From: Alphaproteobacteria bacterium
Lineage (GTDB): Bacteria; Pseudomonadota; Alphaproteobacteria; Rickettsiales; VGDC01
Length of the DNA stretch: 36,260 nucleotides
Direction: 5' to 3'
NCBI GenBank assembly: GCA_022450665.1
Contig: JAKUPQ010000018.1
Span: 1-36,260 of the forward strand
The translations under genes were made by a program, and so were the position numbers. Positions 1-36,260 of the stretch are shown here, piece after piece. Position 1 is the stretch's first letter; each line of letters begins with the position of its first letter. The notes beneath the pieces were generated by a model. It was not told the DNA's origin, did not search any database, and was given only the letters and a program-made list of their open reading frames with translations.

Positions 1-2
1 CG

Positions 3-1253
3 GGTAAAAGCCGCGAAATGCAAGATGTGCTGGTAAAACAAATGGAAGATGCCAGCGCCGCCATGGATTTTGAAAACGCCGCCATATTGCGCGACCGCAT
101 TCGCGCCCTCACGCGGGTGCAGCAGGAACAGCGCCTGCAATGTCCATCCATCTCCGATGCCGATGTAATTGGCCTTTATCGCGAAGGCGATAAAACCTGC
201 ATACAGGTATTCTTTTTTCGTGCCGGGCAAAATTTTGGCAATAAGTCCTATTTTCCAAGCCACGCTGTGGATGCCAACACAGCAGAAATTATGGCAGCAT
301 TCATTGGCCAATTTTATCAGACACATATGCCGCCAAAAACCATTCTTACTTCTTCAACGCCTCATGAGCCACAATTGCTGGAAGCAGCACTCACGCTGCG
401 TGCTGAATATAAAGTGGCACTTTCCACGCCGCAACGTGGCGATAAATTCATGGTTATGCAGCAAGTGATTGCCAATGCGCAGCAAGCGCTCACCCGCCAT
501 GTTGCCCAACATGCCGGCCAACAAAAATTGTTGGAAGCTGTGGCCAGACTATTTGGGCTAAAGGCTACGCCAGAACGGATTGAGGTATACGATAATAGCC
601 ATATTATGGGGCGCCATGCGCTGGGAGCTATGATTGTAGCAGGTGCAGATGGCTTTATAAAAAACGCCTATCGCAAGTTCAATTATTCCGATGCGCGAAC
701 AGAGACAACACCCGTAACCGGAGGAGATGACTATGCCATGATGCGTGAAATGCTGGAGCGCCGTTTTTCGCGACTGCAAAAAGATGATCCCGAACATTTA
801 AAAAAAGAAAACTGGCCGGATTTACTATTAATCGATGGCGGGGCAGCGCATTTGACCGTGGTAAAAGAAACCTTTGCAGCCCTGAATCTGGATATTCCTT
901 TTGTGTGTATTGCCAAAGGAGTAGATCGTAATGCAGGGCGCGAATGGTTTCATATGCCTGATATCAGCCCTTTTCAGTTGCCACCGGACGATCCTGTGCT
1001 CCATTATCTTCAACGCCTGCGCGATGAAGCCCACCGCTTCGCTATCGGCTCCCATCGCAATAAGCGCTCTAAGGCCATTCGCACTTCTGAGCTTGACGCT
1101 GTACCGGGGATTGGAGCATTGCGGAAAAAGGCGTTACTGCACCATTTTGGTTCATCCCGCTCTGTATCAAGTGCCAGTTTAGCAGAGTTGCAACAAGTCG
1201 AAGGCATCAATAAAAAAACCGCCGAAGCGATATACAGCTATTTCCATTCGTAA
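3..1253 (+). CDS. uvrC: UvrABC excinuclease subunit C, 3' part
   Basis: UvrC makes the two incisions around a bulky DNA lesion in nucleotide excision repair, with UvrA and UvrB. The reading frame is open from the left edge, so the N-terminal GIY-YIG nuclease (roughly 200 residues) lies outside the window. Numbering from the ATG at 18: a UvrB-interacting UVR motif (FENAAILRDRI, about 18-28); the RNase H-like 5' nuclease with YDNSH (D192), GDDYAMM (D237/D238), LLIDGG (D273) and RDEAHRFAI (H339), matching the family's catalytic Asp/His set; and a C-terminal tandem helix-hairpin-helix region (about 358-411, VPGIG and VEGIN). The gene ends at TAA and pgsA follows closely on the same strand, so the two are probably cotranscribed. 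The identification is secure. Confidence 0.97.
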   Translation, partial: GKSREMQDVLVKQMEDASAAMDFENAAILRDRIRALTRVQQEQRLQCPSISDADVIGLYREGDKTCIQVFFFRAGQNFGNKSYFPSHAVDANTAEIMAAFIGQFYQTHMPPKTILTSSTPHEPQLLEAALTLRAEYKVALSTPQRGDKFMVMQQVIANAQQALTRHVAQHAGQQKLLEAVARLFGLKATPERIEVYDNSHIMGRHALGAMIVAGADGFIKNAYRKFNYSDARTETTPVTGGDDYAMMREMLERRFSRLQKDDPEHLKKENWPDLLLIDGGAAHLTVVKETFAALNLDIPFVCIAKGVDRNAGREWFHMPDISPFQLPPDDPVLHYLQRLRDEAHRFAIGSHRNKRSKAIRTSELDAVPGIGALRKKALLHHFGSSRSVSSASLAELQQVEGINKKTAEAIYSYFHS

Positions 1254-1299
1254 ACGAATGCGTTACAACAGAGCCGATACAATATATTGTGAACAGATT

Positions 1300-1878
1300 A
1301 TGCTTAAAAAGAAACACATTCCAAACCTACTAACATACTCGAGAATAGCGGTTATTCCGCTTTTTATTGGAGTGTTTTATTGGGATAAAACCATCGCCCC
1401 CTATTTGGCGGGCGGATTGTTTCTTTATGCCAGTATTACAGATTTTCTCGATGGGTACTTCGCTCGTGCATGGCAAGCCACCTCCAGTATAGGGCGCTTT
1501 TTGGATCCTATCGCCGATAAATTACTGGTGGCAACTGCGTTGGTAATGCTGGTGAATGAAGGCCGCGCCGATGTGCTACCGGCCATTGCCATTGTATGCC
1601 GTGAAATTCTTGTATCGGGCTTACGTGAGTTTCTAGCCGAGATACGTATCAGCGTTCCGGTAAGCAAATTAGCAAAGTTTAAAACTGCCGCACAATTAGT
1701 GGCAATCTTGCTTTTGCTTATATCTCCCGCACTGCCCAATTGGTTCTATGCTCAATGGATGGGCGACTCCCTGCTTTGGATAGCAGCAATTCTTACGCTG
1801 CTAACGGGGTATATCTACCTGAAGACGGGGATTGTGCATCTCGCGGCGAACGACGCCAAACGCGACGATTCTGAGTAA
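1300..1878 (+). CDS. pgsA: CDP-diacylglycerol-glycerol-3-phosphate 3-phosphatidyltransferase
   Basis: PgsA transfers the phosphatidyl group of CDP-diacylglycerol to glycerol-3-phosphate, the committed step to phosphatidylglycerol and cardiolipin at the inner membrane. The CDP-alcohol phosphatidyltransferase signature is complete: TDFLDGYFAR, an eight-residue spacer, then GRFLDPIADK, i.e. D-x2-DG-x2-AR-x8-G-x3-D-x3-D. The protein is hydrophobic throughout with several membrane helices. I chose the ATG at 1300 (MLKKKHIPNLLTYSRI), which matches the usual N-terminus. An in-frame ATG at 1258 would add 14 residues (MRYNRADTIYCEQI) not typical of the family. Neither start has a strong ribosome-binding site. 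The uvrC-pgsA pairing is common in alphaproteobacteria. The charged tail (AKRDDSE) lies just before the stop. Confidence 0.95.
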   Translation: MLKKKHIPNLLTYSRIAVIPLFIGVFYWDKTIAPYLAGGLFLYASITDFLDGYFARAWQATSSIGRFLDPIADKLLVATALVMLVNEGRADVLPAIAIVCREILVSGLREFLAEIRISVPVSKLAKFKTAAQLVAILLLLISPALPNWFYAQWMGDSLLWIAAILTLLTGYIYLKTGIVHLAANDAKRDDSE

Positions 1879-2027
1879 CGGGTCTGTTGGGGCGTAACAT
1901 TTGGAAACCCTCCAAGAAAACTTATTATATCAAGCAGTCTTACAAGGCATGGGATAACGTTAGTATCCAATAGGGTCGTTAAATGCTCTATAGGGAAAAA
2001 CCCGCCAAGCATAAAGAAACCATAAAG

Positions 2028-2755
2028 CTACATCTCAACAAATAATGAGCATACTATTGCGTCATTATCGATTTGGTATTTGCCAGGAGGGCGGGTGCCA
2101 ACGCTAAAGTTTTGTGTAGCGCAATCGAGAAAAGATTCCCCCTCCAAATAGCGCCTTCCAAATACAGCACCGCCATTGGGTATACCATCATCCATTTTTT
2201 CATCTAAAATTTCAGCTTCGCGGGGTGTCTCATGCAATCATTGTTCCATGGCGATGCGTCAAGCAAATGGAATATACGTATGTAGTTTGTTACAGGCGCA
2301 TCATAAAGCTGGCCGTCTTTCATATTAAAGAACTGCAACCGGCATTGACGTAGGTTAGTAGGTATCAACCCATCATTGTCTGATGAAATGCCACGGTAAA
2401 GCCCCGCTGCTTCTAAATGCTCGATAGCGGTAATTTGCTCGTTCGCGGTACTGGTACAAATAGACGCGCCACCAGTATCCAAGCAATCGATAAGACCGCT
2501 GCCATCGCCACTGGTGGCTCCGTCAAAATATGCATCTGCATTAATGCAATCACCAGGCAGGCAGTTAAAACGCTCTTTAAAAGCGTAGTATGCCATGCGA
2601 TTTTCATCGACGGCGGTGGCAACGGAGCGGATTTCTGCCGAACTAAGCAAACTCGACCCCACCAATACGCCTCCGGTAAGCAATCCGATAATAATTAATA
2701 CAATCGACAGCTCAACCAGTGTAAATCCGTCTGTATTAAGGCGCTTATGGTTCAC
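2028..2755 (-). pseudogene. Type IV pilin-like prepilin, frameshifted
   Basis: The first reading frame (GTG at 2755, stop at 2204) starts with a class III signal. A short charged leader ends in Gly (NTDG), then FTLVELSIVLIIIGLLTGGVL follows, the prepilin peptidase cleavage/methylation motif plus the hydrophobic assembly helix. After residue ~174 this frame ends in an unrelated-looking tail. The adjacent frame (2237 to 2028) continues with TPREAEILDEKMDDGIPNGG, a C-terminal segment typical of these pilin-like proteins. One added T near 2237, giving GAT TTG CAT, would join them into about 242 residues. Four cysteines in the first part suggest disulfides. The GTG shares one base with the ilvE stop (TAGTG), so translation is probably coupled to ilvE. 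Whether the break is a real mutation or a sequence error cannot be told here. Confidence 0.75.
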
Positions 2756-3645
2756 TATGCTACCTTGTGCAATTTCCCCGTTACCAAATTATGGTAATCT
2801 TCCATTAGTTTACGCGTAACAGGGCCAACAGTAAATGTATAATCGTCTATGGCTCCCACGGGTGTAACCTCGGCGGCAGATCCGGTGAGGAATACTTCTT
2901 GCGTATTGGCAAATTCGGCAGGTAGAATTTCGCGTTCCACCACCTTGATACCGGCATCACGCGCTAGTCCCATTACTGTTTGGCGGGTAATACCATTGAG
3001 GATGCATTCTGGGGTAGGGGTGTGCAATTCACCATTTTGCACCAAAAAGATATTTGCGCCGGTCGCTTCGCCAATGCGGTCTTTATAATCCAGCATGAGT
3101 GCATCGTCGTAGCCAGCGGCTTCAGCGGCGTGCTTGCTCATGGTGCAAATCATATATAAACCTGCGGCCTTACTTGCGCTTGGCGCGGTTTTGGGAGACG
3201 GACGCCGCCAATCGCTGGTGCGCAATTTAAGACCACGCTCACGGGCTTCTTTACTGAAATAACTTGGCCACTCCCATGCAGCGATGGCCACATGAATAGT
3301 CGTTTTTTGTGCTGAAATCGCCATCATTTCACTGCCGCGCCATGCTACCGGACGCACATAGCCATTAACAAAACCCATAGCTTTCACTGTTTCCAGCGTG
3401 GCTTGGTTCAGCTCTTCTACCGAATAAGGAATTTTAAAACCCAGCAATTCAGCTGAGCGATGCAGCCGCTCGTTATGTTCTTGCAGTTTGAAAACTTCGC
3501 CATTATAAACCCGCTCACCTTCAAACACGCAGCTGGCATAATGCAAACCGTGGCTTAGCACATGCAAATTCGCATCTTTCCAATCCACGAGTTCTCCATC
3601 CATCCAGATTTTTCCCTCGCGTTGATCAAATGGCAATACCGACAT
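2755..3645 (-). CDS. ilvE: Branched-chain amino acid aminotransferase
   Basis: IlvE is a PLP-dependent fold-IV transaminase. It interconverts Leu, Ile and Val with their 2-oxo acids using glutamate/2-oxoglutarate. With the start at 3645 (MSVLPFDQREGKIWMDGELVDW) the product is 296 residues, close to the usual length. The PLP Schiff-base lysine is K159 in ASKAAGLY, the same number as in the E. coli enzyme. Other family motifs are HGLHYASCVFEG (substrate entry), DYKDRIGEATGANIF and GITRQTV (phosphate binding). The start is supported by AGGAG seven bases upstream; an upstream in-frame start at 3666 lacks such support. The gene follows pgeF on the same strand with only a short gap and runs into the pilin-like gene with a one-base overlap. 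Confidence 0.96.
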   Translation of the reverse strand: MSVLPFDQREGKIWMDGELVDWKDANLHVLSHGLHYASCVFEGERVYNGEVFKLQEHNERLHRSAELLGFKIPYSVEELNQATLETVKAMGFVNGYVRPVAWRGSEMMAISAQKTTIHVAIAAWEWPSYFSKEARERGLKLRTSDWRRPSPKTAPSASKAAGLYMICTMSKHAAEAAGYDDALMLDYKDRIGEATGANIFLVQNGELHTPTPECILNGITRQTVMGLARDAGIKVVEREILPAEFANTQEVFLTGSAAEVTPVGAIDDYTFTVGPVTRKLMEDYHNLVTGKLHKVA

Positions 3646-3672
3646 GTCTGGCTCCTGTTGTAGCATTTATGG

Positions 3673-4458
3673 TTATGGCTCAAGCATAATAACGGAAATC
3701 TGCCGTCCGTAATCTGCTTCATTGCGCAGGTTACGCCTGCGATTACTAAAAAAAGCATTTTCTGCAAAACAGGTGTCCTTGGCAAGCACATTCGCATTTT
3801 CTATGCCGCTTATTTGCAATTGTGTCAGCACATAGGCAGGTAAATCGAAATGATAATGCCCTTCACGCTTGGCAGAACGAATGAAAAACCTTGAATTCTT
3901 AGCTGATTGTGCCAAAAAGCGTTCACGAAATGCAGCATCTACTTCGTACGATGCCTGAGCAATACAGGGGCCAATTGCCGCTATAATATGCTTTCGCTCT
4001 GCGCCGTGTTTTTCCATCGCTTGTAGCGTATGCTCCATAATATTCGCTACAGCCCCTTTCCACCCTGCATGGCACGCGCCAATCACTTGCGCCTGAGCAT
4101 CTGCAAACAAAACCGGAGCGCAATCCGCCGTTAAAATTCCTAATGCTAATCCACGTGTTGTAGTAACCATACCGTCCGCCTGCGGTTTTTCGTCATCTGC
4201 AAAAGGTGTTGTCACATCAATTACGCGATCACTATGTACCTGATATAGGCTTAACAGTTGCTGAGGAGAGGTATTTACCGCCTCGGCTATACGGCGACGG
4301 TTTTCAGATACAGCTTCGGGGGTGTCATTTGAGCCTCTCCCTGCATTTAGTGTCGCATAAATACCTGTACTTACCCCGCCGTTTCGGGTGATAAATCCGT
4401 GAAAAACGCCAGATTGTGCTGCTAATTGCGCATCTTGAATATACTCAGCCTGCGACAT
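3673..4458 (-). CDS. pgeF: Peptidoglycan editing factor / laccase-domain purine nucleoside phosphorylase
   Basis: The protein belongs to the YfiH/LACC1 (DUF152, Cu-oxidase_4) family. Members are described as zinc-dependent purine nucleoside phosphorylases/adenosine deaminases and, in E. coli, as a factor preventing misincorporation of L-Ser into muropeptides. The metal/active-site motifs are present: YQVHSDRV (H75), LTADCAPVLFAD (C113) and ACHAGWKG (H130). The length of 261 residues is normal. It sits 9 bp after midA and 27 bp before ilvE on the same strand, within the run lgt-midA-pgeF-ilvE. midA-pgeF adjacency is common in alphaproteobacteria. The family is certain; the physiological substrate is not resolved by sequence. 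Confidence 0.93.
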   Translation of the reverse strand: MSQAEYIQDAQLAAQSGVFHGFITRNGGVSTGIYATLNAGRGSNDTPEAVSENRRRIAEAVNTSPQQLLSLYQVHSDRVIDVTTPFADDEKPQADGMVTTTRGLALGILTADCAPVLFADAQAQVIGACHAGWKGAVANIMEHTLQAMEKHGAERKHIIAAIGPCIAQASYEVDAAFRERFLAQSAKNSRFFIRSAKREGHYHFDLPAYVLTQLQISGIENANVLAKDTCFAENAFFSNRRRNLRNEADYGRQISVIMLEP

Positions 4459-4467
4459 ACCTATCCT

Positions 4468-5595
4468 TTAGCTGTCTATAAATTGCGATTGAGGAAAAAG
4501 CGGCGCCGGTATTCCCGCCGGCATAACTGCCATAACTTTAAATAAATTCCCCATATCCTGCTCATTCACTAAACGCATAAACGCTTTAACGATATCTTCG
4601 CATATTTGCTTATTATGCGCGTTTACACAAAGCTGTTTTACACGGGTTTCGCCGCCCATACGCAGCAAAAAATCTGCCTGCGTCATTATGGGTGGCACAT
4701 AGCCACCCGCTGCCACCGCAATCTCACACAAGCTGGTAAAGTCAACATGAGCGGTGATATCTGCTTGGCCGGGGTTTTCGAGTACATTATGATACTTATG
4801 TTTACGTACTGCCTGAAGAGTATCACCACGTACATGATATGCCTGACCCAATGGAGCACTGTAGCCATAATCAATAAACAGTGCCGCACCGCCAGTGCTT
4901 ACAATTCTATCGGTAATTGTTTTCATTAATTCTTGTGCAGCAGGGCAAATTTCTATCACACTGCCCGCCCTCATTTCGCTGGCCTTAATTCGAGGAAACT
5001 GCGTGGGTAGACGGCGATAAAATGTGTCGGCAACATCAAAAGCCAACTTATTTTCATCTTCTGCATCACGCACTATAATGCGCTCGCGAAACCCTTTTTT
5101 TTCTGCAACATATTGCTCAATGGGTAGCGCATCAAAAAATTCATTGCCAATCACCAATAGCGGCTTGTCATTGCTGGGAATGGTGTCATGCCATGAAATA
5201 CGCGGGTGCTTGCCATCCAATAGCTGCTTTTGCTTGCGGCGTAGTTTTTCACTCGTTTCCACCATATGCACGTCTATGGCTTCATGAAACCCTTCTACAT
5301 GGTGAGTCGCTCGTAAAAAATCGTCCATTAGCGTTCCAAGACCCGGGCCCATCTCTACCAGATCGGCTTGAGGCTTGCCCAGCATATGCCAGCATTCGGC
5401 AATCCATATTCCCAGCATTTCGCCAAAAACCTGACATATTTCCGGGGATGTAACAAAATCGCCTTCAATACCCAGTGGATTTTGGCTCATATAATAGCCT
5501 TCATCGGGATCGGCCAAAGCAAAGCGCATATAGTCGGCTATGCTTATGCCGCCATCTTCATCTATCTGCGCATATATCCGCTCTAACAGCCCCAT
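4468..5595 (-). CDS. midA: MidA/NDUFAF7-family SAM-dependent protein methyltransferase
   Basis: A class I SAM-dependent methyltransferase of the COG1565 family. The mitochondrial homologue NDUFAF7/MidA dimethylates an arginine of the complex I NDUFS2 subunit during assembly. Visible motifs are the N-terminal IADYMRFALADPDEGYYM typical of the family, the glycine-rich SAM-binding VEMGPGLGTLMDDFLRA, GNEFFDALPIEQY after it, and FIDYGY. At 375 residues it is full length. It starts 7 bp after the lgt stop, so lgt, midA and pgeF look like one transcription unit. A role in respiratory complex I maturation is inferred from the family. No nuo genes are in the window. Confidence 0.9.
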   Translation of the reverse strand: MGLLERIYAQIDEDGGISIADYMRFALADPDEGYYMSQNPLGIEGDFVTSPEICQVFGEMLGIWIAECWHMLGKPQADLVEMGPGLGTLMDDFLRATHHVEGFHEAIDVHMVETSEKLRRKQKQLLDGKHPRISWHDTIPSNDKPLLVIGNEFFDALPIEQYVAEKKGFRERIIVRDAEDENKLAFDVADTFYRRLPTQFPRIKASEMRAGSVIEICPAAQELMKTITDRIVSTGGAALFIDYGYSAPLGQAYHVRGDTLQAVRKHKYHNVLENPGQADITAHVDFTSLCEIAVAAGGYVPPIMTQADFLLRMGGETRVKQLCVNAHNKQICEDIVKAFMRLVNEQDMGNLFKVMAVMPAGIPAPLFPQSQFIDS

Positions 5596-5602
5596 CGCGT
5601 CC

Positions 5603-6457
5603 TCAGGCTTTCTGCTTTGCTACATTCATTGCCGGCGGCACTTCGCCGCGCCGCGCCAAGCCTATCAAAAATATTCCCAGTGCCACCATGGGTAAGGACA
5701 GAAGCATACCCATAGTCAGCCAGTTGCCGAATAAGAATCCTAGCTGTTCATCCGGTTCACGGAAAAACTCTACAATAATCCGCGACATTCCATAACCAAT
5801 TAAAAATACCCCGCTCATAGCGCGTGGCATGGCCAAGGTACGGGTGCGCCACGCCAGATACGCCATAATACCAAACAGCACAATGCCCTCTAGTGCCGCC
5901 TCGTAAAGCTGGCTTGGGTGGCGGGGAACATAGCCACCGCTCGGAAACATCACCGCCCACGGCACATTAGTTGCGCGGCCATACAGCTCATCATTAATGA
6001 AATTGGCACAACGCCCTAAAAACAGGCCAATCGGCGTAGCGCAGGCCAGCAAATCCATAACGCGGAAAAAGCGGAATTTATGCTTTTTGCAAAACAACCA
6101 TGTGGCAATCACGACTCCTAAAAACCCACCATGAAACGACATGCCACCTTCCCACACATGGAGAATTTCATTGGGATGATGTATATAATAGCCAGGCTGA
6201 TAAAATAGTACATAACCCAGCCTTCCACCAAGGACTACGCCTAAAATTGCCCAGGTTACGATATCTTCCAGCCCTTTTTTGCTCATGGCCGGATGCCCCA
6301 TTAAACTCTCAGTGCGGGGCAAAAGCTTGGCAACATACCACCAGCCGCCCAATATTCCCACCATATAGGCCAACGAGTACCACCGTACCGCGAAGGGGCC
6401 AATGGAAAAAATAACCGGATCTACCATGGGAAACGCCAAGGCAAGGGAAGAAAACAT
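5603..6457 (-). CDS. lgt: Phosphatidylglycerol-prolipoprotein diacylglyceryl transferase
   Basis: Lgt transfers diacylglycerol from phosphatidylglycerol to the lipobox cysteine of prolipoproteins, the first step of bacterial lipoprotein maturation in the inner membrane. The Lgt signature GRCANFINDELYGR (149-161) is intact. So are MSFHGGFLG with the essential-type His109 and HPSQLYEA near 180. About seven hydrophobic segments cover the 284 residues. The start at 6457 is supported by GAGG five bases upstream. It heads the minus-strand run lgt-midA-pgeF-ilvE. Its substrate phosphatidylglycerol is the product of the PgsA pathway encoded 4 kb away. The identification is secure. Confidence 0.97.
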   Translation of the reverse strand: MFSSLALAFPMVDPVIFSIGPFAVRWYSLAYMVGILGGWWYVAKLLPRTESLMGHPAMSKKGLEDIVTWAILGVVLGGRLGYVLFYQPGYYIHHPNEILHVWEGGMSFHGGFLGVVIATWLFCKKHKFRFFRVMDLLACATPIGLFLGRCANFINDELYGRATNVPWAVMFPSGGYVPRHPSQLYEAALEGIVLFGIMAYLAWRTRTLAMPRAMSGVFLIGYGMSRIIVEFFREPDEQLGFLFGNWLTMGMLLSLPMVALGIFLIGLARRGEVPPAMNVAKQKA

Positions 6458-6527
6458 GAAAGCCTCATAGATAAAATTTATACGTCAACTGCTATAATAC
6501 ACCTATCCTAGTTGCAATAAACGTTGC

Positions 6528-6556
6528 TTGTAGGGCGACATCTTAACAGGTATAAA
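6528..6556 (+). promoter_or_regulatory. Candidate sigma70-type promoter for ubiK
   Basis: TTGTAG (6528-6533) and TATAAA (6551-6556) are separated by 17 bp, about 40 bp before the ubiK ATG. A second TATAAT lies at 6493-6498 without a good -35. The region between the divergent lgt and ubiK genes is AT-rich. This is motif evidence only. Confidence 0.4.
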
Positions 6557-6598
6557 CATGTATTCCATTACAATTTATGCCCATTTTGGAGCTTATTC

Positions 6599-6970
6599 AT
6601 GCAAAAAAACCACAAATTCTTTGAAGACCTTTCTCGTATGGCCAGCAGCGCTGGTGGCACGTTTTTAGAAATGAAACGTGAATTAGAAAACACCGTTGCC
6701 GCACAAATCGATAAAGTACTGCACCGGATGGATCTGGTTACGCGTGAGGATTTTAATATGGTGCGTGAAATGGCTGTAAAAGCTCGTAGCGAACAAGAAA
6801 AACTTGCTGCACGTGTGGATGCATTAGAAAAACAATTGGCGGCAAAAACCAAAAAGCCATCTGAACCTGCTAAAGCAGGGACAAAAGCAGCAACCGGCCC
6901 TAAGACCTCCAGTGCAAAAAAACCAGCGACAAAGAAACCTGCCGCCAAAAAGGTCGATAAAAATCCATAA
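6599..6970 (+). CDS. ubiK: UbiK/BMFP-domain accessory factor with Lys/Ala/Pro-rich tail
   Basis: A small BMFP-family protein related to UbiK, which in enterobacteria helps the soluble ubiquinone biosynthesis complex. The N-terminal half has the family pattern NHKFFEDLSRMASSAGGTFLEMKREL. It is followed by an amphipathic and coiled-coil stretch (EDFNMVREMAVKARSEQ, then LAARVDALEKQLA), which forms trimers in this family. From residue ~85 to the end (123) the sequence is a low-complexity basic tail with KKPATKKPAAKK-type repeats, resembling histone H1-like tails. The ATG at 6599 has GGAG upstream; an in-frame start at 6524 would add 25 residues unlike the family. The tail is longer than in enterobacterial UbiK, and its role is unknown. 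Confidence 0.8.
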   Translation: MQKNHKFFEDLSRMASSAGGTFLEMKRELENTVAAQIDKVLHRMDLVTREDFNMVREMAVKARSEQEKLAARVDALEKQLAAKTKKPSEPAKAGTKAATGPKTSSAKKPATKKPAAKKVDKNP

Positions 6971-7104
6971 TCTACACTACATCTAGTGGTTAGGTTTAAA
7001 TATACACACAATTTTTTATTGGTTTTTTACAATGAATCTGTCACATTATTAGTGATGGAGCATCCCGTTTCATCCTGAGTTCACCTCTAAGATGGGGGTC
7101 GCTT

Positions 7105-7611
7105 ATGACTTCTTTCTGGCACGAACCAAACAGCGCTTCTTTGGCGAACCCTCTGGATTTAGCAGAACAAGTATTAAGCGAACGCGACTGGGTCTACGAT
7201 CGCGCAGAGCAACAAGCCTTGTATGCCGATTATGAAGGGGCATGGTGCAATTACCGCATTATGTTGAGTTGGCATGAAGCCTTTGGTGCATTAACTTTTT
7301 CGTGTGCTATGGATACGCGTATTGCAGCTACAGCTTTGCCAAAGCTGTATCCATTACTTGCAAAAATCAATCAACAGCTTTGGCTTGGCCATTTTGACCT
7401 TACTGAAGATCAAAAATGCATGGAATTTCGTTATTCGATGTTGCTCAAAGGCGTCGATGGCGTATCCTTAGAGCAAGTAGAAGATCTTCTGGATATCGCC
7501 ATTACCGAAAGCGAAAAATTTTATCCTGCATTTCAGTCATTGATATGGGGCGATAAGTCTGCAGAAGATGTTTTGCGCATGGTATTAATGGATACGCAAG
7601 GCGAAGCATGA
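7105..7611 (+). CDS. YbjN-domain protein
   Basis: The 168-residue protein matches the YbjN family as found in alphaproteobacteria, where it commonly precedes proC. The fold resembles type III secretion chaperones, and the E. coli member affects motility and stress phenotypes. Recognisable features are the start with a hydrophobic/acidic segment (NPLDLAEQVLSERDWVYDR), YRIMLSWHEAFGALTFSCAMD, and QQLWLGHFDL followed by EFRYSMLL. A GGGGG ribosome-binding site precedes the ATG. Its last four bases overlap proC (ATGA), indicating translational coupling. No catalytic residues are evident, and a specific function cannot be assigned. Confidence 0.8.
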   Translation: MTSFWHEPNSASLANPLDLAEQVLSERDWVYDRAEQQALYADYEGAWCNYRIMLSWHEAFGALTFSCAMDTRIAATALPKLYPLLAKINQQLWLGHFDLTEDQKCMEFRYSMLLKGVDGVSLEQVEDLLDIAITESEKFYPAFQSLIWGDKSAEDVLRMVLMDTQGEA

Positions 7612-8423
7612 CGCAAATAAACTTAGATACAATCCGCATACTTTTTGTTGGTTGCGGCAACATGGGTTCTGCTATTTTGTCATCATGGCTGGAGCATGGT
7701 GTAAATCCTGATAATGTCTCGATACGCGTTAACACACAACAAAGCGCTGACGGGCTGACGCAACGCTTTGGTGTAACGGCGTCGCCGCTGCAAACTTATA
7801 ATAACCACGATATAGTTGTGCTGGCGGTTAAGCCGCAAATGCTGGATTCCGTTCTTGCGCAACATTGGGCAGATGCCCCCGCCACACCCTTATATATCTC
7901 TATCGCTGCCGGAAAAACTCTCGAATATTTTCAGCGTATGCTGGGAGCGCATCACCGCATTATCCGCGCCATGCCCAACACGCCCTCACTCGTTGGAGAG
8001 GGCGTAACTACCTTAGTGGCCGGAGATAGCGCTAACATCAAAGACCAATCGCTTGCCACACAGCTGTTTGAAACCTGTGGAGCAGCAATCTGGCTAGACA
8101 ATGAAGCACAACTTGCTATAGCCACCGCTATTGCAGGCAGCGGCCCCGCCTATGTATACCATTTTGCTGAGTGCCTATATGTAACGGCACAAAAAATGGG
8201 GTTACCTGACGATACAGCATTGGCGCTAGTGCGTGGTACATTAAGTGGTAGCGTTGCATTAGCGAACGCACAAGGCTGGGATGATATTGCCCAGCTGCGG
8301 CAAAACGTTACCAGCAAAGGGGGTGTAACCCAAGCTGCTCTCGAAGTCCTGATGACTGATATGCCAAACCTTATCACACGTGCATTACAGGCAAATATCG
8401 CTCGATCTAAAGAGCTCGAATAG
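7608..8423 (+). CDS. proC: Pyrroline-5-carboxylate reductase
   Basis: ProC reduces 1-pyrroline-5-carboxylate to L-proline with NAD(P)H, the last step of proline synthesis. The N-terminal Rossmann motif is FVGCGNMGSAIL. VAVKP-like VVLAVKPQMLDSV follows, then RAMPNTPSLVGEGVT, and the family signature near the C-terminus (GSGPAYVYHFAE, then LRQNVTSKGGVTQAALEVL) is intact. The length of 271 residues is normal. The start overlaps the YbjN-family stop by four bases (ATGA). The stop is TAG. The next gene, the phasin, has its own promoter in the 141-bp gap. Confidence 0.96.
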   Translation: MTQINLDTIRILFVGCGNMGSAILSSWLEHGVNPDNVSIRVNTQQSADGLTQRFGVTASPLQTYNNHDIVVLAVKPQMLDSVLAQHWADAPATPLYISIAAGKTLEYFQRMLGAHHRIIRAMPNTPSLVGEGVTTLVAGDSANIKDQSLATQLFETCGAAIWLDNEAQLAIATAIAGSGPAYVYHFAECLYVTAQKMGLPDDTALALVRGTLSGSVALANAQGWDDIAQLRQNVTSKGGVTQAALEVLMTDMPNLITRALQANIARSKELE

Positions 8424-8431
8424 CTATTTTG

Positions 8432-8510
8432 TTGCACTGCACAAAAAATACCCTTGACAGAAGCTTTCTATAGGCGTATATCTAGCACAAATGAAAATCT
8501 TGCACTGCAC
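8432..8510 (+). promoter_or_regulatory. Phasin promoter flanked by TTGCACTGCAC direct repeats
   Basis: A near-consensus promoter is present: TTGACA at 8454-8459, 17 bp, TATATC at 8477-8482. It is bracketed by two exact copies of the 11-mer TTGCACTGCAC, at 8432-8442 and 8500-8510. Phasin genes of alphaproteobacteria are repressed by PhaR, which binds TGC/GCA-rich operators, so these copies are good operator candidates. That assignment is inference; no phaR is in the window. Confidence 0.65.
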
Positions 8511-8564
8511 CATTATTTGGCAGTGAAATTAAATATACACTTATAATTCATAGGACTTATTACA

Positions 8565-8978
8565 ATGTACAACGAAATATTCAAAATTTTTGGCGATTTC
8601 AAAACCCCTGCATTCGATTTTAACAGCTTGTTTGAAGTACAACGCCGCAATATCGAAGCTTTCACCGCAGCTAATCAGGTTGTTACCGAAGGCGCTCAAG
8701 CAATCGCTCGCCGTCAGGCAGAGATTGTTCGCAACAATGTTGACGAAGTAATGAACGCTTCTAAAGACATGGTTTCTGGTGGCGCTCCTGAAGTGAATGT
8801 TGAAAAGCAAGCAAACATGAGCAAAGCTATGTTTGAAAAATCTTTGTCTAATGCCCGTGAAGTTTCGGAAATGATTTCCAAGTCCAGCTTCGAAGCATTT
8901 GACCTACTAAACAAACGTGCCGCTGAGAGCTTTGATGAGCTTGGCGCAGTTGCTGGCAAAACTGCCGCAAAGAAATAA
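8565..8978 (+). CDS. Phasin family protein
   Basis: Phasins coat polyhydroxyalkanoate granules and control granule number and size. The 137-residue product has the family pattern. It starts with a hydrophobic/aromatic N-terminal segment (FKIFGDFKTPAFDFNSLFEVQRRNIEAFTAAN). Long alanine-rich amphipathic helices follow (ARRQAEIVRNNVDEVMNASKDM, then NMSKAMFEKSLSNAREVSEMISKSS), ending AGKTAAKK. It contains no cysteine or signal peptide. The gene is monocistronic, with a strong promoter, putative operators and a terminator. That layout suits an abundant, conditionally expressed granule protein. PHA synthase genes are not in the window. Some members of this family have no PHA link, so granule binding is inferred. 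Confidence 0.88.
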   Translation: MYNEIFKIFGDFKTPAFDFNSLFEVQRRNIEAFTAANQVVTEGAQAIARRQAEIVRNNVDEVMNASKDMVSGGAPEVNVEKQANMSKAMFEKSLSNAREVSEMISKSSFEAFDLLNKRAAESFDELGAVAGKTAAKK

Positions 8979-9001
8979 TTGACGATTCATGCATCACTCT
9001 G

Positions 9002-9031
9002 GCAGGAAACTTCGGTTTCCTGCTTTTTTTT
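9002..9031 (+). terminator. Rho-independent terminator of the phasin gene
   Basis: Perfect 9-bp stem GCAGGAAAC / GTTTCCTGC closed by a TTCG tetraloop, followed by eight T. It lies 23 bp after the phasin stop. Confidence 0.95.
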
Positions 9032-9046
9032 ATCCAAAAACCCATC

Positions 9047-10384
9047 TCATAACGGTAGACGTATGATTACGCGCAAGCCCTGCTGTGCAGATTCTTGCAA
9101 AAATACGTCGCCGCCATGGCCGTGGATAATGTCGCGGGTTATTGTAAGCCCAAGCCCCACACCTCCGGTTCCCACATTCCGCGAGCTATCCAAGCGGGTA
9201 AAAGGTTTAAAAACCGCTTCACGTTTCTCGCGGGGAATGCCCGGCCCATTATCGTCTACACAAATTTCTACATGGTGACGCTTTTTAAACACGCTTATAT
9301 GTGCCTGAGTGCCGTAGCGTAAGGCATTATCAATCACATTCATCAAAGCGCGGCGAAATACATGGGGGCGAATATCTACATCGATATGTTCATGGCCATT
9401 ATATTCTACCGGAATGGTTTGGTTGTGGCTTTTATAGCGCGCTATAATGTCTTCCAGACAATCGCTGATAGGCATGGTTTGTGGTGCTTCCTGCCCTTCG
9501 CCCCGTACAAAATCCAGATATTCTTCTATCATATGTTCCATATCCGAAACATCGCGCCGCAAATCACGGGCGGCTTCTTTCTCGCCCAACATCTCCAATT
9601 GCAACTTCATACGCGTGAGTGGGGTACGTAAATCGTGGGAAATTCCCGCCAGCATTTCCATGCGCGCCGAAATTTGCCTATCCAATCTTTGGCGCATTTG
9701 TTGATATGCACGCCCCGCCCGTCGCACTTCTGCTGCTCCCTGAGGGCGAAATCCCGGAGTATCATGGCCGCGCCCGTATTTATCCATTACTGTTGCCAGC
9801 TTGGTAATGGGGCGAATTTGATTACGTAAAAAAATCACCGCTATACCGGTTAGCAGCAAGGCTGATCCCACCATCCATGTAATGAAAATATAGGTAGTAG
9901 AGCTAACGAGGCGTTTCCGCGTTACGCGTAGCGCCAGAATGTCATTTTCCAGCTTAACTCGTACTAAAAGCGTTTGATCATCATCTTCCAGTTTCAGCGA
10001 AAAGGGCAGATTCAAGCGAATTTTGAGTTCGGTAAAAAAGATAGGGGATATATCTTCTCCAGAACGTAGAAATTTTTGGCTATTGGCTTCCGGCTCCAAC
10101 TGCACATGTATACTCATGAGCTTTTCGGCAAATATTGCAAGTTGCTGCTGTTTTTGCGCATCCGATCCATTAACCTCATGCACTAGCAGTGCAATTTCTC
10201 CTGCTAAAGACGAGGCCATCCACCGCGAGATATTTTCCCAGTGACGCTCATAAAAAATATACGTTGCCACTAACTGAATTAAAATGGTGGGAATTACCAA
10301 AATAAGTAATGCGCGGCCAAACAAGCTTTGCGGTAAAATACGCTTAAGTGGGTTGGGAATATCAACGCGAGGATAACCGGGCAT
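9047..10384 (-). CDS. EnvZ-like sensor histidine kinase
   Basis: A membrane sensor kinase of 445 residues. TM1 is at about 24-46, a periplasmic sensor region spans about 47-163, and TM2 is at about 164-187. A HAMP linker (RPITKLATVMDKYGRG) follows, then the HisKA dimerisation domain with the phospho-acceptor H250 in AGISHDLRTPLTRM. The HATPase domain carries the N box around N353 (NVIDNALRYG), the G1 box DDNGPGIP (377-384) and the G2 box GVGLGL (408-413). The H-box wording is closest to EnvZ. The start overlaps the response-regulator stop by one base (TAATG), so the pair is one operon with the regulator first. The signal sensed cannot be deduced. Confidence 0.92.
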   Translation of the reverse strand: MPGYPRVDIPNPLKRILPQSLFGRALLILVIPTILIQLVATYIFYERHWENISRWMASSLAGEIALLVHEVNGSDAQKQQQLAIFAEKLMSIHVQLEPEANSQKFLRSGEDISPIFFTELKIRLNLPFSLKLEDDDQTLLVRVKLENDILALRVTRKRLVSSTTYIFITWMVGSALLLTGIAVIFLRNQIRPITKLATVMDKYGRGHDTPGFRPQGAAEVRRAGRAYQQMRQRLDRQISARMEMLAGISHDLRTPLTRMKLQLEMLGEKEAARDLRRDVSDMEHMIEEYLDFVRGEGQEAPQTMPISDCLEDIIARYKSHNQTIPVEYNGHEHIDVDIRPHVFRRALMNVIDNALRYGTQAHISVFKKRHHVEICVDDNGPGIPREKREAVFKPFTRLDSSRNVGTGGVGLGLTITRDIIHGHGGDVFLQESAQQGLRVIIRLPL

Positions 10385-11082
10385 TAATCCACCTGTAGCA
10401 CATAGCCCGCGCCACGGGCAGTTATGATATAAAGCGGCTTGGCGGGCGTGGATTCCAGCTTTTTGCGTAAACGGTTAATTTGCACATCCACGCTTCGCTC
10501 ATTACCACTTGCTTGCGCCAGATTATCACGGCTAACCGGACGTCCGGCATTGCTGGCCAAAACACTTAAAATTTCTTGCTCTTGTGTGGTAAGTCTCACC
10601 AGCTCTTCGCCCCGCAATAATCGCCCGCGTTTAATGTCAAAGCGATAGTCACCAAAGGTTACCTCACTTTGCGGCACTGCGTGATCGGGTTGCGGAATGC
10701 GGCGTAATATCGCTTGAATACGCAGTAACAACTCACGCGGCTCGAAAGGCTTTGTCAGGTAGTCATCTGCGCCTGCTTCAAACCCTTCTATGCGATCCTG
10801 CGGCTCTCCCATCGCGGTGAGCAGTAAAATTGGTGGGGTATAATCTGGTGCGTGTTTAAGTCGGGCAGCAAGTTCCAGCCCTGTTTCGCCAGGCATCATA
10901 ATATCCAGCACCATTAAATCAAACTGAAGCGATTGCATTTTTTCACAAGCTTCAGCCGCATCTGCCGCCATGGTAACAATAAACCCATTTTCGCTTAGAT
11001 AGCGGCGTAGCAGGTCGCGCAGGCGATCATCGTCATCAACAACCAGAATATGCGGTAAAAGGGGCTGTGTATTCATGGGCAT
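10384..11082 (-). CDS. OmpR-family response regulator
   Basis: A DNA-binding response regulator of 232 residues. The receiver domain has the acidic pocket VVDDDDR (16-20), the phospho-acceptor D60 in MVLDIMMPG, T89 and K111 (TKPF). The C-terminal OmpR/PhoB winged helix contains the recognition-helix region SVDVQINRLRKKLE and the wing IITARGAGYVL. Its partner is the adjacent EnvZ-like kinase, with a one-base overlap. A second in-frame ATG at 11076 could equally be the start, and no clear ribosome-binding site favours either. The target genes are unknown. The EnvZ/OmpR label reflects family similarity, not proven orthology. Confidence 0.92.
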   Translation of the reverse strand: MPMNTQPLLPHILVVDDDDRLRDLLRRYLSENGFIVTMAADAAEACEKMQSLQFDLMVLDIMMPGETGLELAARLKHAPDYTPPILLLTAMGEPQDRIEGFEAGADDYLTKPFEPRELLLRIQAILRRIPQPDHAVPQSEVTFGDYRFDIKRGRLLRGEELVRLTTQEQEILSVLASNAGRPVSRDNLAQASGNERSVDVQINRLRKKLESTPAKPLYIITARGAGYVLQVD

Positions 11083-11127
11083 AGTGTAATGGGTTTTAAT
11101 TTATCTGCAAAGCAGTAACCGCGTCAT

Positions 11128-11757
11128 TTAGCGCTTACGGCGCAAAAGCACATAAAACGCTCCCTCGCCGCCATGCTGGGGCTGTGCCTGCTCATGACGC
11201 AGCACCCAATGGCTGCATGGCTCCTGTGCCAGCCAGCGGGGCAATTCCTGTCGTAAAATGCCCTCACTTATGCCCGCCTCAGAACGAAAGCGCCCTTTTC
11301 CCGTAACCACTAACACACAGCGTTTTTGCTGCTCGAATCCTTTTTCCAAGAAACTACACAATGTATCTTTTGCTTGGCTACGCTTCAGGCCGTGCATATC
11401 CAGTTTACCCTCGATGGTAAATTTCCCTTGCCGTAATCTTCGCGCAGTATTGCGATCTATTCCACCTTTGGTAGGGGTTGGTGCATGTGCGTCACCGGCT
11501 TTTTCGAAAGGCTTTGCCATTAGCATAGTTGCCAGCAATGTTTCATCGGCATGGGGTAATGGCGGAGGCGAATCCAGCGCATCTTCCACCACCTGTTTAT
11601 TTAATTGGGCGTGGGGCAACCAAGTATCGCTTTGGGTTACTGCCCCCCATATTTGCACTTCTTCCGGGGTGGGTACACGATCTTTGGAAAAACTGGAGTC
11701 TTTAGAGCTGGATCGTGCCGTGGGAGGAAGCGGTGGTTTGCGCGGCGGAAGGGACAT
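11128..11757 (-). CDS. Smr-domain protein
   Basis: A 209-residue protein with a Pro/Ser-rich disordered N-terminus (PPRKPPLPPTARSSSKDSS). The C-terminal Smr domain runs from about residue 115: KLDMHGLKRSQAKDTLCSFLEKG, then VLVVTGKGRF and GEGAFYVLLRR. Smr domains of this stand-alone YdaL/SmrA-like type are nucleases or nicking enzymes related to the MutS2 C-terminus. The characteristic LDxHG and TGKG elements are both present. It lies directly downstream of mltA with a one-base boundary overlap at 11757. The Tim44-mltA-smr order recurs in alphaproteobacteria. The biological substrate in this organism is not evident. Confidence 0.88.
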   Translation of the reverse strand: MSLPPRKPPLPPTARSSSKDSSFSKDRVPTPEEVQIWGAVTQSDTWLPHAQLNKQVVEDALDSPPPLPHADETLLATMLMAKPFEKAGDAHAPTPTKGGIDRNTARRLRQGKFTIEGKLDMHGLKRSQAKDTLCSFLEKGFEQQKRCVLVVTGKGRFRSEAGISEGILRQELPRWLAQEPCSHWVLRHEQAQPQHGGEGAFYVLLRRKR

Positions 11758-12899
11758 CAGAATTGCTTATCCTCGATTATCCGTCCGAGTTTTTTTGGCA
11801 ATAATGCAACTAATGTACCTTCGCCGTTCATATGCCCTGCCAGATCTTCTGCACGATCACCAAATCCGAAAAATATATCGCCTCGAATCGCACCTAAAAT
11901 AGCGCTGCCTTTATCTTGCGCCACCATCAAACGCTGATAGGTTTGCGATTTGCCATACAGGCTGGTGGGCAGATTGGTAGATAGCCAAAGCGGTGTGCCT
12001 AAAGGAATATACGCGGCATCAACAGCCATGGAGCGTTCCGGCACAAGTGGCACATTTTGCGCTCCCACTGGCCCTGAATCGGATTCTGGTTCTACCTGAA
12101 AAAACACATAGGAGGCGTTTTGATGCATCAATTCCCGCGCTTGATCGGGATGATCGTGCAGCCATTTACGTATTGCCGGAGCCGACATGTTTTCACGGCT
12201 GATTTCGCCGCGCTCTATCAGCACTTTGCCTATAGCGGTGTAAGGTTGATTAGTTTTTCCATCATAGCGCAGTGCCACGGTTTCTCCACTATCCATCAAT
12301 ACACGGCCTGATCCTTGCACATGCAAAAAGAACAAATCCACCGGATTGCTGATATACATACGCTCCAGCCCTTTACCCGTAAGCGCACCGCCATCTATGT
12401 CACGGCGGGTTAGCGGATAGAGTTGACCGTTTACCAGATCTGAAGGACGTCCATATACTGGCTCGTTATATTCGGCTGAGCGCTGCCACGATCCTTGCAT
12501 CAACGGCTCGTAATAGCCGGTGAATTTACCGCGTGGATCTCCTTCATAAGCAAGCTGATAAGGAATAAATTCCCGCTCAAAAAATGCTCTTGCACCTACG
12601 GCATCATGGGGTTTTACCTGATTTGCTTCTATGCACGCACGGTGCCAATGGCCGGCATTACCTGCCAATATTCCATCACCTATTATTTGCGCCGCGGGTA
12701 TGGCTTGTAGTTTAGTGCAAGAACGCTGGAATGCCAGTAACGCCTCGCCATGCGCATCGGTATTCCATCCAGAAAGCTTGGTAAATGTCATGGGGGTTAA
12801 CGACAGCCCGCGGGAATGATGAATTGTGTTGCCCGAAGCCGCCGCCACCTGTGGCAAAAGCAAAGCTAGGCATAATGATAAAGCGGGTAAAAAACGCAT
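11757..12899 (-). CDS. mltA: Membrane-bound lytic murein transglycosylase A
   Basis: MltA cleaves the MurNAc-GlcNAc bond of peptidoglycan, forming 1,6-anhydromuropeptides in the periplasm. The start at 12899 (MRFLPALSLCLALLLPQVAAAS) gives a clear Sec signal peptide. A longer in-frame start at 12959 would bury it, and ATG at 12899 overlaps the upstream TGA (ATGA), so 12899 is preferred. No lipobox cysteine follows the signal, so the enzyme may be periplasmic rather than a lipoprotein. The MltA domain includes GKFTGYYEPLMQGS. The C-terminal 3D domain has the aspartate motif AQDKGSAILGAIRGDIFFGFGDRAEDLAGHM. Length is 380 residues. It is cotranscribed with the Tim44-like gene upstream and smr downstream. 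Confidence 0.94.
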   Translation of the reverse strand: MRFLPALSLCLALLLPQVAAASGNTIHHSRGLSLTPMTFTKLSGWNTDAHGEALLAFQRSCTKLQAIPAAQIIGDGILAGNAGHWHRACIEANQVKPHDAVGARAFFEREFIPYQLAYEGDPRGKFTGYYEPLMQGSWQRSAEYNEPVYGRPSDLVNGQLYPLTRRDIDGGALTGKGLERMYISNPVDLFFLHVQGSGRVLMDSGETVALRYDGKTNQPYTAIGKVLIERGEISRENMSAPAIRKWLHDHPDQARELMHQNASYVFFQVEPESDSGPVGAQNVPLVPERSMAVDAAYIPLGTPLWLSTNLPTSLYGKSQTYQRLMVAQDKGSAILGAIRGDIFFGFGDRAEDLAGHMNGEGTLVALLPKKLGRIIEDKQF

Positions 12900-13594
12900 C
12901 AGGTTGCAACCAATACCCAATTGGGATTGTTCGTGCGCACTTCGCGGGAGAACGTCCATTCATCGGTCACCAGCTCCGACATTGATGGATCGCCCGCAAC
13001 GATATTGCCTTCTTTATCACGCTCTACAATAATTTGTTCAGAAACAAAGCTCACCGTCACTTCGGCGGTTGATTTAGATAATTTTGCCTTCACAATGTCT
13101 GCAGATTGAATAGAAACCAATGTGGTTTCTTCGCGTACTTCGCTTTTTTTAGCTTCTTCAATTGCTTCTTCGAAATCTGCATAAATTTCGGTGCTCAACA
13201 ACCCACGAAGCTGGATTTTATCGCCTTTAGCAAACGCATCCACGATCATTTCAAAAGCCATTTTTGCACCATTTAAGAATTCGCGCACATTAAAGCCCGG
13301 ATCGGCAGATTTAATATCCATCAGTCCTTTCGATACATCCGGATCGCCAATATCCGCCAAAAGCGGGGCATCATCTTCCACCTGTGCTACGGCGGCGGCC
13401 ACCGCTGCGGCGGCATTAGGATTTTTTACATCCCGCAGGTGAATCACTCGTTGCTGCTGGTTACGTGAATTATTACGCGGAGGATTTTTAGGATCATCTA
13501 TCTGTTTTCCGAGAATTTTTCTCAAACGCGTAATAAAGAAAACTGCCAGCGCTAACAGCACCAACATATCGAGCATTTGCAAACCTTCGTTCAT
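12899..13594 (-). CDS. Tim44-domain inner-membrane protein
   Basis: The 231-residue protein has one N-terminal membrane helix (MLDMLVLLALAVFFITRLRKILG, about 7-29) and a basic, Gln/Asn-rich linker with an alanine run (NAAAAVAAAVAQ). The C-terminal Tim44 domain starts near 100 (DPGFNVREFLNGAKMAFEMIVDAFAKGDKIQLRGLLSTEIYADF). Bacterial members (TimA) resemble the membrane-anchoring module of the mitochondrial import motor subunit Tim44, and a role at the inner membrane is inferred. AAGGA lies upstream of the ATG. The stop overlaps mltA (ATGA). It is divergent from secB, another protein-targeting gene. Confidence 0.87.
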   Translation of the reverse strand: MNEGLQMLDMLVLLALAVFFITRLRKILGKQIDDPKNPPRNNSRNQQQRVIHLRDVKNPNAAAAVAAAVAQVEDDAPLLADIGDPDVSKGLMDIKSADPGFNVREFLNGAKMAFEMIVDAFAKGDKIQLRGLLSTEIYADFEEAIEEAKKSEVREETTLVSIQSADIVKAKLSKSTAEVTVSFVSEQIIVERDKEGNIVAGDPSMSELVTDEWTFSREVRTNNPNWVLVAT

Positions 13595-13722
13595 GAAAGC
13601 ATTCCTTAGTTTTACTAAAATTAGGTAAAATACCTAGTGAGTCTAGCCTAGATAACAAAAAATTCAAAACATTCTGTTTTTTTTTACCCAATTCAGATTT
13701 TTACGTGACCTAGGCAAGTGGG

Positions 13723-13750
13723 CTTGTTATAAAATCACAGAATCTTATTT
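13723..13750 (+). promoter_or_regulatory. Candidate RpoH-type heat-shock promoter of secB
   Basis: CTTG at 13723-13726 is followed, 17 bp on, by CTTATTT at 13744-13750. This fits the alphaproteobacterial heat-shock pattern CTTG-N17/18-CYTATnT as I recall it. A competing sigma70-like TATAAA lies at 13728-13733 with a poor -35. The distance to the secB ATG is about 53 bp. Confidence 0.4.
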
Positions 13751-13803
13751 GCCCATTCACCCGTGGGTGTAGCACCAGGCTAAACTAATCTATGGAGAGA
13801 CTC

Positions 13804-14286
13804 ATGGCAGAAAATGAAGTAAAAAACGACGATAACGCCCGTTTCCACGTTACCGGACAATATGTAAAAGACTTGTCTTTTGAAAACCCCCGCGCCCCGC
13901 AAAGTTTAATTGGCAATGAAGAAAAGCCAAAAATCGAAGTAAATATCGATTTAAACGCCAGTAAACTGCGTGATGATTTATATGAAGTAGTACTCAAAGT
14001 CAGTGTTAAAGCGGCAGTAAAAGAAGAAAATTTATTCCTTACCGATCTTGCCTATGCAGGTTTGTTCACTTTGCAGAATATTCCAGAAGATCGTTTACAA
14101 CAGATTTTGTTTGTTGATTGCCCGTTTGTGCTGTTCCCTTATGCACGCCGCATCGTTTCGGATGCCACCCGTGATGGCGGTTTTCCACCATTGATGCTGG
14201 AGCCTATTGATTTCTTTGCAATGTATCGCAAACGTTTGGAAACTCAGCAGGCACAAGCCGAAGCTGCTAACGCAACGGCACAATAA
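13804..14286 (+). CDS. secB: Protein-export chaperone SecB
   Basis: SecB is the tetrameric cytosolic chaperone that keeps preproteins unfolded and delivers them to SecA. The 160-residue protein has the family core FHVTGQYVKDLSFENPRAPQSL, then VNIDLNASKLRDDLYEVVLKVSV. The conserved SecA-contact/helical region is LFVDCPFVLFPYARRIVSDATRDGGFPPLMLEPIDFFAMY. The start at 13804 has GGAGA six bases upstream; an ATG at 13792 would add four residues. The tail is Ala/Gln-rich. It is divergent from the Tim44-like gene and convergent with dnaQ, with a shared terminator. secB near the origin next to dnaQ is the usual alphaproteobacterial order. Confidence 0.97.
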   Translation: MAENEVKNDDNARFHVTGQYVKDLSFENPRAPQSLIGNEEKPKIEVNIDLNASKLRDDLYEVVLKVSVKAAVKEENLFLTDLAYAGLFTLQNIPEDRLQQILFVDCPFVLFPYARRIVSDATRDGGFPPLMLEPIDFFAMYRKRLETQQAQAEAANATAQ

Positions 14287-14301
14287 AAATTTGAACAATT
14301 T

Positions 14302-14331
14302 AAAAAAAGCGGCTTTCGGGTCGCTTTTTTT
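14302..14331. terminator. Bidirectional terminator between secB and dnaQ
   Basis: A GC core (AGCGGC ... GGGTCGCT) flanked by a run of A on the left and T on the right forms a hairpin readable in both directions. It lies between the convergent secB and dnaQ stops. Confidence 0.85.
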
Positions 14332-14335
14332 ATGC

Positions 14336-15016
14336 TCATTTTTCCTCAAGCCACAAGGCGTCTTTTAACTGCGTTTGCAAAAACTTTAAATGGTCTTCCC
14401 GCTCTTGCGCACTGGGAGGAAAATTCCGTGTTTCCATTACTGGGGCTTGTGTTTTTTGCTGCGGTTTGGCAAAGTCGTCATCCCGTTTTAAAGTAAGTTT
14501 TGACTGCCGGCCTCCGGTAAGCTCCAGATACACATCGGCAAGTAATTCTGCATCGAGCAACGCCCCGTGAAGGGTACGCGCCGACAAATCAATCTCGAAA
14601 CGTTTGCATAATGCATCCAGATTGGCGGGGGATCCGGGAAATTTTTTCCGCGCCATAATCACCGTATCGATAGTACGGCTCATGGGGATAATTTCTTTAC
14701 CAATTTTTTTCAGCTCATAATTAATGAACTTCATATCAAATTGTGCGTTGTGAATCACAAGCGGAGATTGTTGCACAAAATGCAAAAAGTCATCGGCCAC
14801 TGCGGCAAATTTTTGTTTATCTGCTAAAAATTCTTCAGACAACCCATGCACTCGATAGGCTTCTTCCGGCATATCCCGTTCGGGGTTCAGATAGACATGA
14901 AATACTTCTCCGGTAGAAATGCGGTCGATCATTTCCACACAACCAATTTCTACAATACGGTGGCCAGAGTTTGGATCAAGTCCGGTGGTCTCCGTATCAA
15001 GAGCAATTTCCCGCAT
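14336..15016 (-). CDS. dnaQ: DNA polymerase III epsilon subunit (3'-5' proofreading exonuclease)
   Basis: DnaQ is the proofreading subunit of the replicative polymerase core. The DEDDh exonuclease motifs are complete: ALDTETTGLD (Exo I), HNAQFDMKFI (Exo II) and LHGALLDAELLADVYLEL (Exo III, with the catalytic His-Asp). The C-terminal tail (TLKRDDDFAKPQQ onward, about 175-226) is the polymerase-binding region and is variable. At 226 residues it is a normal alphaproteobacterial length. It starts one base after the coaE stop. The order ppsR-aroE-coaE-dnaQ, all reading away from the putative origin, is one operon. Confidence 0.96.
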   Translation of the reverse strand: MREIALDTETTGLDPNSGHRIVEIGCVEMIDRISTGEVFHVYLNPERDMPEEAYRVHGLSEEFLADKQKFAAVADDFLHFVQQSPLVIHNAQFDMKFINYELKKIGKEIIPMSRTIDTVIMARKKFPGSPANLDALCKRFEIDLSARTLHGALLDAELLADVYLELTGGRQSKLTLKRDDDFAKPQQKTQAPVMETRNFPPSAQEREDHLKFLQTQLKDALWLEEK

Positions 15017-15017
15017 G

Positions 15018-15617
15018 TTAGTTCCTATCTAAAGGCTTAAATTTTTCTATAATATCCAACACCTGTGCGCGGCTATGGTCAAGACTGATATCGGTTTCGA
15101 TAATATAATCGGCACGATTTCGCTTTTCGCTATCGGGAAGCTGGCGTTGAAGAATTTGCAAAAACTTTTCTTCGGTCATTCCGTCTCGCGCCATGGCGCG
15201 TTTACGCTGCACTTCTTGCGCGGCAGTAACCACTACGGTTTTATCCACACGCGCATCTGCGCCTGTTTCAAACAACAATGGAATATCCAGTACTACCATC
15301 CATACGCCTTTATTTTGCTCGCGCAATACAAAAGCTATTTCGCTTGCACGCACTCGTGGATGCACCAGAGTTTCCAGCTTTTTCAGCGCCGCTTCATCGC
15401 CAAACACCTCATGCCCGAGTTTTTTTCTGTCAACCGTTCCGTTTATAACTGCATTGGGAAAATGGTTTTTAATTTCACCAATCAGTTTTTTGTCACTGGC
15501 AAAAAGTTCATGCACTATCGCATCGGCACTGGTTGTAGGAATTCCCGCTTCTGCAAACATGTTAGCGATAGTGGATTTTCCCATGGCAATACTGCCTGTT
15601 AATCCTAAAATAATCAT
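15018..15617 (-). CDS. coaE: Dephospho-CoA kinase
   Basis: CoaE phosphorylates the 3'-hydroxyl of dephospho-CoA, the last step of coenzyme A synthesis. The Walker A loop GLTGSIAMGKST is at residues 5-16. The family's ADAIVHELF follows, then VHPRVRASE, VLDIPLLFETG and the C-terminal KRNRADYIIETD segment. The length of 199 residues is normal. The start overlaps the aroE stop by four bases (ATGA), and dnaQ follows after one base. In this operon the kinase feeds CoA metabolism used by the sucABCD products encoded 7-12 kb away, though that link is only general. Confidence 0.96.
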   Translation of the reverse strand: MIILGLTGSIAMGKSTIANMFAEAGIPTTSADAIVHELFASDKKLIGEIKNHFPNAVINGTVDRKKLGHEVFGDEAALKKLETLVHPRVRASEIAFVLREQNKGVWMVVLDIPLLFETGADARVDKTVVVTAAQEVQRKRAMARDGMTEEKFLQILQRQLPDSEKRNRADYIIETDISLDHSRAQVLDIIEKFKPLDRN

Positions 15618-16477
15618 GCAGTATCTCTAAGCACAATTTCACGCACCGTTTTATCTACATCGGGCAACACTCCAAACCATAATTCGAAGGCTTTTTGTGC
15701 CTGATATAACAGCATTCCTGCCCCATCTACTATAGGCATTCCCAATAATTCAGCGGCTTTGAGCAATGGAGTTTTTAGCGGGGTATAGACAATATCTGTC
15801 ACCAGCGCATCAGGGGCTAGCTTACCTATGGCAACTTCTAGCGGCGGCTGGCCTTTCATGCCCAAGCTAGTAGTATTAACCAATAAGTTACAACCTGATA
15901 GCTCATTGGCTGCTGCTAACCATTTCACTGCTTGTACTTTTGGCGAAACTTCCTGCATTGCCTGCGCTTTGGAAAAGGTACGGTTCATCACATATATCGT
16001 AGTAAAACCGGCTTTATCGAGCGCGGCAACCACTGCGCGTGCTGCGCCTCCTGCTCCCACCACGAACGCTTTATCTTTTTTTAATGCTCCGGTTTTTAAT
16101 CTTCCGGCTGTTTGGCATACGATGTTTTGCCAAAACCCGTAGGCATCGGTGTTATAGCCGCGTAGGCTTTGGGCGTTGACCACTATGGTATTAACCGCAC
16201 CTATCGTGCGGGCAAAATTATCCAAATACTGAATATGTGGCATTACCAATTCTTTATGTGGCAAGGTAAGGTTAATGCCCACACATCCCATATGCGCTAA
16301 TGCAGGAATAATTAACGGCAATTTTTCAGGTGGGACGGGCAGCGGAATATAAGTCGCGTTAATGCCATATTTTTCGCACCAATAATTATGAATCAACGGA
16401 GATTTAGAGTGACTCACCGGCCATCCTACCACCCCTGCCCATTTGGTTTGGCCATTTATTTTAGGTAGCACCGTCAA
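15614..16477 (-). CDS. aroE: Shikimate dehydrogenase
   Basis: AroE reduces 3-dehydroshikimate to shikimate with NADPH in aromatic amino acid synthesis. The substrate motif GWPVSHSKSPLIHNYW (with the Ser-x-Ser pair) is at about residues 18-33. INLTLPHKE carries the catalytic Lys. NTDAYGFW follows, then the NADP-binding VVGAGGAARAVVAAL and MNRT. The length of 287 residues is normal. The 5' end overlaps ppsR by 17 bases and the 3' end overlaps coaE by four, so the run is tightly coupled. In Caulobacter a maf gene stands between the ppsR and aroE homologues; here the overlap leaves no room for it. Confidence 0.96.
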   Translation of the reverse strand: MTVLPKINGQTKWAGVVGWPVSHSKSPLIHNYWCEKYGINATYIPLPVPPEKLPLIIPALAHMGCVGINLTLPHKELVMPHIQYLDNFARTIGAVNTIVVNAQSLRGYNTDAYGFWQNIVCQTAGRLKTGALKKDKAFVVGAGGAARAVVAALDKAGFTTIYVMNRTFSKAQAMQEVSPKVQAVKWLAAANELSGCNLLVNTTSLGMKGQPPLEVAIGKLAPDALVTDIVYTPLKTPLLKAAELLGMPIVDGAGMLLYQAQKAFELWFGVLPDVDKTVREIVLRDTA

Positions 16478-17291
16478 GAAGCTGCTCCAAACGTTTGTGG
16501 TGTAGCTGAATAATCTGCGCCGATGTTTCTTCTACCGAGCGGCGGGTGACATCAATAATTGGCCAACGGTGCTGCATGTAATAACGGCGGGACTCGGCAA
16601 TTTCTTTTTTCACCTCGTCCATATCAATATAATTAGTGTGTTCTTCTTGTTTGAGCGAATGCAATCGCGTACGCCGAATTTGCAATAATCGCTCCACATC
16701 TATAGTTAACCCTACCACCAGCGGTTTTTTTAGCGTTTCTAGCTCCTCTGGCAACGGGCATCCTTTTACATAAGGTATATTTGCTGCTTTATATCCGCGA
16801 TAGGCTAAATATATACATGTGGGAGATTTTGAAGTGCGTGATGGCCCAACCAATACTATATCTGATTCGTCCAACTCCCAATGGGCTTGTCCATCGTCAT
16901 GTGCCAATGCATAGTTAATTGCCTCTACACGGCTAAAATATTCGTCATTTAATTCATGCTGTCGTCCGGGAAGATTGCTGGTTTCAATTTCTAGATGAGT
17001 AGCCATTTCGGTAATTATACGCGCAATGGCTGGAATACAAGGCACATTCAGCCGTAAACACTCGGCTTTTAGCTGATCGCGTAATTGTTTATTCACAATA
17101 GTATACAATACCATGCCTTGCTGGTTATGGATTCCGGTGATAACACGTTCCATTTGTGCTTTTGTACGCACCAGCGACCACACATGCTCATCAGCATCAA
17201 TATCTTCAAATTGCGCTAAGGCAGCACGACTTACGCTACACACTGTTTCGCCTGTGGAATCAGAAACCAGATGAAGATGGAATTTTTTCAT
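16461..17291 (-). CDS. ppsR: Pyruvate, phosphate dikinase / PEP synthase regulatory protein
   Basis: A DUF299-family bifunctional ADP-dependent kinase and Pi-dependent pyrophosphorylase. It inactivates and reactivates pyruvate-phosphate dikinase or PEP synthase by threonine phosphorylation. Family motifs are the start FHLHLVSDSTGET, the P-loop-like VGPSRTSKSPTCIYLAYRGYKAAN (the GPSRTSKSP core) and the IDMDEVKKEIAESRRYYMQHRWPIIDVTRRSVEETSAQI end. The length of 276 residues is normal. It is the first gene left of the putative origin, the position its homologue occupies in Caulobacter. No ppdK or ppsA is in the window, so which dikinase it controls is open. Confidence 0.93.
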   Translation of the reverse strand: MKKFHLHLVSDSTGETVCSVSRAALAQFEDIDADEHVWSLVRTKAQMERVITGIHNQQGMVLYTIVNKQLRDQLKAECLRLNVPCIPAIARIITEMATHLEIETSNLPGRQHELNDEYFSRVEAINYALAHDDGQAHWELDESDIVLVGPSRTSKSPTCIYLAYRGYKAANIPYVKGCPLPEELETLKKPLVVGLTIDVERLLQIRRTRLHSLKQEEHTNYIDMDEVKKEIAESRRYYMQHRWPIIDVTRRSVEETSAQIIQLHHKRLEQLLDGAT

Positions 17292-17333
17292 AGCACTTCT
17301 TTAAATTATTTTAGACTGGTGACAACTATGTGC

Positions 17334-17347
17334 ATAACCATGGTTAT
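17334..17347. repeat. 14-bp perfect palindrome at the left edge of the origin
   Basis: ATAACCATGGTTAT is a perfect palindrome whose left arm overlaps the perfect DnaA box at 17329-17337. Each arm (ATAACCAT) differs by one base from TTAACCAT, a form of CtrA half-site. A protein-binding role is inferred. Confidence 0.6.
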
Positions 17348-17631
17348 AGAATTGAGGATAACGCATATCTTCTACTCATACATCCTTTTACCCACAAAAT
17401 GCCCTCCCGTCATCCGCCAATCCATCCGGCTATGGATGAAAAATATGCACATTGTAATTTTTTGGGGATAATTCACCATTGTAAATCTTATCCCCATAAT
17501 TCACATAGTGGAAATATTGAATCATTTAACAAGTGGTTAGATAAGGGCACCGTGAATTTATCACCGATACTGCCTTGCGTATTCATATATGAAAAAATGT
17601 GTATGAAATTGGGGATGCTATTTAATCCCCG

Positions 17632-17640
17632 TTATCCACA
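17632..17640 (+). promoter_or_regulatory. Perfect DnaA box beside the AT-rich tract
   Basis: TTATCCACA, the canonical high-affinity DnaA box, lies about 11 bp before the AT-rich tract at 17651-17692. This is the usual spacing of a DnaA site that nucleates unwinding. Confidence 0.85.
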
Positions 17641-17650
17641 GGTAACCACT

Positions 17651-17692
17651 AGATACTACTATTTAATTAAATATATACTTATATTTATTAAG
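17651..17692. other. Candidate DNA unwinding element
   Basis: A stretch of about 42 bp with only a few G or C, built of TTTAATTAAAT and TATATTTATTAA-like runs, the most AT-rich part of the origin gap. It adjoins the perfect DnaA box on its hemE side. Confidence 0.75.
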
Positions 17693-17732
17693 TAAGCAGG
17701 AAGGGCTTTGACCTTATGGCTTTCAGTGCGTA

Positions 17733-17759
17733 TAACCTGAAGATAGATCACTCAGGTTA
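17733..17759. repeat. Inverted repeat upstream of hemE
   Basis: TAACCTGA (17733-17740), 11 bp, TCAGGTTA (17752-17759): a perfect 8-bp inverted repeat. Centre-to-centre it spans about two helical turns, as for a dimeric regulator. No T tract follows, so it is not a terminator. Its right arm abuts the CtrA-like motif. The binding protein is unknown. Confidence 0.65.
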
Positions 17760-17782
17760 ATTGTTAGTTAAGCAGATATAAA
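17757..17782 (+). promoter_or_regulatory. CtrA-like motif and hemE promoter
   Basis: TTAA (17757-17760), N7, TTAAG (17768-17772) matches the CtrA consensus TTAA-N7-TTAAC except for the last base. It lies over the -35 region of a TATAAA -10 box at 17777-17782. That box is only 9 bp before the hemE ATG, which implies a leaderless or nearly leaderless mRNA. In Caulobacter CtrA binds the origin and the hemE promoter region. Confidence 0.6.
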
Positions 17783-17791
17783 ATTTCCATT

Positions 17792-18826
17792 ATGCGAGAA
17801 AATAAACGATTACTTCGTGCTTTAGACGGCTTGGAAGTAGATAGACCCCCTTTTTGGTACATGCGTCAGGCTGGTAGATATTTACCGGAATATCGGCAAT
17901 TGCGAGCCAAAAGCGGTGGATTTCTGGATATGTGCTATTCGCCGGAAAAAGCAGCCGAGGTTACACTTCAGCCCATACGTCGATTTGATATGGATGCTGC
18001 CATTTTATTTTGTGACATATTGGTAATTCCACATGCATTGGGAATAGGGCTGGATTTTGTGGCCGGAGAAGGCCCGAAACTTGATGCCCATGACACAAAA
18101 GAAAAAATTATGGGTTTGGGACTAACTGACGTGGTTGCCGAGCTAGCTCCTGTTTATGAAGCAGTAGAGTTGATCACACAGCAACTACCTAAAGATAAAA
18201 CTTTGATAGGATTTTGTGGTGCGCCGTGGACGGTAGCCACCTATATCGTCGAAGGGGGATCATCGCGGGACTTTACAAAAACCCGTACCCTCGCCATTCA
18301 AGATCCACAAAGCTTTAGCTATTTAATTGATTTGCTTATTGATGCATCGGTAGCGCATTTAGTCGCGCAGGTGGATGCAGGGGCAGAAGCAGTACAAATA
18401 TTTGATAGTTGGGCAGGAATCTTGCCTGAGGGCGAATTTGAGCAATGGTGCATAACGCCCATGCGCCAACTGATCGATAAATTTAAAGCCATTTGCCCGG
18501 GTGTACCGTTGATTGCTTTTCCTAAAGGTGCAGGAATGCGCTATGCCAGCTATGCCTATGAAACCTCGGCAGATGCGTTGGGTGTGGATATGTCCATGCC
18601 GCTGGATGGAATGCAAATGATTGCAGAAACCACTGTTGTGCAAGGTAATTTAGATCCGTTGCTTCTGGCTTATGATTTGCCTCGGGCGCTGGATCAGGCA
18701 AAAGCCATTTTACATGCCATGGATAAATCCCCGTTTATTTTCAATTTGGGACATGGCGTGATCCAATACACCCCACCTGAACATGTTGAAGCATTGAGTG
18801 CATTGTTGAGGGACTGGAAACCATGA
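17792..18826 (+). CDS. hemE: Uroporphyrinogen III decarboxylase
   Basis: HemE removes four carboxyl groups from uroporphyrinogen III to give coproporphyrinogen III in haem synthesis. The N-terminal signature PPFWYMRQAGRYLPEYR (with the conserved Arg pair) is at about 20-36. GFCGAPWTVATYIVEGG, the catalytic-type QIFDSWAGILPE and the C-terminal NLGHGVIQYTPPEHV segment are present. The length of 344 residues is normal. The ATG has no Shine-Dalgarno sequence (AAATTTCCATT precedes it), consistent with leaderless translation from the promoter just upstream. It overlaps hemH by four bases (ATGA). Its place immediately right of the putative origin matches Caulobacter. Confidence 0.97.
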   Translation: MRENKRLLRALDGLEVDRPPFWYMRQAGRYLPEYRQLRAKSGGFLDMCYSPEKAAEVTLQPIRRFDMDAAILFCDILVIPHALGIGLDFVAGEGPKLDAHDTKEKIMGLGLTDVVAELAPVYEAVELITQQLPKDKTLIGFCGAPWTVATYIVEGGSSRDFTKTRTLAIQDPQSFSYLIDLLIDASVAHLVAQVDAGAEAVQIFDSWAGILPEGEFEQWCITPMRQLIDKFKAICPGVPLIAFPKGAGMRYASYAYETSADALGVDMSMPLDGMQMIAETTVVQGNLDPLLLAYDLPRALDQAKAILHAMDKSPFIFNLGHGVIQYTPPEHVEALSALLRDWKP

Positions 18827-19884
18827 GTGAAGAAAAACCCCGCATTGCCGTAGTGCTATTTAATTTAGGCGGGCCGGATGCGCCGGATGCGGTGCGGCCA
18901 TTTTTATTTAATTTGTTTAATGATAAAGCCATTATTTCTCTGCCACAGCCTTTGCGGTGGTTTATAGCGCGTATAATTTCTGCGAGGCGGGCACCCATAG
19001 CCCGTGAAATTTATGACCATATCGGGGGAAGTTCGCCATTATTGCAGCTTTCGGAAGATCAGGCCGAAGCGCTTAAAATCGCGCTTAGTGATGATTGGGA
19101 TGTAGAAGTGTTTTTGTCTATGCGCTATTGGCATCCCATGAGTTGGCAAACCGCCTTTGCGGTAAAAGCGTTTAATCCGGAGCATATTATCGCTTTGCCG
19201 CTTTATCCCCAATTTTCTACCACCACTACAGGGTCATCCTTTACGGCGTGGCGTAAGGCCGCAAAAAAAGCAAAACTTACCATGCCAGCGAGCTATGTAT
19301 GTTGCTATCCCACAGATGAGGATTTTATCACTGCCCATGCGCAGCTTATTCGTCCGGTTTACGAGGCGGCATGCAAAGCAGCTACAGAATCTTTGGCGCC
19401 ACGTATTTTGTTTTCTGCTCATGGATTACCCGAAAAAATAATCGCTGCGGGGGATCCGTATCAATGGCAAATAGAGCGCACCACACAAGCCGTTATTGAT
19501 GCATTGGCTATCGAGGATTTAGATTATGTAAATTGCTATCAAAGCCGCGTAGGGCCATTGGAATGGATAAAACCTTCCACCGAAGATGAAATTAAACGTG
19601 CCGGATCAGAGGGAGTTCCGCTGGTTGTTGTACCCATAGCTTTTGTGTCTGAGCATTCCGAGACATTGGTGGAGTTAGATATTGAGTATCGCGATCTGGC
19701 AGAAAAACATAACGTAGCTCACTACATGCGTGTACCGGCATTGGGTGTAACAGAGCATTACATAACCTCATTGGCAAATATTTGCCGAAAAAGCTATACG
19801 CAAACAGGGGTGCAACCCGCAGAAGCGCCACCCCGATACTGTGAATTAAATTTATCGCAATGCCCCTGCGTAACTCAAAATTAA
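18823..19884 (+). CDS. hemH: Ferrochelatase, probably [2Fe-2S]-containing
   Basis: HemH inserts Fe2+ into protoporphyrin IX. Family motifs are NLGGPD at the start, SMRYWHP (about 99-105), LPLYPQFSTTTTGS, the ILFSAHGLPEKII active-site His region, YQSRVGPLEWIKP, and FVSEHSETLVELDIEY with the conserved His/Glu. The C-terminus has C340, C347 and C349, a C-x6-C-x-C pattern, plus C160/C161 in the middle. As I recall, the Mycobacterium enzyme uses C158, C332, C339 and C341 to hold a [2Fe-2S] cluster, the same spacing, so a cluster is likely here. The length is 353 residues. It overlaps hemE by four bases, and hemJ follows 12 bp later. Confidence 0.95.
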   Translation: MSEEKPRIAVVLFNLGGPDAPDAVRPFLFNLFNDKAIISLPQPLRWFIARIISARRAPIAREIYDHIGGSSPLLQLSEDQAEALKIALSDDWDVEVFLSMRYWHPMSWQTAFAVKAFNPEHIIALPLYPQFSTTTTGSSFTAWRKAAKKAKLTMPASYVCCYPTDEDFITAHAQLIRPVYEAACKAATESLAPRILFSAHGLPEKIIAAGDPYQWQIERTTQAVIDALAIEDLDYVNCYQSRVGPLEWIKPSTEDEIKRAGSEGVPLVVVPIAFVSEHSETLVELDIEYRDLAEKHNVAHYMRVPALGVTEHYITSLANICRKSYTQTGVQPAEAPPRYCELNLSQCPCVTQN

Positions 19885-19896
19885 TGGAAATTGCTA

Positions 19897-20340
19897 ATGC
19901 AAGAATTTGTAATACAATATTATCTTATCATTAAAGCTCTGCATATTATCGCAGTTATTTCTTGGATGGCGGGATTGTTATATCTTCCACGGCTTTATGT
20001 GTATCATGCAGGATGCACCGTGGGATCAGAAGCATCGCAAATGCTCAAAACCATGGAAAACCGTTTGCTGCGCTATATTATGAATCCGGCAATGATAATT
20101 ACATTTGTGTTTGGCGGATTGCTGTTAACGCAGCCGGAAATATTTTCGAATGGATGGTTGCACATAAAATTATTACTGGTTGTTTTTTTGGCAGGATTTC
20201 ATGGAATGTGCTCGCGTTGGCGCAAAAATTTTGCTGCAGATGCCAATCAAAAAAGCACAAAGTTTTTTCGTGTTGCTAACGAATTCCCCACCATCATTAT
20301 GATAGTTATTGTACTGTTGGCGGTGGTAAAACCGTTCTAA
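19897..20340 (+). CDS. hemJ: Protoporphyrinogen oxidase HemJ
   Basis: HemJ (UPF0093) oxidises protoporphyrinogen IX to protoporphyrin IX in bacteria lacking HemG and HemY. The 147-residue membrane protein has the diagnostic first helix IKALHIIAVISWMAGLLYLPRLYVYH with the conserved His and Arg. Four further or partial helices follow, including MNPAMIITFVFGGLLL and FPTIIMIVIVLLAVV. WLHIKLLLVVFLAGFHGMCSRWRKNF carries further conserved His/Arg positions. The ATG at 19897 is preferred over an in-frame TTG two codons upstream. The order hemE-hemH-hemJ supplies three terminal haem steps, in an unusual order relative to the pathway. Confidence 0.92.
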   Translation: MQEFVIQYYLIIKALHIIAVISWMAGLLYLPRLYVYHAGCTVGSEASQMLKTMENRLLRYIMNPAMIITFVFGGLLLTQPEIFSNGWLHIKLLLVVFLAGFHGMCSRWRKNFAADANQKSTKFFRVANEFPTIIMIVIVLLAVVKPF

Positions 20341-20403
20341 TGGCGGTATGGCAGCAATTTAAGTTGCCATCGACCGTAATTTACGCTAAGGTAAAATTCT
20401 AGC

Positions 20404-20489
20404 GGCGGAAAAGCTGCCGCCAATCCACACATATTTTCGAAAATCCTGCTGCTGAAACACGCTTTCTGCTTTTAAAATTGCAGGATTTT
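20404..20489 (+). promoter_or_regulatory. Structured leader of rho: two tandem hairpins
   Basis: Hairpin 1: GGCGG (20404-20408) pairs with CCGCC (20417-20421). Hairpin 2: AAAATCCTGC (20440-20449) pairs perfectly with GCAGGATTTT (20480-20489). Its 30-nt loop can fold further (GAAA-CACGC-TTTC). Both lie upstream of the rho ATG at 20523 in the 182-bp gap after hemJ. rho is autoregulated in other bacteria, so a control role is plausible but not shown. Confidence 0.55.
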
Positions 20490-20522
20490 ATCCTTACCCC
20501 TCTCAATTACTCCGGTGTGCAT

Positions 20523-21776
20523 ATGAATCTCCAGGAACTAAAACGCAAAACCCCAGATCAATTATTGGAGCTGGCAGATAAACATGGCGTTGAAAATGCC
20601 AGTACCATGCTTAAGCAAGATATTATTTTTGCGATTTTAAAAAATCTTGCAGATCAGGATACCCCGATTACTGGGGACGGCGTGATTGAAGTGCTACCCG
20701 ATGGGTTTGGTTTTTTACGCTCTCCCGAAGCAAATTATCTGGCAGGGCCGGATGATATTTATGTTTCCCCCAGCCAGATTCGTCGATTTGGTTTGCGTAC
20801 CGGTGATACGGTAGAAGGCGATATTCGCGCTCCAAAAGATGGGGAACGCTATTTTGCCCTGCTCAAGGTAGGAAAAATCAATTTTGATGCGCCGGAAAAA
20901 TCCCGCCATAAAATCAATTTCGATAATTTGACGCCAGTTTATCCCGATGAAAAATTACAATTGGATATTGATGATCCAACCAAAGACATCAGCGCACGTA
21001 TCATTGACATTGTATCGCCATTAGGTAAAGGGCAACGTGCCTTGATTGTCGCACCGCCACGTACGGGTAAAACAGTGTTGCTGCAAAATATCGCCCACGC
21101 CATTACCACCAACCATCCTGATGTATTTTTGATAGTGCTGCTTATTGATGAGCGTCCTGAGGAAGTGACTGACATGGCGCGTTCGGTAGATGGCGAAGTG
21201 GTCAGCTCTACATTCGATGAACCTGCTAACCGTCATGTTCAACTCGCTGAAATGATTATTGAAAAAGCGAAAAAACTGGTAGAACACAAACGCGATGTGG
21301 TGATTTTGCTGGATTCTATTACTCGTCTGGCACGTGCCTATAATACCGTTGTGCCTTCTTCTGGCAAAGTGTTGACCGGCGGTGTGGATGCTAATGCATT
21401 GCAACGTCCAAAACGCTTTTTCGGCGCGGCACGAAACATTGAAAATGGCGGCTCACTCTCCATTATCGCTACCGCGTTGATTGAAACTGGTAGCCGCATG
21501 GATGAGGTTATTTTCGAAGAATTTAAAGGTACGGGTAACTCTGAAATTATATTGGATCGTAAACTTTCCGATAAACGCGTATATCCTGCAATAGACATTA
21601 ATAAATCCGGCACACGTAAAGAAGACCTTTTGGTTGATAAAGCTACCCTCACAAAAATCTGGGTATTACGTCGTATTCTGAACCCTATGGGCGTCATAGA
21701 TGCGGCAGAATTCCTACTCGATAAAATGAAAGACACAAAAACCAATGCAGAATTCTTTGAAAAAATGAATTCATAA
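20523..21776 (+). CDS. rho: Transcription termination factor Rho
   Basis: Rho is the hexameric RNA helicase that ends transcription at Rho-dependent sites. With the start at 20523 the product is 417 residues, near the standard length. The N-terminal helical domain ([23 protein letters not shown]) leads into the RNA-binding cold-shock-like fold with DGFGFLRS (about 60-67). Walker A is APPRTGKT (178-185), followed by [26 protein letters not shown] (Walker B) and [20 protein letters not shown] (Q/R-loop region). An in-frame ATG at 20478 would add 15 residues but lies inside the structured leader. The start has no strong ribosome-binding site. hemE-hemH-hemJ-rho is a typical origin-proximal order. 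Confidence 0.97.
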
Positions 21777-21794
21777 TTGCCAGTCACAGAGGCA

Positions 21795-21813
21795 TTGCAA
21801 TGCTGCATTGCAA
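21795..21813. repeat. Inverted repeat after rho
   Basis: TTGCAATG-CTG-CATTGCAA, a perfect 8-bp inverted repeat with a 3-nt loop, lies 18 bp after the rho stop. On the plus strand it is followed by A's rather than T's, so it is not a canonical forward terminator. It may be a Rho-dependent 3' end stabiliser or a regulator site for mdh. Confidence 0.5.
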
Positions 21814-21879
21814 AAAAAGCACTCGACTGTTAAGAGGTTTTTAACTTTCATGCTCTACTTTGACATTGAAATTCTTTGA

Positions 21880-22887
<1,008 letters not shown>

Positions 22888-22924
22888 CCCGCAGAAAAGT
22901 TGGGTTTTACTTGCCTATGCAGGG

Positions 22925-22971
22925 TTGTGCTGCTAAATCACTATGTTATATTGGGAATCCGCACTAGCGGA
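22925..22971 (+). promoter_or_regulatory. Candidate promoter and hairpin upstream of sucC
   Basis: TTGTGC (22925-22930), 16 bp, TATATT (22947-22952), then a TCCGC-ACTA-GCGGA hairpin (22958-22971) in the early leader, 30 bp before the sucC ATG. The promoter fit is moderate. It suggests that sucCDAB can be transcribed separately from mdh. Confidence 0.4.
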
Positions 22972-23000
22972 AATACAAGAAATTAAAGCGAGATAAGCGA

Positions 23001-24185
23001 ATGAATATTCACGAATATCAGGCTAAAGAAGTGTTGGCAAAATACGGCGTTCCCGTTCCAAAAGGGTTTGTGGCTTACACAGTGGACGAAGCTGTGGAAG
23101 CCGCAAAAAAACTAGGAGGCGGCAAAATGCCTGCCCTTGCTGTGGTGAAAGCGCAAATACATGCAGGTGGACGCGGTAAAGCCGGAGGCGTGAAGCTCGC
23201 CAAATCTGAAGCAGAAGTTCGTGAGCATGCATCAAATATTTTAGGGATGACATTAGTTACGCATCAAACTGGCCCTGAAGGCAAGGAAGTGCGTCGTCTC
23301 TACATAGAAGAAGGCAGTGATATCAAGGATGAGTTATATTTGTCCATCGTAGTAGATCGTGAAACCAGCCATGTTACCTTTATGGTATCATCCGAAGGCG
23401 GTATGGATATCGAAGAAGTGGCAGAGAAAGATCCTGAAAAAATTCACATGGTGGATATTGATCCAGCCTGTGGGTTTCAAGCGTTCCATGCCCGTCAAAT
23501 GGCGTTTGGCCTAGGTCTGAACGGTGCAAAAGCCAAAGCGTTTTCCAAATTTGCCGCCGCGCTTTACACTGCATTTGTAGATACGGATGCTTCGCAGTTG
23601 GAAATTAACCCACTGGTAGTAACAGGCGATGAGCAAATAATTGCATTGGATGCAAAATTCAATTTTGACGAAAATGCCTTGTTCCGTCACCCTGATATTG
23701 CAGAAATGCGCGATGAAGACGAAGAAGAGCCATTGGAACGCCGCGCTGCAAAATTTGATCTGAGCTACATCAAAATGGATGGTAATATCGGCTGTATGGT
23801 GAACGGGGCTGGTCTCGCAATGTCGACCATGGATATTATCAAATTGGTAGGTGGCGAACCTGCAAACTTTTTGGATGTAGGCGGAGGCGCAACAAAAGAG
23901 AAAGTAACCGAAGCTTTCAAGCTTATTTTGTCTGATCCGAATGTAGAAGGTATTTTGGTGAACATTTTCGGTGGAATCATGCGTTGCGATGTTATCGCTG
24001 AGGGCATTGTTGCCGCCGCAAAAGAAGTAAGCCTAGATGTGCCGCTGGTAGTGCGCCTTGAAGGCACCAATGTGGAATTGGGTAAAAAGATTCTTGCAGG
24101 TTCCGGCCTGCCTATCGTATCGGCGGATAACCTTGGCGATGCCGCAGAGAAAATTGTAGATGCAGTGAAACGGGAGGCCGCATAA
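23001..24185 (+). CDS. sucC: Succinyl-CoA synthetase beta subunit
   Basis: SucC with SucD converts succinyl-CoA, ADP (or GDP) and phosphate to succinate, CoA and nucleoside triphosphate. The ATP-grasp N-terminus has [22 protein letters not shown] and [39 protein letters not shown] and LEINPLVV follow. The CoA-ligase part contains [29 protein letters not shown] and [17 protein letters not shown]. The length of 394 residues is normal. Its TAA shares one base with the sucD start (TAATG), so the two subunits are translationally coupled. The ribosome-binding site is weak. Confidence 0.98.
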
Positions 24186-25060
24186 TGGCTATTATGGTGA
24201 ATAAACATACCAAGGTCATCTGTCAGGGCTTTACCGGCCGTGAAGGAACGTATCATTCTGAGCAGGCGATTGCTTATGGTACGCAAATGGTCGGTGGTGT
24301 AACCCCAGGAAAAGGTGGCACCGAGCATTTAGGTTTGCCTGTATTCGATACTGTGGGAGCGGCAGTTGATCGTACCGGTGCTAATGCGTCAGTAATATAT
24401 GTGCCACCGCCTTTTGCAGCGGACGCAATTTTGGAAGCCATCGACGCAGAAGTTGAGCTGGTAGTATGTATTACCGAAGGTATTCCGGTATTGGATATGG
24501 TCAAAGTGAAGCGCGCACTCACCGGAAGCAAAACCCGCTTGGTAGGCCCTAATTGCCCCGGCGTAATTACTCCGGGCGAATGCAAAATTGGTATCATGCC
24601 CGGGCATATCCACAAACGTGGTACAGTAGGTATTCTGTCGCGTTCTGGTACGCTTACCTATGAAGCGGTGGCACAAACTACGGCTGTAGGACTCGGACAA
24701 TCTACCTGCGTTGGTATTGGCGGAGATCCGGTCAATGGTACGAATTTTGTGGATGTTTTAGAAAAATTCCTCGCCGATGATGAAACCGAAAGCGTTATCA
24801 TGATTGGCGAAATTGGCGGAAGTGCCGAAGAAGAAGCCGCAGAATTTATTAAATCCAGCAAAACCAAGAAGCCTATCGTGGGGTTTGTGGCGGGGCGTAC
24901 CGCTCCTCCGGGCAAACGCATGGGACATGCGGGTGCAATCATTTCCGGTGGGAAAGGCGGCGCAGAAAGTAAAATCGAAGCCATGCGTAGCGCAGGCATT
25001 TTTGTGGCAGACTCGCCCGCAATGCTTGGCAAAACCATGATAGAAGCCCTGAAAGGCTAA
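24185..25060 (+). CDS. sucD: Succinyl-CoA synthetase alpha subunit
   Basis: SucD binds CoA and carries the phospho-histidine intermediate. The CoA-binding Rossmann part starts [26 protein letters not shown]. Other motifs are [39 protein letters not shown], and the phosphorylated H248 in [16 protein letters not shown]. The length of 291 residues is normal. It starts on the last base of sucC, and a structured 90-bp gap leads to sucA. Confidence 0.98.
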
Positions 25061-25094
25061 TCTGGAGCGCAGGTTTTCGGTGTTGAGTAACGTT

Positions 25095-25147
25095 CACGGT
25101 GCGGCTTAACATCCGCACGTATCAGGGAGATACGGCTTAACCCCGTG
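25095..25147 (+). ncRNA. Candidate structured RNA element in the sucA leader
   Basis: Between sucD and sucA the strand can fold into a compact branched structure. P1 CACGG (25095-25099) pairs with CCGTG (25143-25147). P2 TGCGG (25100-25104) pairs with CCGCA (25113-25117). P3 GTATC (25119-25123) pairs with GATAC (25129-25133). Every pair is Watson-Crick. The motif CGGCTTAAC occurs twice, in the P2 loop region and in the P3-P1 joining region. The only Shine-Dalgarno-like AGGGAG is the P3 loop, and the ATG at 25150 follows directly after P1. I do not recognise it as a known riboswitch class. Confidence 0.5.
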
Positions 25148-25149
25148 TC

Positions 25150-28008
25150 ATGGTCATGTCTGCAGAATTCGAGCAAACCTCTTACCTCTTTGGTGCAAAC
25201 AGCATTTTTATTGAAGAGCTGTTTGAAAAATATACACAAGATCCCCGTTCGGTAGACGATGAATGGCAGCGGTTTTTTGCGCAGTTTAATGGTGAGGTTG
25301 TCCGCCACCCAAGCTGGGGAAATGCGCGCAGCGCTGTGATTGGCCAAGTCAGCGAAGAAGATGCCGCGCCTGCAGCAAAAGGCGGCAAAACCCAACTTTC
25401 CAAAGAAAATGTGTTGCAAGCTGCAAAAGATTCGGCGCGGGCATTGATGCTTATTCGCGCCCATCGCGTGCGCGGTAACCTGTTGGCCGATCTGGATCCG
25501 CTCCATCAGGAAGAAACCCCCTATTACGCTGAACTAGACCCCGAAAATTATGGATTTGGCGAGGACGATATGGATCGTCCGATTTTTATTGATGGGGTGT
25601 TGGGGTATGAAACCGCCACCATGCGCGAAATTATAAGCGTGGTACGTCGCGCTTATTGCGGCAAAATTGGCACAGAATTCATGCATATTGCTTCGGCAGA
25701 AAAAAAATCCTGGGTGCAACAGCGCATTGAATCTGCATTAGGTCGTCCGGAAACCGGTGTAGACGAGAAAAAACGCATATTAAAAAATATGGTCGAAGTC
25801 GAAGCTTTTGAGCGGTTTTTGCACACCAAATATCCCGGTACAAAACGTTTCTCTATCGAAGGCGGCGAAGCGGTTATTCCCGGATTAGAAACACTGATTC
25901 TGGAATCATCGAATCAAGGCGTGGAAGAAGTCAATTTTGGGATGCCTCATCGCGGCCGTATGAATGTGATTACTACCGTGATCGGTAAGCCCTATGTAGA
26001 ATTATTATCAATTTTTCACGGTAATCTGGACTTCCCGGAATGGGTTGATAGCTCCGGCGATGTGAAATACCATTTGGGCACCTCTGCCCATAAAAAGCTT
26101 GAAAATGGCAAAAGCATTTATCTTTCTATGTCGGCTAACCCGTCGCATTTAGAAGCGGTGAATCCTGTGGTGGTGGGAAAAGTGCGCTCTAAGCAGCGGA
26201 TGATTAAAGACAAAACCCGCAGCAAAGTCAGCAGCGTTTTGCTGCATGGTGATGCCGCTTTTGCCGGACAGGGTTCCGTTGCCGAAACCTTAAGCTTGGG
26301 CGATTTACGCGGATATACCACCGGCGGTACGGTGCATATCATTGTGAATAATCAAATTGGTTTTACTACCGATCCTAAGAATTCGCGTTTTACTCCCTAC
26401 CCTTCCGACGTTGCCAAAATGGTGCAGGCACCTATTTTTCATGTGAATGGGGAAGATCCCGAAGCGGTGTCTTTCGTATGTAAGCTTGCGGCGCAGTATC
26501 GTCAGGAGTTTAAATGCGATGTGGTGGTAGATATTTTCTGCTACCGTAAATACGGCCATAATGAGGGCGATGAGCCGATGTTTACGCAGCCGCAAATGTA
26601 TAAAACCATCGCCAAAAAAACCTCTCCTACTATGATTTATGCTGATAAACTGGTAGCAGAAGGCACCATGTCGCAAGACGAGGTAGACGCGCAATTCGAG
26701 CACTTTAAAAATTATTTTGAAGAGCAATTTAATATTGCAAAAGACTATAAGCCCAACAAAGCCAATTGGCTGGAAGGTTCATGGTCAGGCTTGAAACGAC
26801 CCGATACCACAAAACCGCATCCCGTGGTAGATACCGGTGTGGCTGAAAAAACGCTTAAGGCACTCGGCAAAGCTATTTCTTCTTTCCCCGAATCGCTGAA
26901 TGTGAATTCTAAAATTGTGCGCCAGCTTAAAGTGCGCGATAAAATGATGGATACGGGTGAAAATATTGACTGGGCAACGGGCGAATTATTAGCCTATGCA
27001 ACCTTGCTCAAAGAAGGCTTTCCCGTGCGCATCAGCGGGCAAGATGTGCAGCGGGGAACATTCTCGCATCGCCACTCTGCTCTGATAGACCAGCAAACGG
27101 AAGAACGCTATTGGCCGTTGAATAATCTGGGCGGTGAACAAGCGCCATACGAAGCTATCAACTCCAACCTTTCCGAATTTGCGGTGTTGGGCTTCGAGTA
27201 TGGTTACAGCCTTGCCGACCCCAATTGTCTGGCTATATGGGAAGCCCAATTCGGTGACTTTGCTAATGGCGCACAAGTGATTATCGACCAGTTTATCGCT
27301 TCGGGCGAAATTAAATGGTTGCGTATGAGCGGATTAGTAATGCTTCTGCCTCACAGCTATGAAGGCATTGGCCCCGAACATAGCTCTGCCCGATTAGAGC
27401 GGTTTTTGCAGCTTTGCGGCGAAGATAATATGCAGGTGGTTAATTGCACCACTCCGGCAAACTTCTTCCATGCATTGCGCCGTCAGCTTCACAGCTCTTT
27501 CCGCAAGCCGCTTATTGTGATGTCGCCTAAATCGCTGCTACGCCATAAAAGATGTGTTTCTACGCTTACCGACATGCGTGCAGGAACCAATTTTGCACGT
27601 GTAATTCCCGAAACAGAAGGGTTGGTGGCCGATAGCAAAATTAAACGGGTGATATTAACCAGCGGCAAAGTTTACTATGATTTGCTGGAAGCCCGCGAAG
27701 AGCGCGGTATTGACGATATGGCAATTGTGCGGGTCGAGCAATATTATCCCTTCCCCCGTGAAGAGATTGAAAAAGAACTCAAGCGTTATAAAAACGCCGA
27801 AGTAATGTGGACGCAGGAAGAGCCAAAAAATATGGGAGCATGGACGTTTATGGGGCCTCGTATCGGAGATATTCTTGACTCCCTCGGACGCAAAAGCCTG
27901 CGTATCCAATATGCCGGGCGTAAAATTGCAGCATCGCCAGCTACCGGATATTTAAAAATACACGAACGTGAACAAAAACAATTGATAGATGAGACGTTTA
28001 AGGCTTAA
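25150..28008 (+). CDS. sucA: 2-oxoglutarate dehydrogenase E1 component
   Basis: SucA is the thiamine-diphosphate-dependent E1 subunit. It decarboxylates 2-oxoglutarate and succinylates the lipoyl group of SucB. The N-terminal E2-binding segment has the family form [33 protein letters not shown]. The core includes [26 protein letters not shown], the ThDP-binding [18 protein letters not shown] and [28 protein letters not shown], and C-terminal [11 protein letters not shown] and [22 protein letters not shown]. The length is 952 residues. An ATG at 25156 could equally be the start. No normally spaced ribosome-binding site is seen, and a folded leader precedes it. The gap to sucB is 43 bp. Confidence 0.97.
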
Positions 28009-28051
28009 ATCAAGCAAGCCAAAAAAAGCGTCCGTTTTTAGGAGAAAATCT

Positions 28052-29269
28052 ATGACTGCCGATATTATCGTTCCCGACCTCGGTGAATCTGTTACAGAAG
28101 CCACGGTTTCAAAATGGTTTAAAAAAGAGGGGGACAGTGTTCAACAAGACGAACAGCTTGTAGAGCTGGAAACCGATAAAGTAACATTGGAAGTCAACGC
28201 TCCTTCTTCTGGTGCGCTCATCAGCATCAAAGCGAAAGAAGGCGATACACTCGATGTGGGCGCCCTGCTAGGTATCATTGACCCGAAAGCCAGCGGCAAT
28301 GCATCGTCTAACGATAATAAAACCGAAGCTGAGGCAGCGCCACAAAAACCCGAGAGCAAAGAGCCTCCGGCAATTGCTCCCAAAGCTGCGCAAAGCGATA
28401 CTCCGCTTTCGCCAGCAGTGCGCAAAATGGTGGCAGAAAACAACGTGAATCCTGCCAATGTGCAAGGAACAGGCAAAGATGGCCGCCTGACCAAAGGCGA
28501 TGTGATTACTCATCTGGAAGGCGGCGCAATGCCTGCCGCTGTAGCACCTGCGCAACAATCGAATGAGCCTCGCGAAGAACGCGTAAAAATGACCAAACTG
28601 CGCCAAGTAATTGCTCGCCGTTTGAAAGAATCGCAAAATACCGCCGCCATTCTAACCACTTTTAACGAAATCGACATGACCAACGTCATGGCACTGCGTA
28701 GCGAGTATAAAGAAGCCTTTGAAAAGAAACATGGCGTTCGCCTTGGCTTTATGGGCTTTTTCGTGAAAGCGGCTGTGAATGCGCTTAAAGAAATTCCTGA
28801 AGTTAATGCCGAGATTGATGGCGATGAAATTGTATATAAAAATCATTACGACATTGGCGTAGCGGTAGGCACCGAAAAAGGTCTGGTTGTGCCGGTGATT
28901 CGCGATTCCGATGTGAAATCTCTCGCAGAAATTGAATCCTCCATTGGTGACATGGCAAAAAAAGCCCGTAATGGTACCCTGACTCAAAAAGATATGAGTG
29001 GTGGCACATTTACAGTGTCCAATGGTGGCGTTTATGGATCGCTCATGTCCACCCCCATCATTAACCCGCCACAATCAGGCATTTTGGGTATGCATAAAAC
29101 CGAAATGCGCCCTGTGGTAATGAAAGATGGCAGCATTGTGGCACGCCCTATGATGTATGTAGCGCTCTCTTATGATCACCGTATCATTGATGGTCGTGAA
29201 AGCGTAACCTTCCTCGTGCGGGTGAAAGAAGCGCTGGAAGATCCGCGACGCCTGCTTTTGGGGCTATAA
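28052..29269 (+). CDS. sucB: 2-oxoglutarate dehydrogenase E2 (dihydrolipoyl succinyltransferase)
   Basis: SucB forms the core of the 2-oxoglutarate dehydrogenase complex and transfers succinyl groups to CoA. One lipoyl domain is present, with the lipoylated K43 in [10 protein letters not shown] flexible Pro/Ala-rich linker follows (about 90-115). The E3/E1-binding domain reads [32 protein letters not shown]. The catalytic domain has SYDHRIIDG with H376 and D380. The length of 405 residues is normal. The ATG at 28052 has AGGAG nine bases upstream; the frame is open from 27989 but that start overlaps sucA. It ends one base before the K+ channel gene. Confidence 0.97.
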
Positions 29270-29270
29270 T

Positions 29271-30023
29271 GTGACTCTTCGCCGCAGAGTATGGCTTTCA
29301 CTGGATATGAGTAGCAATTCCGGTATACTGACTACGGCGAATAAGCTTATATTTATCTTAATTTTTGTTGGGCTTGCCGCACAAATTTTAGAAACAGAGC
29401 CACAACTAGCGGATGCTTATACTAAGGGCTTTCTGGTTGCTGAATATATATTGATGGTTATTTTTACCATAGAATATATGTTGCGTGTGTGGAGCATTCC
29501 TGAAAATCCCGAATATATAGGGAAACACGGGCGATTGCGGTATTTGGGCAGCAAATGGGCAATCATCGACCTTATAGCAATTATTCCCTCCTACCTTATG
29601 TTTTTATCTTTTGATTTGGTATGGTTGCGCACATTGCGCGTATTGCGTCTGCTTAAATTAATGCAATTCAGTGCCTTTGGGGGCGCTTTTTGGATTATTG
29701 GCCGTGCCGTGCGTGAAAAAGCATTTGAACTCAGTGCCACCTTTGCCATTGCCATTGCGTTACTTTTATTTTCTGCCACCTGCCTCTATTTTATCGAAGG
29801 CGATTTGCAGCCAGAAGTATTTGGCAGTATTCCCCGCGCTATGTGGTGGAGTGTCGCTACATTGACCACAGTAGGTTATGGAGATGTGTATCCTGTTACA
29901 GCTTTAGGACGTATATTTGCTGGATTTACAGCGATGATTGGTATTGGAATAATTGCGATGCCCACAGGTATTTTAGCCGCTGCACTGAGCAATGCTTTCA
30001 GTAAAGAAAACCGCGAAAAATAA
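29271..30023 (+). CDS. Voltage-gated potassium channel family protein
   Basis: A six-helix cation channel of 250 residues. S1 is at about 25-45. S2/S3 lie around 54-73 and 97-115. The S4 voltage-sensor helix WLRTLRVLRLLKLMQF (118-133) has arginine or lysine at every third or fourth position. S5 is at about 155-175, the pore helix around 187-198, the selectivity filter is TTVGYGD (199-205), and S6 is at about 214-240. The TVGYG filter indicates K+ selectivity. The GTG start, one base after the sucB stop, gives the usual LRRRVW amphipathic N-terminus. No cytoplasmic ligand-binding domain is present. It is embedded between sucB and lpdA, an unusual partner for a TCA operon. Confidence 0.88.
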   Translation: MTLRRRVWLSLDMSSNSGILTTANKLIFILIFVGLAAQILETEPQLADAYTKGFLVAEYILMVIFTIEYMLRVWSIPENPEYIGKHGRLRYLGSKWAIIDLIAIIPSYLMFLSFDLVWLRTLRVLRLLKLMQFSAFGGAFWIIGRAVREKAFELSATFAIAIALLLFSATCLYFIEGDLQPEVFGSIPRAMWWSVATLTTVGYGDVYPVTALGRIFAGFTAMIGIGIIAMPTGILAAALSNAFSKENREK

Positions 30024-30097
30024 ATTCTCTGTTGCCTCCTTCTTATCAGCCGTTATTGTAACCTCAGAAACCGTATTTAAACTCTCAGGAAACTTTT

Positions 30098-31489
30098 ATG
30101 TCTGAACAATATGATCTTGTAGTAATCGGTGGTGGTCCTGCCGGATATGTGGCCGCTATCCGCGCAGCACAGCTGGGCATGAAAACCGCTTGTGTCGAAA
30201 AACGTGGCGCGCTTGGTGGCACCTGTCTTAATGTGGGCTGCATACCTTCTAAAGCATTGCTGGAATCGTCTAAGCTATTTGCCGAAGTAAAATTACATGG
30301 AGCAGCGCATGGCGTAAAAACCAGCAAGCTCGAAGTGGATTTGTCAGCAATGATGGCGCAAAAATCTACCGCAGTGCAAGGCCTCACTCAAGGCATTGAA
30401 ATGTTGTTCAAGAAGAACAAAGTCACCTACGTGCAGGCAGCGGGCGAAATAGTGGACGCTAACACTGTTAAAGCTGGCAAAGAGACGCTATCTGCAAAAA
30501 ATATCCTCATCGCTACCGGATCAGACGTGATGGCGCTCCCGGGTGTGGAGATTGACGAGAAAACCATTGTGTCTTCTACCGGCGCACTCACGCTCGATAA
30601 AATCCCAGAAAATATGGTGGTTATAGGCGGCGGAGTCATTGGTTTAGAGATGGGGTCGGTGTGGAGCCGTCTGGGCGCTAAAGTTACCGTGGTGGAGTTT
30701 CTGGATCGTATAATTCCTGGTATGGACAACGATATTGCAAAATCCTATCAAAAGGTTTTGGAAAAACAAGGCTTTACCTTCAAGCTTGAAACAAAGGTGA
30801 CAAAAGCGGAGAAAAAAGGCAAAGCGGTTACGCTAACCATGGAGCCAAGCAAGGGCGGCAAAGCAGAAACCATGAAAGCCGATGTGGTATTGGTGGCAAT
30901 TGGTCGTAAGCCTTATACAGAAGGCTTAGGTTTGGATAAAGCCGGTGTGAAACTAGACAGCCGTGGACGGATTGAAATTAATGGTCATTTCCAAACTAAT
31001 ATAAATAATATTTATGCGGTGGGCGATGTGGTAGTTGGCCCCATGCTGGCGCATAAAGCCGAAGAAGAAGGCATCGCCGCTGTTGAAAACATGGCCGGAC
31101 AAGCAGGGCATGTAGACCATAATCTTGTGCCGAGCGTTATCTACACATGGCCAGAAGTGGCGGCAGTTGGCAAAACCGAAGAGCAACTTAAAGAAGCGGG
31201 TATAAACTATAAAGCCGGAAAATTCACTTTTATGGCGAATAGCCGAGGGCGTGCTATAGGCCAAACCGATGGTTTTGTTAAAATTCTGGCAGATGCAAAA
31301 ACCGATAAAGTTTTGGGCGCACATATTCTTGGCCCCGATGCCGGAACGCTGATAGCAGAAGTAGTAGCGGTAATGGAATTTGGCGGTGCTGCAGAAGACA
31401 TTGCCCGCACATGTCACGCGCATCCAACCTTAAACGAAGCGGTGAAAGAAGCTGCCTTGGCCGTTGATAAACGCGCAATTCACTCTTAA
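30098..31489 (+). CDS. lpdA: Dihydrolipoyl dehydrogenase (E3)
   Basis: The flavoprotein E3 reoxidises dihydrolipoamide of the 2-oxoglutarate (and usually pyruvate) dehydrogenase complexes with NAD+. FAD binding: [22 protein letters not shown]. Redox-active disulfide: [16 protein letters not shown] (C43, C48). NAD binding: [48 protein letters not shown] and the catalytic C-terminal [16 protein letters not shown] follow. The length of 463 residues is normal. AGGAAACTTTT precedes the ATG. Its position at the end of the sucAB block makes it the probable E3 of that complex. No terminator directly follows the stop; the nearest forward one lies beyond the cassettes at 32445. Confidence 0.97.
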
Positions 31490-31513
31490 CATAACGTAAT
31501 TTACCCCATAAAT

Positions 31514-31564
31514 GGCAACACCCCAGTTTTTTCCGCCCGAGCGGAGAAAAAAGGGGTGTGTGCC
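31514..31564 (-). repeat. Two-part palindrome of cassette A
   Basis: The outer stem GGCAACACCCC (31514-31524) pairs with 31553-31564 with one bulged base. The inner stem TCCGC (31532-31536) / GCGGA (31541-31545) has loop CCGA and adjoining T/A runs. It starts 16 bp after the small gene's stop. It may end transcription, but no T tract follows the outer stem. Confidence 0.7.
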
Positions 31565-31580
31565 GTTGCGCTCGACCTGG

Positions 31581-31850
31581 TCAGAGGAGGTTGAACAACC
31601 GCCAGGTGAGGAAGATCCCGATGACGCAGAACGCTGTGGCGATCTTGAGCGCGTGGCTCTTGTCCTTGCCGTTGGGCCACTTGCGGTACTTGATGACGAG
31701 CTTGGTCGCGAGGACGAAGCAGCCAGTGATCACGGTACCGAAGATGGTGACGAGCGCGAGCCTGTCGGGCGCGTACGCGATGAAGGCGAGCAGAGCGACG
31801 ATGGAGACGAGGCTGAGCCCCTTGAGTGCCAACTGCTTGCGCGTACTCAT
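31581..31850 (-). CDS. Small three-helix membrane protein, cassette A
   Basis: I do not recognise the family. The 89-residue protein (MSTRKQLALKGLSLVS...) has three predicted membrane helices: about 10-27 (SLVSIVALLAFIAY), 31-53 (LALVTIFGTVITGCFVLATKLVI) and 68-87 (ALKIATAFCVIGIFLTW). A basic loop (KYRKWPNGKDKSH) separates helices 2 and 3. The start is fixed by GGAGG eight bases upstream. Codon use is unlike all neighbours: every Lys is AAG, every Ile ATC and every Phe TTC, with heavy use of CTC and GTC. That points to origin in a GC-rich genome or another expression regime. It is convergent with lpdA. Confidence 0.75.
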   Translation of the reverse strand: MSTRKQLALKGLSLVSIVALLAFIAYAPDRLALVTIFGTVITGCFVLATKLVIKYRKWPNGKDKSHALKIATAFCVIGIFLTWRLFNLL

Positions 31851-31951
31851 AATAACTTCCTCCAAAGGAGAGAGTGTACCAAACACGGTTGTGTAAGGAT
31901 AATACAGGTGCTTTAAAAGCAGCTAAAATTCAAAAAAGAATAAAAAACATT
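31851..31951 (-). promoter_or_regulatory. Conserved leader/promoter of cassette A
   Basis: A TATTAT -10-like box (31899-31904, minus strand) lies about 50 bp before the ATG. The ribosome-binding site GGAGG can pair with CTCC just before it (CTCC-TTT-GGAG), so it may be partly sequestered. Most of this sequence is repeated in front of the cassette B gene. Confidence 0.55.
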
Positions 31952-31952
31952 T

Positions 31953-31972
31953 ATATAGTATCAGCGCTATAT
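31953..31972. repeat. Small inverted repeat between the cassettes
   Basis: ATATAG, 8 bp, CTATAT directly follows the repeated part of the cassette A leader. The sequence from 31952 to about 31992 has no counterpart beside cassette B. Its role is unknown. Confidence 0.35.
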
Positions 31973-32013
31973 GACAGTTTTGTGACAGGTAATGAATTTT
32001 TACTCCCAGAAAT

Positions 32014-32069
32014 GGCAACGCCCCAGTCTCTTTTCCGCCCGAGCGGAGAAGAAAAAATGGGGCGTTGCC
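32014..32069 (-). repeat. Two-part palindrome of cassette B
   Basis: The outer stem GGCAACGCCCC (32014-32024) pairs perfectly with GGGGCGTTGCC (32059-32069). The inner stem TCTTTTCCGC / GCGGAGAAGA (one G-T pair) has loop CCGA. Relative to cassette A, an A-T pair of the outer stem is G-C here, a compensatory change. Confidence 0.75.
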
Positions 32070-32074
32070 GGTGA

Positions 32075-32338
32075 TCAGCTTGTCTCGATCATCCATTGGA
32101 TGAATGGTATGCTGACCGTGAGTGACACAGCGAAGAAGATCAGCCATGCGTCGAGCTTGTCGAGTTCCTTGGTGTGGCGTACCTCGTAGATCATCCATGA
32201 TGCGGTGGAAAAAGTGCCAGCGATCATGAGGATGAAGAGCAGGTAGCCGATCTTGTCGTTGAACATGGGGAAGGTGACCACCATGACGGCGAGGATCGGC
32301 AGAGACGTGAGGAACGCGTACTTCGTGGACTTGCTCAC
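32075..32338 (-). CDS. Small three-helix membrane protein, cassette B
   Basis: I do not recognise the family. The 87-residue protein has three predicted helices at about 7-25 (YAFLTSLPILAVMVVTFPMF), 29-51 (GYLLFILMIAGTFSTASWMIY) and 64-83 (AWLIFFAVSLTVSIPFIQWMI). A charged loop (EVRHTKELDKLD) lies between helices 2 and 3. This is the same layout and length as the cassette A protein but without obvious residue identity. The start is GTG at 32338 with GGAGG five bases upstream; an in-frame start at 32419 would lie inside the conserved leader. All Lys codons are AAG and most third positions are G or C, unlike the surrounding genes. Confidence 0.75.
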   Translation of the reverse strand: MSKSTKYAFLTSLPILAVMVVTFPMFNDKIGYLLFILMIAGTFSTASWMIYEVRHTKELDKLDAWLIFFAVSLTVSIPFIQWMIETS

Positions 32339-32437
32339 AACTGCCTCCAAAGGGAGAGAGTGTACCAAACACGGTTGTGTAAGGATAATACAGGAGCTTA
32401 GAACACAACTAAAATTCAAAAAAGAATAAAAAACATT
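32339..32437 (-). promoter_or_regulatory. Conserved leader/promoter of cassette B
   Basis: The same 42-bp and 29-bp blocks as in cassette A, with TATTAT at 32385-32390 (minus strand). The segment between the two blocks differs in sequence but keeps its length. Confidence 0.55.
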
Positions 32438-32444
32438 AAGATTA

Positions 32445-32467
32445 TAACGCAGAAGCGTTACTTTTTT
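32445..32467 (+). terminator. Forward terminator, probably displaced from lpdA
   Basis: TAACGC-AGAA-GCGTTA followed by C and six T: a perfect 6-bp stem reading on the plus strand. The nearest upstream plus-strand gene is lpdA, 955 bp away across both cassettes. Confidence 0.75.
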
Positions 32468-32499
32468 ATTACGAAGTCATTTAAAAAATTAAACAAATA

Positions 32500-32534
32500 A
32501 AAAATCCCCCGAAATTAGCTTGTGGGGGATTTTT
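32500..32534. terminator. Bidirectional terminator downstream of icd
   Basis: AAAAATCCCCC and GGGGGATTTTT form a perfect 11-bp stem around a 13-nt loop, giving a T tract in both directions. It lies 28 bp after the icd stop and serves icd on the minus strand. Confidence 0.9.
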
Positions 32535-32561
32535 ATGATTTAAATTAACAATAAAACTTAA

Positions 32562-33788
32562 TTAAGCGGCCTTAACCTGCATTTCATTACTGAGGCGCTC
32601 ATTAAGGCAATCTAAAAACTGCTTGGTGTTCAGATGCTGTTGTTTGCTTCCTACCAACAGCGCTAGGTCTTTGGTCATATGGCCGGCTTCAACCGCCTCG
32701 ATACATACGCGTTCGAGGGTATCGGCAAAGCGCACCAATTCGTTGTTGCCATCAAACTGGCCACGATAGCGCAAGCCATTTGTCCACGCAAAAATAGAGG
32801 CGATGGGGTTGGTGCTGGTCTCTTTACCTTGTTGATGCAGTCGGTAATGGCGGGTGACGGTGCCGTGGGCGGCTTCCGCTTCAACGGTTTTTCCGTCAGG
32901 AGTCATTAGTACCGATGTCATTAGTCCGAGTGAACCAAAGCCCTGCGCTACAATATCGGATTGCACATCCCCGTCGTAGTTTTTGCATGCCCACACAAAG
33001 CCACCATGGGATTTAATGGCATAGGCTACCAAATCATCAATCAAGCGATGCTCATAATCCAGACCGGCGGCATCAAACTTAGATTTAAATTCTTCGTCAT
33101 ATATTTTTTGGAATATATTTTTAAAGCGGCCATCATAGGTTTTTAAAATGGTGTTTTTGGTGGATAAATACACCGGATAGCCCATTTGCAATCCATAATT
33201 GAAGCTGGAACGTGCAAACCCTTCGATAGATTCATCAAGATTATACATGCTCATAGCTACCCCGCTGGAGGGGCAATCGAACACTTCGCGCTCTATCACT
33301 TCACCGCCGTCTTCGGGAACAAATTTGATAGAAAGCTTGCCCGCCCCCGGCATCACAAAATCGGTGGCGCGATATTGGTCTCCAAAAGCGTGGCGGCCTA
33401 CAATGATGGGTTTTTCCCAACCGGGCACATAGCGCGGAATATTTTTACAAATGATGGGCGCACGAAAAATTGTGCCATCAAGAATATTGCGGATAGTGCC
33501 ATTTGGAGAGCGCCACATTTTTTTGAGACCAAACTCCTCTACACGACCTTCATCAGGGGTAATGGTGGCACATTTCACACCCACGCCATATTGTTTGATG
33601 GCATTGGCGGCATCGATGGTAATCTGATCGTTGGTTTCATCACGCATTTGGACAGAGAGATCAAAATATTTCAAATCGATATCCAAATACGGCAAAATTA
33701 GTTTCTCGCGGATAAACGACCAGATGATGCGGGTCATTTCATCGCCATCCAGCTCAACCACTGGATTTTGTACAGATATTTTACTCAT
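32562..33788 (-). CDS. icd: NADP-dependent isocitrate dehydrogenase
   Basis: Icd oxidatively decarboxylates isocitrate to 2-oxoglutarate, the substrate of the SucAB-LpdA complex encoded next door. It is of the eukaryote-like homodimeric NADP class common in alphaproteobacteria. Motifs are [14 protein letters not shown] at the start, [31 protein letters not shown], the basic [10 protein letters not shown]-like [43 protein letters not shown] (metal-binding Asp residues), and [12 protein letters not shown] with the NADP-contacting His/Thr. The length is 408 residues. It is monocistronic with a terminator. A moderate promoter (TTGAAT, 17 bp, TAGGAT) can be read on the minus strand in the 76-bp gap upstream. 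Confidence 0.97.
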
Positions 33789-33864
33789 GGCTGGCCTCGT
33801 AATGGTTGGTATATTGATATTCAGTGAGGTATCCTAACGGCTATATTCTAGGGATTCAAGGCGT

Positions 33865-34575
33865 TTAACTCACTATTTTTGCCTCTTTTATGGGCGAAAG
33901 ATATTCTTCTTTTTTAGGCAAAAGATGGAATAAATGCACCATGATAGCCACGCCAATAAACGGGGCAACCAAATTGACAATTGGAATATTGGTGCAAAAA
34001 ACGATGAATACGCCACATAAAAATGCCGGCGCGGGATATTCTTTGCGCAGCGCCTTGGCGTTTTTCTTACCTACATGGCGCGCTGCCGCCGTTTCAAAAA
34101 ACTCGCGGCCAAGGAAATAACCGTTGATCGCTTACTACACCACCTGCCCGATGACGGGAATGAAAAACACCACCAAAAACACCAGATTCACGGCAATAAA
34201 CAACAACACAAACTTGCTGTCTTCCCACATTTCCTGTAAAAAGGGGCGCGGTGCAGCGGGAGGAACAAATTCGGGATAATCTTGTTTTTCTATGGTATCG
34301 GCGATGGTTTCTTGAAAAAATGCAGCAATTGCGGGTAGCAATACTGGCAGCAGCATCCAACCTATGAAGCCTGCCCCAAAGGTGAGTGCCGCATCAGCAA
34401 AAAACTCCAGCCAGCCACCAGACCCAGTCACGCTAAAGCTGCTGAGTCCGGCAATAGTGGCCGCCAGAAACAAAACAAATGCCAGCATTGTTATGAGAGC
34501 TGTTTTCATAAGCAGCCCCAAAAAATGCGGGGAATTGATAGTGCGGAAAGTGCGGGCAATGGCGCGAGCGAACAT
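33865..34575 (-). pseudogene. EI24/CysZ-family membrane protein interrupted by two tandem in-frame stops
   Basis: The frame from ATG 34575 (MFARAIARTFRTINSPHFLG) encodes an EI24-domain membrane protein. It has a hydrophobic helix around residues 25-45, a Gly-rich hydrophobic stretch and NLVFLVVFFIPVIGQVV. It then meets TAG (34135-34137) and TAA (34132-34134) back to back. The same frame resumes with AINGYFLGREFFETAAARH and stays open for 88 codons to the TAA at 33865, adding two more helices (FLCGVFIVFCTNIPIVNLV and IGVAIMVHLF). Homologues have Tyr residues at this point before the (A)LNGYxLGREFFE motif. TAG to TAC and TAA to TAC would restore 236 residues. It may be a recent pseudogene, a readthrough product, or a sequence error. 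Confidence 0.75.
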
Positions 34576-34717
34576 GGGAACATCCTTAGAAAAATAACAT
34601 GTATATAGTGCTACGGTATGCAGCGCAAAAAAACAAGTGTGCAAAAAGGCAGCGTATCGCAAGAAACGGGTGGTAGGTAGTAATGGTATTGGTTATATTC
34701 GCCTTTAGGAGAAAACT

Positions 34718-35590
34718 ATGAAAACCGCAGAAATCAGGCAGACGGAAGTAAATTCGGCGCAGTTATATGCGGCGATAGAAAAAGCAATTATTTATTTGCA
34801 GGCCCATAGCCATGCACAGCCAGATTTGCAGGAAGTGGCCGATTTTTCGGGTATCTCGCCCTATCATTTTCAACGTACATTTACGCGTTTAGTGGGTATT
34901 TCGCCTAAGCGCTTTTTACAATACACCACCCTAGAAGCCGCTAAAACACGGTTAAATACGACGCCAAACTTGCTAGATGTCGCTTATGATGTAGGATTAT
35001 CCGGCGGCGGACGACTCCATGATTTGTTTGTCAATGGCGAAGCCGCATCGCCGGGCATATACAAAAATGCAGGAGAATCGCTGCAAATAGTCTATGGCGT
35101 GCATCCATCACCTTTTGGCTATGCGGTGATTGCGCAAACTCCCCACGGCATATGTGAACTTAGTTTTGCTAGCGATCTGGCTGAGGCATCGTCTGTTATT
35201 GCGACAATAGGTAGAAAATGGTCGCAAGCCAGCTTGCGCGAAGATGCGGCGGCTACCCGCGCTGTTGCACAACGGCTGTACGAAAGGTCTGATAGGTCTG
35301 CACTGCCAAAGCTGCATTTGCGTGGCACAAACTTTCAGTTGAAAGTGTGGCAGGCATTGTTGCAAATCCCTTGTGGGGCATTAACAAAGAATACCCAGAT
35401 TCCTCAGGCGACTGGTTCTGCCAAGGCGGTGCGGGCGGTGGGTACTGCGGTAGGAGATAACCCCATAGCCTATCTGATTCCCTGTCACCGCGTATTGCGC
35501 AAAGATGGTGGAATAGGCGGTTATGCCACGGGGTTACCACGCAAACAAACCATGCTGGCATTTGAGGCATTAAGCACAAAAATTATTTAA
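34718..35590 (+). CDS. AraC-type regulator fused to O6-methylguanine-DNA methyltransferase (Ada-like)
   Basis: A 290-residue bifunctional protein. Residues about 18-115 form an AraC-family helix-turn-helix domain (LQEVADFSGISPYHFQRTFTRLVGISPKRFLQ, then LLDVAYDVGLSGGGRLHDLF). Residues about 130-285 form the DNA methyltransferase with the acceptor C256 in AYLIPCHRVL, after GSAKAVRAVGTAVGDNP. The N-terminal zinc/phosphotriester domain of E. coli Ada is absent, so methyl-phosphotriester-driven induction is not expected. The segment before the core (IPCGALTKNTQIPQATG) departs from the usual VSYGxxA wording. AGGAG precedes the ATG. It is a single gene, divergent from the EI24-like gene. Confidence 0.9.
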   Translation: MKTAEIRQTEVNSAQLYAAIEKAIIYLQAHSHAQPDLQEVADFSGISPYHFQRTFTRLVGISPKRFLQYTTLEAAKTRLNTTPNLLDVAYDVGLSGGGRLHDLFVNGEAASPGIYKNAGESLQIVYGVHPSPFGYAVIAQTPHGICELSFASDLAEASSVIATIGRKWSQASLREDAAATRAVAQRLYERSDRSALPKLHLRGTNFQLKVWQALLQIPCGALTKNTQIPQATGSAKAVRAVGTAVGDNPIAYLIPCHRVLRKDGGIGGYATGLPRKQTMLAFEALSTKII

Positions 35591-35628
35591 TAATAACAAG
35601 CTATTGATCTAAAGTGCTGGCTTTGTGC

Positions 35629-35657
35629 TTGCTTAACGAATTGCATCCTGATACAAA
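35629..35657 (+). promoter_or_regulatory. Weak candidate promoter for the permease gene
   Basis: TTGCTT (35629-35634), 17 bp, TACAAA (35652-35657), about 100 bp before the permease ATG. The hexamers are only partial matches. Confidence 0.25.
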
Positions 35658-35760
35658 CTTCTCTTTTGGTGCAGTGGTTTATGAACGCGCTAAAAGACGC
35701 TTATTATCAAGGAAAACAAATTTATTGTTGCCGCATAAGCGGTAAAAGGGAGAGCAAAAA

Positions 35761-36260
35761 ATGAGCCTTGGTCGCTTAATTGCAAAAAAATCGGTGGCAC
35801 GTATCCAGCAAGAAGCCATGCAGAATCCGCTCAAGCGTTCGCTTGGTAAATGGAACCTGCTGAGCTTGGGTATTGGCTGTATTATCGGCGCGGGAATCTT
35901 TGTGATGACCGGTACAGCATCGGCACAATATGCTGGCCCCGCGATTATTATTTCATTCGTTATTGCAGGTTTGGCCTGTGCTTTTGCAGGGTTGTGCTAT
36001 GCAGAACTGGCGTCGGTGCTTCCCATTTCGGGCAGTGCCTATACGTATACCTACGCGACATTAGGCGAGGTGTTTGCATGGGCTATGGGCTGGTTGCTTG
36101 TGTTAGAATACGGCTTAGCGGCTTCCACTGTTGCGGTAGGCTGGTCGGGCTATGTGGTGAGTTTTCTAGCCGGATTCGGGCTGGAAATTCCTATACAATA
36201 CACCACCGCCACCGGTATCGAGATGATGCAAATCACCGATGGTAGCTGGCATATGGTGAG
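35761..36260 (+). CDS. APC-family amino acid permease, 5' part
   Basis: The frame opens at ATG 35761 (GGGAGA nine bases upstream) and runs off the right edge after 166 codons. The N-terminal cytoplasmic segment (MSLGRLIAKKSVARIQQEAM) leads into the APC signature LSLGIGCIIGAGIFVMTGTAS, which holds the unwound substrate-binding part of helix 1. GPAIIISFVIAGLACAFAGLCYAEL (helix 2) follows, then PISGSAYTYTYATLGEVFAWAMGWLLVLEYGLAASTVAVGWSGYV (helix 3 region). This resembles the cationic amino acid transporter (CAT/YfnA) branch. The substrate cannot be decided from the N-terminal third. The stop is outside the window. Confidence 0.9.
   Translation, partial: MSLGRLIAKKSVARIQQEAMQNPLKRSLGKWNLLSLGIGCIIGAGIFVMTGTASAQYAGPAIIISFVIAGLACAFAGLCYAELASVLPISGSAYTYTYATLGEVFAWAMGWLLVLEYGLAASTVAVGWSGYVVSFLAGFGLEIPIQYTTATGIEMMQITDGSWHMV

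Follow-up and report, generated by a model that had tools for sequence, protein, structure and literature searches.

Two small genes lie in tandem between lpdA (plus strand, ending at 31489) and icd (minus strand, ending at 32562), each set in nearly the same surroundings, and the question raised by this locus is why the surroundings are shared while the genes differ. The answer considered most probable (roughly 0.55, as judged from sequence) is that the two units, U1 and U2, belong to a regulon, scattered over the genome and specific to its lineage, in which a PhoB-type promoter and a putative translation-gating leader precede fast-changing, mostly envelope-directed proteins. The window, which is the whole stretch of DNA analyzed, is contig C18 (36,260 bp) of a 99% complete genome of 2.48 Mb in 154 contigs (G000). 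From its gene content and the genome sizes of its relatives, G000 is taken to be alphaproteobacterial and probably of the Rickettsiales. G001, which is alone in the collection in belonging to the same family, was used for comparison.

Two tandem units between lpdA and icd

A 93-nt direct repeat was found at 31864-31956 and 32350-32442 (90% identity, spacing 486). The 42-nt (GGAGAGAGTGTACC...ATACAGG) and 29-nt (CTAAAATTC...AACATT) exact blocks described in an earlier, sequence-only reading of this DNA were present within it. That reading had also described two direct units sharing a leader and a palindrome, which stood except for the orientation: both units are read on the minus strand, so that the leader is 5′ and the palindrome 3′ of each gene (Table 1). 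Similarity of U1 to U2 was z 18 in the leader and z 11.5 in the 3′ region, and only z 2.7 in the coding region (codon-shuffled controls). The core of the 3′ hairpin had two exact genome matches, both in the window, and one with two mismatches; a search of the G000 genome gave no additional near-identical copy of the leader block or the hairpin core. Hairpin folding energies were compared with those of shuffled sequences (z -5.1 for U1 and -7.4 for U2, rounded). Elsewhere in the window, between sucB and lpdA, a voltage-gated potassium-channel-like gene was seen at 29271-30023; it was not found in the matching G001 stretch.

The two genes encode differing proteins of 89 and 87 aa with three hydrophobic segments each, and the three-helix membrane proteins proposed earlier were also obtained in single-sequence structure models, with helices predicted at 4-25, 28-54 and 61-88 in U1 (pLDDT 73) and at 3-22, 29-56 and 59-86 in U2 (pLDDT 70). 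BLASTP of one protein against the other gave no significant similarity, a fold search with the U1 model gave no match with E<1, the U1 cargo had no homologue in the species genomes, and the two units searched as DNA had no match in plasmids or phages.

Table 1. Features of the two units in the window (positions are those of the whole stretch)
Feature	Position	Strand	Basis
U2 PhoB-type box, degenerate (GTAATAAAAAAGTAAC, half-sites 11 nt apart)	32457..32472	-	In register with the perfect U1 and C13 boxes; weak alone
U2 -10 element TATAAT	32441..32446	-	Sequence; register as in other units
U2 leader RNA, about 98 nt, short form, Shine-Dalgarno hairpin at end	32339..32437	-	Structure models R2 and R3
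U2 hairpin P5, Shine-Dalgarno GGAGG paired with TCTCC	32344..32357	-	Fold
U2 gene, 87-aa orphan membrane protein, GTG start, GC3 0.83	32075..32338	-	No family match, no homologue found
U2 3′ long hairpin, terminator-like, without clear U-run on the minus strand	32014..32069	-	-39.8 kcal/mol, z -7.35; inverted repeat
U1 PhoB-type box CTGTCACAAAACTGTCAT	31971..31988	-	One of two perfect genome matches to CTGTCANNNANCTGTCA
U1 -10 element TACTAT, 10 nt past the box	31955..31960	-	Sequence
U1 leader RNA, about 100 nt, short form	31851..31951	-	84% identity to U2 leader; models R2 and R3
U1 hairpin P5 TCTCC-TTT-GGAGG, Shine-Dalgarno paired	31859..31871	-	Fold
U1 gene, 89-aa orphan membrane protein, ATG start, GC3 0.93	31581..31850	-	No family match, no homologue found
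U1 3′ long hairpin, 25 nt beyond the lpdA stop (lpdA on the opposite strand)	31514..31564	-	-30.5 kcal/mol, z -5.05

Promoter and leader RNA of the unit family

The constant frame with variable small genes that the sequence-only reading saw in this one pair is repeated in some 20 units spread over two genera, at least 9 in G000 and at least 11 in G001 (minimum values from searches and samples). Each has the same plan: a PhoB-type box, a -10 element, a leader RNA of 100-180 nt and one orphan ORF of 50-254 aa. A 68-nt promoter model built from four units identified five further units in G000 (C9, C11, C4 twice and C14); overall it matched 9 units in G000, including the 4 used to train it, and in G001 it matched 8 of 11, the remaining G001 leaders (C6:2797, C262 and C72) being recovered by the structure model. 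Two samples of G000 (280 kb and 317 kb, together 597 kb) were searched, with no match in the first and one chance-level match per model in the second (E 0.87 and 0.78). The exact leader block, from which a cassette family was to be traced, was absent from 84,980 species genomes and from viral contigs, and it is related leaders that were found in the two genera. Brief stretches resembling the leader, seen in genomes elsewhere in the order and class, were judged to be AT-rich chance. In tandem pairs, similarity was z 5-18 in the leader, z 9-18 in the 3′ region for 4 of the 5 pairs and z -0.9 to 3.6 in the ORFs. The 3′ hairpin was common to most tandem pairs (U1/U2, C4a/b, s6a/b and s268a/b) and was not shared between loci, so of the proposed cassette with two constant ends the promoter and leader end stood across loci and the 3′ end did not.

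In the promoter, two GTCA half-sites lie 11 nt apart in place of a -35 element, the -10 element follows 10 nt later, and the conserved block begins directly after the -10. PhoB-activated promoters place the -10 at this same position. Two 11-nt units, directly repeated, make up the PhoB box, whose most conserved motif in E. coli is CTGTCAT (PMC4415409). The two perfect matches to CTGTCANNNANCTGTCA in the G000 genome were at U1 and on contig C13, each before such a unit; the C13 box precedes a small GC-rich ORF, and its leader start resembles that of U1. Three more sites were found with one mismatch, one of which (C1) shows the same arrangement, and the reversed control pattern had no match in the G000 genome at up to one mismatch. 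A box with a correctly spaced -10 was thus present at U1, C13 and C1, the box of U2 being degenerate. TACACT was rejected as the -10 of the units, since it falls inside the leader RNA.

In other genomes of the order, this box also stands before unrelated genes, with no leader RNA behind it. Judged by their sequence, VirB2/TrbC-like and csrA-like genes are among these; the VirB2/TrbC-pilin-like ones lie behind the box at L072 2549-3129 (a tandem pair) and L071 3038-3570. Because of these leaderless boxes before other genes, the element is labeled PhoB-type and is not regarded as a proven PhoB site.

The s92, s268a and s167 leaders, folded separately, took the same shape. P1 (for example CTGTTTCC/GGAAACAG and GCGTTTTC/GAAAACGC) closes P2 (ATTC...GAAT) and P3, and is followed by P4 (ACCG...CGGT in most leaders, ACTG/CAGT in s6b) and by P5, the last hairpin, which holds the Shine-Dalgarno sequence (ACATC-TGAAAG-GATGT). 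With 14 leaders aligned, compensatory changes were counted in 18 of 26 pairs, a number inflated by the fitting of the alignment to the structure model. Covariation was 0.311 compared with 0.171 (sd 0.015) in shuffled versions, none of 500 shuffles reaching the observed value, and slid versions gave at most 0.084. A model from five G001 leaders matched held-out members, including C14 in the other genus (E 3.9e-8), and these matches are stronger evidence for a leader RNA than the covariation count. On this comparative evidence, the leader is a structured RNA with a predicted, conserved fold. Of the order's 88 genomes searched, G000 and G001 alone gave E<1e-3 with the final model, and no Rfam family matched the leader above a gathering score.

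The window leaders are a short, degenerate form, in which no P1 can be traced, though P2, P5 and a reduced P4 can; the leaders of C9, C11, C13 and C4b are likewise divergent. R2, built only from G001, matched the U2 leader over its full length, weakly, at 14.1 bits and the U1 leader, also weakly, at 12.8 bits. R3 gave 34.8 and 34.6 bits, respectively, with U2 and U1 in its training set. Both leaders fold only slightly better than shuffled sequences (z -1.6 and -1.2).

Two G001 leaders (L088 1501-1675 and L089 603-764) are longer, with extra leader sequence that in s262 lies within P2. In another family of the order, L080 1501-1613 (G011) is a possible distant leader, with a 122-aa ORF behind it of GC3 only 0.41; it matched an earlier model at E 0.0054, and P4 and P5 were plausible by eye. 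An R2 match in G046 was rejected, as by eye it had neither box nor leader features.

Orphan genes at fixed loci

Of 20 cargo ORFs (50-254 aa), 16 encode hydrophobic segments, from one to five each, and four encode soluble proteins. Searches of Pfam (with part of the twenty), PHROGs, NCBIfam and PADLOC, the set of libraries differing from cargo to cargo, gave nothing above cut-off for the cargoes scanned, and those searched against viral contigs, phages, plasmids and the genomes of the order had no homologues. The earlier suggestion of membrane-acting or defence-like cargo was borne out in its first part, the products being mostly membrane or secreted proteins, and found no backing in its second, a PADLOC scan of U1 and U2 giving no match to a known anti-phage defence model. 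The only recognizable homologous cargo pair was C13 and s268a (27% over 114 aa, E 7e-6). Frame-2 matches of cargo to cargo in tblastx were discarded as an artefact of GC3 periodicity.

Cargo GC3 was 0.82 in both genera, compared with 0.45 in G000 host ORFs (n = 221) and 0.67 in G001 host ORFs (n = 32), the latter a small background chosen by ORF length that may include some wrong frames. Most codon preferences agreed between G000 and G001 cargoes (CTC over CTG, 0.52 and 0.55; ATC, 0.90 and 0.96; AAC, 0.96 and 0.94; AAG, 0.88 and 0.88), and CGA and AGG were raised in both. AT-rich octamers were rarer in cargoes than in synonymous shuffles (ratios 0.56 and 0.78, z -4.2 and -1.9), host genes having ratios of 0.99 and 0.87. 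Ribosomal genes, sought as a codon-usage yardstick, were not found in the sampled stretches. Such usage would have one of two causes, a shared pool from which the ORFs were drawn or selection at the level of the mRNA.

Several loci could be compared between the genera. C4 (G000) and C76 (G001) are orthologous by tblastx, with flanking identities of 89% for argG and about 85% for a second gene, and carry two tandem units in each genome; their leaders are similar (50-58% identity, z about 5), and the similarity of their ORFs does not clearly exceed that of shuffled controls (z 0 to 1.8). C14 (G000) and C6 (G001) have in common two neighboring genes, named by eye as acyltransferase-like (75%) and hydrolase-like (about 58%), and the C14 ORF encodes an 89-aa membrane protein, those of C6 soluble proteins of 143 and 98 aa. 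C13 and s268, which hold the homologous cargoes, have upstream genes that are similar by eye. Leader-bearing units at the same loci with differing ORFs make the units, and not the ORFs, a stable chromosomal feature, and their fixed places in both genera argue for vertical inheritance of the frame. The fast change of the ORFs rests on few comparisons, two genera being known. At the G001 lpdA-icd site both neighbors are kept (78% and 83%), with no unit and other small genes; the gap there (L133 2921-4038) was read by eye as encoding a secreted protein rich in His and another with one helix.

Competing explanations and known parallels

In the regulon favored here, a regulator of the PhoB/OmpR family would recruit polymerase and turn transcription on, phosphate starvation being the first guess for the signal. 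The transcript would start near the beginning of the leader RNA, which would fold into P1 with the enclosed P2 and P3, then P4 and P5. P5 may restrict or time access to the Shine-Dalgarno sequence until it is opened, for which a ligand, a protein, temperature or a small RNA are candidates. The leader, the strong 3′ hairpin and the AU-poor coding region would stabilize the mRNA, as would suit a long-lived message, and the product would usually go to the membrane or the cell exterior. Selection would keep the frame, and the ORF would change too quickly for its origin to be traced from one genus to the other; tandem duplication would generate new units.

A possible but doubtful alternative, close to the sequence-only reading, is that the units are exchange cassettes, in which recombination replaces the ORF with others drawn from a shared foreign pool, behind a promoter and leader that do not move. 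This would account for unrelated ORFs behind leaders of one family at orthologous loci, for a cargo codon usage that is the same in both genera and foreign to both hosts, and for tandem pairs in which the frame is conserved and the ORF is not. However, no attachment or recombination site, donor or mobile carrier was found at the units, the cargoes searched were without plasmid, phage or viral-contig match, the 3′ ends differ between loci, and the C13 and s268a cargoes, behind similar upstream genes, are still homologous; swapping and very rapid divergence would both be candidate processes. Under exchange, the units might tentatively be pictured as a chromosomal expression platform of fixed loci with a conserved promoter and RNA, at which ORFs with a common foreign codon usage take one another's place time and again, giving lineage-specific envelope proteins. 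That they are not of integron or IS type, neither of which the sequence-only reading recognized in them, was supported as far as tested by the lack of common attC-like sites and of dispersed near-identical copies.

It is improbable that U1 and U2 are simply old paralogues from a tandem duplication and that the shared block is only a promoter, its similarity maintained through selection or gene conversion, and does not act as an RNA. The helix boundaries of the two models are nearly equal, so that U1 and U2 may indeed be old paralogues, the coding similarity is slightly above its codon-shuffled control, and the two leaders fold weakly; the global alignment of the proteins scored 20.5 against a mean of 3.8 in shuffles keeping the hydrophobic pattern, 9% of which reached 20.5. 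Against an explanation by duplication alone stand the covariation across the wider family, the held-out matches of the structure model, and the tandem pair C4a/C4b, whose products are clearly different in kind (a soluble protein of 50 aa and a three-helix protein).

Toxin-antitoxin or phage-exclusion cargo, resembling type I toxins in its small hydrophobic membrane proteins, structured leader, Shine-Dalgarno sequence blocked in a hairpin and tandem copies, is very unlikely: s268b matches SieB weakly, at an E of 0.0017 that is below cut-off, but the cargoes range from 50 to 254 aa and include soluble and secreted proteins, a plus-strand promoter scan for antisense RNA finds only chance-level sites, and the window pair is without PADLOC match. 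Chimeric assembly or contamination, which GC-rich ORFs within a genome of about 46% GC might suggest, is practically negligible, and the locus was found not to be an assembly artefact, since like units occur at several other G000 sites on several contigs and in an independent genome, where the lpdA and icd neighbors are conserved too.

In the regulon proposed here, gene control would evolve apart from its product, the leader being kept and the protein replaced or altered beyond recognition at the same address. With neighboring genes up to 89% identical, this is a tractable setting for the origin of orphan genes, and the codon usage common to both cargo sets, unlinked to host GC, suggests one source for the ORFs or else strong selection on mRNA. 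Mitibacteraceae and Athabascaceae, which are basal Rickettsiales, have larger and more GC-rich genomes than the classical host-bound families (PMC9352585). If the present clade is a basal Rickettsiales family, as its relatives suggest, the cargoes would rank as candidates for interaction proteins from close to where host association arose.

Each component has known parallels; the novelty, within the reach of the searches, lies in fixed loci where hypervariable orphan genes follow a leader RNA that is conserved. A search of the literature on related terms found no like arrangement (weak evidence), and we know of no parallel. The Pho regulon has in common with the units the two 11-nt repeat units with the CTGTCAT core and the position of the -10, but here the genes downstream are orphans, not phosphate genes. 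Like the structured leaders and riboswitch-like cis-regulators of Rfam, the units have a covarying 5′ leader with the Shine-Dalgarno sequence in the last hairpin; unlike them, they fall in no Rfam family and would control dissimilar orphan genes rather than a functional pathway. Integron cassettes also combine a constant expression frame, variable small genes and palindromes, whereas here no attC-type site was seen, the palindromes are not common between loci and the loci are fixed. Type I toxin-antitoxin mRNAs are similar in their small membrane proteins, folded leader and tandem copies, but the products here are too varied in size and type, and no antitoxin RNA was seen. Conotoxins and mycoplasma surface proteins pair a conserved leader with a hypervariable product, and so resemble the units in having a conserved regulatory part before a product that varies; in the units, by contrast, conservation is confined to the non-coding parts and does not extend even to a signal region.
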